Assembly: GCA_008330645.1 (NCBI GenBank)
Contig: VLTN01000021.1
Location: 310,001-374,000, forward strand
Reading direction: 5' to 3'
Source of the DNA: Cafeteria roenbergensis
Lineage: Eukaryota; Sar; Bigyra; Bicosoecida; Cafeteriaceae
Length of the DNA stretch: 64,000 nucleotides
The notes beneath the pieces are model-generated. The model was not told the origin of the DNA, ran no database searches, and saw nothing but the letters and a program-made list of their open reading frames with translations. The first letter of the stretch is position 1, and each line of letters starts with the position of its first letter. This document shows positions 1-64,000 of the stretch, one piece after another. Made by a program: the position numbers and the translations under genes.

Positions 1-2671
1 CCTGGACCTGGCGGCCGCCCTCCCTGCCGAGTCGGCTGGCCCGGCCACTGCAGCCGTCGTCAGGGCCCTGTCTGCTGTCCGCGCAGGGTCCTTCCTGGAT
101 AGCCTCGCCCGGCGGGCCCGCCTGCCGGCACGGCCGGGCCACCCCGCGCACGCCGCTGCCGACGGCCGGGCCGCCACGCCCGCAGCGGCCGCTGGCTCCG
201 GTGCCGGCGCGGACGCGGATGCCGGGCCCGGCGTGGCCGGGGCCGACGGCGGTTTCGCGTCCCCGCTTGCGCGCGCCCTGGCAGACGCGGCCACGCAGGC
301 CGGGCGTTCCGTCACAGCCACGCTGCTCCTGTCAGCGGCCTCTGCCGCCCACAGGGTGCGCGAGTCGGCCCTGGCGGCTGCTGTCTCAGCGTCCGACGCG
401 GCGCGCAGCGCGGCGGCTTCTGGGGCGTCTGCAGCGCCGCTCGCGGCCAGCAGTCCGGCCTTCGCTGCAGCCGCGGCTGCCGCTGCCGCCGCGGCCAACG
501 ACCTCGGCGCCTGCGCTTCCCTCATCGGCTCCTCCGCCCAGCTTCGTGCGCACGCCAGCCTGGGAGTGGGCCACGTGGCCGCCGGCGCGCTGGAGGCGGC
601 AGCCGTCGCTATTCTCGCTTGCGACGCTGTGGGGGCGTCTGGCCCCGCGTGCTCGCCGCAGGTGCAGCTGTGCATGTCCGTTGTGGACCAGGCAGCGCAC
701 CTCCTGGCCATTGAGGACGAGGAGCGCCGGGCCAGCGCTGCGGGCGCCGCCCTGGGCGGGCTCGTCCGCCTCCTGCTGGCAGCCTCGGGCTGCGGCGTCA
801 AGGGCAGCCCAGCGCTGCCCGCCACCGAGGGGGGGCTCGAGGCGTGGCCCCCGGCCCAGCTCCGCGGCCTGGTTGGGATCAAGTGGGCGGAGGGGGCGGA
901 GGGGGCGCCTCCCCTTGAGAGAGACCGCGCCGAGGCTGTGGCAGCCGCAGCGGCCCTCACAACCGACACGCTCACCGCCCTGTGGTCAACCGGCGCGGCG
1001 GGCGCTGGAAGGCCCTCCCAGGCTGGCACGAGCAGCGTTGCGGCAGTGATTGCCGCCCTGGGCCCATCCATGGGCGCGCTCATCTCCAGGTGCCCGCCCG
1101 CGGCAGCGGCGGACGTGCTTCGCGCAGGGGACAGCGCCGGAATCAGCGTGGACACGGGGGGCGGCGGGAATGGCGGGCAGGCGGGGGCATGGGGCGCCGC
1201 CGCGGCGGACGGGGAGGCGGCGCGACTTGGGGCAGTTCGGGCCCCGGTTGCTGCTGCTGCGAGCGTTCTGGAGCTGGGCAGTGCGGCTTCGAGGGCGCTG
1301 GCTCAGATCGCGCGCCGCTCTGCCGAGAGCGACGGCGCGCCGGCCCCCGACGCTGCCCGCGCCTGCCGCGCGGCCCTGCTTGTGCTGGGAAAGCAGCGAG
1401 GCTTCTGCGCGGCGGCAGTGGCGCTGCTGGTGCAGCCAGTGCCGGCGGCCGCCACGCTTGCCCTCGCTGCAGCGGCCGCCCTTGGCGAGGCGATGGCCGC
1501 TGCGGCGTCGGCTGACGACGCCGATGCGGCGTACGAGTTCGCCACAGGCAGGCGCGCAGTCCAAGGGGGCGATGCGGGCAGCGACGCCGGGACGCTCGCC
1601 TGGCTCGTGGACCGGCTCTGCGCCGACGAGGCGGCGGTTTCGCGGGCCGTTGCTGCCACGGCCGTCGCAGCGGCCGCGTGGTCGGCTGAGGCACGGCTGC
1701 GGCGGGCGGGACGGTCGCAGCGCAGGCGCGCAGCCGGAGGGTGGGGGGCGGAGGAAGCCCCGATGCGGGTGGGGGCGGCCCCCGCTGCCTCCGCGAACTG
1801 GCCCTCGGTCGGCGTGACCAGGCTGTGCTGCGGGCCAGGGTTGCCCGCGTCGTTCTCGGGGGGGCAAGCGCCGTCGCCCGAGGGTGCCACAGCGGCAGGC
1901 GACGGCCAGGGGCCGCCCTCGGAGGCCACGCTGCTGGTGGCGCACTGCGCCGCGGTGCTGGGCGCGCTGGCGCGGTGCCAGGCTCCAGCGAGGACAGAGG
2001 GGCCTCTGGTGAGCGTGGCGGACGCTGAAGAGGACGCCGTGGCGGGCGACCCCGTGGCGCTGGCTGTGGGGTCGATGCCGATGCTGCTTGGGCTCGCCGA
2101 GCGCGCGGGCACTGCGGCTTGCGCTCCGCTGGCAGTGCTGGCGGCCGGGGCGGCCGAGGCGTGCGCCGCGTTCGCCTGCGCTGCGGAGGCCGCCCCGGCG
2201 CTGCTCCGGCACTGGACGGTGCTGGCATCGACTCAAGCGTCCGCGCTGTGCGGCGCGCCGCGCCACTTCCTCGACGCAGTCGTGACCTGGGGCGCGGCAG
2301 GGGGCTGCGACGGCCTCGACGGGTGGCCGTGGGGCGGCGAGGCGGCGGCCAGGGCCGCGCGGGCCACTGCCGCCGACCTCGTGGGAGCCTCGCCGGTGGC
2401 GGCGTGCTCCAGCGCAGCAGTGGCGGTGGTGACGCACGCCTCGGACAAGCACCGACGCACGGACATGGCTCGTGCCGCTGCCGCCGCAGTCAGGTGCTTG
2501 CGCACTGCGCTGGCAACAACGAAGCACCAGTCCCAGGAGACGGGCCGGCAAGCCTTCGGCGACGGCCTGCGGCCTGCGGCGCTGCGCCGCGTTCTTGAGG
2601 CAGCCGCGGCCGTGCGCGACGCTGACGCCGCGCTGGTGCGGGAGCTGACCAACGCCTCAAGTATGTTGTAG
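1..2671 (+). CDS. Ala-rich alpha-helical repeat-like protein, 3' part (5' end outside window)
   Basis: The reading frame is already open at base 2 and stays open to the TAG at 2669-2671, so about 890 codons of a longer gene are visible and the true start lies upstream. The product is extremely alanine-rich and looks like stacked amphipathic helices with scattered Gly/Pro linkers. The overall texture (repeated helix pairs, few charged motifs, Cys and Trp scattered in the C-terminal third) resembles HEAT/ARM solenoids such as importin-beta relatives, but I see no diagnostic motif and do not assign a family. The last residues are a plain helical tail ending in SSML. No intron signature of the local type is needed in the visible part. 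GC-rich shadow frames on both strands are as long as the real one, so the choice rests on the continuous opening to the window edge and on the helical composition. Confidence 0.6.
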   Translation, partial: LDLAAALPAESAGPATAAVVRALSAVRAGSFLDSLARRARLPARPGHPAHAAADGRAATPAAAAGSGAGADADAGPGVAGADGGFASPLARALADAATQAGRSVTATLLLSAASAAHRVRESALAAAVSASDAARSAAASGASAAPLAASSPAFAAAAAAAAAAANDLGACASLIGSSAQLRAHASLGVGHVAAGALEAAAVAILACDAVGASGPACSPQVQLCMSVVDQAAHLLAIEDEERRASAAGAALGGLVRLLLAASGCGVKGSPALPATEGGLEAWPPAQLRGLVGIKWAEGAEGAPPLERDRAEAVAAAAALTTDTLTALWSTGAAGAGRPSQAGTSSVAAVIAALGPSMGALISRCPPAAAADVLRAGDSAGISVDTGGGGNGGQAGAWGAAAADGEAARLGAVRAPVAAAASVLELGSAASRALAQIARRSAESDGAPAPDAARACRAALLVLGKQRGFCAAAVALLVQPVPAAATLALAAAAALGEAMAAAASADDADAAYEFATGRRAVQGGDAGSDAGTLAWLVDRLCADEAAVSRAVAATAVAAAAWSAEARLRRAGRSQRRRAAGGWGAEEAPMRVGAAPAASANWPSVGVTRLCCGPGLPASFSGGQAPSPEGATAAGDGQGPPSEATLLVAHCAAVLGALARCQAPARTEGPLVSVADAEEDAVAGDPVALAVGSMPMLLGLAERAGTAACAPLAVLAAGAAEACAAFACAAEAAPALLRHWTVLASTQASALCGAPRHFLDAVVTWGAAGGCDGLDGWPWGGEAAARAARATAADLVGASPVAACSSAAVAVVTHASDKHRRTDMARAAAAAVRCLRTALATTKHQSQETGRQAFGDGLRPAALRRVLEAAAAVRDADAALVRELTNASSML

Positions 2672-3069
2672 TGCGAGAGCAGGGCTCTCTTGCGTTGCGT
2701 GTCTCCGCCTGCTGCGCAACAGCCGGATCGCATGTGGCTGGCCCCCCACACCGCGGCAATCGAGACTCCGTGCGCTTTCGGCCCTCGGCCCGCACCCCAT
2801 GCCAAAGCGCGCAATCGCTTGCCACGAGCACAGCCTGCTGCGACCCGTTCCGGGCTCTCCCTTCCGCGAGCCTGTCCGCCGCTGGCGGCCGTCGCAGGGC
2901 GTTTTCGGCGCTCGACTGGCGAACGGGAGCCAGCAGCAGAGCGCGAGACCGCCGGAACATTGCCGCGAACCACGCCAAGTGGCACACTTGCAGCCCGGCA
3001 AGCAGGCGGCTGCTCGGCCTCCAGCCGAAGAAGTTTCGCCCTCCACTGGCGTGCGAGCAAGAGAACAAG
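2672..3069. other. Intergenic spacer, no gene seen
   Basis: This stretch of about 400 bases separates two plus-strand genes and must hold the 3' end of the first transcript and the promoter or leader of the second. I see no convincing coding frame, RNA gene or repeat in it. Confidence 0.5.
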
Positions 3070-5061
3070 ATGGCCTACGCAGGAGACTACGGCGGGGCGC
3101 CGAAGAACGCGGTCGAGGTCGCGCCTCCGCGAGGCCACGACGCGTACTATGCCGGAGACGCGCGCGGCGCACGCTCCGGTGGCGCCGTCCCGGTAGCTCC
3201 TGTGATCATGGCCCCTCCGGAGGGGATGATCACTGTGGATCGCGGCGACGGAAGCGAGCCCGTGAGCGCTGCGTCCCCGAGTGGCCGTCTCGAGTCGCGA
3301 TGACAATTTCGCGATGGGCATCAGTCCCGGCGGCTCGGCGCGGGCTGCCTCTCCCCCACGTCTTTACTCCAGGCATGGGCTGGCTGGGTGCTCGCAGCTG
3401 TTGCTTTGGCGGTGGGAGTTGGCCTCTCCGTGCGCGCGTGTCTCGGCTGCGACTCTGCTTCACGGCCTGCCGCGACAGCGATCCCCGGCCCGTCTGATTG
3501 CCTCACGCGCAGCCAGCGCCCACGTGCAAGGATCCCGTGTGGGCGGCGCTTCTGGCGTTGAATGTGGTTGTCCAGGCCATTCTGGCGGTGGTGTACGGCA
3601 TCCCCGTGCTGAACAGCGCTGGCACCGACGAGGTTGTCACCTCGGACGAGGGCTCCGGAAAGGGCCTGAGCACTCGCACCCTCGGCATCGTGTTCGTCAT
3701 TTGTGTCGGGCTCGGAGCCGTGGCATCGGTGCTCTTCCTCTTGTGCCTTGTCCGCTGCGCGGAGCGACTGGTTCGCGTCACTGTCTTTGCCTCCATCGGA
3801 CTCAACGTGCTCCTGGCCATCGTCTCGGTCTTCCTGAGCCCTTTCCTGGCGCTCATCTGGATCATGTAAGCACGGCAGCGTTGTGGGCGCGCAGTGCTCG
3901 CGGCCCCGAGCGGGTGCCGCAAGTCAGCCAGCGCCGTTGCGCCACCGTCCTCCGTGCCGTTTCAAAGTTTGCGCGCCCTTCCTTGCGTCGCGCAGCTTCG
4001 CCGTCCTCGGCGTTTGCTTCTGGTGCTCCGTGCGGAACCGCATCGCCTTCGCAGCTGCTCATTTGGAGATTGCCGGCACGGCGGTGCGAAAGCACTCCCT
4101 GACCATTTGCTGGGCGTACGCCAGCCTCGCCATGGGCGCCATCTACTGCATCGTTTGGGCCGTTGCCGTTGTCGGGGTGTCCAGCAAGCTCGTTGAGCAG
4201 CGCGCTGTGAGGGACGAGGCCAGCGCGCTCGAAGCCGTCGCGTACGTGCTTGAGCTTCTGGCCTTTTTCTGGGGCGTCAACTTCGTCAGGTTCTCGCTTC
4301 ACGTGGTTGTGTCCGGCACAGTGGGCACATGGTGGGCGGTGGCGGAGCCCAAGGACCCGACTGTTGGGTCCATCCGTCGCGCGTTCACCACCTCGTGCGG
4401 CAGCGTGGCCTTTGCGGCGCTTCTCATCGCCATCATCCAGACCATCCGCCAGATGCTTCGCGAGGCGCAGCGCAGCGCGATGCGGAACGGAGGCGCTGCG
4501 GCGGCCTGCTGCCTCGGCATTGTCCACTGCCTCATCCAGATCATTGAGAACCTCGCTCGGTACATCAGCGAGTACGCTCTCGTCCGCGTCGCCCTCTTTG
4601 GCGAGGACTTCATCACCGCGGGCCGCGCCACGTTTGCGATGTTCCGCGAGCGGGGTTGGACCGCCGTGATCAACGACGTGATCATCAGCAGGACGCTGAC
4701 CCTGGCGATGCTCCTCTTCGGCGCCCTGACCGGCGTGGTCGGCGCAGGAGCGGCCTACTTTTTCATTCCGGGGGTCGGACAGGACATCAAGGGCGCGGTT
4801 GCGCTGCTTGCTGGTCTCGGTGGCTTCATCTTGGGCATGGCCTGCTGCAGCATCGTCAGCATGGTCATCGAGAGCGGCGTCATCACAGCCTTCGTGGCCT
4901 TCGGCGAGCAGCCCGAGGGCCTGCACGTGAACCACCCGGTGCTGTTCCAGAAAATGCTGGAGGCCTGGGCCGAGTTCTACCCGGACGCCGTCGTGGCGGC
5001 AGGCTACGACCGGCGCTACGGCGTCGACGCCGTCGGACACCACGCCCGCGACGAGCCCTGA
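3070..5061 (+). CDS. Choline transporter-like protein (CTL/SLC44, PNS1 type)
   Basis: Three exons join in frame: 3070-3261, 3513-3865 and 3996-5061, giving 536 residues, close to yeast Pns1 (about 540). Donors are GTGAGC at 3262 and GTAAGC at 3866; both acceptors are CGCAG. An alternative first acceptor ending at 3530 keeps the same frame and would remove six residues. Residues 1-64 are a soluble Gly/Pro-rich cytosolic tail. About ten hydrophobic segments follow. The stretch RNRIAFAAAHLEIAG followed by a membrane span, and the C-terminal half with GVGQDIKGAVALLAGLGGF, HPVLFQKML and an E-F-Y-P-D motif, are typical of PF04515. Members of this family are integral plasma- or organelle-membrane proteins; some animal members move choline, while the substrate of yeast Pns1 is unknown, so transport of choline here is an inference. 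The start is the first ATG of an exon that opens directly with the soluble tail. Confidence 0.85.
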
Positions 5062-5716
5062 GTGCGGCACGCGGAAGCTGCCAGAGCCTGAGTGATGTGC
5101 GCGCGTTCCCTGAGCCCTGTGGCTGCAACGCCGCGCTTGCCTTCCAGGGCGGAACGGGGCGACGTGCGTGTTTCACACAGGCCGCGACGAGACCGAACCA
5201 CCGTGCGTGCCTGAGACCCGCGGCGCGCGCCACGGTGCAGCCAAGCGAGTTCGAGCCACGAAGTGGCACACGGCGAGAGCAGGGGAAGCAGAGGCCATGG
5301 GCGAGGCCAGTGCAATCTCGCGAATCCCGCAGGACCTTGCGACGCCGTCAGCTGTACGCGCGGCGCGAGACACCTGCGATCCATCGGGACGTGGCGCCCG
5401 GAGCGCCTGCCCGCGTCGCGTTTGGCTCGCCTGTGCCCACAGTGACGGTTTTCCCCGCCGCTCGCCCGCCGCTCCAGCAAAGCGGTCTGGGCCTCGTGCA
5501 TCGTCGCGTGCGGGCCGGTTCTTTCCGTGGCGCGCTCCTTCGTGAGCCGCAAGCGATGGCTCGCTCTGCACCGCTTTCCCCGCGACATCACTGGGCATTG
5601 CACAATGTCGGAAGACCCCCACCGCACACTCAACGTCGGCCTGAGCCGGCCCCCCCCCTCTCCTGGTTCGCCGTCCAACTCCGGCGCGGCAACTCCGCGC
5701 GTAGTGCTTGCCTTTC
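5062..5716. other. Intergenic spacer, no gene seen
   Basis: About 650 bases lie between the stop of the CTL gene and the first ATG of the phosphodiesterase gene on the same strand. Short frames here look like compositional noise. The right-hand part is presumably promoter and 5' leader of the phosphodiesterase gene; I see no TATA-like element or RNA gene. Confidence 0.4.
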
Positions 5717-8700
5717 ATGGCAGCTCCGCAACAGGCGGCCCGCGCGCCGCCCATGTCGCCGTTTGCGGTACGCCACCACTCGGCCCGCGCAGATTCCGGA
5801 GGCCGGTCGCCCTGGGACGATGCGCCTGACCGCCCGACAGTGGCGGCCCAAACCGCGCGCCGGGCTCTGGCGTCGAACCCGAGCGGGGAGACGGTCACCA
5901 TCTCCCGGACGGCCCTGGAGGAGCTGCTGCGGGCAAGCGGGGGCGCCGCCGCCCAGTCGGAGCCAGCGAGGCGAGCATCCCTGCCCGGCGACGGCTCGCA
6001 GCCCGCTGCCCCCGCGCCCTCGCCAGTGCCCCCGCCCCCCCTCCCGAGCGCAATGTTCTTGCGCGGGCGCTCGTCGGGCACGCTGGGCGCGGCGGGTGAC
6101 GATCTCGAGGAAGCGCCGGGGAGCTTGGGCGGGGCGGCCGACTCGCCGGCCAACCCCGCCAAGTCGCGGCGCGAAAGCCATGCAAGCGTGGGATCGAATG
6201 CGTCGGTGGCGTCGATGATGCTGCGCCGGCCGGGGACGACCGCCGCCAAGGAATTTGCCATCGCAATGGAAGCCGAAGCGCAACTCGGCACGGCCGACTC
6301 AGCGCTCGGCTTCGTGCTGGAGCAGGCGCAGGCCGACCCGTGGATCATTAAGCGGCTGCAGGCCATGGGCAGCCTGGGAGGCAAGAACAAGTTCCTGGCG
6401 GCGGCGTCAGCCGTGATGATGGCGATGAAGAGCAAAAAGTCGCGACGCCGCTCCAGCGCGCCCGCAGACACGGTCTCGCGCGTGGCTCAGGGCTGGAGGC
6501 AGGCGCTCAGCTCGGACGAGGGCACTCCGAGCGAAAGCGCGCTGGACGGTGCCGAGGGCGGAGCGGACCAGAGCGACGACGACGCCGAGGGCGCGGCGCC
6601 GCCGCTTGGCACCTCGGCCACCGCCGCCAGCGGCCTCGGCAGCGCTGGCGGCTCCCTCTGCAGCAGCCGCAGCTCCGTCAGGCAGCCCGCCCCCTCCGGA
6701 GCCGATGCCTCGCCCGTGGCCTGCCGCCAGGCGCGCCGCAACCGCGTGTCCGTGGCGCTGCGCATCGCGGCGCTCGACAGCGCCCCCCCTTCGCCAGTCG
6801 TGGGCACGCCTGACGATGCCGACGCGTTCGACGCGGCATCGGCCTCGCCCGCGCCGGTGGTGGAGCTCCGCAGCGGCAGGTCTGGGCGTGACGTGAGCAC
6901 CCCCGTCGCTGTTGGAGACGCCGCGCCTCCCGCCGTGACTGGCAGGACCGGCCGCGACTGGGCCCGGGTCCCGGCAGCGGGCCTGTTGAGCCGCCCTCAG
7001 AGCGTCATCACCCCGCCCGTCGTGACCGTCGAGACCTCGTGGGAGGGAGCCACGCCCGTTGCAGGCCCCAGCGCGAGCCGCTCCGCGCCGGCCTCGGCCC
7101 CGCCGCGCGATGCAGCGGACACCTCCAGCGGGGACACGACCGCCTCTCTCGCCGGCCAGGTGGCGCTCTCTGCCGCCCAGGGGCCCAACCCGTCGCGCAG
7201 GGTGGACACGCTGGCTCACCGCGCGACGCGCGGGGATGCCTGGTGCGCCGGCGCGGGGGTCGCCCTAGCGGCCGCTGCGGCGGAGGAGGCGCCGCTGGAG
7301 CCCCCTGCCCTGCCTTGCGTCGAGCGCCTGCGCGCAGAGGCACTGGCGTTCTCCCAGGTGGGCGACTGGCTCAAGTTTAACATTCTTGGCGCCAACACGA
7401 CGCTCGTGGCGGCGCTCACTGGAAGCGACGACCCGCACAGGGCAGAGACCGAGGCGGCAGCCTGGCCGGCGGTCGACCCAGAGCCCGCCACGACCGATGC
7501 TGCTTCGGCGGAAGCGGGCGCCCGCTCTGGCCCTCATCGCGCAGACCCCCCCGGGGCTCCGCGGCGGCGACCCGACCCCAAGCGGCCGGGGCCTGGGCAG
7601 GACAACGCCCCCCTCCCCCTCCGCTGCGCCGCCCGGCCGCGCCGCCCCGGGCGCCGGCCTGGGCCTGCGCCGCCAGCCCCACTATGCGCCCGCCATGGCT
7701 GGCCCGGATGGCTTGCCCCTCTCCGTCGCCGAGGCGCGAGCCTCTGCTCGCATGGCAGCAGCAGAGCTTCGAAGTGCATGGGAGGACGGACAACGGGCGG
7801 CGGCAGCAGCGGCTGCAGCGGCCGCCGAGGCCGACACGCTTGCAGCCCCGCCCCCGCCGCCGCCTGCCCCGTCTGAGGCCGGCCCAGCGCACAGCCCGGA
7901 GGGCGTCTGGGCTGAGGGCGCCGCTGCGTTCCGCCCGCAGGGGCCGTCCTCCGTGCCCTCGGGCGGCTCGGCCGGCGGTGGCACCTCGCCGCGGAAGTCT
8001 GACGGGGCGGAGCCTCCGAGCCCCTTCGCCGAGCCGGGGGCCCCCTCGCCGCCCACCGCCCGTGAGCTCATGCTCGGCGCGCAGTGGTGCAGCGTGTCGC
8101 CCGCGGCCCTGGCGGGGGGCATCACTGTGGAGGCGGGCATCAGTGGCTGGGGCAGGGAGCTGCTCGAAGCCCTCGCCTTCCGGGCTCTGCTCGAAGCAGC
8201 GGCACCGCCTGCCGACGTCGCCACCTGGGAGCGAAAGGCGTGCGCGGCCAACTGCCCCTCCCCGCCGACTCGCGCCGCCGACCTCACCGCGGAGGCGCTG
8301 AGGCGGGTGCCGCTGCCCCCTGCCGTCGCGAGGGCCGCCGAGGAGGTCCCGCTCGCGCCACCCCCGGCCTCCTCGGCCGCGGCGCTCGCCCCGCAGGGCC
8401 ACGCCAGGGTCTCGTCTGCCGGAGTGGCGGTTCCGGTCCCCCTGGGCCACCGCCGCAACTCGAGCCGCGGCAACCTGGCCAGCTCCGCCAGCACCCCAAG
8501 CGGAGCTGTGTCCGTTGCGTCGAGCCACCGCTCCGTAGGCGCCTGGCCGTGGGAGTGGGAGATCGACGTGCACCCGGGTGCGGCCCGCCGCATTGCCGCG
8601 CTCATCGCGTCTCTCTACCGCGGGAACCTCTACCACTCCGCCCTGCACGCCGCCGACGTCCTCCACGCCGCGCGCCACGCGCTGGTTTCGGGCGGGCTGG

Positions 8701-9689
8701 GAGCGAGGCTGGCCGCCCCCTCCCGCGTCGCGTTCGTGCTTGCCGCAGCGGCGCACGACGCCGGGCACCCTGGCGTGAACAACATCTACCTCACGGCCAC
8801 AGCCCACCCGCTGGCGCTGCGCTACGGCGACGCGTCCCCCCTCGAGCGCATGCACGCCGCCTCCCTGCTGGAGCTCGTGCATGCCTGCCCCGAGGCCGAC
8901 GTGATGTCGTCGTGGTCGGCCACCTCGCGCCGCGCGGCCCTCAAGCTCGCCTTCCAGTGCATTGTGCACACCGACAACGCAGGCCACTTCGCCATGGTGG
9001 ACAGGCTCAAGGCCAGGGGCGCCCTCATCACCGCGGCGGACGACTCGGCGTCGGCAGCCGACGCCCCGGGCCACTCGCCCGACCCGCGCGGTGGCCCGCT
9101 CGACCTCTCGCCGGGCAGCGAGGACGAGCAGCTGGTCGCCATGGCCTCGCTCCACGCCGCGGACATCAGCAACCCCTACCGCCACTGGGAGCTCAACTGC
9201 CGCTGGGGGGACTTCGTCACGCACGAGTTCTGGCTCCAGGGCCGGCGCGAGCATGCGGCTGGCGTGCCGGTGGGCCCGGCAAACGACGCCACGGCCGCGG
9301 CGCCCAAGCCCTTTGTCCAGGCGGGCTTCGCCAAGGCGTTCTGCCTCCCGCTCCTCTGCGGCGTGGCCGGGCTGGGCGTCGTCGACGTGCAACCCTGGGT
9401 GGACCAGCTGCAGCGCAACGTCGCCACCTATGAGTGCTTGGCGCGGCACGTGCGAGCAGTCATTGCACTGCGCCAGCCGTCTGCGGCGGCTGCCGCCTCC
9501 TCTGGCCTCGCCGCCTCGACCGCCTCGGGAGCTGACGAGGACGTCTTCGTCGTGTCAGACTCGCTCGAGGCCATTGACGAGGGCGTGGCGGCCGAGGAGG
9601 CCGACGCTGAGTCCACTCGATCGCCCAAGTCTCCCCCGTTGCCGCCGCGCGTGCCGCTGGCGCCTGAGCGGCGGCCGGCGGCTCCCTAG
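5717..9689 (+). CDS. Class I 3',5'-cyclic nucleotide phosphodiesterase; reading frame changes once
   Basis: The C-terminal half carries the class I PDE catalytic core that hydrolyses cAMP or cGMP: YHSALHAADV (8631-8660), HDAGHPGVNN (about 8754-8783), HAADISNP (about 9152-9175), then QAGFAKAFCLPL with the invariant Gln and Phe. Together these give the two-metal site and the nucleotide clamp. The usual Asn of HNxxH is Ser here. The N-terminal part, from the ATG at 5717, is Ser/Ala/Pro-rich and poorly conserved, and it ends in GDWLKFNIL, which resembles the segment that opens the PDE fold. That part is in one frame (open to 7876) and the catalytic part is in another (open from 7386 to 9689), so the gene needs one switch between about 7386 and 7690. 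GT at 7406 or 7472 with the CGCAG ending at 7544 would be in phase, but neither donor fits the local GTGAG rule. A sequencing indel in a C/G run (for example 7546-7552) is equally possible, as is a separate start at ATG 7695. Low-complexity inserts enlarge the core, as between 9030 and 9120. Confidence 0.8.
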
Positions 9690-9926
9690 GCGCTCTGAGT
9701 GCCTGCCAGAGCGCTCGACAGCGACTGCGGCTGCGTCTGTGCCCGTGATTCTTTTTTTTCTCTGCTGGCCATCGCTTGCCGGCTCGTCTTTCGTGTGTGC
9801 GTGTTCGGCGCTTGAGCCCGGAGCCGTATTGGCGCGAATCGATGAGTCGAACCCTGGCCAAGGCGCTCTGCACCACGCACTCGCAGACCGCGGACGCCCG
9901 ATCCACTCGGCCCGCTCGCTGCCACC

Positions 9927-11285
9927 ATGGCGGGGGCTGGCCGCTTCCCCGCGTACCTTGAGTACGTCGGCAACGGGTCGAACAAGTTTTACTCCATCGA
10001 GCGGGATGGCACGCGAGGTGAGGCCGGTCAAGTTGCGCTTGCAATGTGCGCAGCAGCTTGGGTGCGACCCCAAGGCCTTGGTCCGCCTTTGCGTGGCCGT
10101 CGAGCAAGGCCCGCTCGCTCGCTGGGCCGCCCACCCGGTGGCTCCGGACCCTGGAATCCTGCACGCTGCTACGCAGTCGTGATGCGGAACGGCAGGAACG
10201 GATACGCAGGGGTCGGGCACGTCAAGAATTTCGCCTCGGATGCCCAGGCTGAGGGGTTCGCGCACAAGCAGCTTGCAGCCAAGCTGGGAAAGGGGTACAT
10301 TCTCCGTGAGCCGCCCGCTGGGTTCTGGGAGGGGGCTCCCGGCGGAGTGAACGTGGCTCCAGCCGCGCCCCGAGCTCCAAAGCGCAATCGCGACGAGTTC
10401 CCCGAGATATTCGTGCCTCCGCCGCCTCCACCGCGGCCCATAGTCGCTCCGGACGTGTTTGAACTTGGGGAGGCGGAGCCGCTCCCGCCGGCGCCGGCGG
10501 GGCCTGTTCGGCAGCGCCTCGGAGAGCCCGGCAGGCGCTTGGCGGTCCGCGGCAGCTCCGCACCGCGCGCAGCTGCCAAGGCGCTGAGCAAGGCCAAGGC
10601 AGTGGAGAAGCAGGCCGGGGCGGCGGCCGAAGCCCTATCGGGTGGACTGGCGCTCTTCCTGCGGCAGCCGCGCCAGTCTGGAGTGTGGTGGGCTTGCGCG
10701 CTGCCGGCAGGAGCTGCGCCAACGGTCACGGTTCGGCGGGGCGTGGCCGGCGACACGGGCCGTTGGGCCATCCACCACTTCGAAGACAGGGCGCAGGCGC
10801 GCGCCTTTTGCGTGGACAGGGCCAGACAGCTCCTGGCCAACGGCTTCAAGCCGGAGCTGCTCCCGCCCGAGCTGAGAGTCGCAGCCTTGTCGCACCATTC
10901 GCGCTTCGCCTCGCCGCTGCACGCCAGCACCCTCACGCCTCCGACTATGAGCTTCAGGGAGGTGGACGAGGTGCTGGACGGAGTCTGGGCGACGGCTGTG
11001 CCGGCTGCGAGGGCCAGGTCCAGCCAGACCTCCAAGAAGCGGGGAGGTCCGGCAAGGGGCAGGGCAGCGACTGGGGCCGCGGGGCGCAAGCCCAAGGCGG
11101 CGCCAAAGAAGGGGGCGCGTGCGTCGAGGGCGTCCCAGGAAAGCAACGCCAGCGACGACGACGACGACGACGGCAGCGAAAGTGATGGAGGGGGAAGGGG
11201 CGAGGGTGGCAAACCGGCCGGCGAGCCGGAGGCTGCCCCGTCGCCGCTGCCGCGCCGCCGGACTCGATCAAGGCGGGCCCGCTAG
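9927..11285 (+). CDS. Two-WGR-domain protein with basic/acidic tail
   Basis: Exons 9927-10017 and 10177-11285 join (phase 1, GTGAGG donor, CGCAG acceptor) into 399 residues. The start sits in a textbook context, GCCACCATGG. Splicing recreates the first WGR domain: NKFYSIERDGTR from exon 1 continues with VVMRNGRNGYAGVGHV and KNFAS, then ends with LGKGY; Trp of the name-giving motif is Asn. A second WGR-like domain (about residues 200-265) has WWACALP, TVTVRRGVAGDTGRW, a conserved FED and a terminal GFKP. WGR domains bind nucleic acid in PARP2-type enzymes and in bacterial MolR-like proteins; no PARP catalytic domain is present here. The C-terminus is Lys/Arg/Ala-rich, with a run of six Asp from GAC repeats and a final RRRTRSRRAR, consistent with a chromatin- or nucleus-bound protein (inference). 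The intron is 159 bases without a stop, so retention would insert 53 in-frame residues into the domain. Confidence 0.75.
   Translation: MAGAGRFPAYLEYVGNGSNKFYSIERDGTRGEAGQVALAMCAAAWVRPQGLGPPLRGRRARPARSLGRPPGGSGPWNPARCYAVVMRNGRNGYAGVGHVKNFASDAQAEGFAHKQLAAKLGKGYILREPPAGFWEGAPGGVNVAPAAPRAPKRNRDEFPEIFVPPPPPPRPIVAPDVFELGEAEPLPPAPAGPVRQRLGEPGRRLAVRGSSAPRAAAKALSKAKAVEKQAGAAAEALSGGLALFLRQPRQSGVWWACALPAGAAPTVTVRRGVAGDTGRWAIHHFEDRAQARAFCVDRARQLLANGFKPELLPPELRVAALSHHSRFASPLHASTLTPPTMSFREVDEVLDGVWATAVPAARARSSQTSKKRGGPARGRAATGAAGRKPKAAPKKGARASRASQESNASDDDDDDGSESDGGGRGEGGKPAGEPEAAPSPLPRRRTRSRRAR
11154..11171 (+). repeat. GAC microsatellite encoding Asp run
   Basis: Six GAC triplets encode six aspartates in the acidic tail of the WGR protein. 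Confidence 0.9.
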
Positions 11286-11484
11286 GCACAGCGGAGCGCG
11301 GGCGAATCGGATTTGCACGGCATCGCTGCAGCGACGGCTGCAGGCTGAGCAAGAGTGGGCGAGGTGCTTGGCTGGGTCGCGCGTACCAATCGCGGGCGCA
11401 AGCGGGCGAACGCAGGGCCCTCGTTGGGGGGCCGGGCACGCAGGTCACACAACTGCCACACGCAGCCGGGCGCCGCCTGGCAGC

Positions 11485-13251
11485 TCAGCTCATGATGTCG
11501 CGCGCGGAGTCTTGCACGGTCACGAGCTGCACGTGCGTGCGCTGGGACCAGGCGCGCACGGCCTCGCCCAACTTGCCAACGGCCTCCCGGCCGAGCGCGC
11601 GAGGGCGAACATACCTGACGTGGACCACCTCGTCCACGCCGTCGATCGTGGCCTCAATGAGCCCCTTGGCAACCGCGCGCATGACCACCCACTCCACCTG
11701 GGCCTTGTCCAGGCCGCAAGTGTCGGCGATCTCAGCAAAGGCGAGGCTGCGCTCGGCAGGCGGCCTGGCCGCCGCGGCTGACATGAGCGCCATGAGCACC
11801 GCCTTGGCCTTGAAGGCCTCCAGGCCAGCCTTGAGGGCAGCGTGGCGCTCAATTCCGGCGGCGTTGGAGGAGATGCAGGTGGCCACTGCCTCCACGTCGC
11901 CGCGGTCCGCAGCGCGCATCAGGTCAGCCAGCCAAGGCTCCGTGACCTCCACCTTGCCGGCAGTGCTGCCGCCCGCGCCGGCTGCTGCCGAGGCAGCCGA
12001 GGAGGAGCTCGAGGAGGACGGGGCGGCGCCAGGAGCGGAGGCTTCGCCGCTAGGACCGGCCCCGATCGAGGCGGCGATGGGGTGGTCGAGCACCTCGGCG
12101 AAGCTGAAAACGTTGTCAGCGAGCAGCGCAGACACAGCGAGGTCGACAGCCAGAGCGGGCCGGGTCGCGCGCGGGATAGACTCCAGGGGCATGCGGGCGA
12201 GGTAGCTCATGCAGCTCTCGTGGAATGCCTCCGCCGGCCCAGTCACACTGCGGCGAGCGCAAGCCCGGCAAGGAACGGGGAGGCGACCGGGTGGTGGTGG
12301 TGGTGGTGGTGGGGGGGGGGGGGGCAGCGCGTGTGGCGGTGGTGCGCAGGCGGGGCGAGAGCACCAGCCACGGCCGGCAGCCGGATGGCGAGTTGCGGGC
12401 GCAGCGCGTGCCTCAAAGCCGCCAGCGAGTGCGCAAGGCCCATGTGCTCACCGGTAGAGCTCGGCGGACACCCGGTGGAAAGTCGCCTGGACCAGCGGGT
12501 CGGCGTCCTCCAACGCCTCAACAGCCGGCCTCGCCTCGTCCACGGCGTCACGGCACGCCTTCGAGTCCCCCTCGCGCAGCTTCAGCGCAGCAAGCTCCAA
12601 GGTGCCGACGATGCGGCCGTGGTCGTGCTCAATCCCCACGGACTTGGACCCAACCACCTCCTCCATCATCTCCTTGGCTTCCGCCGGGTTCACCGCATGA
12701 AGCTGGCCGGCGCACAGCGCGGTCAGGTGCGCAAACTTGACGGGGTGCATGCGACGCCCCGCCTGGCGGATGTATGCGTGCCACAGCTGCGGGGGGCGGC
12801 ACCCAACAGCGCAAGCAGTGCAGCAGCGGAGCGCTCATTGGCCCGCGACACTGCGTCTCCAGAACCCTGGGTGTTCGTCACGCGGCCACTGGTCCTTGAA
12901 CCAGACCCCTATCCCGCGGCTGCCAGCACCCTCACTTTGATCATGTTGTCGCCACGAGTGTTTTCCGGGTCACGGACGAAATCGACGAGGATCTCCGTCG
13001 CCTGGAACCAGAGCCTGCGGCAAAGAGGCAGCCTCCTCGAGGACCACAGCGCGAATTTGACTTGCCGGAGGGCGTGGCACGGCGGGCACGGCAGGAGCCC
13101 CGCCTGCGCTGCCCCCTACTGGCGGGTTTGCGGCCGACCAATTCGGCTGCGAACGGGCTCACTGCTTGGTGAACAGCGACGCGAGCGAGTTGTACGTCGG
13201 AGCCAGGTCCGGGAACTCGCGAGCAGCGTTCTCCGCGAAGGTGATGGCCAT
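11485..13251 (-). CDS. RPN9: 26S proteasome regulatory particle subunit RPN9 (PSMD13)
   Basis: Four exons on the minus strand, 13251-13163, 13014-12936, 12786-12452 and 12247-11485, splice in frame to 421 residues; all donors are GTGAG and all acceptors CGCAG. The family signature runs the whole length: [20 protein letters not shown] at the first junction, then [20 protein letters not shown], the helical repeat region ending [20 protein letters not shown], and the PCI/winged-helix end with [36 protein letters not shown] and the terminal [13 protein letters not shown]9 is a structural PCI subunit of the proteasome lid, next to RPN5 and RPN10, and supports lid assembly in the cytosol and nucleus. 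It is about 45 residues longer than the human protein, mainly from a Ser/Ala/Gly-rich linker between the helical repeats and the PCI domain. The start at 13251 gives only a short leader; an upstream in-frame ATG at 13431 exists but adds low-complexity residues, so I prefer 13251. A GGT/G-run lies in the third intron. Confidence 0.9.
12289..12324 (+). repeat. GGT repeat grading into a G14 tract
   Basis: A run of GGT triplets continues into about fourteen consecutive G inside the third intron of RPN9. On the transcribed strand this is a C-rich polypyrimidine stretch that lies well upstream of the donor side, not next to the acceptor. Confidence 0.9.
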
Positions 13252-13601
13252 GGCTCCCAGGCTCTGGCAAGCGGGGCGGGGAGGGGGCAGGACGGTGCAG
13301 CCGCCGTGGCTCGGCCGCCCGCAAGGCAGCCAAACGACCGGCAGCTCTGTCAAGCCGGCTTCGCCAGCGCGAGGCACTCGCTGCTCCGGAGACAAACCAG
13401 CGTGAGCAGCCGCGGCGCTCTGTGCACCCATTCATTTGGGGGCGGCCGTGGTCCCAAAAGCTGCGGGTGGGGGTAGGGGTGGGGGAGGACGCGGGGCGCG
13501 GGGTGGAGCGGGGCAGCCCTCAGGGCGCGAGGGACAGGCGGCCACGGTCCTCGAAGCTGACGTGCGCGCATCGTGCCCACAGTACCGCACAGGCTCCAGC
13601 G
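13252..13601. promoter_or_regulatory. Shared divergent upstream region of RPN9 and cyclophilin
   Basis: RPN9 reads left and the cyclophilin reads right from this stretch of 350 bases, so it must hold both promoters. I see no TATA box or clear motif; a G-rich run (about 13450-13520) is the only feature. Confidence 0.4.
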
Positions 13602-14380
13602 ATGCAGGTTCTCACTCGGGCTGTGTTTTCTGGTTCGTGCCGGCGCAGAATGCTCGCTCACTCCCTCAAGTCCGTCCGCGCTGCTGCCGCTGCCGCGTGG
13701 ATGCCGCTTTCCCGCACCATGGCAACCGGCGCTGCCAACCCCCGCGTGTTCTTCGACGTGGAGCACGAGACTGGCCCCGTGGGCCGCATCGTGTTCGAGC
13801 TTCGCGCGGACGTGGCCCCGCGCACTGCTGAGAACTTCCGTGCCCTCTGCACTGGCGAGAAGGGCAAGGGCAAGTCCGGCAGGCCTCTCCACTACAAGGG
13901 CTCCCCCTTCCACCGCATCATCCCGGACTTCATGGTCCAGGGCGGCGACTTCACTGCCGGGAACGGCACCGGCGGCGAGAGCATCTACGGTGCAAAGTTC
14001 GCTGACGAGAACTTCACCCTCAAGCACGACAGCCCCTACCTCCTCTCCATGGCCAACGCCGGCCCGAACACCAACGGCTCTCAGTTCTTCATCACCACGG
14101 CTGTGACCTCGTGGCTCGACGGCAAGCACACTGTCTTCGGCAAGGGTGAGTGCGCCCGACACAGGCTCGCGATGAGTCCCTGTCGCCTGCCTTGCCTGTT
14201 GGCCAAGGCTGCACGCAACGCTTCTGCTGTCCATGCGCATGCCCAATGTTGCTGCTTCCCGTGTGCTGCGCAGTGGTGGAGGGCGAGGACATCGTGCGCA
14301 AGCTCGAGAGCACCGGCACGGCCAGCGGCGCCACGCGCGGCATGAGCTTCATCGCCGACTGCGGCGAGCTCGAGCGCTGA
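13602..14380 (+). CDS. Cyclophilin-type peptidyl-prolyl isomerase, probably organelle-targeted
   Basis: Exons 13602-14145 and 14274-14380 (GTGAGT donor, CGCAG acceptor) give 216 residues. From about residue 47 the protein is a standard single-domain cyclophilin: [29 protein letters not shown], the active-site [16 protein letters not shown] with the catalytic Arg, [22 protein letters not shown] with the Trp that binds cyclosporin, and [12 protein letters not shown] near the end. It catalyses cis-trans isomerisation of Xaa-Pro bonds in folding proteins. The first 40 residues lack acidic residues and are rich in Arg, Ala and Ser ([18 protein letters not shown]), which fits a mitochondrial or plastid presequence; alternatively translation could begin at the internal ATG at residue 40, giving a cytosolic form. 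The targeting idea is inference. The gene is divergent from RPN9. Confidence 0.92.
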
Positions 14381-14609
14381 ATCTGGCACGGCACAGCCAC
14401 GTGTTCAACTGCTCTCTGCGCAGCTCCGTGCCGCGCGCGAGCTGTGCACAGCGTAGCTGCTCCGAATCCGCAGCCATCAGCCAAGTTTGGCGCGTCGTCG
14501 CCTCAGCCGTCGCATGGCACACACCTCATTCACATAGTGCTGGAGCCAGCACAGATATGCATGTGCTGCAATCACCGACCGGGATACGGCCCGGGTCGTT
14601 GCTGACACA

Positions 14610-14830
14610 CTGCAGTCCCCTGGCTGGCACAGCCCCAGCAAGCTGGAGGACGGACAGCCCGACGAACGGCAAGAACGCCACCCCCTCGCTGGGCAAAGCC
14701 GCGCGCACCGACAGCGAAAAACCGTCCGTTCTGCTCCGAGCGAAGGGGCCATGCCCACCGGACCCCCAAACAGCGCACGACGCTCAGCCCCTCGCGCCTC
14801 GGCCTGTGCGAAGGCCTTCGGGCCCGCCAC
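14610..14830 (-). pseudogene. Decayed 3' relict of the tandem cupin/JmjC gene
   Basis: This segment matches the last part of the downstream array genes, for example the stretch around 14640-14740 against 16776-16900, including the GAACGGCAAGAACGCCACCC block and the CTGCTCCGAGCGAAG block. About 130 bases present in the intact copies are missing in the middle, and the frame is broken. It marks an older, left-hand array member that has been lost. Confidence 0.7.
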
Positions 14831-15096
14831 ATGCACGCAACGAACCAGCTCGCTTGAATCCAATAACATCGGTGCCGAACCGAAGCCCCAACAGGCCCGG
14901 GCGGCAAAGGAGCCAATCGCACCAGTTGGCCATGGTCAGGCAGCCGAGGGAATCCTCGCGCTGCCCGACGCGAACGACATTGAACTGGGGACCTCTCCGG
15001 GCAACAGCCTCAACAACGGGGCGTTGCTTCGCCATGCTTTGTGACTCGTGCAGCCTGCTGTGGCCAAAGCTCTGTACTTGGCTGAGAAAGCAGCGC

Positions 15097-16506
15097 TCAC
15101 GCTGGCGGCCCGGCGTGGCAAGCGCAGTTCCCCGCCTGATACAGCCCGACCGAGTGAAGCGCAATCAGCCCCATGCGAGGGCTAGAAGCAACCCCCTCGC
15201 ACAATGACAGTCCGCGCACCGACAGCGAGACGCCGTCCGTTCTGCTCCGAGCGAAGTGCATCCACCCCTGCGGCACAAGCAGCGCGTCCCCAGCCTGCAG
15301 CCGCACGTGCGTCGCGCCCAGCAGGCCAGCCCCCAGCGCTGCGCTGGTCGCCTCGCACTCCACCACAGGCGACGCCTGACCGGCCCCCAGACTGCGCACG
15401 ACGTTCAGCCCCGCGCACGCGTCGCCCTGCGCGAAGGCCTCCGGGCTAGCCTCGCGCCCCGGAGCCCGCCAAATGGTGAACGGGTCCGTCAGCCCCGAGA
15501 TGGCCCCGTCGTCCCACTTGTCTGTCATGCCCAGCACAGCTGTGTCGTTGGGGTGGAACAGCCACACATCCTTCTCGCCCGCCAGCTGCACGAGCACGTT
15601 GAGCGGGTCGGCGTCCGCGTGCAGCCCGGTCCGGACGCCGGCCCTGCCCACCCACAGGTACTCCGTCATCATCATGGGCGACCTGGCCGCCCGATCGGCG
15701 CCAAGCCCGGCCCTCACCACCGCCGCCGAGATGGCCTGGGCCGAGGCAGCCAGGCGCGGGCTCCTGTGCAGCACCTCCATGTCCTCCGCGACGTACGCGT
15801 TGGGCTCGCCGCCCTCGCCGCTGGCCCGCCCGCCGGACAAGATGACGTCGCGCAGCGTGAGCGTCTTGATCCGGGTCGTGTGCTGCTCCGGGCAGCCCAC
15901 CTGCGCGTTCAGCTCAAACCCGGCCTCCTCCGACTCGAGCAGCGACTGCAGCGACCAGGGTGCCAGCGCGTCGGCCGATAGCACGCCACGCGCCACCCAC
16001 ACGCTCCCCCACCCGGTGCGCGCTCGGATGATGGGGGCCGCCTCGCCATCGGCCAGGTCGGCGCCCCTCGTCTCGAGCGGGGTGAGGGTCTCCGCGACCG
16101 ACTGGCCGCTCGCCCACCCCGCCGGCGCACTCGCGTTCCTCGGGAATGGGAACCACCACGGCAGCTGCCTGGAGAACTCGACCGGGGGCCCGAACGGGAT
16201 GGCGCTCTCGTAGCACACCTGGGGCGACTGCGCGGCCATGCCCAGCAGCACGGCAAGAACGCTGGCCCATCCCACGAGCAGGAGGCCCGGGGTCACGCCG
16301 CCCTTGCACACGCGCGAGAGCACGACGGGCGGCACCATCAGGGCGAGGAACATCGCAAGCGCGAACGTCGCAACCGGTAGGATGGCGCCGAGCGGGGCAA
16401 GCCTTGTGTGGCTCAGGTCGCGTTGCGCGCCGCCCCAGCGCAGCGCGGCGCCCAGGACGTTGACAACGGGAGCGACGACACCCCCCCAAAGGCTCTCTGC
16501 CGTCAT
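15097..16506 (-). CDS. Membrane-anchored cupin/JmjC-like Fe(II)/2OG oxygenase, array copy 1
   Basis: One exon, 469 residues. Two hydrophobic helices (about 39-64 and 72-93) anchor the N-terminus; the rest is a single soluble domain. At 283-316 it has YLWVGRAGVRTGLHADADPL followed by NVLVQLAGEKDVWLFHPND, and at 408-420 ALLVPQGWMHFAR. This is the pattern of cupin_8/JmjC hydroxylases: HxD (His296, Asp298) plus a distal His417 would bind Fe(II). Relatives such as FIH and JMJD5 hydroxylate protein side chains with 2-oxoglutarate; the substrate here is unknown. With the anchor N-terminal, the catalytic domain probably faces one membrane side as a tethered unit (inference). Copy 1 is nearly identical to copy 2 in the body but its last 45 codons differ (RGLSLCEGVASSPRMGLIAL), before both end in GLYQAGNCACHAG; copy 1 adds PPA. 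No intron is needed. It is the leftmost intact member of the array. Confidence 0.75.
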   Translation of the reverse strand: MTAESLWGGVVAPVVNVLGAALRWGGAQRDLSHTRLAPLGAILPVATFALAMFLALMVPPVVLSRVCKGGVTPGLLLVGWASVLAVLLGMAAQSPQVCYESAIPFGPPVEFSRQLPWWFPFPRNASAPAGWASGQSVAETLTPLETRGADLADGEAAPIIRARTGWGSVWVARGVLSADALAPWSLQSLLESEEAGFELNAQVGCPEQHTTRIKTLTLRDVILSGGRASGEGGEPNAYVAEDMEVLHRSPRLAASAQAISAAVVRAGLGADRAARSPMMMTEYLWVGRAGVRTGLHADADPLNVLVQLAGEKDVWLFHPNDTAVLGMTDKWDDGAISGLTDPFTIWRAPGREASPEAFAQGDACAGLNVVRSLGAGQASPVVECEATSAALGAGLLGATHVRLQAGDALLVPQGWMHFARSRTDGVSLSVRGLSLCEGVASSPRMGLIALHSVGLYQAGNCACHAGPPA

Positions 16507-19500
16507 GGCGGTGTTGCCGCCGGCCGTGGGCCTTGCGGCTGTGCGTCAGACTGTTCAACCTCGGCGCTGCTGCGCTCTTGAGTGCCTGCGGCAACAGCGC
16601 GGCTCTGTCAACGGAGTGGCCAGCCACACGCCCCTGCAACAGCTGATGCACACAACAAGCAAAGCACACACGAGCGGATGCAATACGAGACAGCACCCCG
16701 GCCAAGTCGCGCCGATGCCCACGCCCTCTACCCGGCGTGGCAAGCGCAGTTCCCCGCCTGATACAGCCCAAGCAAGTGGAGGACGGACAGCCCCACGAAC
16801 GGCAAGAACGCCACCCCCTCGCAGGGCGAAGTCGCGCGCACCGACAGAGAGACGCCGTCCGCTCTGCTCCGAGCGAAGTGCATCCACCCCTGCGGCACAA
16901 GCAGCGCGTCCCCAGCCTGCAGCCGCACGTGCGTCGCGCCCAGCAGGCCAGCCCCCAGCGCTGCGCTGGTCGCCTCGCACTCCACCACAGGCGACGCCTG
17001 ACCGGCCCCCAGACTGCGCACGACGTTCAGCCCCGCGCACGCGTCGCCCTGCGCGAAGGCCTCCGGGCTAGCCTCGCGCCCCGGAGCCCGCCAAATGGTG
17101 AACGGGTCCGTCAGCCCCAAGATGGCCCCGTCGTCCCACTTGTCTGTCATGCCCAGCACAGCTGTGTCGTTGGGGTGGAACAGCCACACATCCTTCTCGC
17201 CCGCCAGCTGCACGAGCACGTTGAGCGGGTCGGCGTCCGCGTGCAGCCCGGTCCGGACGCCGGCCCTGCCCACCCACAGGTACTCCGTCATCATCATGGG
17301 CGACCTGGCCGCCCGATCGGCGCCAAGCCCGGCCCTCACCACCGCCGCCGAGATGGCCTGGGCCGAGGCAGCCAGGCGCGGGCTCCTGTGCAGCACCTCC
17401 ATGTCCTCCGCGACGTACGCGTTGGGCTCGCCGCCCTCGCCGCTGGCCCGCCCGCCGGACAAGATGACGTCGCGCAGCGTGAGCGTCTTGATCCGGGTCG
17501 TGTGCTGCTCCGGGCAGCCCACCTGCGCGTTCAGCTCAAACCCGGCCTCCTCCGACTCGAGCAGCGACTGCAGCGACCAGGGTGCCAGCGCGTCGGCCGA
17601 TAGCACGCCACGCGCCACCCACACGCTCCCCCACCCGGTGCGCGCTCGGATGATGGGGGCCGCCTCGCCATCGGCCAGGTCGGCGCCCCTCGTCTCGAGC
17701 GGGGTGAGGGTCTCCGCGACCGACTGGCCGCTCGCCCACCCCGCCGGCGCACTCGCGTTCCTCGGGAACGGGAACCACCACGGCAGCTGCCTGGAGAACT
17801 CGACCGGGGGCCCGAACGGGATGGCGCTCTCGTAGCACACCTGGGGCGACTGCGCGGCCATGCCCAACAGCACGGCAAGAACGCTGGCCCATCCCACGAG
17901 CAGGAGGCCCGGGGTCACGCCGCCCTTGCACACGCGCGAGAGCACGACGGGCGGCACCATCAGGGCGAGGAACATCGCAAGCGCGAACGTCGCAACCGGT
18001 AGGATGGCGCCGAGCGGGGCAAGCCTTGTGTGGCTCAGGTCGCGTTGCGCGCCGCCCCAGCGCAGCGCGGCGCCCAGGACGTTGACAACGGGAGCGACGA
18101 CACCCCCCCAAAGGCTCTCTGCCGTCATGGCGGTGTTGCCGCCGGCCGTGGGCCTTGCGGCTGTGCGTCAGACTGTTCAACCTCGGCGCTGCTGCGCTCT
18201 TGAGTGCCTGCGGCAACAGCGCGGCTCTGTCAACGGAGTGGCCAGCCACACGCCCCTGCAACAGCTGATGCACACAACAAGCAAAGCACACACGAGCGGA
18301 TGCAATACGAGACAGCACCCCGGCCAAGTCGCGCCGATGCCCACGCCCTCTACCCGGCGTGGCAAGCGCAGTTCCCCGCCTGATACAGCCCAAGCAAGTG
18401 GAGGACGGACAGCCCCACGAACGGCAAGAACGCCACCCCCTCGCAGGGCGAAGTCGCGCGCACCGACAGCGAGACGCCGTCCGCTCTGCTCCGAGCGAAG
18501 TGCATCCACCCCTGCGGCACAAGCAGCGCGTCCCCAGCCTGCAGCCGCACGTGCGTCGCGCCCAGCAGGCCAGCCCCCAGCGCTGCGCTGGTCGCCTCGC
18601 ACTCCACCACAGGCGACGCCTGACGGCCCCCAGACTGCGCACGACGTTCAGCCCCGCGCACGCGTCGCCCTGCGCGAAGGCCTCCGGGCTAGCCTCGCGC
18701 CCCGGAGCCCGCCAAATGGTGAACGGGTCCGTCAGCCCCGAGATGGCCCCGTCGTCCCACTTGTCTGTCATGCCCAGCACAGCTGTGTCGTTGGGGTGGA
18801 ACAGCCACACATCCTTCTCGCCCGCCAGCTGCACGAGCACGTTGAGCGGGTCGGCGTCCGCGTGCAGCCCGGTCCGGACGCCGGCCCTGCCCACCCACAG
18901 GTACTCCGTCATCATCATGGGCGACCTGGCCGCCCGATCGGCGCCAAGCCCGGCCCTCACCACCGCCGCCGAGATGGCCTGGGCCGAGGCAGCCAGGCGC
19001 GGGCTCCTGTGCAGCACCTCCATGTCCTCCGCGACGTACGCGTTGGGCTCGCCGCCCTCGCCGCTGGCCCGCCCGCCGGACAAGATGACGTCGCGCAGCG
19101 TGAGCGTCTTGATCCGGGTCGTGTGCTGCTCCGGGCAGCCCACCTGCGCGTTCAGCTCAAACCCGGCCTCCTCCGACTCGAGCAGCGACTGCAGCGACCA
19201 GGGTGCCAGCGCGTCGGCCGATAGCACGCCACGCGCCACCCACACGCTCCCCCACCCGGTGCGCGCTCGGATGATGGGGGCCGCCTCGCCATCGGCCAGG
19301 CCGGCGCCCCTCGTCTCGAGCGGGGTGAGGGTCTCCGCGACCGACTGGCCGCTCGCCCACCCCGCCGGCGCACTCGCGTTCCTCGGGAACGGGAACCACC
19401 ACGGCAGCTGCCTGGAGAACTCGACCGGGGGCCCGAACGGGATGGCGCTCTCGTAGCACACCTGGGGCGACTGCGCGGCCATGCCCAGCAGCACGGCAAG

Positions 19501-19600
19501 AACGCTGGCCCATCCCACGAGCAGGAGGCCCGGGGTCACGCCGCCCTTGCACACGCGCGGGAGCACGACGGGCGGCACCATCAGGGCGAGGAACATCGCA
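15115..19600. repeat. Tandem array of cupin/JmjC gene units, period 1,622 bp
   Basis: Equivalent points in copies 1 and 2 lie 1,622 bases apart, and in copies 2 and 3 they lie 1,622 or 1,621 apart because copy 3 lacks one base. The repeated unit includes the gene and about 220 bases of upstream flank (16507-16737 against 18129-18358). The bodies differ by only scattered single bases. Similarity to copy 3 falls off sharply near 19600, inside the N-terminal coding part. Confidence 0.9.
16728..18128 (-). CDS. Membrane-anchored cupin/JmjC-like oxygenase, array copy 2
   Basis: One exon, 466 residues, identical to copy 1 over nearly all of the anchor and catalytic domain, including the HADAD and GWMHFARS metal-site motifs. 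Visible differences include Ser to Leu in the WDDGAI-GLTDP segment (17120) and several silent changes. Its C-terminus, RATSPCEGVAFLPFVGLSVL then HLLGLYQAGNCACHAG, forms a third hydrophobic stretch and agrees with copy 3 and with the left relict, so it is probably the ancestral form of the tail. The upstream flank is duplicated with the gene, so copies 1 and 2 should share promoter sequence. Function as described for the family in copy 1; the substrate is unknown. Confidence 0.75.
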   Translation of the reverse strand: MTAESLWGGVVAPVVNVLGAALRWGGAQRDLSHTRLAPLGAILPVATFALAMFLALMVPPVVLSRVCKGGVTPGLLLVGWASVLAVLLGMAAQSPQVCYESAIPFGPPVEFSRQLPWWFPFPRNASAPAGWASGQSVAETLTPLETRGADLADGEAAPIIRARTGWGSVWVARGVLSADALAPWSLQSLLESEEAGFELNAQVGCPEQHTTRIKTLTLRDVILSGGRASGEGGEPNAYVAEDMEVLHRSPRLAASAQAISAAVVRAGLGADRAARSPMMMTEYLWVGRAGVRTGLHADADPLNVLVQLAGEKDVWLFHPNDTAVLGMTDKWDDGAILGLTDPFTIWRAPGREASPEAFAQGDACAGLNVVRSLGAGQASPVVECEATSAALGAGLLGATHVRLQAGDALLVPQGWMHFARSRADGVSLSVRATSPCEGVAFLPFVGLSVLHLLGLYQAGNCACHAG

Positions 19601-19749
19601 AGCGCGAACATTGCTGCCGGTAGCAGGACGCCGAGCGGCCCGAGGATTGGCTCTTGAAGGGAGCGCTGCGCGCTCCCCCAGCGCAACCCATTCCCGGCGA
19701 TGCTCACTGCCGAGCTCACGAGGTACCCCAAGAGGTCCTCGGCTCGCAT
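18350..19749 (-). pseudogene. Cupin/JmjC-like oxygenase, array copy 3, frameshifted
   Basis: Copy 3 begins at ATG 19749 with a clearly homologous but diverged N-terminus (MRAEDLLGYLVSSAVSIAG, then LRWGSAQRSLQEPILGPLGV), and becomes almost identical to copies 1 and 2 from about residue 50 on. At 18622-18623 the sequence reads GCCTGACGG where copies 1 and 2 read GCCTGACCGG. The missing C throws translation out of frame after NVVRSLGA, before the distal metal-ligand His and the C-terminal tail. The remaining codons are intact in the shifted frame down to 18350. Either this copy is a young pseudogene or the base is an assembly error in a high-identity repeat. It would otherwise encode about 466 residues. 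Confidence 0.7.
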
Positions 19750-20049
19750 GGCAACGCCCCAGCGCCGGGCCGTGCGGACTTGGCACGCGCTGTGCTTGTG
19801 CCACCGGAGGGCAGAGCCTGCAACACCCGGCTCGGCTCTCCGTCGCATGGCTTGCGTCTCAGATTGTCATGCGACCCAGGAAGCCGCTTCTTTTCGCACG
19901 CAAGCCCTTTGCCATCGCGACACGCAAGGCGCCACGATCTCACACTGCGCCACGTGAGGCAGGCGACTGGCCCTCCTCCGCTGCCAAGCAAACGGCGCGT
20001 GTGCGGCACGAGCAGCGCTGCACGCCCGGGAAGGCTGCGCGGCCAAGCC

Positions 20050-20287
20050 CACGGTCGCACAACAAGCACGCCTGCCCATCCTACGAACAAAGGGCCCGGG
20101 GCCACGCTGCCCGTGCACACGCGAGAGCGCGAGGCGGGAGATCGTAGCAAGGCGCCAAGCGACCCAAGCACGAGCACCGCAACCGGGCCAAGCGGAGAAG
20201 GCACTGAAGTGCGCAGCTCGTGTTGCGCGCCGCCCAGCGCAGCTCGAGGCCGAAGCCCCTGAGGATGGGGGAGGCCGAGCGCCCCAT
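20050..20287 (-). pseudogene. Decayed 5' relict of the cupin/JmjC gene
   Basis: Reading leftwards from ATG 20287, the start MGRSASPILRGFGLELRWAA aligns with the first 25 residues of the array genes. After a frame break, SRVCTGSVAPGPLFVGWAGV aligns with SRVCKGGVTPGLLLVGWASV. The nucleotide match to 17876-18070 is clear but gapped. It represents the anchor region of a fourth, right-hand copy. Confidence 0.7.
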
Positions 20288-20754
20288 CACGTCCCCCGTC
20301 CTCGCGGCTGCGCTGCGGGGCGGGCTTGGCGGCCTGCTGTCCGCTGGCGAGCAGAGCAGCAGAGCCCGCGGCCGACACTGGCAAGCGACGACGCTTCCTG
20401 CCTGCTGGCGCCCCTGGCCATGGGCGGGACTCCAGGCCTGGAGCAGCGACCAGGCACCTTCCGGGCGTACTGCCGGGTGCTGCACGGCACTCGGACTCGG
20501 GCCGCTGGAGACGGCAGCGCACAAAAGCCGTGGGTTGCACTTGGGGAAGAAGAAAAAAATACCGGCACCGGATCGTCGGGAGAAAGATGAGTGACCACGG
20601 TTGCAGCCCTGCCGGGCAAGCAGCACAGCTACCCCAAGCGCACGCTACTGCGGGGAAGCGAAGAGGCTCGGGCCCCCTGGCTACAAGCCCGGCACCTGCC
20701 CTGGCGCCCAGCTGCCAGGCTCGGACGCTGCACGCAGCCGGCGCGGCCGCTGCG
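20288..20754. other. Intergenic spacer, no gene seen
   Basis: About 470 bases between the right-hand relict and the coiled-coil gene. The frame of the downstream gene is open through most of it, but the residues are low-complexity and there is no supporting motif. Confidence 0.35.
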
Positions 20755-21777
20755 ATGTCTGACAGCCAAGCCTGCCCGAAGTCTGCGTCGTCAGCTCGCG
20801 ATGCCAGGTTGCCGCCCCGCCGCGAGCCGCGTGGGCCCAGCCCGATGCGCACACCACGCAGGCGCGCAAGCCCTGCTGCGCGCAAGTCTTCCCCTAGGGC
20901 GCACTCGCCCCTTCAGACGCCGCGGCGCGACACGGCAAAAGCTGAGGTGCCCAAAGAGGCAAACCCGGATACACCAGCTCTGACTTCGACGGAGCCGCCC
21001 CAGTCTCTCTCCTCATTCGACCTCCTCCCTGCTGAGATGCAGGTTGCTGCGCGCGACCAGTCAGTCGTGGCGGCCCCGGCGCCCGAGCGCAGACTGGCGA
21101 CCAAGCCCCACGTGCCACAGCTCAACCTTGCATCTTTGCCCGTCGCCCAGCGGGCACTGGGCCGCACCGTCGCAGACAATGGCTCGTTCGTGCGGCGGGG
21201 CGCAGACACTGAGCCTGGGGGGGCAGCCGCTGCCGCAGCGTCGGTGGAGCTCACGCCGAGGCGCGAGCGAACGACGGCTGCGCCGCTGGACCTCGCGCCA
21301 CTCGACGAGCTCGCAACTCCAAGCCGCGCCAAGGGCGACGCGCGCAAGTCCCCGGCAGGCTCTCCATCCAGCGGGTCCCATCCCCTGCGGGGCGCCAGCG
21401 AGGCAAAGTCGGCGGACTCTACCACAGCTGGCCTTCACGAGCGCTTGGGAGCCATGGAAATGGCCAACGCCCAGATGCGCGTTGCTGCACGCGAGATGCA
21501 GGCAACCATCGCGCAGCTGAGCGCTGAGAACGGCCGCTTGCGCGCACGCGTGTTGGAGGCGGAGGCAGAGCGCGCGGACCCGAGGCTGCAGCAGGCCGTG
21601 GACGAGGCTGAGGCGGCCATCCTTTCGAGCCCCCCGGGCTCGGCGTCCCCGCGCAGGCGAGGGGAGCGATTCAGCTTGCTTGCAGGGTCGCGGGCGGCCC
21701 TCCGGCGCGGCCCCTCTCGCATTCCGTCAGTGCGGGCCGCTGCTGCGCTCGCAGCTGCGGCAGACGGCAAGCCCTGA
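20755..21777 (+). CDS. Ser/Arg/Ala-rich protein with C-terminal coiled coil
   Basis: One exon of 340 residues from ATG 20755 to TGA 21775-21777. I do not recognise the family. The first 230 residues are disordered and rich in Pro, Ser, Arg and Thr, with several basic SP/TP motifs (RTPRRRAS, LQTPRR) of the kind phosphorylated by proline-directed kinases. Residues about 231-285 form a heptad-patterned coiled coil (LHERLGAMEMANAQMRVA, then IAQLSAENGRLRARVLEAEA), suggesting self-association or binding to a coiled-coil partner. The tail is basic again. The frame extends upstream of 20755, but those residues look like shadow sequence, so the start is a judgement. The composition would suit a cytoskeletal or centrosomal adaptor (inference only). 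Confidence 0.55.
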   Translation: MSDSQACPKSASSARDARLPPRREPRGPSPMRTPRRRASPAARKSSPRAHSPLQTPRRDTAKAEVPKEANPDTPALTSTEPPQSLSSFDLLPAEMQVAARDQSVVAAPAPERRLATKPHVPQLNLASLPVAQRALGRTVADNGSFVRRGADTEPGGAAAAAASVELTPRRERTTAAPLDLAPLDELATPSRAKGDARKSPAGSPSSGSHPLRGASEAKSADSTTAGLHERLGAMEMANAQMRVAAREMQATIAQLSAENGRLRARVLEAEAERADPRLQQAVDEAEAAILSSPPGSASPRRRGERFSLLAGSRAALRRGPSRIPSVRAAAALAAAADGKP

Positions 21778-22333
21778 GCCTGATGCGCGAGCTTCGGACA
21801 CAGCCCCCCTGTCCGGAAGCCTTCTCCGTTCCCATTGTCCAGACTTCTGGGTCTCGGCGCCCTTAGCCGAGCCACCCAGGGAGGCATGCTTGCTCCGGAG
21901 GTGATTTCGCTGATTCGACACGCGACTTGCTGTTCGTCGGCTGGTCTCATCGCTTCATGTTGCGCCGTCCCATCGCGTGGGACTTTTGACTCGACTTGCG
22001 TTTTGCCCCTGTGTGTCACATCCCCGGCTGCAACCAGACTGCGGCCACAGCCTCGCACGACTGGCTGGCGAGCGCAGGCGCGGATCGTTGCGTGCACAGT
22101 TGCTGCGAGCCGGCATCGCCCGCGCATCTTGGCGCGCTTCTGGTCCGCGGCAGCCTCACGCGCTCACACTCGCACCTTTCGACCCGTGCCACTGATGCCC
22201 TCTGCCTCTGCCTCTGCCTCTGCCTCTGCCTCTGCCTCTGCGGGCTTGGCGTCCGTCGACAGCAAACGGGGAGCTGCCTCCAGGCGTTGCCTGGAGGCCA
22301 AGCCGGCGCAACGCATGCTGCGATGCGCGGGAA
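21778..22333. other. Convergent 3' spacer with hexamer repeat
   Basis: This holds the 3' ends of two converging genes (coiled-coil protein and VPS39-like). Apart from the TCTGCC repeat listed separately I see no gene. Confidence 0.45.
22201..22241 (+). repeat. TCTGCC hexamer repeat
   Basis: Nearly seven perfect copies of TCTGCC lie in the convergent spacer. Confidence 0.95.
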
Positions 22334-25300
22334 CTACGCATCGCCAGCCACGTTGCCACGCTCGGCTTTGCGCTGCCGCCGCTGCCGGAGCCGTTCCCAA
22401 GTCGACGGCGTAGCCGCAAGCCCCCCTGAAGCCGCGCCTGCGCGCCTCCCCTCCGACGACGCTGCCCCCGCCCCGGACGCCAAACCGGCTGCCGACTCGC
22501 TTGCAACGTCGGCGACCGGGCGCGACGACTGCCGCCCACCCGCCGCCGCTGCTTGCCTCGACGCGAGCGCAGTCTTCGCAGCGCGGGCCTCGTCAGCCTG
22601 CCGGGCCGCCCTCGCCGCCGCAGCAGCCGCCTCCTCCTCAAGCGCCTGCTGCTCCTCCGCCAGCCGCACCCGCGCCTCCTCCGTCTCCTCCAGCCGGGCG
22701 TGCAGCAGCGCCTCGGTCGCACCAGCTCGGCGAGCCACGAACCCGCGTTCCACGCGGGCGGCGCGCCCATCCTGGCCCACGGACACGGACAGCGCGCGCA
22801 GCAGCGGCAAGACGCTCTGCACGCTGCAAGCGCCGGGCAGCGCCGCAAGGGTGTCAGACGCGCGCAGCACACCAGCCCTGCTCGCGAGGGCAGCGGTTGC
22901 AGCGCGGAGCGACACTGAAGAGTCACCCGCTTCGCCGTGCCCAGCGCACGGCGGGGTGCTGCAATGCGCGGGCCGGCCGGCCTCGGGGGACACGAGCCTC
23001 GCCCGCAGGCCGTCCACCAGCGGGCAGCCGTCCGAGCCGGCCGCTGGGCGGTGGTCCCTGCCCCTCACCGGGGTTGTGGCGCTGGCTGCAGCTGCTCCAG
23101 AGGCCGCTGCGTGGCCCGGGGCGGGAGAGCCGGTGGATGGCGGTGCCGAGCCGGCCAAGGCCTGGCCAGAGGCGGACGGATGCGGCGCTGTCACGCCAGC
23201 CTGGCTGCTGGACCAGCCAGACGCGGCGACCACGACGCGCAAGAGGGTTGCGTACACCGAGTGTCGCCGCGAGGCGGAGGAGAGGACGTTGCCGGCCGAC
23301 ACCACCGCGGGCTGCGATGCCTGCTCCAGGTCCTGCCACGTCAGCTGCTCCTGGCCGGCCCGCTCCACGGCGTCGGCATCCGCCGCGTCCACAGCGAAGC
23401 CTCCGTCGGCCACAGGGCTGTCCTGCCCCCCCGCCGCGCCAGAGGCCCCGGCCCGGTGGTGAAGGGCGAGGCGCAGCGCCGCCCGCACGGCCTGGGAGCC
23501 GGCTCGCGCCAGCCAGGCCTTGCGCATGGCCGAGGGCATCGAGCCGCCGCCGACGCCAATGTCGGACAGCGCCACGGGGCGGGTCGGTTCCCCTTCTGGC
23601 CCGGCTGCGGGCGGCGGGCCGTCAGAGAGCCCGAGGCGGGCAGCGGCGGCCGCTGCGGCAGCGGCCAGGGCCGGGCGGCCCTTGCTCCAGAGCGACGACG
23701 GGGCGCCTTCGCGCGACAAGATCGCGTCCACAGCGACGTCGTCGCAATAGGTCAGGGCCCCCTCCAGGTCCCTCAGGCGCTCCACCCAGATGCGTAGCGC
23801 TTCCTCGTGCCTGCCCAGCCGCCGCAGCAGCGACGCTCGCTCCTCCAGCAATACGCCGCCGGAAGGCAGCCGCGGCAGCAGCGACGCTGCGGGCAGGGAC
23901 GGCGAGTCCTCGAAGAGTCGAAGCAGGCGCCGGCGAAGCGAGCCCAGCAGCCCGGGCTCAGTGCTGGCCCTGGCCGCACCGGGGGGCAGCTGCCCCTCGG
24001 CGGGGCCCGGCGCGCCGTCGGGCGGGTCCCTGCCGGCGCGGGCGCGGTGCCTGCCCGCGTGGTCCCCGCCGTGGGCCTGGGGCGCGCAGTCGGGGCGCCG
24101 CTTGCGCAGCTGCGCCAGCACGCAGCCCATGTACAGCTCCGCCAGCTGCAGATGAAACCGCTGCGCGGGGTCCCCAATGTCGTTCACAACGAACTCGAGA
24201 AACGCCATTGTCGCGCGCTGCACGGCCGCCGAGGCGGAGGGCGCCTTCTCCGCCCGGGCCAGCGCCGCGAACATGGCCAGCACCGCATCCGGGTCCAGGG
24301 GGGCGTGCTCCGCGAAGGGAATAGCCACCCCCAGGCCAAGGCCGAGGTCTGGCCCGAGGCCGGACCACCATGGCAGCTTCCGCGCAACGCTCGCGTCGGC
24401 TGCTGCCTCTGCGTCGAGCGAAGCCCACGTCTGCTTGTCCTGGTCTAGCACCCACGCGGGCACCCCCTCCAGGGACGCCCGGCTCGCCTGTGTGCCCGTG
24501 CCGGAGGCGTCGCTACGGGGAGCGGCCGACGGCCACGATGTGGCTGGCGCGGCTGCGGCTGCGGCTGTGGCTGCTGCGGCTACTGGCTCCCCTTCGATGC
24601 TGGCGGGCCCCTCCGAAGCAAATGTGGTCCTGGCAGCGGCCGACGCCACCCTAATGGCCCTCCGCTGATCCGCGCGGCGCTGGGACCTTGCTCTGAGGTC
24701 TGCCGCTTGGCCGAGCCAGGTGCTTGGCCGCCGCTGGCGCAGCACTCCCAGCGCCCCAGACATGCCTAGGGGCCCAAGCGCCCCCAGAAGCAGCGGCCGC
24801 AGAGTCCACAGCACCAGGTCCTGCGACTCTCTGCCCAGGCATGACAGGAACGCCAGCAGCAAGCGAAGCCGCCGACGCACCCGGCGGAGCGACGCCTGCC
24901 AGTGCAACCGCGCCAAACGGGCAGCCTCAGCAGCCTCCGCGGCGCCGGCGCTGGGCCCCAGCGGCGGGCAGTCGGGGTCGCCCTGCGCCAGCCGACGGCC
25001 GGCCCCGCTGGCTGAGCTGGGCACCGCCGCTCCATTGCGCCGGGGAGCTGCAGTCCGGCCAGCCGCTCCTTGGGCGCCCTGCCGCCGCTGCCCGCCTCCG
25101 TCTCCGTCCCGGACGCCACTGGACGCCCCTGCCCCTCCTGCGCCGCCGCCTAGGCCGGCGCGGCGCTTCCGCATCGTGGCCGCCCCTCCGGCAGAGCCTC
25201 CCGGTCCGAGGGCTGGCCCCTGGCTCTGCTCGGCGCCGTGGAGGGCGTCCCCCTCGCTGAGCTGGACGGCGCCGGCCTTGGCCACCTCCTGCAGCGCCGC

Positions 25301-28300
25301 CTCGAAGCGGCCCTGCAGCTCCCGGCACTCCGCCACGCGGGCCTCCAGAGACAGGGACAAGAGACTCACGGCCTCGTCGAAGCGGCCGCGGGAGGTGAGC
25401 AGCAGGAGCACCTCGGCCCACTTTCCCGCGTGGCGCAGCCGCAGCACCGTCTCCGCTGTGTCGCAGAGGTTCGAGGAGGTCAGGAGCAGGCGCAGCGTGC
25501 GACGAGCAGCCTCCACGTCCTCGCCGGCGGACGACGAAGCGGCCTCCGACGCAATGCGATCGATGCCTGCCCCGGCGGCAGACTGGGCTGTGGCTCCGCG
25601 GGCCCTGCTTGGCATGCCCGCGCCCGGGCGTGCTCCCGGCAGCATCGCATCCGGCCGCCAACCGCTCGCGCGCTCGCCGCCAGGCCCGGCTCTGCCGCCC
25701 CGGGCCCTGCCGCCGCCAGCCCGGGTGGTGCCTTGCTTGGATGCCTCGCGCAGCGCCTTGCAGAGCGCGGCGGAGCGGGCTGTCACGGCCATGCCAAGCT
25801 GGGCCGCCGCTCCGAGGCCGCTGCCCCGGCCAAGAGGGACGCGGGGCCTCTGACTGCTCCCGTCACCGCTCGCGGCACCTGTCTCGCCCGCTTTGCTCTC
25901 CTGGTCCGCCTCGGGAACCTGCAGCAGCTCCCAGCCCATCAAGTCGGCGTCACCGTCCACGAAACCGCCGCGGTCTGCAGCGGCTGCCTCCACGCCGTCC
26001 AGCCCGAAGACGGACTCTCCGTCGCTCTCCCCCTCGCCGTCGTCGTCGTCGTCGTCGTCGTCGTCTTCCAGTCCGCCGTCTGAGAAATCGTCGCCGGGGC
26101 CCGGCCGCGGAGTGGCGTCCCCGAACTCCTCCCTCAGCGACTCGGTGGCGTTGGCCGAGGCCAGCGCCGACGCAGACTGAATGTCCACGGCGCCGCCGCT
26201 GCCAGCCACCCCCGCGTGGCGCATCGACTGCGCCTCCCACGCGATGCACGCTGCGGCCAGGCACGTGTCGACCAGCACCCCCTCGTCGATGTCCTCGACC
26301 CTGCAGAACCGCCGGCGCATCGCTGGTCCGCCGTGCTCCCCCAGGCGCGAGGAGGCAGGCGCCGCGCCGCTCCCACCGGACTGACTCAGGCCGACGGCCT
26401 CCCCGCTCAGAAGCACCGCGCCCCCCGACCCTGCGCCCCACGCGGCCTCCCCCATGCTCCACTCGGCGGCGTCCAGCAGCGTCACGTCGATGACCGTTGC
26501 GCGCCGACCGCTCGGCATGGCGTCCTCGGCATCGGCCGCCCCTTCACCGGCTGCACCGGCCGCCGGGGCTTCTGCCGACGCCACGGCCGAGTCGGCTTCC
26601 GCGCCGCCGCTGACAGGGCCAAAGACCAGCGAAGATGGCGCCGCCGACGCGTGGCCAGGCCTGCCGTGGCCGTGCATGGGGCTGGAGGCCTCGACCAGCA
26701 GGCGAAAGTCGGACTCGTCCTCCTCCGCCCAGGGGTCCGGCACGGCGTTCCGCCGCCCTCCCTCGTAGAGGCGGGCGCGGCGGAGGGCCAGCCATCGCCG
26801 GGCGACGGCCAGGTAGCGCACCACGGCGTGGATGGCGCCCCCCATGACGTGCTCCACCACCAGCCCCACGCGCACCGGGAACCACCGCCGCAGCACCACT
26901 CCCCGCGGCAGCAGGTGCGGGAAGAGCGAGAGGATGCGCTTGGGGCGCTCTCCGGCCAGGAGCAGGTGCCCCAGCCCCTCGTCGAACACGCCGGCGTCGA
27001 AGCGGCGGTACCCGATGATCGCCTGTAGCTCCCTCACGCGGGAACGCCGCACGCCGCCGCCGATGGCGTACCACGAGCGCTCCTCCGGCCCCGACGAGAC
27101 CAGGGCGGCGCTCACCGCCTCCAGGTACGGCCCGAGGCTGCGGGGCGCCGGCTGCGCGGGCTGCGCCCCGCGCTGGGCCGACTCCCGCCGCCTGGCCAGG
27201 TCTCGGCGGGAGCGCCCCGTGGCCCCTGCCTCGGCCTCGCGCTGCTGCCGCCGCTGCAGCTCGAGCAGCTCCTCGCCCGCCTTGGCTGCGTCCGCCGCCT
27301 CGTCCGTGTCCAGGCTGCGCTGGGCGATGCTTCGAAGCATCTTGGAGACTGCGTCGTCCGCGCCGGCGAGCCAGGCGTCGAGGACCATGCAGCGGCGCTG
27401 CCGGGCAGCCGCGCTGACGCGGCGCGCCCGCCACACCGCCGCCTCGCAGGCACGCAAGGCGGGGGCGAAGAGCGGACGGTGCCCTGTCACGAGGCTCGCA
27501 ACCTCCATGACGGGCGGCTGCAGCGTCACGGCCACAATGGCCTGCCTGCAGACGACGAGCACGGTCTCCGGCGCGTTGAGGCTCTGCCTGACCCACTCGG
27601 CCGCGCGGCGCACCACTGGTGCGGGGGGTGCCCCTGGCCAAAGGGCCTCCGCCTGGGCCTCGATGGCGGCCTCTGTTCGGGCGCTGAAGCTGCCCCGCTG
27701 CCTGTCGCTGCCGCGCCGCGCGGCGGCGGCCGCTGCAGCGGCGCCGGCGCCGGCGTCTGGCGCGGTCCCGACCGTGCCGAGCGAGTGCGACGACGCCGTC
27801 AGCGCCGCGCCACCCACCTCGCCCGCAAAGGACCTGTGCTGCAGCCTCAGCGCCTCGCACAGCGTCCACCACCGCGCGGCGGCTTCGAGCAGCGCCTCCC
27901 CCCGCGTCAGCGACCCCGGAAGGTCGGCCGCCGCCAGCGCGGCAACCGGCCCGAGCGACCTCTCCCCGCCAGCGGCCAGCAGCCGGGCCGTCACCAGCCG
28001 CGACGGGGTCAGCGAGGCCTGCAGGATGTCAGCCGACTCCTCGCACCGCACGGCGGTCACCACGGTGTTCACCGGAACGGCCGCCACCCTCACCCCGGAC
28101 GCTGTGTCGTGCGCCTCGATGCCAGACGCCATCACGGCCACAGCCGTTGGCTGGGCGGCGGACGCGAAGACGGCCACGGGCGGCGCCGACCACCTGATGG
28201 CATGGGCGAACTCGGATCGGCTGCTCGAGATCCTCCAGGCCACCTGCCCCGGGCTGCGTCCGGGCTGCACCTCCACGATGGACGCGAAGCGGTGCCAGCC

Positions 28301-30615
28301 GACGAGCAGCCGTCGGTTGAGCGTCGGCGAGGACGCCAGAGCCGCGATGGAACGGGCAGCCCCGCCGTCCTCGGGGACGCGCTCCGCCTCTCCTCCAGAT
28401 CCGCCGGCCGCGGCCGAGTCAAGCGCACCCCCGCTGCCCGCCGCACGCCGGCTTTCGGAGGGGTGCAGCGTTCGCCCCGTCGTCGGGTCGATCCCGAGCA
28501 GGGCGTCTGCCTCGTCGCCAGGCGGCAGCAGCACCGCAAGCTCCTCCGAGTCCTCGATGGCGCCCTGCGGGCGCGACTGCGCGCCCGCCTGCCTCGCAAG
28601 CGTGGTGGCTGCGGCGGCGACGGACGGCGCGGCCGGCCTTGCGGCCCTATTGGCTGCGGAGCTGGCGGGCGCGCGCGCGCGGCGGGCCAGCTGGGGCACC
28701 TCCCACGTGCGGGGCGACAGCGGGTCCACCCCGCTGAGCACGGCAGAGCCATCCACGCCAGAGCTGGAGGCCGCGGTCCCCGAGCCCCGCAAGCGCTCCG
28801 CCTTGGCGAGCGCCCACGAGTCGATCCCAGGCAGGCCGGACGCGCGAGCCTGCGAGGCGGTGGAAGGGGGCACGGCCACCCAGGCCGCGTGCAGCATGGC
28901 GGAGGAGGTCGGCACGCCGGCCGCCAGCGAGGCCAGCGAGCTCGCGCACGCCTCCTCCGCGGTTTCGCCGCCGTCATCAGCAGTTCCTGCGCGAGAGGCT
29001 GTCGCCGGGATGGAGGAGGACGGCGCCGTCCCTGCGGGAACGAGGCTGGAGGTGACGCCCTCCACGTCTGTCCCCTCCGGCCCCGCGGCAGCGGCAGCGC
29101 CAGCGACGGTCTGCCGCTGGCTCCACGCCTTGTCGATGCTCTTTGGCATGAGAATGTCGAAGAGCTCGTTCGTGGTCACGTCGAACGCCACCACGCCGTC
29201 GGCCATGCCCAGGAGGACGCAGAGAGCGAAGCTGGGGCTGGCTGCCGCCGCCCGCTTGACGGAGCCGAAGCCGCGACTCAGCGGGTCTGAAGCCGAGTCC
29301 GGGTCGGCGCCGTCGTCACCTCCGTCGCCAGCCTGCGCGTGAAAGCCGCCCCCCGCCCCTGACACCACCGTGGAGGTGCCCCCCAACATGGAGAGCGCCA
29401 CCGATGCGGCGGACGCGGCCGCGGGCGGCAACAGCCGCGCCTCGTGCACCGCGATGGAGGTCACGTTGCGGATTTCGCCAAACGCCTGACGCTCCCACAG
29501 CGTCTCAACGGAGGCCACGCGGCGGGGGAGGAGCGCGTCTGCCACCGCGGGGGGCAGCGTGGTGGAGCCCGCGCGGCCGTGGTGCCCCACCGAGGCGGCC
29601 GAGGCGGACGCCGCGCTGCGGTCGGAGCCCGCTCTGGATCGGGCACGAGGGCCAGTGGCCCGCCCAGCGTGGGAGCGGGAGTCGGACCCTGCACCCGTGC
29701 CTGCTTCGTCGTCGTCGTCGTCGACTTGCACCGGCGCGCACTCCAGAGACACCTTGAGGAATCGCAACTCCTTGCCGTCCCTCCCGCCGGACGTGACGAT
29801 GAGGCCAGCTCCTGCGTAGCCGGGGACGGAAAGTGGGGCGAGTGGGACCGTGCTTGCTTGCTTTTTCGGGGGGGGGGGTGGCGGGGGTGCTGGGCGGAGC
29901 GGCGGCCGGTCAAGCGATTGACCAGCGGCCTGCAGCGCCCGTCTCACCTGGGGCAACTGCGAAGCGAGCAGCGCCTCTGGCTGCAGGGGGCAGCTTGATG
30001 GCAGGGGGCGCCGCCTCCTTGGCTGGCAACTTGCCCGCCTCGTCGGGGGCCAGCGAGAAGGCCTGGAGGCCGCCGTTGCAGATGGCAAGCAGCGCTGACC
30101 ACTGCGGCACCACTTGCAGCTGCGTCACGGGGTTGCGGTCGCGCGCAAACTTGCGGTTGCAGTCCAGCTGCGTAACTTTCACGCGCCCGCGACCTGCGCG
30201 CAGAACGAGAGACAGCAGGGTCCAGGGAATGCCGTCGGCGATGTTTGCGGTGCGCAAGCTTGCAGTTGCGTTTCCGCCCCACCTTCCGCGCTGAAAGCGC
30301 TCATCATGTCCATCGCACCCCAACCAGCAAGCGGCCGCGCAGAACGGCCTGCGGGCCGCGGGGGGGGCGAATCCGCTCCGCTTGTTCCGGCCAGCCCCGA
30401 GCTTCAACGAGGCGGCGGCGCCATGTCGCTAGCGCGGCACTCGCAGCCGAAGCCAAGGCCGGCAGGCAGCGCTCACTGTTGGAGACTCCGAATACCCGCA
30501 GGCTCCCGTCCTTTCCGCCCACATACAAGCGGTCGCGGTGCTGGCATGCGCTGGTGGCGACGATGTCGAGCTTGCTGGCGACCAGGCGAGCCTCGATCAC
30601 GTCCCGGCGAGCCAT
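22334..30615 (-). CDS. VPS39/TGFBRAP1 (VAM6/VPS3) type endolysosomal tethering subunit, greatly enlarged
   Basis: Exons 30615-30477, 30193-29948 and 29811-22334 (donors GTGAGC, GTGAGA; acceptors CGCAG) splice to 2,620 residues; human VPS39 and TGFBRAP1 have about 870. The N-terminus is a citron-homology beta-propeller start: LYVGGKDGSLRVFGVSNS, CNRKFARDRNPVTQLQVV, LLAICNGGLQAFSL. Later propeller blades include FALCVLLGMADGVVAFDV and TAVAVMASGIEAHDT. The middle has YRRFDAGVFDEGLGHLLLAG followed by LSLFPHLLP, then helical-repeat segments such as RGRFDEAVSLLSLSLE and LGRHEEALRIWVERLRDLE ending ALTYCDD. Near the C-terminus, ACSVQSVLPLLRALSVSVGQ and the following coil fit the end of VPS39 before its zinc-binding part, whose cysteines I do not see. 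In the HOPS and CORVET complexes these subunits bind Rab GTPases for endosome and lysosome fusion. The extra length is low-complexity Ala/Gly/Ser-rich insertion, including an Asp run (about 26040-26070). It diverges from GatA. Confidence 0.75.
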
Positions 30616-30848
30616 GGTGGAAGCGCAAGTCCCGCCCGCTCCAGAGGGGGACAGAGCGCCAGAGCTGGGGGGGCTTGCTGGGGGAGCAAGTCGTCTCCAA
30701 ACGCTCCTGGTGGCCTCGCTGTGCGCGCCGCACGGATCGCCGACGGGCGTCGAGCGGCAGAGCCCGCCTGCGCTGCGCTGCAAGCCGACGACGATGCGGA
30801 CTCCGAGCCGGAGCTTCGAGCCGCACCGCCAACCGGACCGGTGCCGCC
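30616..30848. promoter_or_regulatory. Shared divergent upstream region of VPS39-like gene and GatA
   Basis: Only 233 bases separate the two divergent start codons, so both promoters and both 5' leaders must be packed here. No TATA-like element is visible. Confidence 0.45.
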
Positions 30849-33212
30849 ATGCGCGCTGCGGTCATCGCCCGCTGCCGTGGGGCAGCTCCTCTGGCTGCTC
30901 GCTCGGCCCGGGACGACGGCTGCAGGTTCGTCTCGTCCCTGCCAAACGACGCATGCGAGGTGAGGGGTCCCCACGGGCTGGATTCTCGCAGCAGCAGTCT
31001 CGCCGCGAGCGCCGACGCGCGTCTTGCCCGTGCGCTGTGGGCCCCATTGTTGGGTCCCGCTGGGCCTGCACGCGCGCCGGAGAGGCAGGCGTCGACCATC
31101 GGCACGAGCCAGCCGGCTCCGCGCCGCAGCCCCAGAAGCCTCAGTCGAGCCCGCGGCGTGTGTCTTCCTGCTGCTTCCGTCCGCCGCAGCTCATCGCCAC
31201 GGTCGGGGAAAGCGAGCAGGCGGCAGGCGACATGTTCCGCCGGTTCGTGCGCCGCGCACGAGCGGCAGAGCCTTCGCTCAACGCGTACGTGGACCTCGCC
31301 AAGGAGGAGGAGGAGGACGGGCCCACCGGCCCGGTGACGGGGCTGCTGGGGGGCGTTCCACTGGGCGCCAAAGCGAGCTTCTGCGTGGAAGGCACGGTGT
31401 CCGATGCGTGCTCCGACGTGCTGGACCGCTATCGCCCGCCCTACACCGCAACCGCCCCCGCGCGCCTGCTGGAGAGCGGCTGCCGCCTGGTGGGCAAGCA
31501 CAACCAGGACGAGTTCGCGATGGGCGCGGCGAACCTGTACTCGGCTGCGGGGCCCGCGGTCAACCCGCACTCGCCAGGCCTGCTTGATGCGCGTCACAAG
31601 GCCATCCTCACGCCGGGCGGATCCAGCGGGGGCAGCGCCGCGGCCGTGGCAGCGGGTTCCTGCCTCGTCGCCCTGGGCAGCGACACGGGAGGCAGCGTGC
31701 GGCTCCCAGCTGCCTACTGCGGCGTGGTCGGGCTCAAGCCCACCTACGGCCGCCTCTCGAGGCACGGCCTCATCGCCTTCGCGTCATCGCTCGACACGCC
31801 GGGCGTCTTGGCGAGGTGCGTCGCCGACGCGGCCCTGGCCCTGGACGCAGCGGCGGGCACTGACCCCCTTGACGACACCACCGTTCGGCAGAGCCGCATC
31901 GCGCCCGAGGCGCTCCCGACCAGGGCAGACATCGCGCGCATGCTAGACAGCCCCGCCGGCCAGCCCGTCTCCGTGTCCTCGGCGGCCGCCGCTGCGCCCG
32001 GCGCGTTTTCACCCGCCCTCGTGCACGCACGACGGCCGACGGCCGCCGGCCGCTCGGCCGCCGGGCCTGACGCCCCGCTGCCAGAGGGTCTCCGCGCCGC
32101 CATCGCTGGAAAGCGGGTCGGGATCCTGGCTGAGTGCCACGTGGCAGAGCTCCCGGAGGCGGCCCTGCGCTCGTGGCAGGAGGGTGCGCGGTGGCTCGAG
32201 GACGCTGGCGCCGTCGTGGTTCCCGTTTCGGTTCCCGAAGTGAGGACGGCTCTGCCAGCGTACTACGTGCTCGCCCCGGCAGAGGCGGCGTCGAACTTGT
32301 CGCGGTTTGACGGGGTGCGCTACGGGCTGCGCGCGGAGGGAGCGGCCCCCGCGGAGGGCGAGGGCGACGCGGCAGGGCGGTCAACAGGCGGCCTCGAGAG
32401 GATGTACACGGCCACGCGGTCGGAGGGCTTCGGCCCGGAGGTGCAGCGGCGCATCCTGGCCGGCAACTTTGTGCTGTCTGCTGAGGCAAAGAGCAGCTAC
32501 TACGACGCGGCGGTGGCGGCGCGGCGCGCACTCCGGCTTGCGATGGAAGGCTTGTTCGGGCAGGGCGGCGTGAGTCATCTGGCGGAAGAGGCGGCGTTGG
32601 GGGTGATGTTGGGTTGCTGGTTGCATTGTCAAGTGCGAAGGAGGGGTTTTGTGGGCCAGGGGGGCTGCAATTCCGCTGCAGCAGCGGCTCAGGCGGCCCG
32701 GGCTGTCGCTCGGCTCCTGCGCGCGAAGCTGTCGCTGGCTGGGCTGCGTGCTCCCCCGGCGAGCAAGACCAGTTGGCTCCCTGTTCGCGCGACTGCTCCC
32801 CCCCCCCATCCACCCTGCCCCTCCCCTTCCCGCTCTGGCCTCCTCGGCGTCGCTCGTTGCGCCCTGACCGCCGCAGGTGGACCTCGTGCTGACGCCTACG
32901 GCCCCGGATATGCCCGCCGACATCACCGCAGCGGTCAAGGCCGGCCAGTCCAGCGGCGCCGCGGTGGCAGACCCTCTCGCCCAGTACCTAGGCGACGTCA
33001 TGACGGTGGCGGCCAACCTCGCTGACCTGCCTGCGGTGTCAGTGCCCGTCGGCATGACAGAGCTGAGTGGCTCGGGCGCCAGCCTGCCGACCGGCCTCCA
33101 GCTCATGGCCGCGCGCCAGGACGAGCGGACGCTGCTTCACGCCGCAGCAGTGCTTGAGTGGTACGCTCCTTTCGCCACGCGCGCTGTGTGGCCGTGGGAC
33201 GAGCGCGCATGA
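30849..33212 (+). CDS. gatA: Glutamyl-tRNA(Gln) amidotransferase subunit A, organellar
   Basis: Exons 30849-30959, 31190-32569 and 32877-33212 join in phase 0 into 608 residues. Exon 1 encodes MRAAVIARCRGAAPLAARSA and on to DACE, an Arg/Ala-rich presequence typical of mitochondrial or plastid import; it connects to LIATVGESEQAAGDMF, the start of the enzyme. The amidase signature is complete: GGVPLGAKASF (catalytic Lys, about residue 98), LTPGGSSGGSAAAVAAG (cis-Ser), LGSDTGGSVRLPAAYCGVVG (nucleophile Ser about 205) and LKPTYGRLSRHGLIAFASS. After the second splice, VDLVLTPTAPDMP and PTGLQLMAARQDERTLLHAA complete the fold. GatA releases ammonia from glutamine for transamidation of Glu-tRNA(Gln), with GatB (and GatC) in the organelle. 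Two low-complexity insertions lie near residues 310-345 and 420-430. An unspecific amidase is less likely given the close GatA match around the triad. Confidence 0.9.
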
Positions 33213-33407
33213 GAAGCAGTGCTTCCGCTGTCCTGTGCCTGGGGAGCGCGAAGAAGCGCGCGGATGTTGCCAGCTTGCGTGCGCGAGCGTGCAGAGGCGC
33301 CGGTGTTGCGTAGCATCGCAAGTCGCTCACTGGCGCTACCAGCACTCGGCGCGCTGGCCTGGAGCCACCAGGTTCAAGCAGTGGTCGCGAATCGAGCGGC
33401 GTTTGCG

Positions 33408-35747
33408 TCATCGCTGGCCGACGGTGCGGCACAAATCACGCACATCAGCAGCGGCTGATCCCAGCAACGCCGAGACACGAAGGCTCTTCAGGGAGGGGCA
33501 GGTGGCCACCAAGCGGCGCAGCGCGCCCAGCGACACGTTGCTCAACCGGCTGAGCGCCAGGCGTTCCAGCGGCGATGCCCCCAGGGCGTCGATCACTGCG
33601 TCGCTCACGCTGTCCGCGACGGTGCCCGCCCATGGCACGGGGGCAGCGCCCTCGTGAAGGGAAGCCCCGACTGCCTCGAAAGCCTCCCACGAAGCGCTCT
33701 GCCGCACTGCCTCCAGAAGCTCCGTGGGCGACACGCCCTGCACGCCATCGAGGCTGAGGCTGAGGCTGAGGGGCGCTGCGCCCGCTGCACCAGCCGCTCC
33801 CGCTGCGCCCGCTGCGCCAGCCGCTCCTGTTGCGCCCGCTGCGCCCGCTGCGCCGCGGGCCCAAGCAGCCACACACCCCGGGGGCACTGGCAGGCCAGAC
33901 AGGCGGAGACGGCACGCGGCGGGAGCGGTGCCTGGCGCCGCGGCGGACGGGGCCAGCGACAGCGCGCCCCTGGTGACGACTGTGGCCAGCCGTCGAGCGC
34001 ACTCTGGCGCCCCGAACACGGTGCCTGGCGGGGCGTGCCGGGGGGCCTCAAGAGCAGCGCCGGTGCCCTCCGCAGCCACGGCGGCGAGGGAGGGGCATGC
34101 CCCGACCAGGCTCACCCCGAGGCCAAGGGACCCAACGACGCGCAGCTGCGCCAGCCGCGGCGCCCACAGTGGCAGGGCCGGCGGCGCGCGCCAGACGGAG
34201 TGACCGCCTGCCGCCCCGCCGCCCGCCGTGGCCGCGCCCGGCCCGCTGCTGGGGTCGCCAGACTCCCTCGTCGCGCTCGCTGCGCGCAGCAGCGACGTTG
34301 GCGCGCCCGTGGAGGACGTCGGCAGCACCCCTGCCGCGCGCCACAGGGCCCGGTTCGCTACCCCGAAGCCACGCCCGATCGCCTCTCGCCCCTCCGCGTC
34401 GCTCCGAGCCCAGGCCTTGGCCTCCGCGCCGCTGTCACCGAGCGCGCGCCGGAGCAGGCTCTCTGCCTCCAGCTGGCTCTGCACCAGGCACAGCCGCTCC
34501 AGGCAGGGCAGGGACAGCTCGGCGCCGGCGAATGACGCCGCAGTCGCCTCCTCCTCGGCCTCGCCCTCCCCCGCCACCATCGCGCGCCGCCACGCCACCG
34601 CGGGCCCCACCGCAGCCTCCAGCTCCACCAGCTGCGCGCCGCACTTGGCCAGCAGAGCCTGAAGTGTTGCCCTGCAGAGCTGTGTTCGCCCTTTGGAGGG
34701 CAGCAGCAGTCGCCGGAGCGCCGGCGGCGGCTGAATCAACGCAGCCCCAGTCGGCGCAGCGAGGTCAAACGCTGACGCAGGCTTTGGGACGCCAGGCCCA
34801 TCTAACGCCAGCCAACGCAGGTATACCAGCGAGGCCCACCCCTCAGCCACGCCCAGCAGGTCGACGTCAACACAGCCTGGCGGCAGCTCCACGCCAAGCG
34901 GACGGTGCGCGGCCTCCCACGCTGCCACACGGGCGGCACCACTGGTGCCACCTGCCCCTGCTCCCTCTGCCGCGTCCGGAACAGCGATGGAGCCAGACTC
35001 TTCCCAGCAGGGCGCGAGCGAGACGGCACCGAGACGCAGCTTCTCCAGGCACGGCAGCCCGGAGAGGTCCAGGACTGGCAGCGCCGCAGCAACGAGCCCG
35101 CCAGGGTCCCGCGACTCCCTAGCCGGGCGGCAGGGAAGGGCCATTGCCGTGCCCGCCAGGCACAGCTCCTGCAGCTGGCCCCAGGAGCGCAGCGAGGCTG
35201 GCGAAGATGGCAGCCCGAGCAGCGCAGGCGCCGAGGGCGAAACCCGGTCCCTCGAGCCAACTGTGACGTCAAGCCGCTGCAGGTGCGGTGTGCGGCAAGC
35301 AATACTGCCCAGGACGTCCGACGCGAGCTTGGGCAGGCCGCAAGAGTGGTGTGCTGCCCAGTCCACACAGAGCGACTGCAGCAGGACCGGCCCATCCTGG
35401 CCCAGCACGGCCGCCACAGCGGAATCCACACTGCCTGGTGATGCCTCCCAATCCGGACCCGCCGCGCGCAGGTCTCGCAGACGGCCGCCACAGCAGCGGC
35501 TGGCGGGCCCGAGCAGCACCAAGTCTTTCGGGCTGCCCACACTGCCCCCCAAGCAGCCGACGCGCGCCGCAGCACTGCCGAGGGTGCGCCACAGGTCCGT
35601 AGAGCGGCACGGCGCGGCACAGTCGGGAAGGTCGGTCGGAGGGGCGGACAGCAGCAGCGCTCTGGCAAGGCGCAGGAGGTCGCGGCCACAAAAGCCAGCT
35701 AGCAGCCCGACCGTCCCCTCGTCGAGCACGTCCGACAAGCAGTGCAT
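33408..35747 (-). CDS. F-box/LRR-like protein, Ala- and Leu-rich
   Basis: One exon, 779 residues from ATG 35747. The N-terminus MHCLSDVLDEGTVGLLAGFC, then GRDLLRLARALLL, resembles an F-box (short Leu-rich helices that would bind Skp1), and the body has many irregular LRR-like strands: LQELCLAGTAMAL, LDLSGLPCLEKLRLGAVSL, LVYLRWLALDG, LERLCLVQSQLEAESL, LERLALSRLSNVSLGALRRL and LKSLRVSALLG at the end. Such proteins usually act as substrate adaptors of SCF ubiquitin ligases (family knowledge; the assignment here is inference). About residues 630-665 form a Gly-Ala-Ala repeat (GAAGATGAAGAAGAAGAAG) encoded by a GC minisatellite. The frame stays open upstream of 35747, but those residues read as noise, and the upstream neighbour on the same strand stops at 35920, leaving 172 bases for a promoter. 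Confidence 0.6.
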   Translation of the reverse strand: MHCLSDVLDEGTVGLLAGFCGRDLLRLARALLLSAPPTDLPDCAAPCRSTDLWRTLGSAAARVGCLGGSVGSPKDLVLLGPASRCCGGRLRDLRAAGPDWEASPGSVDSAVAAVLGQDGPVLLQSLCVDWAAHHSCGLPKLASDVLGSIACRTPHLQRLDVTVGSRDRVSPSAPALLGLPSSPASLRSWGQLQELCLAGTAMALPCRPARESRDPGGLVAAALPVLDLSGLPCLEKLRLGAVSLAPCWEESGSIAVPDAAEGAGAGGTSGAARVAAWEAAHRPLGVELPPGCVDVDLLGVAEGWASLVYLRWLALDGPGVPKPASAFDLAAPTGAALIQPPPALRRLLLPSKGRTQLCRATLQALLAKCGAQLVELEAAVGPAVAWRRAMVAGEGEAEEEATAASFAGAELSLPCLERLCLVQSQLEAESLLRRALGDSGAEAKAWARSDAEGREAIGRGFGVANRALWRAAGVLPTSSTGAPTSLLRAASATRESGDPSSGPGAATAGGGAAGGHSVWRAPPALPLWAPRLAQLRVVGSLGLGVSLVGACPSLAAVAAEGTGAALEAPRHAPPGTVFGAPECARRLATVVTRGALSLAPSAAAPGTAPAACRLRLSGLPVPPGCVAAWARGAAGAAGATGAAGAAGAAGAAGAAGAAPLSLSLSLDGVQGVSPTELLEAVRQSASWEAFEAVGASLHEGAAPVPWAGTVADSVSDAVIDALGASPLERLALSRLSNVSLGALRRLVATCPSLKSLRVSALLGSAAADVRDLCRTVGQR
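33771..33867 (+). repeat. GCTGCGCCC-type minisatellite
   Basis: Imperfect 9-base units of the GCTGCGCCC/GCCGCTCCC type repeat about ten times; on the minus strand they encode the Gly-Ala-Ala run in the LRR-like protein. Confidence 0.8.
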
Positions 35748-35919
35748 GAAGGCCAGCGACCCCCCTCCTGAGACTGTGTGGCGCTTCCTGGCGCAATCGA
35801 TGTGGTGGCACTCCCAGCAGGTGACTCGGTGCAGAGCGAGCTGCCACAAGCGATTCGTCACACATGCAGCTTGTTTGGCATGCAATCGACAAGAACAAAA
35901 CCTCCGCTCGGCAAGCGCC

Positions 35920-37647
35920 TCAATGCCTGTCCCCGTCTGCCACCTGCTTGCGCCGGGGCTTCGCGGCCTTGCCGCCTCCTTCCCGCTCGTTGGCGCGGCG
36001 CCGACGCTGCCGATCCACCATGGACTTGTACGCGCCCGTCTCCTCGGGCCGCCAAGCCCCTGAATCCCACTTGCCCGCCGTCTTGGCCGGGGGGGGCTCG
36101 GCGTTGGAAGCAGCCGCTGCTGCGTCGAACACGCGCGCAACAGTGCCAAGCAACCCGGCTCTCCCATCGGCAGTTCGGCGCTGCGAACCGTCGCCTGCAG
36201 CCCCGCCGGCACGACCGACTTGACCTCTCCTGGCTGCCGCGGCCACCCCTCCCTGTTCCTCCTCCCCCGCCTCGTCCTCCACTCGCCCGTCCAGCAGCAT
36301 CGGCTCTGCCCGGCTCACCCCGCTGAGCCCCAGAGTGTCGCCGCCGCCCTGAGCCGCTGCCCGCGGCTGAGCCGTCATCTGCGCCGACCACAGTCCTGAC
36401 CGCAGGCCCGTCGACACCATGGCGACGGGGGGGCGCGCGCTGGCCCGGCTGGCCGCCACGCGCTCCTCCAGCGCCGTCGTGAGCGATGCCGCGCTCTGCA
36501 GGCGAGCGACGTCAGCATCGGAGGGGGCCCCTCGCGCGTCCTCCAGCAGCCGCCTGGCCTCCACCGCCTCCCTCGTGTACGCGGCGTCGCGCTCTCGAGA
36601 CACCGGCCGCTGCCCGTGCGCGTCGTCGCCCTCCGCCCCCGCGCCGTCCCCGGCAAGCAGGAAGGGCACGTCGTCCGCCGGAACGGGCCGCACGCCCGCC
36701 GCGTTGGCGGCCACAGCGCCCACCATCTGCAGAGCCGCTTCCCACTGCCCCACGAGGTCCGCCACCACCTCCTCCTTGGCCGCGGCCAAGTCCTCGATTC
36801 CCTCCTCGAGCGCCGCACGGGCCTTGTCCACGGCAGCGCGCGCGAGCTCCGTCACCGGCTTGGCCAGCGCCACCTTCTCGGCGGCCACTTGCACGTCCGC
36901 CTCCAGGCGCATCGAGATTCGCGCGTGCCGCTCGTCCACCTGGCCGTCCTTGCCAAGCGAGGACATGGACGAATGCTCACGCAGCTTGTGCTCGTAGGCC
37001 CGCAGCGAGCCCACGCGCACGCCCTCCGCGAGCGACTTGGCGGCAAGCGACTGGTTCGCGTCCTCCTGCGCACGCACCGGCCAGCAGTCGGGATCAGCGC
37101 GGAGCAAGGAACGTTGGGGGCAGCGCGCAGGCGAGGCCGCTGGTGGCCGACAGAGGCAGGCGCAGCACCGAGCAGCCAGCATCGCGCCGGGTAAAAAGGC
37201 CTCCTGCCTCTAGCAGCAGTGCCGGGAGGCCACCGCGACCAGGAGCTTCGCGCCCCGGCCGCCACCGAGAGCGCGGCCCGTCTCACCAGATTGCGCTGCA
37301 GCTCCGCCAGTCGCTCCGCCAGCCGACGTTGCGTCGCCGCTTGCTCCAGCGCCCTGTCCCGGTCCGGCAGCGCGTCCAGCCTGTCGGGCAGAGCCAGTAT
37401 CGAGCGACGCAAGACAAGAAGGCGGCCAGCCGCGGCCTCGACGCGCGCCTTCCACATCTGGCGCTCTCTCAGGGCCCGGCCTCTGAGCGTGTCCTTGGTG
37501 GTGGCCTTGTCGTCGAGCTCCATCCGCAGCGCGCGGTGGTAGGACGTGATGTAGGTGCACACCGACACGGCGTGACTGCGATGCGCGGCAGTGACCGGCC
37601 AGGGAGCGACAGTGTTGGGGGTGACGACAGGGGAAGCAGCAGCAGCA

Positions 37648-37682
<35 letters not shown>

Positions 37683-40600
37683 TCGACTCCCAACCGGCCC
37701 ACGGCGCCTTCAGAACAGAGCGCGCCTCTGCCGCACAGAGGCGGCAGCGACGGGCCGCAGAGAGAGAGACGCAATCGACGCGCCTCTCCCGAGCGGCGCG
37801 GCATCTCGCGCGCGGGGCCGAGCAGGCCAAACTCACCGAAGCGCGGAGAGGTGCAGAGCCCTCGTGAGGCCCTCGTTGTCCGCCTCGAGCCTGAAGCAGC
37901 GGTCCCGCAGCGCCGCCATCTTGCGCCGCTCGTGGCCCACCTCGGCGCGGAACTTGTCCCGATCCACCTCCAGCCCGGACACGCGCTTGCGAGCGCGCGC
38001 CGCCGTCTCCTCCGCGAGCTCCGTGCGCCTCTTGAGCTCTGCCGAGCGGCGCGCCACTTCCTTCTCGGCCCACTCGACGACGCTGGACCGGCTCTCCTCC
38101 GCCTCCTGGGCCAGGGCCGCCAGCTCCGCCTCGCGGCCCTTGCGGTCCCGCTCGGCGAGGGCCTGGACCTCCCGCCAGGGGGACTCCTTGAACGTGGCTC
38201 GGACCCACTGGCGCAGCCTTCGCTTGGCCAGGCGGGCGAACCAGCCCCGGAGGGCCTCGTGCATCTTGGCAGCGCCCAGAGCGCTGGCCTGTGCTGCCTG
38301 CAGCCTGTGCTCTGCCTCGTGCAGGGTGGCTGCGGCCGCGGCGGCCTCCTGCTTGGCCTCGGCGGCGGCGCGCGCGTCGGCCTTGGCGCTGTCCGCTCGT
38401 GCCTGCGCTCGGAGCAGCTCCGTCTGCGTGTCCGCCAGTCGCTGCACCAGCACGCGGTTCTGCGGAAGCGACCAGGGCGAGACTCACCGGAGCAGCAGCA
38501 ACGCAATCGCATCGGCCAGGCACAAGCCCCGCACGAGCAGCGGACGGACACGGCACCCGCCGCCATCGGCCCCTCCCTCCAGCACACAATCACACAAGCA
38601 CGCGCGCGCGCACACACACGCCCTCGACCGGCCGGCAGGGCAGCGAGTCTGCCAAGGCGCGGGCGAGCACGCAGGGTCGCGCAGCCACCACGAGCAACGG
38701 CGCGGAACGCGCGCCAACGCACCTCTTCGTGGAGCGCCGCCAGCTGGCCGTCCTTCCTCGCGGCAGCATCCGTCACCGCCACGCGGGCCGCGCCCAGGAC
38801 GTCGGCATGGCGCACCACGGCCCTGTCCCGCGCAGCCACGGCCCGCGACGCCTCCTCGCGTGCCTGGCCCGCCCCGTCGCGCAGCCGGACGAGCAGGCGC
38901 CGAAGCAGCGGCAGGCGAGCGAGAGCAGCTTTGGCGTCCTGGTCGAGCTGCCTAGCCTCGGGAAGCTCCGCCTCGAGCCGTCGCAGCGTCGCGGCGTCCA
39001 CCTCCGGCTCGGCGGGGCGGCGGGCGGAGGCCAGGGCCGCGCCCCCTGCTCGCTCGGAGCGAGGTGTCCTTGCCAGCGCCTCAGCTGCCCGCGCCTCGTC
39101 GGCAGCCTTGCGGGCGGCCTCCTCCGCGGCCCTGATCCGGCGCTCCTCCTCCGCTCGCTCCTGCGGCGTGGGGAAGAGGGCCGCGGAGGACCTGGCCGAG
39201 GACAGCGGGTCCTGCCCGCGGGCGCTGGCCAGCGGGGACTGGAGCGCCTGGGCGGCGGCCCCGGAGCCCGCCGCCTCAATCTGCGCCACGGCGAGGGCCA
39301 GCCGGCCGTTTTCGGCCTCGTAGCGCATGCGCCAGAGCCGGGCGTCAGCCTGCGCCGCTCGCTCCCGCGCCTGCGCCGCCGCGGCCTCGTCCTGGGCGTC
39401 GCGAAGCTCCATCAGAACGCGGGAGTCCGCCTCCTTGGCCTCCTCCTCGACCCCGTGCCCCTCGTCTCCGGCGTCGCCTGCCCCGTCGCCGCTGCCTGCG
39501 GCGGCGGGAGCGGCCTGCGCTGGCGTGGGCGGCCTGGCAGCGGCCTCCAAGCGGTCGCCCCGCTCCTTCGCGAGCCGCATGGCACCTTCCCACTCGCGCC
39601 GCAGCCGAATCACCTCCTTCTCGAGCGTGAGCCGCAGCTTGCCCTCCTCCTCCAGCTGCCGCCGGAGGAACTCCGCCTCGGCCGCCGCCTGCTTCCCCCG
39701 GAGGTGAACGACCGCGTCGGACACGGACTGCCGCTGCCCCGCGCCCGACACGCTGCCCCCGCCGGCGCCGCGCGAGCCTGACCGGACTCTGCCGCCGCTG
39801 CTCGCCTCGCTGGGGGACACCGGCTCTCTGCCTTGCGTGCGGTCCTGCTGCAGCCACGCTGACGCCTCCTGAAGCTCCCGCGAAGAGAGCGGTGTCGACA
39901 GCGACGCCAGCGCCGACGTGTGCCCGCCGCTCGCCAGGCCGTCCGGCAGAGCCAGGCGGACGGACCCCCCGCCTCCCAGAGACCCGCTGCCGCCGCCCCC
40001 GCGCTGCAGAGGGCCGCTGGGGGTGCGCGCCCGCCTGGCGCCGCTGCCGACGATGGGGCTGGTCGACCGCTGGTGCTGCCTCGCCTCCCGCCAGCGGGGC
40101 GGAGAAGGGCGACCGGCCACCTCCTCGGCCAGGCTCCCTGCGGGGGAGGGGGGCAGCTCTGCCGACGCGCCGCCGCCGAGCCCGCGCTCGCTGTTGGTGA
40201 CGAAGAGGCTCCCTGCCGGCGAGGACCGCGGCCGCCCCGCCGCCCCGCTCCGCACAGCAGCGGTGGTGGCGTCTCCTTGGCTCGCCTCCCGCCCCTGCTC
40301 CCGCTGAGGCGACCGCCCCCGCACCCCTCCCTCCGGCGCCCCTGCGGGCGAGGGAGGGCCGCCAGCTCTCCCGCTCGCCCGTGGCTCCCCGTGGACCGCA
40401 GGCCTTCCCACTCGGGCGCTGCCCCGCACAGCGATGTCGGGCTGCCCGCCCCCCGACGCCGCGGCAGCGCCCGACACCAGGCCGTCGACCTCCCGCTCAA
40501 GCTTGCGCACGCGCCGCCGCATCGCTGCCCCCTCCTGCTTGGCCGCCTCGGCGTCCTTGCTCGCCCTCGCCGCCCTGGCGTTGGACACAGCAAGCTCGCG

Positions 40601-41099
40601 CGCCGCCTCCGCCTCCCTCCTCACTCCTGCCCGCACGGCCGCCGCCGCCTCGTCCCGCTGCCGCCGCAGTCGGTCCACCTCCTCCTGCGCCGCACGCCGC
40701 GCTGCCGCCATGGCCCTCGAGTGGCGCGCCTCCTCCTCCTGCCGGGCCGCCTCCGCCTCTGCGCGAACGGCTGCCACAGCCTCCTCCACGGCGGAAAAGC
40801 CGGCCTCCTTCCTCTCCCCGCGGGCCAGCCCCTCGGCGTCCTTCCCGCCTCGGTCGTCGTGCTCCGATGCGCCCTCCAGCTGCCGCAGCCGCCGCTGCGC
40901 GGAAGCCGCCTTGGCCAACGCCTCGGCCGCTCGCTGCTCCGCCGCGGCGACCTCCTCCGCCGCCTTACCCTCCACCGCCGCTACGCGCTTCGACGACGCA
41001 GCCACGGCGTCGTCGAGACGGCGGCGCAGCGAGCGGTGAGCGTCGCGCCACTTCTGCGCCTCTCCCCGCCAGTCCACCTCGCCGTCGTCCTCCTCCTGG

Positions 41100-41139
<40 letters not shown>

Positions 41140-42256
41140 GGTCACCGCTACGGCCTCGGCTGCGGCCTCGGCTGCGGCCTCCTTCCTCTCGACCAGCTGC
41201 TGCTCCAGCCAGGGCCGCCCCCTGCCTTGCCAGCTCCTCCTCACGTGCCGTCAGCGTGCCGCTGCCGCTCTGGCCCCACATGCCGCGCCGCCGTGCTGTC
41301 CCCTGCGAGGTCTCTCTGTCGATCGGGGTCACAGGGGGCAGCCTTCCGGCACCAGCGCCCCCCGCCCCCTCCCTCCCGCTCGAAGCCCAGCCATCCGCCC
41401 CGTCGGCCCCGCCAGCGACAACGAAGGCGCCAGCCCCATCTCCAGCATGGCCTGCCGCGCCGGCGCCGGAGGAGGTCCTGGCCCGGCCGCCGTCCGCTGC
41501 GTCCCCCCGTCGCTGAGGCGCCTCGGGGAGCGCGCCGGCGCGCCCGGTGCGTGCCTTGTCAGTGGGCAGCTCAGAGCGCCGCCTGGAGCCGTCGTCGCCG
41601 CCAGGCCGTCCATCGGGCGACCCCTGCCCCCGCCCCGGCGCGTGCAGCTCGCCGCCGTGGTGTGCGCTGCCAGCGGGCGCTTGCGAGCGGGGGCGGCCGT
41701 CGCGGGGCGCACCGCCTGCCTCGTCCCCCTCCCCCTGCTCCTGCTCCTCCTGCTCCTCCTCCTCCTCCTGTCTCGTGCCCGCCACCGGAAACGGTAAGGG
41801 CTTGGCTCCCGGCGCTTGATCGCCGGCCGGCTGCGGCCGCGTCAGGCGCGCTTTGACCTCGTCAAAGGTGAGCGGGGGCAGGCCTGGCCCGCTCGCCGCG
41901 AAGGCGCTCCGCGGCTGGCCTTGCGCCGCGCCCGCCTGCGGGAGCGCGGGCATCGACTCGGACTGCGCGCCTCCCGCCGCGTACAAGCCTGAAGCGTCGC
42001 GGACCTGGCCCCGCAGCGAGGCGGCAGCGTGCCCACCAGGGTGGCCCGCTACAGCAGCGGCCGGAAACGGGAGCGCGGCCGCGGAGCCGCCCGCGCGCGC
42101 CGCGCCGGCGCCGTCTGCGGGCCTGTTGCCGCCGGCCCGCCTGCGAGTGCCGCCCGAGGGCCGCAGGGCAGCGCCGCTGCTGCCGTACGCCGTGAGCGTG
42201 TCTCGCGTGATGACACGGGAGCCGGGCCGGCTGCCCCGGCGCCCCTTGTCCGCCAT
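35920..42256 (-). CDS. Large coiled-coil protein, 1,863 residues, family unknown
   Basis: Four exons, 42256-38723, 38459-37837, 37575-37287 and 37065-35920, join in frame; donors are GTGCGT (the odd one), GTGAGT and GTGAGA, and acceptors are all CGCAG. The N-terminal 350 residues are disordered with Glu runs, a Gly run (41104-41137) and many Arg/Ser. From about residue 350 to the end of exon 3, long heptad-bearing helices dominate, broken by a Gly/Ser/Arg-rich hinge (about 620-840). Examples are KWRDAHRSLRRRLDDAVAAS, LRLTLEKEVIRLRREWEGAM, ENRVLVQRLADTQTELLRAQ and EVGHERRKMAALRDRCFRLE. The last exon has a further helix and ends with a basic tail (RQRRRRANERE, KPRRKQ). The splices preserve the heptads, which supports the model. 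A centrosomal, ciliary or Golgi tether role would suit this architecture, but I recognise no family and make no assignment. Confidence 0.7.
37651..37682 (+). repeat. CAGG tetranucleotide repeat
   Basis: Eight perfect CAGG units lie inside the second intron of the large coiled-coil gene. Confidence 0.95.
41104..41137 (+). repeat. GCC triplet repeat encoding Gly run
   Basis: Eleven consecutive GCC triplets encode a glycine run on the minus strand, in the N-terminal disordered part of the coiled-coil protein. Confidence 0.9.
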
Positions 42257-42598
42257 CGGGGCTGCCCGTTGTGCAGGCGCTGCGCCTTGGGCGGAGCCGT
42301 TTTCCCCCTCTCCACATCAGTGCGAGGGACGCTATATTGCTCGCCGCGTGGGGGTGCCCCGCCGCCGGCAGCCGCGCCTTCCGCCGCGCAGATTAGCCGG
42401 CAAACAGGGGGGCTGCGGCGCCTGGGCCTCCTTCAACGGCCTGGTGGCGGCCGCCGGGACCGGACGCTGCTCGGGGCAGCAGTTGCACGACTGTCGGGCT
42501 GGGCTGGGCAGAGCCGCCGTGGCTGGAGCAGCAGCAATGGCAGCTTGCCCGAAGCGCTGACCGCAATCGCTGCCAGCGACACCCTTCGCAACTGAAGA
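42257..42598. promoter_or_regulatory. Shared divergent upstream region of coiled-coil gene and ELO elongase
   Basis: Two start codons face away from each other across 342 bases. A TATATT at 42333-42338 is the only TATA-like element; it lies 77 bases upstream of the leftward start codon. Whether it is used is unknown. Confidence 0.4.
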
Positions 42599-44320
42599 AT
42601 GGTGGCCTCAGTAGACCTCCGGCTCAGCAGGCTGCAGTACTATGGCCTGGGCCTGGTGATGGTCGGCATCCTCGGAGCCGTGAGCGGGCACTTGAGCTGG
42701 CAGATCGCCAGAGGGGGGGGGCAACCGCAGCGCGAAGCGTGCGGCGCAGCGCGCCTTGCGTTCGCCCAGCGGCCCTGTGTCCGCCTGCGATGCCGCGGTG
42801 GCGCGCCGCTGCCCCGTGCAGCCCGGCCTCGTCGCTGCGTGCCCTGCCTCCGGCTGGCTGCTCTGGTCGCGCTCAGCCTGTTTCCCAGATTGCTGCTGCG
42901 CCTGCCTTCGCAGCACGCCGCCGTGGTCTTTGGAATCTACCGCCCCACGTTCATGGCATCGGCCTACCCCCTGCGCGCATCGCCCATCTGGGTCGCGTAT
43001 GGCCTTGCTGCGGTGAGGCGCGCGCGTCTGCCGCCGCCCGCTGCTGCAGCAGCCTCGCAGCGCCTGCTGTCGGTGGCCACCGACCAACGGTGCCGCGCAC
43101 GTGCGCCTGCGCCCACCGAGACTGCGCCCCTCTGCCGCCCGGCCCGCGGATACTGCCACCGCAGACGTACTTGCTCGTTGTGTGGCTGAGCCTCACCTTC
43201 CTCAAGCCTGGGTCCAAAGCTGGCATCGCCTCGGGCAAGCCTCTGAGCAAGGACGAGAGCAAGGCAATCGACTCCCTCATCAAGTTCGGTCGCACCAGCG
43301 GCAAGGTGCTCAACAAGGACTCCGTGTCTGGCTTCGCGAGCTCCTTGCGCGCCAAGGCCGAGCGCAGCGGCCGCCCTGCAGACGCCGAGGCTGCCAAGCT
43401 CGCGCACCTCCTGCTGGAGCGCGACATCGCAGACGTGCTGGGCCGCGTGCACGCCCTCACGAGCAAGACCGTGGAGGTTGGCGGCGCCAAGGCGGTGTAC
43501 AACGCCTACCAGGTGTGCTTCAACGTGCTCATGGTGTACATCCTCTTCTCCGAGGTCTGGAAGTATGCCGGCGGCGACCCTCTCAAGCTCTGGAGCACCA
43601 TGCCCGACCCCAGCCCCGCCGGAAACCTCATCCAGTTCGGCGTGTGGCTGCACTACATCAACAAGTTCCTCGAGTACGCCGACTCCATCTTCATGGCCGC
43701 CTCCGGCTCCTGGCGCCAGCTCGGCAGCATGACCGGTGAGCAGGGCCCGTGCGCTGCCGCCTTCGCCCCACGGCAATGGCCACCTTGCTGGGTCCGCAGC
43801 CGCACCGCCGCCCGCCTATTGCGCCCGTGGACCGATTTTTGTTTCGCCCCCTCTCACGCCGCCCCTGCCTCGCGCTGTGGTCCCCGCTCCCGCTCCCACT
43901 CCCGCCCCCGCAGGCCTCCACATCATCCACCACGCGATCATGGGGCCCATCTGGTTCCACGTCATCTTCTCCATCACCGGCGAGCACGAGGGCAACACGC
44001 AGGCGTGGTTCAGCGCCTGCGCCAACAGCTTCATCCACGTGCTCATGTACAGCTACTACCTGCTCTCCAGCCTGGGCGTCCCCCTGGCCTGGTTCCGCAT
44101 GCCCATGACCACCGCTCAGATGATCCAGTTCTACGCAGTGTTCGCGCACTCCCTGGTCCACCTCTACTACACCCTCGTCGAGCCCAAGCCCTGGGCCCTG
44201 CCTCTCGTCTCGAGCGTCCTCGAGCTGGGCACGTCCGTGCTCATGATGTTCATGTTCACCAAGTTCTTCGTGGCGCAGTACTGCACTTCCAAGCCCCGTC
44301 CCAAGCCCAAGGCTGCTTGA
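42599..44320 (+). CDS. ELO-family very-long-chain fatty acid elongase (3-ketoacyl-CoA synthase)
   Basis: Four exons, 42599-42679, 42914-43012, 43165-43735 and 43914-44320, give 385 residues; donors are GTGAGC, GTGAGG and GTGAGC, acceptors CGCAG. All ELO hallmarks are present: KFLEYADS (227-234, pattern KxxExxD[ST]), HIIHH (253-257) created across the last splice, HVLMYSYY, and TTAQMIQF near the last membrane span. ELO proteins sit in the ER membrane and condense malonyl-CoA with an acyl-CoA; HxxHH rather than QxxHH is typical of enzymes for saturated or monounsaturated chains, so the substrate class is inferred. A soluble insertion of about 85 residues (roughly 79-166), Lys/Ser/Ala-rich, separates the early membrane helices from VYNAYQVCFNVLMVYILF; ordinary ELOs have only a short loop there. 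The C-terminus, KPRPKPKAA, is basic and could serve as an ER retention signal. Intron 1 is 234 bases without a stop, so its retention would keep frame. Confidence 0.9.
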
Positions 44321-44852
44321 AAGCACCGCGTGGCCGACGCCTGCCAGGGCCTGGCGCGCGACCACCTGCTGAATTCCGCGCCGCTGGCTACGGGCGCTTG
44401 TTCCTGCTCTCATCACTGACAACACCGCTTCCTGGGCCGCACTCCTCCTCTCCGCCTCCCACGTGAAAGCCGGACGGTGAAAGCAATGGATGTGAGGGGC
44501 ATTGAGACACGCCCCCGTGGCGCGCGCAGCAAGCTGCATGCGGGGCTCCCTGCCACCGTGTTGCATTCCCTGCACTGCTGGTGGGCGAGCTTGCGCGCGC
44601 TTGCCCGCGCGTGCCCGGGGCAATATCGCTCTCGCATTCGGGTGCGTGCCATCGCGCGCTGCTTCGCACGCACACGATGTTCACACAGCTCCGTGCAGTG
44701 CGCGCAACAGCAGAGCAGGGCGCGCCCATCGCGGCAGCAGCGCGCGGTGGCGCCGAAGCGCAAGCGCGGTGCTTGCCAGCGGGTCGCGGCCCTGCTCCAC
44801 GCTGCGCGCCAGACGGCGAGCCAGACGGCGCAGAGCTGGAGCGTGCTCACGC
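44321..44852. other. Convergent 3' spacer, no gene seen
   Basis: About 530 bases between the stops of two converging genes. I see no coding frame with any family signal and no RNA gene. Confidence 0.45.
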
Positions 44853-46452
44853 TCACGGGCCGTTGCTGCGGCCGGCCCACACCTTGTAGGCGGCGCGGAG
44901 CATGTCGCGGTCTGCGGAGAGCTCTGCCGGGTCCGAGTCGGCTGGCGTGTAGAGGCTCTGGCAGTGGGCGCAGCCGTCGCACTCGATCACATTCGCCACA
45001 GTGTTCTCCACCGGCAGCTGCTCCTGCACCCCTGCCCACCGCCAGGGGTCCTGCGACCCGTTGTCGAAGAATGTGTAGGTGCCGGCGGTTTTGTTGCTGC
45101 CGTAGTACACGTTGGTGGCGTCCACCTCAGGGAGCGCGGTGCGGCCGAAGACGCGGAAGCAGAGGTCCCGGTGGTAGGCGTAGCTCACCGCCGACGAGCG
45201 GATGGAGCCCTCCTCTGGCGCCACCTGCCAGTACGCGAGCTCGCTGCACTTGAACCACCACCACGAGCGGCCGTTGCCGCCGGTCACCGGGTCGGCCATG
45301 TTCTGGCTGTTGTAGTCCTCGGCGGAGTTGCCCATGCGGGCGTAGAAGACCTCCTGGACGAACTGCACGTAGGCGGGGAGGACGGGCTTGCCGGCCGAGA
45401 AGGCCGGCGTCACAGCGTTGCAGAGCTCGTCGCGGTGGGCGTACTGCACCGGCTCTGCCATGGAGTCAGCGACGAGGTAGAAGAAGTCGCCGTCGTTGGT
45501 GAGACCGGAGGCGTTGAGGAGGGCCTTGGAGCCCGGGAGACCGTCCTCAAGGGCGCGCGTGATGGCACGGAGCGCCCCCGCGCAGGTGGGCCCCGCCGCG
45601 CTGGCGATCTGCTGGTCAAACTGCGTGTAGTTGAGAACGGCGCGGACCACACCGCTGGCGGAGTGGGAGCCGGCGCTGAGGTGGGGGAACTTCTCGCGGT
45701 ACCAGGCGGCGAGGGCGCCCGGGTAGGAGCCGCCCACGACGATCCAGGTGTTGAAGTTGTCCGCCGGAAGGCCGTGCGCGGCGTTGATTCGGGTCTCCTG
45801 GAACCATGCCGTGAACTGGGCAAGGTCCGCGAGGGCCTGGCGGGAGTTGGCGTAGGCAAGGTGGGGCGTGGCCAGAGGCCCGGCGGCGTCGCCGGCGAAG
45901 GGCTGGGACTCGCCGAAGAAGCGGTGCTCCACGGACACCACGAGCGCGCCGTGCTCGCGTGCCATCTCCAGCGGGAACAAGCGGGCCGGGTTGATGCCAG
46001 GGCAGGTCTGCACGAGGAAACGGCGAGCGGCGGCGGCGGGAGAGCGGCGGAAGCGCAAACCAGAGCGGTGGCCACGGCGGGTGACCCGCGGGAGCACAAG
46101 CAGCCGCACACGCGTGTCACCCTGGACCAGACCTGCTTGGGAGGCGGGGCGCTGCCAGCGTTCTGTGCTTTGACTGGGGGCTCACGTACTCGCCGCAGAT
46201 GTGCAGGATGACGGGGCCGCTCGGCGCCTTCCAGAAGTCGTCAATCACAAAGAAGCGCTGGCTGTAGGTGCGGGCGTCCTGCATGTTGAAGTGGTCGAGC
46301 GTCTGGCCGTCGTACCACTCGGTGCTCTGGTTGTAGGTGGGCACGGGGGGCGCCGCCTCGCTTCCTTGAACCTTGCTCGGCATGGCCAGCTGCGAGTTCC
46401 ACGGCGCGGCGGACGCGGCCGCTGCCATGAGCGCCAGAACGAGCCCGCGCAT
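44853..46452 (-). CDS. S28 family serine carboxypeptidase (Pro-X carboxypeptidase-like)
   Basis: Exons 46452-46186 and 46007-44853 (GTGAGC donor; acceptor TGCAG, the one exception to CGCAG) give 473 residues. MRGLVLALMAAAASA is a clear signal peptide, so the protein enters the secretory route, to the vacuole or lysosome or outside. After it, WYDGQTLDHFN and QRFFVIDDFW match the S28 start; GALVVSVEHRFFGES follows. The nucleophile elbow is VVGGSYPGALAAWY (Ser about 183), the Asp lies in FFDNGSQDPWRW and the His in CDGCAHCQSLYTP. Family members (PRCP, DPP7) cleave after proline at peptide ends; carboxy- versus dipeptidase action cannot be told from sequence here. Several NxS/T sites and paired Cys fit a secreted enzyme. 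The splice joins CGEY to TCPGINPARL, matching the family's GGEGP-like region in altered form. It diverges from UMP1. Confidence 0.9.
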
Positions 46453-47104
46453 GTCTGCCCTCCGACTCGTCCCGCGCGCTGGCGCAGAGGTGGCCAGGGA
46501 GTGGCCGCCGGGGGGTGCGGGCACAGTTCCGCTCGGCAACCGCAGGCTTGGCGGCGCCAGAGGGCTCTGCCGGCCCGCAAGCTGCGCTGCTTGCTCCCGC
46601 TGGCTGGCCTGCCCTGGGCTCGGGCCGCTGGCCACTCTCGCTGCGCGCACCGCCGGGGAGGACTTTCAGCATGGCGGTGAGTGCCTCGCTGTGCCGCTGG
46701 CCTGCCCCGCCCGGCTGTGCGAGCGCTCGGGGGCCGGCGATTGCGTTCGCTTTCTCACGCGAACGCGATCTGGCGAGCCCTTGGCCGGCCCTGCATGCTC
46801 CCCTCGACCCCGCCCCCCTTGCTGCCGCCGCGCTGTGCACGAGACGCGGCCGGAGCCGGGCTGCCGGCAAGGCCAGAGCCCTGAGCCGCAGCGGCGCCGC
46901 AGCAGCCGCTCGAGGCTGCAGCGAGCAGCGCCGCGTGCGCCCCCCCGCCGCGCCGCCCGCCCTGGGGACTGCCGTGCCGCGGGAGGCGCCCTGCTCGGCC
47001 AAGCGGCTTTTCCGACGCCCGTGCTTCGTCCTTTGCCTCCGCTGGTTCTGCCGCAGTCCGCCGCTCGCGCCGCTGCATCGGCAGCCGAGGCTTCGGGGAA
47101 CACC
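46453..47104. promoter_or_regulatory. Divergent upstream region of S28 peptidase and UMP1
   Basis: About 650 bases lie between the S28 start and the main UMP1 ATG. Within it, ATGGCG at 46671 is followed directly by a GTGAGT donor, so part of this stretch may be a UMP1 intron rather than promoter. Confidence 0.4.
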
Positions 47105-47479
47105 ATGCCCGCCCTGACGCACCCCACGGACAAGCTTTCCCGCGGCGGCCTGCGCTCCATGCGCCACGAAATGGCGGCCAAGCACCCGATCGAGGCGATG
47201 CAGGAGGCTTGGCACACCCAGAAGTGGGGCAACGAGCTCCACCACGCTGAGCGGGTTTTCGGCCCCGGCACGGCGATGCGCATGCGCATGGACAGGGCGA
47301 TCCTCTCCCAGTTCCAGCGTGCGCCGGGACTGGCCTCTGACTTCGTGGGGCTTGACACCATCCTCGGCCGCGACATCACCGTCGGGTTCGAAGACATCCT
47401 TGACGTGCCCGAGACGCGCACCGACACGCCGGTCGAGACTGTGCACGACGCCCTGGACCGCAAGCTTGGCATTCCCTGA
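47105..47479 (+). CDS. UMP1: Proteasome maturation factor UMP1/POMP
   Basis: The exon from ATG 47105 encodes 124 residues that match the UMP1 family: SMRHEMAAKHPIEAMQ corresponds to the conserved N-terminal helix of POMP, and the C-terminal hallmark is LGRDITVGFEDILDVPETRT followed by the final KLGIP. UMP1 helps assemble two half-proteasomes into the 20S core and is then degraded as the first substrate. The protein is slightly shorter than human POMP (141). ATG 46671 followed by GCG and a GTGAGT donor could splice to the CCGCAG ending at 47056 in phase 0, adding 18 residues (MASAARAAASAAEASGNT) and bringing the length to 142. I keep 47105 as the conservative start because it has a good context (ACC before ATG). 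The gene is convergent with the P2X-like gene. Confidence 0.88.
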   Translation: MPALTHPTDKLSRGGLRSMRHEMAAKHPIEAMQEAWHTQKWGNELHHAERVFGPGTAMRMRMDRAILSQFQRAPGLASDFVGLDTILGRDITVGFEDILDVPETRTDTPVETVHDALDRKLGIP

Positions 47480-47774
47480 GCGCTCCGCTCCGCGCCTCGT
47501 CCCTTCCCTTCCCTTCCCCCCTCCCCCAATCACCACACCATGCATGCCGTGTGCGCGCCACCTGTGTCCGATGCGTGTTCGCGCCCAGGAAGCTGGCCAC
47601 CAAACCAGCAGCCCTATCGATGACTGGCGGCTCCTTTCGCAGCCTCTCCGACACACGCACGCGCACTCGGCCGCCGTTGTGGCGCCGTTTCCGGGGCGCG
47701 AAGCAAGCGCTAGCCGAGCAGAAGCCAGCCGCAAAGCCGGCGGGCTGAGGTCTCTCGCGGCACGTCGCTCTGAG

Positions 47775-49364
47775 CTACTTGGGGTGCACGCGACGCACTG
47801 CTGCGGCAGCAGCACCGCCCTTGCTAGCGTCTGGGCTCCCCGGTGCCTCCCCCGCTTCCCGCGCCAATCCCCCGGGCAGCGGCAAACGCCCAGCCCCCCC
47901 GCGGCTGGTGCTCCGCCGCCTCCTCATCCTACACAGCGCCAAGAAGCCACTGGCGCTCGGGTCGGGGTCGGGGCCGAACGCACAGCACACCACGGCGCCC
48001 GCAGGCGGAGCCGCGAGCAGGGGCGCGGAGTCGGGCGCCGCCGCTGCGCCGCTCGCAACGCCGGGGGACTCGGCGCCCTGCGAGCGTGCGTGCGCGCGCT
48101 TGGCATCCAAGGGCAGCCCGTCGGCCGCCCGCGGCACGCCGCACTCGCACAGCCCGCAGCAGCTCGCGCTCGCGGTAGCTCTGCTTCCCGTCTGGTCAGC
48201 ATCGGCCCATCTCCCCGGGCAAGCGCGGCAGAAGCAGCCGGGGCTGGCGAGGTCTTCGGTGGCTATGTCGTCCGTCGTGGCGCGGGCGAAGCGGCGGCCC
48301 AGGCAGCACGGCAGCTCTGCCACAAAGTCAGTCGCGAACGCCGCGATGGAGAACAGGACCGAGGCTTCGATGAGTCGCAGGACGATCTGGAAGATGTCGA
48401 GCCTGCCGATGCTGCCCGACTGGATGAACTGCAGACGAACGCCAGTGCGCTGCACGGAGGCGCGCTTCACGGTGCCGTCGGCCGCCACCACGGGCTGGAC
48501 CTCGGACCCCATGAAGCCCCACGCGACCGGCAGGGCCTCCACAGTGACTGTGCAGAGGGGCCGATAGTATGGCAGCTCCCACCGTCGCAGGTTCGTGTAG
48601 ACCATCCGCACCATCAGCACTGCGCCCGTGAGCCGAAACGTCGGGTGCGGCGGGCCGATTTCCTCCTGCGGGTTGACCGAGTTCAGGCTCACGCCTGCCA
48701 TCTCGAGCCAGTCCCCGATGCTGATGCCAGTGAGGATGGCCTGGTCAGCAAACTCGCGAAGGACCTTGCCCTCGCGGTTCACGATCACCGTCGGCACGTT
48801 CTGCCGCCCTCTTCCCTCGAAGCTCACCGAGTAGAGGTGAATGAGGTTCGGGATGGCCCCCTCGGGGTTGGCGGTGAACATCTGGCTCGAGGCCACTACG
48901 CTGTCGTTCGCGTCGAGCTCGATCGTGCCCACGGACGTGACGGCTGTGAAGCTTGACCCGGAAATTTCCACGTCCGTCGCCGGGTTGAAGCCGCGGCATC
49001 CCACATTGTGCGCAACGAGCCCACCCGAGAGCTTGCGTTGCGCCTCCGTGTGGTTTACGCCCCAGTCAAACTGCGGGTTGTTGCAAAACACTGGCATGTC
49101 CTCCGGAGCTGGCGCCTGCGTGTTGCCCCCCGGCCAGGGACTAGAAAGCCCAGCCCATGTGTTAGTGTACCCGACGGGGACTTCGAACTGAGCGTACCGA
49201 TGCTCCAGGATGAGCTGAAATATCACGACGTAAACCAGCACCAGCGCTGCCAGGACGGCGTATGTGCAGGCCAGCCGAGCATCCCGCACGCGCACCTGGC
49301 GGGCAGTCGAGAAATGCCGCAGGCAGAACGGAAACACGGACGTCACGGGGTTGGACCGGGTCAT
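47775..49364 (-). CDS. P2X-like ATP-gated cation channel
   Basis: One exon, 529 residues. The topology is that of a P2X subunit: short N-terminus with STARQVRVRDARLACTYAVL corresponding to the animal YxTxKxxxxxN-L start, membrane helix 1 (about 32-53), a large extracellular loop, and membrane helix 2 (about 324-348). The end of the loop and helix 2 read RTGVRLQFIQSGSIGRLDIF, then QIVLRLIEASVLFSIAAFAT and Asp346, which match the conserved GIRFD, GxxGKFD and helix-2 Asp region. Animal P2X proteins form ATP-gated trimers; green algae, amoebae and choanoflagellates also have them, often in contractile vacuoles. The Lys-x-Lys after helix 1 that contacts ATP in animals is not evident (VGYTNTWAG), and the cysteine pattern is sparse. 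The cytosolic tail starts with Cys clusters (LPCCLG, CFCRACPG, CCGLCECG), plausible palmitoylation sites, then becomes low-complexity. Ligand gating is inference. Confidence 0.72.
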   Translation of the reverse strand: MTRSNPVTSVFPFCLRHFSTARQVRVRDARLACTYAVLAALVLVYVVIFQLILEHRYAQFEVPVGYTNTWAGLSSPWPGGNTQAPAPEDMPVFCNNPQFDWGVNHTEAQRKLSGGLVAHNVGCRGFNPATDVEISGSSFTAVTSVGTIELDANDSVVASSQMFTANPEGAIPNLIHLYSVSFEGRGRQNVPTVIVNREGKVLREFADQAILTGISIGDWLEMAGVSLNSVNPQEEIGPPHPTFRLTGAVLMVRMVYTNLRRWELPYYRPLCTVTVEALPVAWGFMGSEVQPVVAADGTVKRASVQRTGVRLQFIQSGSIGRLDIFQIVLRLIEASVLFSIAAFATDFVAELPCCLGRRFARATTDDIATEDLASPGCFCRACPGRWADADQTGSRATASASCCGLCECGVPRAADGLPLDAKRAHARSQGAESPGVASGAAAAPDSAPLLAAPPAGAVVCCAFGPDPDPSASGFLALCRMRRRRSTSRGGAGRLPLPGGLAREAGEAPGSPDASKGGAAAAAVRRVHPK

Positions 49365-50165
49365 GCTTCAGCGCAGTTGCACGAGACACGGGGCGCAGCG
49401 GGAAATTGGCCAGCAGCCGCCGGCAACGCGGCCCCCGCGCCGTTTGTCGCCCAACCGTGGACCTGCGGTTGGCACTGGTTCTCGCCAAGCGTCGGCAGCC
49501 GCCGTGGCGAAGCCTGTCGTTGAGTGCCTCGGTCGGACCACGCGCTGTGTCGACGAGGACCCGACCTGCGGTGGGAGCTGCTCTGCAACGTCAGTCTTGT
49601 GCAACTCCGGGATCCTGGTCGTATCAGCGTCTGACCGCTCGCTGCAGGAGTACCGTCCCCGTGGTGGCCGTGGGATCGATGCACACTGGCACTGAGAAAC
49701 ATTCACACTGGAGGATGTTACAATCGCCAGACATGTCGAGGACGTGCGCCTCACTGAACCGTCGCAGTGGCGTAAAAAAGGAAGCATTCTGTGCATCCTT
49801 TTTCTTGGCATTGCGAAAGCTTGTTGGTGCCATCTGCTTTGATAGTTTCGAGCGTCAATTGGGCCAGCGAGATTCAGAGACTGCGGGTCGGGACGTGGCA
49901 AGAGCGGTCCCACAGCGCAAAACAAGTCCCGCTTTTTTGCAGGCAAAACAGTTGCCCGATGCCAGCCCAAGAGTGTGCACACAGCAACAACCAAAAGGCT
50001 GGGCGAACAAGGGCTTCACAGACCCCCTCGGGACCACGCATCACAGCGAACCGCCTGAGAGTGCGCGGACTTGCGCGCTGCATGCCCATCCGCATTTGCC
50101 TTCACGCGAAGCGGGTTGCGGGGCAACAGTGCCTTGGTACGCGCAGCCAACAAGCCCGGGCGAAC
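49365..50165. other. Spacer of 800 bases, relatively AT-rich, nothing recognised
   Basis: This lies upstream of the P2X-like gene and downstream of BMT2, both on the minus strand. The part about 49690-49960 is visibly richer in A and T than its surroundings and contains A6 and T5 runs. I tried to match spliceosomal snRNA, SRP, U3 and tRNA signatures and found none. Minus-strand frames here lack family motifs. Confidence 0.4.
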
Positions 50166-51575
50166 TCAAGCACGGCGGAAACACACAGCAAAGCTGGTAG
50201 CCGAGCTGCGCTTGGCCTTGGCGATGCGGCGCACAAGCCTCGTCGGGTCAGAGAGCTGTGCGTCAACCACAGAGGCAAAGGAGTCATTCGCGTCTTCCGA
50301 CGGCGACGGAAGGACAGATACGGCTGCCACGTTGCCAGTGACCGGCGGATCGGCCCACGGGCCCGGCACACCTTCGGGAGCACGAGGGAAGCGCTCGCTT
50401 GCTGCTGCGGTTGCGGCTTCTGCGTCGGGAGCCTCAGCACCCACCGGCGCCGCAAGGCCGGCAGGAGCCGGGGACCAAGCCAAGCCTAGTCGAGGAAGGC
50501 GCGCAGCTGCACGGAAGCACCAACACACGATTCCCGGCGAGAGGCGCTTTCCAACCAGGTCGAGACCGCACGCCCTGCAGGCCGCTTCGAAAACCTCTGC
50601 GGTCGAGTGCGGAGACAGCTCAACGCACCGCCTGGGCAGCATGACGAACAGGTGCCCACTCCCAGCAGGCGCGGCGCCCGCCTCGGGGCCCACAACAGAC
50701 AGGCGACGCCCTGCCTCCTCTCGCGGTGGCTCAGGACTGTCCGGCTTGCGCGGGCTGGGCGGGTCGGCACCCGCCGGCCCAGCCACGGCACCTCGCGCGG
50801 GTGCCGAGCCCGCGCCTCCTGGCGGGCCTGTCGCTGGCTCGTCATGGCACCGCAAGATGTCGCGGCACATTGCGAGCATGCGCCCCCTGGCCGCCGGCTG
50901 CGTGACGCAGTTGAGCACCATGGAGCACACCACGACGTCGAACGGACCGTCCGCTGCGATGCCCGCTGCTGACGCGGATGGCACCCCGACCGCGCTCCCC
51001 GACGTGCGCCCAGCGGCGAGCGCGGGCGGCACGAGCGTGAAGAAGTCGCGCTCCTCCACCCCCGGAGCAGTCGCCAGCACATCTATGGCCCGGGTTTCCA
51101 TCCACCGGCAGCGTTGCAAGTCGGGGTTGATCGCCCCGATCTCCAGCACCTTGAGGCGGCCTTGGCCAGAGGAGGGACGCAAGCCCAGCCGGCTCAAGGT
51201 GGACGTGACAAGGCGCGAGCTCCGGAACTCCCGCGTATTGAGCCGCGACGCGTCCTGATAAGCGCGGCGGCCGCCCATCGCTTGAATCTTCGCGCGGACC
51301 GCACTCAGAGCCTGCGAGGAGGCTGCCTCAGCGCCCGCCTTAAGCAGCTCCTCTTCCTGGTGCAACAGCGCATGGAACTCCGCCGTGGCCTTCCGAGCAG
51401 TCCCCCGGCTCTGGGAGCCCGCTGCGATTGCCCGCACCTTCGTTTGCCGCTTCCTTCCCGACTGCTGCTTGGTGGCGGCAGGCGCGGGGCGCGACGGCCG
51501 CGGCCTCTTCGAGCCCTCCGCAGCGGCTGCCTCGCCTGCTCGGGGACGTTTCCTCGTCGCACCGCCGTCAGGCAT
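50166..51575 (-). CDS. BMT2-type SAM-dependent methyltransferase (25S rRNA adenine-N1 family)
   Basis: One exon, 469 residues from ATG 51575. The first 60 residues are basic (KRPRPSRPA, GRKRQTKVR), suitable for nucleolar targeting. A helical segment with MGGRRAYQDASRLNTREFRS leads into the SAM-binding motif LKVLEIGAINPD (142-152), followed by RAIDVLATAPGVEERDFFTL and FDVVVCSMVLNCVTQPAARG, then GHLFVMLPRRCVELSPHST and a last strand VGKRLSPGIVCWCF. This order fits the Bmt2/C7orf60 (SAMTOR) family: yeast Bmt2 makes m1A in 25S rRNA, while the animal member is a SAM sensor for TORC1. The basic tail favours the rRNA role (inference). A Pro/Ala-rich loop of about 60 residues interrupts the catalytic domain, and the last 100 residues are low-complexity. 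Two frames upstream of 51575 stay open but read into the tRNA region, so this ATG is the sensible start. Confidence 0.82.
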   Translation of the reverse strand: MPDGGATRKRPRAGEAAAAEGSKRPRPSRPAPAATKQQSGRKRQTKVRAIAAGSQSRGTARKATAEFHALLHQEEELLKAGAEAASSQALSAVRAKIQAMGGRRAYQDASRLNTREFRSSRLVTSTLSRLGLRPSSGQGRLKVLEIGAINPDLQRCRWMETRAIDVLATAPGVEERDFFTLVPPALAAGRTSGSAVGVPSASAAGIAADGPFDVVVCSMVLNCVTQPAARGRMLAMCRDILRCHDEPATGPPGGAGSAPARGAVAGPAGADPPSPRKPDSPEPPREEAGRRLSVVGPEAGAAPAGSGHLFVMLPRRCVELSPHSTAEVFEAACRACGLDLVGKRLSPGIVCWCFRAAARLPRLGLAWSPAPAGLAAPVGAEAPDAEAATAAASERFPRAPEGVPGPWADPPVTGNVAAVSVLPSPSEDANDSFASVVDAQLSDPTRLVRRIAKAKRSSATSFAVCFRRA

Positions 51576-51794
51576 AGCGCAAAAGTGGCGACTTTTCGTG
51601 GCCGCCCAGAGGGCTAGCCCAGCAAGCGATCGTTCGCCAGCTCGGAGCGTGGCAATTGACGCCAGGTGCCCGCAGCAAGAGGGGGGCTCTGCCGGACCAG
51701 CCGCTGCCGCCGCTGGCCCTCGTTTTGCCGCCTGATCCGGCGCCCCCGAGGTGCAGGGGCCCTGGCAGCCACCGCAGGCTGACCCAATGGAAGC

Positions 51795-51799
51795 AAAAA
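51795..51799 (-). terminator. RNA polymerase III T5 terminator of the tRNA gene
   Basis: On the minus strand a TTTTT run lies nine bases past the discriminator base of the tRNA, the usual Pol III stop. Confidence 0.75.
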
Positions 51800-51808
51800 G
51801 AATCACCG

Positions 51809-51953
51809 TGTGCCAGGAGGGCTTCGATCCCTCGTAATTCGCGTGTCTCAAGTGGGGCTCGGCCCCCGAAGATAGATTTTACTGGCCCGAGTCTCGAACT
51901 CGGACCGCATACTCTATAAGCACGAAGCATTAACCAGGCTATGCTACTGGCAC
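51809..51953 (-). tRNA. tRNA-Ile (anticodon UAU) with a 68-base intron
   Basis: Reading the minus strand from 51953, GTGCCAG pairs perfectly with CTGGCAC at the 3' end (51810-51816), followed by discriminator A. The D-arm is GCAT, loop AGCCTGGTTA, ATGC. The anticodon arm begins TCGTG with loop CTTATA (anticodon TAT) and resumes after the intron with A then CACG. The T-arm is GAGGG, loop ATCGAAG, CCCTC. The intron is 51847-51914, in the standard place one base after the anticodon. Eukaryotic tRNA-Ile(UAU) genes typically carry an intron with the same CTTATA loop, which supports the identity. Oddities: the variable loop is about seven bases, one anticodon-stem pair is mismatched, and position 54 is A. 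The intron itself contains a T-arm-like hairpin. It decodes the AUA isoleucine codon, presumably rare in this GC-rich genome. Confidence 0.75.
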
Positions 51954-51985
51954 ATAGATAGTACCTAGTTTGGCCGAAAGTAGCG

Positions 51986-51991
51986 TATATA
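51986..51991 (-). promoter_or_regulatory. TATATA element upstream of the tRNA
   Basis: TATATA lies about 33 bases before the first tRNA base in an AT-rich patch. Plants and several protists use such upstream TATA boxes to help Pol III at tRNA genes; its use here is inferred from position only. Confidence 0.4.
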
Positions 51992-52202
51992 GATAAGAAA
52001 AGCTGCGAACGCCTAGGCGATCCACTGCCGGCGGCCGCCAGGCCCTGTGCGCGCTCGTTTCTGGGCCAGGGCACCGCGGGCGAGGTGCTCCTTCGTTCGT
52101 GCTTGGCAATGTTCGGCTCGGGTTGGGCGCGCAAAGGCTGCTCAGCATTGCGTGACAAGCAGGGTTGCAGGAACACCGACGCATCGCGCTCGCACAAACC
52201 AA

Positions 52203-55200
52203 CTACATATCTGCCTCGTCCGGAGGGGAACGCGGCGGGCTTGTCCGAGGTGGGACCACGAGAATCGGCTCGGGCCGGGAGGTGTCCCTCCCTCGCCTCG
52301 CCCCGGCAATGGCTGCCGTCGCGGCCATCGACGCCGCAGCTTGCACAGGAGCGTCACGGGCTCGATGCTGCGGGCTGCGGGGGAGCAAGCGCGAGCCGAT
52401 TCGGGCCGCGGTTTCCAGATTGCGTGCCGCCTCCGCGTCAACCGTTGCGGACGCCAAAGAGTGGGCCAGCAGTCGCCACCCGGCGTGGGGGAGGAATGCC
52501 ATGCTCTGGCGGTGGATCCTGCTGGCGCTCCCGGCCAGACTCGCGGCTTGGTTTAGCAGCGCAGGGGCAGCACTGGAGCGGAGGAGCTGCAGCAAGCTGG
52601 CCGCCAAGCTGTTGCCAACGGACACCGGCGCAACGACGTCCGGCCCCGGAGGATCGGCTTCAGACGCCGCGCGCAGCGCGCGGTCCAGGTGATGACAAGC
52701 CTGCGGCTCTGACTGGAGGAACGCCTGCGCGGCCGACAGCAATGCAAGGGTCATGGAGTGGCCGCTTGACATGCGGGCCGCGCGAGCCCGCCAGAACTCA
52801 TGCGAAACTCCTGCCAGAACTGCTGTTGCCCGTTCCGCGTCGCCCACTAACGGCAGCGCAGCCAAGGCTTCGAGCCCCACTTGCATCCCCCCCGCAAGAA
52901 CAAGGTCCGCCACCGGATCCGGAGGCAGCAAGGCCAGCGGCGCGCCGCTCTCGTCCTCGAAGAGAGTCGACTGGGAGGCAGACATCATGGCGTCCACCTC
53001 GCGAAGCGCGCACTCACCAAGGAGGAGCAGCGACGTTCGGTGAGCGGCTGCCCATCCAACCAAGTCAAAGCCCGCCGTCCACGAGAGGTCGTGCTGCGGG
53101 TTCACACCACGGTGTGCCAGGAGAACGTGCGCAAGGAGCGCGAATGTGTCGTCCACCGCTCCAGCTTGCTCGTCGGACAGGAATGACCGGAACCACGCGG
53201 CCACCTGGGCCCAGAGCGCTGGAGGCTGGGGCTCAGGAAGGCCAGCCGGGGCAGCCTCAAGGACGCGGGGCTCTTCTGCAATGGGCTGTCGGGCGAGCGG
53301 GCACTGAGGCACCAAGTCGCCGAGAGGCGTGGAGGGGGCGCGCGATGCGCTGAGGCGAGCCGTCCTCGTGTGCTGCACGAACTCCTCCTCTGCCTCGGCG
53401 CGCCTGAGGGCGTCCTCAGTCTCCTCATCGAAACTAACCTGAGCTCGACGGGACTCCGCAGCGTACAGCGTGGCGAACGCGACGAACAGTTGAGAGGACT
53501 GCGAGGCCTCGGCGACGAGCTGCGAAACTGCGCCCGGGACGCCGAGAGCTGGCCACTGTCGTCCCCTGTCGCCTGCAGCAGCGTGTTCCAATTCGTGCGC
53601 AGAAGGCTCGAGCAAACGGGTGGCGTACTCCACCATGTCCATAGCCCAGGTCAGCAGCCTGGTCCGCTCGGCTTGCGGCTGCAGTTCGCGAGCTCGCATC
53701 CACGCGAGAATGCCCAGCGTGGCCTCTGGAGCGCGCTTCGGGTCGATCCACTCGTTGACGTCGTTGTGCAGCGCCACCACTTCGTCCACCAGAGCTGCGC
53801 CAAAATCGCTGCGCGGGACAAAGGCCCTGGGGTGCGCTCCCAGCGCGCGGCGTGCGCTCCATGCTGCGGCAATTGCAGCTCGGGCACGCGACTCCCAATC
53901 CGGGAACCCGTCAAGCCCAGCGCCGTCACGAACAGCAAGCCCACCCCCAGCCTCAGAGGATCCAGGCGCGGGGGCATCGACAGCCTGGCGAGCAGCGCTC
54001 ACTGCGGCCGACGCAGACTCAAGCGGAGCTGCGGGGGGCGGGCGATCGCCACCGGCCGAGGGGTCTGCGTCGGCACCTGGCTCCGGTGCTGGGGCTGGCA
54101 CCCCACGCCCGCTGTCCAGCAGACCTGCAGCTGCTTCAGGGCGCTCCTCCACGAGGCGAAGGTCGCTTGCCACCCCCTGCCGTGCGCGTTGACGACTGTC
54201 CTCCTCGATGGCGGCCTCCAGCACCCGGGGGCCCAACTCGCAGTACCTGGGATACTGCTGCCCGGGCCGCAGAGCTTCCCACAGCCCCACCTGGGTCCTG
54301 TGCGCGGTGACCAGCCGCTGGAAAGTTCGCTCCCCGTCTGCCTCGAGCAGCGCCGCGCATTCGGCTCCGTCTTCCGCCACAGCCAAGGCGTCAGCCGCGA
54401 TAGCTGCGCGTCGGCCGCTGTCGAGGGCGTGAACACCCGTTGCGATGGCGTGGTCATCGACCTGGGCGGATGCTGCCCAGGCTCCGAGCTGGCCGCTCCA
54501 GCTCCCGGCCATGTACTGTACCAGCGGGATCCGGACGGCTCCATTCAGGCCGTCTCCAAGCCCGAGGGTGCCTGCGATGCTCCCCTCGCTTTCAGGCGTT
54601 GCGATCACCACGCAGACCTCAGCACCAGTCCCCGTTGTGACGCCGGCTCGGTTCGGCCGCGCGCCGCCGTGCGCCACCAAGATGTCCAGCCGTTCGCGGG
54701 TGCGCTTGTCCGCAGCATCGGCCGCCCGGGTCTCCTCGGCTGAAACGGCAAGGTGGCCCATGCGAGGGAACTGGGCAACGAACTTGCGAGCTGACAGAAC
54801 TGCCTGGGTCCACAGCGCCAGGGCCCGAGCTGGCAGCACCGTCAGGTCCGCAGCCTGCCCCGCCGGGCCAAGCAGCGCGACGCAGACAGAGGTGATCACC
54901 GCAACGAGCGCCGTCACCAGGCGCGCGATGCTCGCCTCGAGCCAGCAGACAAAGTCGGGCAGGCCGCGCCTGGCGGCATGCGCTCGCACCCACTGAAACA
55001 CCGACGAAGGCTTGGGCGGGTAGAGGCCATAGTCGTCGTCCGCAGTCTCCACGTGTGCGTCCAACGATTTGGTGTCCGTTTTGGGCACAGCCACCAGCAG
55101 GGAGAAGACCCGCTCGAATGCGAACTCCACGTCTGCCCATGTTGCGCTCGGTAGGAATACCCAGTCCGTATCCTCCGCAGACGCTTGCCTGGCTAGCTGC

Positions 55201-58200
55201 TGGTCCCGGCGCCGACGCGCGGCGCGTTTTCCGGAAGACACCCATACCTTGCTCGTTGCTTCGTCGTCGTCGTCCCTGGCGTCTTGGGCGGCATCTGCCA
55301 AATGCCGTTCAAGAGTCGCTCGGTACTCGTCCCCAGTCGGCCCGAGCAAGCTGGGGGCCTCGCTCCCGGAGCCTTCCCGCCTGTCGCGCGCAGCCTGCAC
55401 CCAGGCGCGCCCGAGCTCGCCTGACTTGTCAGCAAGGAGCTGGCGCCCCAGCACCACGTCGGGGTCTGCGTGCAGACCCGCCTTGCGGGAGACGAACTTC
55501 GCGACGGAGGCACAGGCCGTGTCCTTCGTGGCTTCAGCCCGCTGACTCGGGGTGCTCCACGCGCTCTCCTGCGACGCGCCCCTCAGGGTTTCTTGCAGCC
55601 AGAGCAAGCTCGGCCGCTCTGCTTGGTTCTTCAGCCGCTCGGCCCTGCTCCGACCATCCGAGCCTGTGTCGCTGGAGGAGTTTCGGGGACCAAAGAACCT
55701 CGTGATTCTTGTTGCGACGGCCGCGAGGTCGAGCAGCCCGAGCCACCAGCTGCCCAGTCCTGCACTCTCGGAGTACCATCGGCCAATGCGGAGCATTCTC
55801 AGCTGGAGGGCCGTGAGCAGTCGCTGCCACACCGTGGAGCGGTCGGCGCGTTCGATGAGCCGTGCCTCCGCATCGAGCGCCGCCTGTTTGCTCTCGTCGG
55901 CCTGAATGCGATCCAGTTCAGTGCGCTCCCTGAGCAGCTCCTCGAGGAATGGAATGCCCGTCGAAGCAGCACGAAGAACCGTGAGAATGGCGTCGAAGCT
56001 GACTCGGGCCTCGAGCATGATTGCCCGCCGAACTGGGCGGTCGGCAGGGGACACAAACCCAGGTGGGAGCGGTTCCTCAAGCGAGGGCGCTGCAGCTGCT
56101 CGGGACGCTGGCGCGGCCTGTGTTCGGCTGCTCGGGGGTTCAGTCGCGCTGTCTACGGCAGGGCGCGCCCTGCCAGCCTTGAGCAGTCTCTGGGTCGACG
56201 CATGGAGCACGTGGTCGAGGGTCACTTGCGCGCCCGCCTCGGTTGCGCTGAGGCACAGCCGGGTTCCTGGCAACCGAAGCGGCGAAGCAGCGGCAACGAC
56301 GGAGTCTCTCACGAGACAAGCGGCAAGGGACCGAGCAGAGAGGGTCGCCACCACGGAGCGGCGCAGCAGCCACGACGGGAGGGGGATGCTGCCAAACGCG
56401 ATGCGGCGAGAAAGGAGCGACGCCTCCAAGCGGACTCCAGCCAGCGATGCCTCCTCGGCCCCCGACTTGAAGCGCGCCAAGAAGGTGAGCGGGAACACCA
56501 CCGATGAGGTATTGGCGTTCTCGCCAAGCAACACAAGCCACTCGCGGGCAACCTCCCCCGCGAGCGCGATCACATCGAACGCAGGGCGCGCCACACTGGT
56601 CGCCTGCAGCGCCTCGCACTCGGAAAGCAGCCACGGGGCGACCTCCATGGCCTCGAGCGCATCGAGTGATTCGCGTTCCGAGCCGGCGGAAGGCCCCTGG
56701 CCGGCAGCTGCTGCGCTTGCACTGGGCACCAAGCCGCCCATGGCCCAGAGCAGCCACTTGGCTTGCGCCGAGCGCCGCAGAGTCCCTGCGGTCGACGCTT
56801 GCGAATGCTGCCGCCCGATCTCAGGTGGGCCCGGGATGCTGGCCTCGGGGCGCGCCTGCCCGGCCGGAAGCGACCTTGGGACGGTCAGCCCTACAGAATC
56901 GGCCAGTGCCAGGATCGGGCCTAGGTCGAACTTGAGCGCTCCCCATGCCAAGTCCGCTGCCTCAAGCGCAGCGGGCGCCGTTGCAGCTCGCACGGCCTCC
57001 AACTCCACGGTCCTCTGCTGCCAGTGCATGCCGCTCTCGCGCAGCTCCTGCGCGAGCCGGTCGACTGCGGGCCGCGGGGCGTCTCTCGCACTTGCTCCGG
57101 AATCTTGACGCTTACGAGCTGAAAAGAGTGGAGAGGACAGCCTTTCCGGTACCCCAGCGCGACCAGGCGTGGGAGGCGCAGATCCGGCAGCACCGTCGTC
57201 CTCCGCGCGTGTTGGATGCCCATCAGACCCCGAGCACGGACCAGCAGCTGGTGCAGCAGTGCCGCTCGCGTGGGCTACTCCGGGTCCGACCCCGGCAGCC
57301 GGGGGACCGGTTCCTGCACCGTCGTCACCAACGCGGCCGGCAGCAGCTGCGTCGGTACTGGCAGCGGGGCCAGCAGAGCGCGCGCGCCTTGCGGACACCT
57401 GACGTCTCGGTTTGACCAGGCCGAGCGAGACGGCAATTGCTGCAACGGTCCGGCGGTACGTGCTGACTGCAGCGGGTTGGTGGCGGATCGCGAAAAGGCG
57501 AGCCGGCTGTTCCAAGTCGACGACAGGCTGCCGCACCGCAAGCTGGATGATGGGAACGAGGTTGTGCCAGAGGAGGCGGTACACCGACTCGAAGACCGCG
57601 CAGATGACAAGCCCGCAGCAAACGGTCGCACCCCACTCGCAAAGGCCCGTCAAGTCTCCAGCGGCGTCCAACTGCGCCCAAGCGTGGACGACCAGCCATC
57701 GCCGCAGCAGTTCACCACCCCGGGCGGCCCATTCTGAAATGGCAGAAGCGGCGAATGCAGCCCCAACCACCTCAATCGCTGTTCGCAGGTCCACGCCGAG
57801 CAGGGGAGCCGTTCGGTTCTCCGCCTCCGAGTCCGCCACCGCCGTTTCGGCCCACTTCAGCACATGAGCAGTCGCAAGCTGAGCTGCCTCGGGGAAACTG
57901 ACCACGCTGAGCTGCCAGGCGCGCTGGGAGGCGTGCCTGGCACTCCGCAAGGCTGCCCGGTCTGCAGCCGAGGAGGGATCTCTGTGCTTGTCCGCATCCG
58001 GGGCGCCACCCTCGCTGGGAGCTGGAGTCTCCTCCGCTTCAAGTGCCGCCTTCAGAGACGTCGCCCGGTCCAAAAACGCCGAAATGCACTTGCTGATGCT
58101 TCCCACGGCGACAAACGCACCGCCCGCAATGATCAACATCGACACAGGGGCATTGCCGCATGCCACAGCCAAGAGAACGAGCGGTCCGGCCCACACGGAG

Positions 58201-61082
58201 GCCATGGTTGCAAGTGGGGCGAGGATCGTTCCCGCGCAGAGCAGCGCGCTGGCTGCAATGACCAACACAACCACAGCTGCCGACGGGATGCCGCTGCGAG
58301 GCGCGCAGGCAAGGCCTTTCGTGGCCAAGATTGACACGGTGACAACTGACACGTACAGCAGCGTCAGGGGAAGGACCCTGGCCAGCTTCCACTGCAAAGT
58401 GAACGGGTCCCCATGGACCAGCTCCAGGATGACACAAGCGACACTGAGCGCCCCCAAGAGAGCGGAGACGGGCGTCGCAACAGCGCTAGCCTGAGCAGCG
58501 GCGGCGTCGTACGCCTGCGCGTGATGCAGCTCCTGGCTCCTGATCTCGGCAATCGCCTCCAAGGCGTGCCTGCGTAGCGTCGACGCATGGGCCGAAACGG
58601 CCACTGCAGTCGCCGCAAGAGAGGCCGCTGCCCACATCCATCCCAGCGGCAAGAACAGCAGAGAGCCAGCGCCGGCCAAGAAGACCGCTTGCAAGATGAC
58701 CCGAGTGCCTGGAGGCGCGCGAGTAAGCGAGGCTGCCTTCGCTGCCCAAGTGCGCGCCACGAGCAGGCACCCGAGCCCCGCGATGCCAGACACAGAGCCA
58801 GCGATGGAGTCAGCGAGGTAGCTGGCGCAAAGGCCGGACGCTGCCAGAACGATCCATGGCATCGGCCGGTGCACGTTGATCCCGGCTCGTGCCGCCCACG
58901 CGAGCGCGCCAAGGGCTGCCACGGCGAGCGCGGCAATGCCCCACGAAGGCCAGCGCAGCGAGAAGGCGAGCGTCCACAGCGCCAAGACGACGGTCGACTG
59001 ATGAGGAGCTGGCGGGAACAGCCCCGGGGCGGGCAGCGGAGGGTTCTGCGCTGCTTGCCACAGCTGCGACAAACCCTCAGCAAAGACGGCGAGTCCCGGG
59101 AGCGCCAAGCTCCAGCCAGCTGCGTGCCACAGCGTGACCTTGTCAGCATCGGGTATGCCGACGATGTCCATTGCGGCTGTTTGCCCAGGAAATGCGTCCC
59201 ACGGGAACTCAACCTCGGCGAGGCTGGCATCTGTGCTCCTGGCAGCGCCGCGCCGGATCTGCTGCAGCAGCCTGAAAGAAGAGTTGCTGACGCCACCGTT
59301 GAGCGAATGGCCCCGCCCCCCCCCAAAGGAGGAGTAGGAGGAGGAGGAGGCGGAGGAGGAGGAGGAGTCTGGGGGCGACGAAAGGAGGCTGTCCAGCGAC
59401 CCAGGCTGCATCCATGTCGCGCCATCGACTGACTCGGCGCCGCCAATGGGCCAGACGTCTGCCATCGCAGTCCCTGCAGGACCGTGCTTGGCCATTGCCG
59501 CCGCTTGTGCCAAGTTCCACAGCTCGTCTCTGGCAAGGCGAATTGCCCCTGGCCACTGCTTGTGGGCAAGGAAATTGCGCAAGCCAACGGTGAGAACTCG
59601 CTCGCGCTGCACCGCCTGCGGCCAGCTATAGGACTCCGCAAGCTCCTCGCACACGCCAGGACGAGGCACTGGCCCCGACGCTGCCAGCCGCTTCAGTACA
59701 CACGCAGACCAGTCCTCGTCTGCCGCGAAGGGCTGAACCTCGAGCTGGTGTGAGCACTTTTCCGTCGCGATCAGCATGCGATTCTGCAGCGCCTGTCGCT
59801 CCTGCATCCACAAGCAGGGCACAATCATCTCCAGTTCCTGCCGCGAACGCTGGTCCAGCTCTCGCCATATGGCGGCCAAGACATTCATACGCATCGTGGG
59901 CCGTTCCTTGAGGCGTTCGTCGTCGTCGTCGTTGTCGTCCGACTTGCCATCCAACCGCTCTCGATCCCACACGCGATCCTTGACTCTCAGCACCTTGGAT
60001 GCCAAGTCCTCGAGGAAGCGCATGGGAACAAGCTGTGGGTCTGCTCCTGGCCGTGTGGCAGACGTGTCAAGGGAGAGGTCGGTCGCCACAGGCCGGCCGA
60101 GGGCAGGCAGCCACGCGGCTGGGTCGATGCCTTTCCAGGGGCCCTTTTCGCACAGAACACGCATTTTAGGGCCGACTCCAGATGCAGCACCGTCCGGGGG
60201 GCTTGTGGGACCAGCCGCGACTGGCACAGCCGAGCAGGATGCCGGCACGGAGCGGTTCCTGTTCAGGCCAACGACAGCCCACGGCGTGCCGACGAGCCCG
60301 GCCAGAACCTGCGCCTGCGCCAGCGCGCTTCCTTGGAAGGCGCCGCCCCGCGAGGTCAGGCGCCACTGGTGGTCCTCTGGTGCCTCGAACTCCCAGCCCA
60401 GGAGCCAGCCGAGTGACTGGCTGATCATGCCTGGCTCCTCAACCGGCGGCAGCACTTCTGCGGGCGCAGACGAGCTGAAGGACATGAACGCGGCTGCTAG
60501 CAGCGGCGTCACAACAAGCAGTGTGATCGTCTTGCTCAAGGCGTCGGCTTGCGCGTCGAATGCTTGGACAGCCCATGGCTTGAGGCGCCGCCGGCGCTGT
60601 CCGATGACGCTGGGAAGCCACACGCGAAGGGCCGCGCGCAGGGCCAAAGCAGCCGCCGCCGAAATGACAGCGCCCGCTGCCCATCTGCCCATGGCGCTCG
60701 CATTGATCGCCTGCGAGAAATAAGAAAAAAAAAAAATTGCAGCAGGGCAGCAGCTTCGGAACGGTGGAAGCTCGGCGCCGCGGGGGCAGTGCGCTTCCGT
60801 GGCCAAGCCTGAGAAAGGACCCACCCGTGCAGGCCGGGGTGATGCCCGCGCGTCCACCGGCTTGAGGGAAAGCCGGGGGAGGGGCTTTCGGTTCGGAGGC
60901 GTCTGGGAGTGGCGCGAGGTTCCAGCCTTGCTCACCGCGAAATGCCATCCCGAGAAGTCAAGGAAGATCCACGGGGCGGCAAGCGACCCGCTGCAGAGGT
61001 AGGCCCACGTGCCAAGGGTAGTCGTGATCAGGACGACGAGGGAGAGCCACGGCGCGCCGGCCAGAAGGGCAAAGCAACACAT
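52203..61082 (-). CDS. Giant multi-pass membrane protein, 2,884 residues, family unknown
   Basis: Exon 1 (61082-60936) and exon 2 (60710-52203) join in phase 0 across a 225-base intron with GTGAGC donor, a T-rich tract and CGCAG acceptor. Exon 2 alone has 2,836 codons without a stop. The N-terminus (WLSLVVLITTTLGTWAYLCS) is a signal or first membrane helix, followed by others near residues 60-80 and 105-125. A soluble region to about residue 560 contains an Asp run and a Ser run (PPDSSSSSASSSSYSS). A block of about ten hydrophobic spans follows, including LWTLAFSLRWPSWGIAALAV, VILQAVFLAGAGSLLFLPLG, LARVLPLTLLYVSVVTVSIL and SAAVVVLVIAASALLCAGTI, and another span near CGLVICAVFESVYRLLWHNL. The second half is largely soluble and helical, with one more span (RLVTALVAVITSVCVALLGP). 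I recognise no domain. The even distribution of Cys, Trp and aromatic residues and the good splice argue for a real gene. Local base use is less GC-extreme than in the neighbours. Confidence 0.75.
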   Translation of the reverse strand: MCCFALLAGAPWLSLVVLITTTLGTWAYLCSGSLAAPWIFLDFSGWHFAVSKAGTSRHSQTPPNRKPLPRLSLKPVDARASPRPARVGPFSGLATEAHCPRGAELPPFRSCCPAAIFFFSYFSQAINASAMGRWAAGAVISAAAALALRAALRVWLPSVIGQRRRRLKPWAVQAFDAQADALSKTITLLVVTPLLAAAFMSFSSSAPAEVLPPVEEPGMISQSLGWLLGWEFEAPEDHQWRLTSRGGAFQGSALAQAQVLAGLVGTPWAVVGLNRNRSVPASCSAVPVAAGPTSPPDGAASGVGPKMRVLCEKGPWKGIDPAAWLPALGRPVATDLSLDTSATRPGADPQLVPMRFLEDLASKVLRVKDRVWDRERLDGKSDDNDDDDERLKERPTMRMNVLAAIWRELDQRSRQELEMIVPCLWMQERQALQNRMLIATEKCSHQLEVQPFAADEDWSACVLKRLAASGPVPRPGVCEELAESYSWPQAVQRERVLTVGLRNFLAHKQWPGAIRLARDELWNLAQAAAMAKHGPAGTAMADVWPIGGAESVDGATWMQPGSLDSLLSSPPDSSSSSASSSSYSSFGGGRGHSLNGGVSNSSFRLLQQIRRGAARSTDASLAEVEFPWDAFPGQTAAMDIVGIPDADKVTLWHAAGWSLALPGLAVFAEGLSQLWQAAQNPPLPAPGLFPPAPHQSTVVLALWTLAFSLRWPSWGIAALAVAALGALAWAARAGINVHRPMPWIVLAASGLCASYLADSIAGSVSGIAGLGCLLVARTWAAKAASLTRAPPGTRVILQAVFLAGAGSLLFLPLGWMWAAASLAATAVAVSAHASTLRRHALEAIAEIRSQELHHAQAYDAAAAQASAVATPVSALLGALSVACVILELVHGDPFTLQWKLARVLPLTLLYVSVVTVSILATKGLACAPRSGIPSAAVVVLVIAASALLCAGTILAPLATMASVWAGPLVLLAVACGNAPVSMLIIAGGAFVAVGSISKCISAFLDRATSLKAALEAEETPAPSEGGAPDADKHRDPSSAADRAALRSARHASQRAWQLSVVSFPEAAQLATAHVLKWAETAVADSEAENRTAPLLGVDLRTAIEVVGAAFAASAISEWAARGGELLRRWLVVHAWAQLDAAGDLTGLCEWGATVCCGLVICAVFESVYRLLWHNLVPIIQLAVRQPVVDLEQPARLFAIRHQPAAVSTYRRTVAAIAVSLGLVKPRRQVSARRARSAGPAASTDAAAAGRVGDDGAGTGPPAAGVGPGVAHASGTAAPAAGPCSGSDGHPTRAEDDGAAGSAPPTPGRAGVPERLSSPLFSARKRQDSGASARDAPRPAVDRLAQELRESGMHWQQRTVELEAVRAATAPAALEAADLAWGALKFDLGPILALADSVGLTVPRSLPAGQARPEASIPGPPEIGRQHSQASTAGTLRRSAQAKWLLWAMGGLVPSASAAAAGQGPSAGSERESLDALEAMEVAPWLLSECEALQATSVARPAFDVIALAGEVAREWLVLLGENANTSSVVFPLTFLARFKSGAEEASLAGVRLEASLLSRRIAFGSIPLPSWLLRRSVVATLSARSLAACLVRDSVVAAASPLRLPGTRLCLSATEAGAQVTLDHVLHASTQRLLKAGRARPAVDSATEPPSSRTQAAPASRAAAAPSLEEPLPPGFVSPADRPVRRAIMLEARVSFDAILTVLRAASTGIPFLEELLRERTELDRIQADESKQAALDAEARLIERADRSTVWQRLLTALQLRMLRIGRWYSESAGLGSWWLGLLDLAAVATRITRFFGPRNSSSDTGSDGRSRAERLKNQAERPSLLWLQETLRGASQESAWSTPSQRAEATKDTACASVAKFVSRKAGLHADPDVVLGRQLLADKSGELGRAWVQAARDRREGSGSEAPSLLGPTGDEYRATLERHLADAAQDARDDDDEATSKVWVSSGKRAARRRRDQQLARQASAEDTDWVFLPSATWADVEFAFERVFSLLVAVPKTDTKSLDAHVETADDDYGLYPPKPSSVFQWVRAHAARRGLPDFVCWLEASIARLVTALVAVITSVCVALLGPAGQAADLTVLPARALALWTQAVLSARKFVAQFPRMGHLAVSAEETRAADAADKRTRERLDILVAHGGARPNRAGVTTGTGAEVCVVIATPESEGSIAGTLGLGDGLNGAVRIPLVQYMAGSWSGQLGAWAASAQVDDHAIATGVHALDSGRRAAIAADALAVAEDGAECAALLEADGERTFQRLVTAHRTQVGLWEALRPGQQYPRYCELGPRVLEAAIEEDSRQRARQGVASDLRLVEERPEAAAGLLDSGRGVPAPAPEPGADADPSAGGDRPPPAAPLESASAAVSAARQAVDAPAPGSSEAGGGLAVRDGAGLDGFPDWESRARAAIAAAWSARRALGAHPRAFVPRSDFGAALVDEVVALHNDVNEWIDPKRAPEATLGILAWMRARELQPQAERTRLLTWAMDMVEYATRLLEPSAHELEHAAAGDRGRQWPALGVPGAVSQLVAEASQSSQLFVAFATLYAAESRRAQVSFDEETEDALRRAEAEEEFVQHTRTARLSASRAPSTPLGDLVPQCPLARQPIAEEPRVLEAAPAGLPEPQPPALWAQVAAWFRSFLSDEQAGAVDDTFALLAHVLLAHRGVNPQHDLSWTAGFDLVGWAAAHRTSLLLLGECALREVDAMMSASQSTLFEDESGAPLALLPPDPVADLVLAGGMQVGLEALAALPLVGDAERATAVLAGVSHEFWRARAARMSSGHSMTLALLSAAQAFLQSEPQACHHLDRALRAASEADPPGPDVVAPVSVGNSLAASLLQLLRSSAAPALLNQAASLAGSASRIHRQSMAFLPHAGWRLLAHSLASATVDAEAARNLETAARIGSRLLPRSPQHRARDAPVQAAASMAATAAIAGARRGRDTSRPEPILVVPPRTSPPRSPPDEADM

Positions 61083-61552
61083 TCTGAAGCGCAGGCCCTG
61101 CGCCGCGCCGTGGCTTGCTGCGTGCCGCTCCTGCAGCGCGGGACCAAGTCGCCGAGACTATGCCTCAGCGCCTTCGCGCTCCTGACTCGCGTTGCCTCGA
61201 GACCCGTGGCGCCCGCCGCGCGCTGAGGCCGAGAGTGTTGCAGATTCGGACTCGGCTGAGGCCGATGGTCATGCAGAGCTCGCCAGAGTCCGGATTTGCT
61301 CGATGGCTGGCTCTGAGCAAAGGCTGCGGCGAGCGCACGGGGTGGGCGGCCGCCAGGACAATGCAGGCTGCATTGGCGCACAAGGACCGCGCGGCTAGCC
61401 CTTGGGAGCGCGCGGCCGAGCGGACCGCGGAATCAGCACGAAATCGCCGTGTGGTTGGCGGGCGTCGATCGGCCTGCGCAGAGCCCGGCAACTGCAGCCG
61501 CACGCCGAGCTGTGGCACTTGCGCGGGGCCCCAGGGGCCGCCGAGGCGCACC
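61083..61552. promoter_or_regulatory. Divergent upstream region of giant membrane protein and MLO-like gene
   Basis: About 470 bases separate the two divergent start codons. No TATA-like element or RNA gene is visible. Confidence 0.4.
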
Positions 61553-64000
61553 ATGGCCCGAATGCGGGCCATTGCGATGCTTGCATGTGCAGCAGGGGCG
61601 CTGGTTCAGGGCAGGCTCCTCGAGAAGCCGGGGAACGCCACGGTTGACGACGCGTTGCGGCACAGCGCTGGCGCAGACGAGGGCCACCTGACGCCCGCGA
61701 CGGAGCTCGAGGTCTTTTTGGTGATCGTCACGGCCCTCGTCACCCTGAGCATTGCTCTCGAGTCCCTGGAGCACTTCCTGCGCACGTCGACTCCTCCAGA
61801 GGTGAGCGTGATCCTCGGCGTGCTGTATGGCGAGCTCACGACCTTCGGCACCGTGGGCATCCTCTTCTTCGTTGCCGAGAGCACTGGGGGCCTCAAGGCC
61901 ATCGGAAGCACGATTTTCGGCGAGGCCCACGCCGAGGCGCTGGTGGAGCGCGTGGAGCGCGTGGACAAGGTGCTGCTGCTTCTGATGGCAGTGTTCGTGG
62001 CCACCTGCCTGGTCCTGGTGTGGCGGGCGTGGGCCCGCACTTCGCACTACATGCGCCTCGAGATGTTCGCCAAGACGCCCAAGGAGACGCTCGAGCAGGC
62101 TGTGGAGGCGCTCCGCCGCGATCCAGCGGTCATGCTGTCCGAAGCCCGGCGCATCGCGGCGCTGGCCGGCGAACGCGGCGCGTCCTCGCAGCTGGCCTCC
62201 TCCGGAGCCCCGCCCGGAGGAGCGGCAGCTTCCTCGCCCGCCCCACCCAAGGATGGGCGCCAGGACGCATCCAAGCCCGCAGCGGCGTTCTTCGAGTCGG
62301 CGGCGGAAGCGGCAGAGGCTGTCGAGTACCTGAGCCTGCGCCACCAGTTCCTCTACCGGCAGCGCCGCAGCCGCTCCCCCCCCGTCACCCGCGGTTTCAA
62401 CTTCTCGCTGTACCTCGCCCACACGTTGGGCCGGGACATGGCCGCTGTCGTCCACATCCAGGTGGCAGCCTGGGTGCTCCTCCTGCTCTGCATCTTCGCC
62501 TTTGCTCCCGTGATGCTTGTGGGGATCCCGGCCGTGGAGCTTGCCGTGTTCGTTGCGGTGGGAGTCCTGCCGCTGGCCGGGCTGGGCTGCCTGGGCTGGC
62601 ACGTGAGCCAGGCCAAGCAGCTGCTCGTCGACCCGACTCTGCTGCGAGAGGCGCTCCGCCGCGCGGGCGCCGTGACCAGCGTGCGTGGAATGGGCACGGG
62701 CACCGCCGCAGGCTCTGAGCGCGACTCGGTCACCAGCGACACGCGTCGGTCCGCAGCCACGCACGACCAGCGAGGCGGCGCTGCCTCTGCCCGCCTGCGT
62801 CGCCGAGCCGCTGCGGGCGCCGCGGGCGCCGCGGGCGCTGGGGACGCGTCGTCGCCCGCCGCCGCTGGCGCCGCGACCCCGAGCTTGGCCCCCACCCCTC
62901 ACCCCGAGGGCGAGGCCGGCCGCGCTGACAGGGCCGTCACTGCGCTGGTGGCCGAGGGTTGGCCACGCTTGCACGGCTTCCGGGCGCCGTACCGCCGAGG
63001 TACGGCTGCCTCAGAGGCTGCCGGCAGCTCTGGTGCAGAGGGGGCCCCGGGTGCCAGGGCCGCCCGCGCTGCCTCGCGCAACGGGTGCTATGGCTGGTGC
63101 TGCGGCGAGACCCGCGGCACGGAGGGCGGCAGCCACGCCCGCACCCTGTGGTTCGGCAACGCCTCCCCAAGCGCGTTCGGGTTCCTCCTCACCTTCCTCT
63201 GCCTCGTCAACGCCGTGTACGTCAGCGTGCTCCTCGGCGCTCTCGCGTCTGCGCTGGTCGCGATTCTGGGGCCCTGGATCGGCCTCGCCGCCCTGCTCGG
63301 CCTGCTCGTGCCCCCCGCCGGGTTCGTGGCGCTGCTTCCCTCCGTCGTCGCCAACATGTCCATTGTGGTGTCGGTGGAGGAGATGGTCCGGTCCGAGGTG
63401 GTGCGGCAGGCCACGGTGCAGCAGCAGGCGCAGCTGGCCGGCGCAGCGGTCAAGGTGCTGGCCTGCCTCGCAAACAGCAGCAAGATGGTGGAGGCGTCGG
63501 CGATGACCCCGGCCGAACGAGCCGGCCGGCTCGAGGCCGCGCGCGCCGCCCTGGGGGAGGAGGGCGTGGCCGAGGCGATGGACGAGGCGGCCCGCATGTT
63601 CGACTCCTTCCTCCCCCCCGGGAAGGAAGCCCTGGACAAGGATGCGCTGGCGCGGCTGCTGACCTCGCTGGGGGTGCTTGGGCGCGGCGACTCGGAGGCA
63701 GGGGACGCGGCAGCCCTCCGCGCGGCGATGCTTGCCATGGACGAAGACGACGTGAGCGACGCCGAGCGCATGCGCCAGGCGGGCGAAGATCCCGCGCCGG
63801 ACGGCGAGGGGGCGGGGCTCCTCGACTCTGTCACGGTGTCCAAGCAAGAGTTCCAGCACTGGTACATCATTCTCGGCCCGGGAGCGCCCAACTCGGCGGA
63901 GCAGGACCTCGACGTGCTGGTGGACACCGTGTTTCGGGCGCTGGACCGCGACGGCGACGGCGAAATCTCCCTCTCGGAGCTGCGCTCGGCGCTCGAGGGC
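61553..64000 (+). CDS. MLO-like multi-pass membrane protein with EF-hands (3' end outside window)
   Basis: From ATG 61553 (context ACCATGG) the frame is open to the last base, 816 codons, so the gene continues beyond the window. MARMRAIAMLACAAGALVQG is a signal peptide. TPATELEVFLVIVTALVTLS, then IALESLEHFLRT, and GVLYGELTTFGTVGILFFVA resemble the first two membrane helices of the plant MLO family. More helices follow (LLLLMAVFVATCLVLVWRAW; VAAWVLLLLCIFAFAPVMLV; SAFGFLLTFLCLVNAVYVSV; ALVAILGPWIGLAALLGLLV). A cytosolic insert (about 400-500) is Ala/Ser/Arg-rich. The end carries a canonical EF-hand, DTVFRALDRDGDGEISLSEL (calcium ligands D, D, D, E), preceded by a degenerate one near FDSFLPPGKEALDKDALARL. 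Plant MLO proteins are calcium-linked and bind calmodulin, and some conduct calcium; here EF-hands would sense calcium directly. The match to MLO is weak, and another protist EF-hand channel family is possible. Confidence 0.65.
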   Translation, partial: MARMRAIAMLACAAGALVQGRLLEKPGNATVDDALRHSAGADEGHLTPATELEVFLVIVTALVTLSIALESLEHFLRTSTPPEVSVILGVLYGELTTFGTVGILFFVAESTGGLKAIGSTIFGEAHAEALVERVERVDKVLLLLMAVFVATCLVLVWRAWARTSHYMRLEMFAKTPKETLEQAVEALRRDPAVMLSEARRIAALAGERGASSQLASSGAPPGGAAASSPAPPKDGRQDASKPAAAFFESAAEAAEAVEYLSLRHQFLYRQRRSRSPPVTRGFNFSLYLAHTLGRDMAAVVHIQVAAWVLLLLCIFAFAPVMLVGIPAVELAVFVAVGVLPLAGLGCLGWHVSQAKQLLVDPTLLREALRRAGAVTSVRGMGTGTAAGSERDSVTSDTRRSAATHDQRGGAASARLRRRAAAGAAGAAGAGDASSPAAAGAATPSLAPTPHPEGEAGRADRAVTALVAEGWPRLHGFRAPYRRGTAASEAAGSSGAEGAPGARAARAASRNGCYGWCCGETRGTEGGSHARTLWFGNASPSAFGFLLTFLCLVNAVYVSVLLGALASALVAILGPWIGLAALLGLLVPPAGFVALLPSVVANMSIVVSVEEMVRSEVVRQATVQQQAQLAGAAVKVLACLANSSKMVEASAMTPAERAGRLEAARAALGEEGVAEAMDEAARMFDSFLPPGKEALDKDALARLLTSLGVLGRGDSEAGDAAALRAAMLAMDEDDVSDAERMRQAGEDPAPDGEGAGLLDSVTVSKQEFQHWYIILGPGAPNSAEQDLDVLVDTVFRALDRDGDGEISLSELRSALEG

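Follow-up and report, generated by a model that had tools for sequence, protein, structure and literature searches.

Which protein is encoded by the repeated genes at this locus of Cafeteria roenbergensis, and by which events did the repeats arise? The window that we analysed is the whole stretch of 64,000 bases at C21:310001-374000 (GC about 71%, mean of 2-kb values) in a genome of 36,303,456 bases in 167 contigs, and the repeats lie at 14.6-20.3 kb within it. Eukaryotic genes stand beside the array, namely a proteasome subunit (PSD13_N and PCI), a cyclophilin and a WGR-domain protein. An unsystematic look at the surroundings gave no pointer to a virus or mobile-element origin of the array. 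Elsewhere in the window (51879-51952, minus strand) ARAGORN calls a tRNA-Tyr with the odd anticodon ata, where an intron may have misled the caller. We think it probable that the product of the array is a membrane-anchored Fe(II)/2-oxoglutarate oxygenase from the JMJD5/TYW5/FIH class (Cupin_8), and that its copies stem from tandem duplication, unequal crossover and conversion, with a two-gene ancestor leading to a three-copy and a one-copy version of the locus.

Layout of the array and divergence among its copies

The array consists of three direct copies of one gene on the minus strand, read in the order C (about 19749-18350), B (18128-16728) and A (16506-15097). Copy A is an intact ORF of 469 aa and copy B one of 466 aa. 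Copy C lacks one base near 18623 in comparison with A and B, and the family frame is lost there; this one-base break may be an assembly error. The copies are spaced by 1622 and 1621 bases. A preliminary description drawn up from the sequence alone had reported two intact genes and one frameshifted copy with a 1,622-base period, and had placed a decayed 3' piece to their left and a decayed 5' piece to their right. Self-BLAST recovers both pieces on the minus strand. The 3' relict (14612-14823) has a tail-like part at 14612-14745, which is 88-89% identical to the tails of B and C, and a core-like part at 14757-14823 with 84% identity, while the 5' relict (20020-20246) resembles the head and hydrophobic region and is about 70% identical to the heads of A and B. 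As an observation the preliminary description is thus confirmed as a whole, and its interpretation is partly supported. No further copies were found in the window by self-BLAST, and protein and DNA searches of the genome, whose counts are lower bounds, found none outside the array except on contig C143. The codon-position GC of copy A (71/56/89%) fits the coding frame, and the long ORFs on the opposite strand were therefore taken as shadows.

Each copy can be divided into a head, a core and a tail. Copy A carries head type x and tail type A, copy B has type x at both ends, and copy C combines head type C with tail type x. Over about 1144 core sites, every pair among the four copies, including the one on C143, differs at 4-5 sites (0.3-0.4%). 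At the ends, by contrast, about 42% of nucleotides differ between the two head types and 32-34% between the two tail types. Such a uniform core between divergent heads and tails suggests that the two gene types are old and that the core has been homogenised by conversion or repeated unequal exchange. The two 221-base spacers (16507-16727 between B and A, 18129-18349 between C and B) are identical, and the extra copy therefore looks recent. Between the head types we estimated dN 0.48 and dS 0.99 for codons 2-45 (dN/dS 0.48, bootstrap 0.21-0.99), and between the tail types dN 0.28 and dS 0.72 over 33 codons (dN/dS 0.39, bootstrap 0.16-0.95), values that hint at purifying selection on both ends. 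The earlier proposal that amplification reflects selection for dosage or for variation is not supported, given that the cores hardly vary, one copy is broken and the collinear C143 has a single copy. Unequal exchange and conversion suffice for the amplification, so an adaptive reading is not needed.

Probable enzyme domain and relatives of the protein

Of the two profiles that had been proposed for the domain, PF13621 (Cupin_8) matches residues 276-430 of copy A (15217-15681, minus strand) with an E of 7e-13 and 49.5 bits against a cut-off of 27.4, whereas PF02373 (JmjC) stays below its own cut-off (12.4 vs 24). The matched region contains W285, T293, H296, D298, N303, K312 and H417. The predicted HxD...H metal site is borne out by H296, D298 and H417, which are invariant in alignment A4, and K312 aligns with the G-x-K position; by analogy, the three former residues would be the metal ligands and K312 the 2-oxoglutarate lysine. 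The structure model of copy A (mean pLDDT 62) places the domain at residues 157-433 and has the expected double-stranded beta-helix. Its best solved structural matches are the Cupin_8/JmjC proteins JMJD5/KDM8, TYW5, JMJD7 and FIH, at 13-20% identity in the rows listed. A single-sequence search of the PDB brought up nothing beyond TYW5 (E 0.65) and a colicin immunity protein (E 1.2), and an NCBIfam search returned no match. Beyond the domain, the C-terminal tail of copy A (residues 432-469; 15100-15213, minus strand) carries the signature LH..GLY..NCACH. As we know of no characterised enzyme of the subfamily with this tail, oxygenase activity is proposed by analogy; the substrate is inferred.

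The Cafeteria genome holds 32 PF13621 matches at E up to 0.01, four of which are the array copies (three on C21, one on C143). No close paralogue was found in this genome outside the array: all 11 matches with an E of 1e-3 or less fall on C21 or C143. The best of the 26 other Cupin_8 frames, some of which are pieces or copies of one gene, is L015 (E 3.8e-6). Two Cupin_8 stretches (L039 and L040; G000:C43:294942-295418 and G000:C58:7306-7782) have the same translation on two contigs, which represent either another leftover allele contig or a recent duplication. At G000:C20:283178-288375, three Cupin_8 matches (L017, L030 and L031) are adjacent in the same orientation, and the L031 frame starts like a signal peptide; other JmjC-type proteins of Cafeteria may thus enter the secretory route.

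Three of these own paralogues were aligned (A2), and with that alignment prokaryote genomes were scanned. This gave 221 relatives, and the best 80 of them yielded 79 usable frames. Seven of the 79 (L065, L072, L087, L093, L095, L106 and L118, from Bacteroidota, Planctomycetota and Archangium) share a C-terminal LH..GLY..NC.C[HC] with the array, and in alignments they resemble it from the last metal histidine into the tail. The signature is present in 2/2 array frames, 7/79 bacterial frames (from the best 80 of 221) and 0/26 own frames, a count that is not blind, as the pattern was drawn up after inspection of those seven. Among the same 79 frames from the best 80 of 221, the six best phmmer matches of the array are six of the seven signature frames (6.6e-17 to 9.3e-13), and the seventh, L093, ranks sixteenth (4.4e-7). 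A profile search of further genomes gave 24 frames, including the seven source genes; 22 of the 24, or 15 of the 17 others, conform to a looser pattern, and this count is not blind either since the profile contains the tail. Sixteen of the 22 end in CxCH and six in CFCC. The subfamily is patchy around its source genomes (G001, Seonamhaeicola; G002, a Planctomycetota bacterium; G003, Archangium). At E up to 1e-60 it occurs in 1/395 sampled genomes of the phylum of G001, and at E up to 1e-50 in 1/392 of the phylum of G002, 2/195 of the phylum of G003 and 17/199 of the family of G001, sources included in all cases.

With the whole subfamily profile, three own Cupin_8 frames outscore the array, and the advantage of the array is limited to the tail part, at 31-35 bits compared with 14 for a profile of other bacteria. 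A 92-row tree places the array nowhere firm. In a 32-row tree, whose rows were chosen after the larger tree had left the array unplaced, it joins the tail-signature subfamily at 94/86, unstarred, and neither a placement with L015 (p 0.065) nor one with all seven own rows (p 0.103) is rejected. Measured from stop to stop, 23 of the 24 bacterial frames are 273-319 residues long and one is 433. With two putative membrane segments against 0/24 in the bacterial frames, the array protein would be a relative of the LH..GLY..NCxCH subfamily and not an ordinary member. Among viral contigs, copy A alone had no match, alignment A3 retrieved 35 stretches that fit a pattern, none encoding a relative, and alignment A2 retrieved one remote locus (L125).

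Hydrophobic N-terminus and a second version of the locus

The N-terminal pair of membrane segments noted in the preliminary description corresponds to two hydrophobic stretches of copy A, residues 45-63 (mean Kyte-Doolittle 2.35) and 74-92 (2.19); computed from residue numbers, residues 45-92 are encoded at 16231-16374 on the minus strand. The basic/acidic charges number 3/2 in the head, 2/0 in the loop and 1/2 after the pair, and a lumenal catalytic domain is weakly favoured. Judging from its hydrophobicity, the pair probably inserts into a membrane. Alternatively, no membrane anchor would exist if the JmjC protein were soluble or peripheral, or if import removed a targeting signal formed by its hydrophobic N-terminus. 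Such a protein would be in keeping with the bacterial relatives, whose 24 frames have no hydrophobic segment (highest Kyte-Doolittle mean 0.75 between the first Met and 100 residues into the match), and with the low confidence of the corresponding model helices (37-57 and 73-87). We nevertheless consider an anchorless protein unlikely, as two strong 19-residue segments around a 10-residue loop exceed a signal peptide, and acidic residues near the start are atypical of mitochondrial presequences.

Contig C143, 15,457 bases long, aligns to the window in two blocks, 24302-18353 followed by 16395-5632, and carries one gene copy where C21 carries three. Copy number therefore differs between two assembled versions of the region; a single copy, which had been named beforehand as evidence against a tandem family, is what the C143 version has and the C21 version does not. 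The head of the C143 copy differs from that of C at 1/303 sites and from those of A and B at 120/287, and its tail differs from that of A at 3/171 sites and from those of B and C at 45/132. These counts identify it as head C joined to tail A. Judged by these junctions, a two-gene ancestor (head C...tail x, head x...tail A) that underwent one unequal crossover in the core would give exactly a one-copy and a three-copy product. The single copy of C143 looks like the matching product of one unequal exchange, and the two versions need not derive from the same event. According to PMC6972860, C. roenbergensis is apparently diploid, and allelic redundant contigs were stripped from its assemblies with Redundans. 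Substitutions between C21 and C143 cluster at 14500-15499 of the window, beside the 3' end of the array (of the 44 in the left alignment, 15 and 5 fall in the two 500-base bins), and the 3' relict is 92.5% identical to tail x on C143 and 88.8% in the window itself, as if ectopic exchange had touched the 3' flank of the array. At window position 11152 the two versions differ by 21 bases (seven codons) in an acidic run of the WGR-domain ORF (9927-11285).

Either the three-copy structure or the one-copy contig could be an assembly artefact, that is, an expanded or collapsed tandem repeat, and C143 could in principle be a collapsed array. PMC6972860 also describes a moderate long-read depth (45x if the strain is BVI) and polishing with Racon, in which reads are mapped back, and both would leave room for such an error. 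The left alignment of C143 to the window contains 20 indel events and the right one 45, two events inside the gene copy being counted in both; 52 of the 65 are one-base events, and so C143 looks like poorly polished long-read sequence. An artefact is still improbable in our view. Each of A, B and C has substitutions of its own; C143 runs into unique flanking sequence for about 4 kb on one side and 9 kb on the other, with substitutions there; and its combination of a C head with an A tail agrees with a real exchange. The broken frame of C, the frame-changing indels of the C143 copy and the decayed relicts could also mean that the whole array is a decaying, non-functional family kept by drift. 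We judge this very unlikely: the frames of A (469 codons) and B (466 codons) are intact and retain the site residues, LH..GLY..NCACH is kept in both tail types despite about 32% nucleotide divergence, and the frame breaks, those of the C143 copy included, may be sequence or assembly errors.

We thus favour as most likely a JmjC-type hydroxylase that is tethered to a membrane and encoded in an unstable tandem array; the grounds are the sequence family, the predicted fold, the aligned site residues, the hydrophobic pair and the C-terminal signature common to the bacterial subfamily. The beta-helix domain would be held at the membrane by a transmembrane hairpin of two helices together with a short head that is probably an amphipathic helix. 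There the domain would bind iron, with H296, D298 and H417 as ligands, and also 2-oxoglutarate, with K312 and neighbouring residues. The hydroxylated target would most likely be a protein, a peptide or an amino-acid-bearing glycoconjugate. Tandem duplication would create the copies, while unequal crossover and gene conversion would keep the core uniform, with the two gene types retaining their own heads and tails, and a two-gene ancestor would have given the three-copy and one-copy versions. With this locus, the placement of a JmjC-type hydroxylase at a membrane can be tested in a protist with four sequenced strains. The locus also offers a clean record of unequal exchange in which two gene types with different ends share one uniform core across both versions of the locus.

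Bacterial gene neighbours and comparison with known systems

The C-terminal signature ties the array to a bacterial subfamily whose gene neighbours hint at cell-envelope polymers. An Acetyltransf_6/FemAB-like (GNAT/FemAB-like) gene adjoins or lies near seven of the 14 subfamily genes with at least one scanned neighbour (two in L138, and L140, L143, L149, L152 and L157). L155 stands between glycosyltransferases, and L146 and L156 have an MBOAT acyltransferase and an asparagine synthase as neighbours, respectively; L139, L141, L142 and L153 have no such neighbours among the genes scanned. The Flavobacteriaceae contig G001:C4 has three subfamily genes within about 27 kb (L138, 4026-11947; L139, 12359-13297). 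Two of them are surrounded by five or more Acetyltransf_6 genes, and an ATP-grasp protein and an MBOAT gene lie close by. As the neighbours were picked by eye before the Pfam scans and have no background rate, we treat the association as a lead. It suggests that the bacterial subfamily may act with amino-acid-decorated envelope polymers, and a similar role for the protist enzyme is speculation. A bolder reading, which we regard as rather doubtful, starts from an unnamed oxygenase subfamily whose bacterial members work alongside GNAT/FemAB-like aminoacyl transferases and polysaccharide genes, and takes the array for a eukaryotic branch of it that is tethered to a membrane. The Cafeteria enzyme would then hydroxylate surface or secretory glycoconjugates that bear amino acids, and both reciprocal outcomes of a single unequal crossover would survive in the diploid.

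Neither the enzyme class nor the kind of array is new; the novelty lies in the hydrophobic anchor joined to the tail-signature subfamily and in the reciprocal-looking haplotypes. In the open-licence PMC literature we found nothing relevant linking Cafeteria to JmjC or 2-oxoglutarate hydroxylases, and nothing related, by title, on Cupin_8 with transmembrane segments. The protein shares with JMJD5/KDM8, TYW5, JMJD7 and FIH the double-stranded beta-helix core, the HxD...H site and the 2-oxoglutarate lysine, and departs from the JMJD5 class by its N-terminal hydrophobic pair and its longer domain (model 157-433 compared with JMJD5 187-416). With the bacterial subfamily it has the core motifs and the tail signature in common, but the bacterial proteins are without a membrane segment in all 24 frames and some of them end in NCFCC.

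The preliminary description had called the membrane pair unusual for enzymes that, like FIH and JMJD5, are normally soluble or nuclear. The pair itself stands, and the claim of rarity is weakened by human JMJD8, a membrane-tied precedent that PMC5684140 describes as an ER-lumen protein whose uncleaved signal peptide may anchor it. By that description JMJD8 is like the array protein in having a JmjC domain and a tie to a membrane compartment through an N-terminal hydrophobic stretch, but its N-terminus is of the signal-peptide type, where the array protein has two segments. As for the array itself, its copies appear to be shaped by duplication and conversion like those of the tandem arrays under concerted evolution in Trypanosoma brucei, as portrayed in PMC1855330. 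Unlike the T. brucei arrays of that account, the exchange products in Cafeteria seem to be split over two haplotypes of one diploid.
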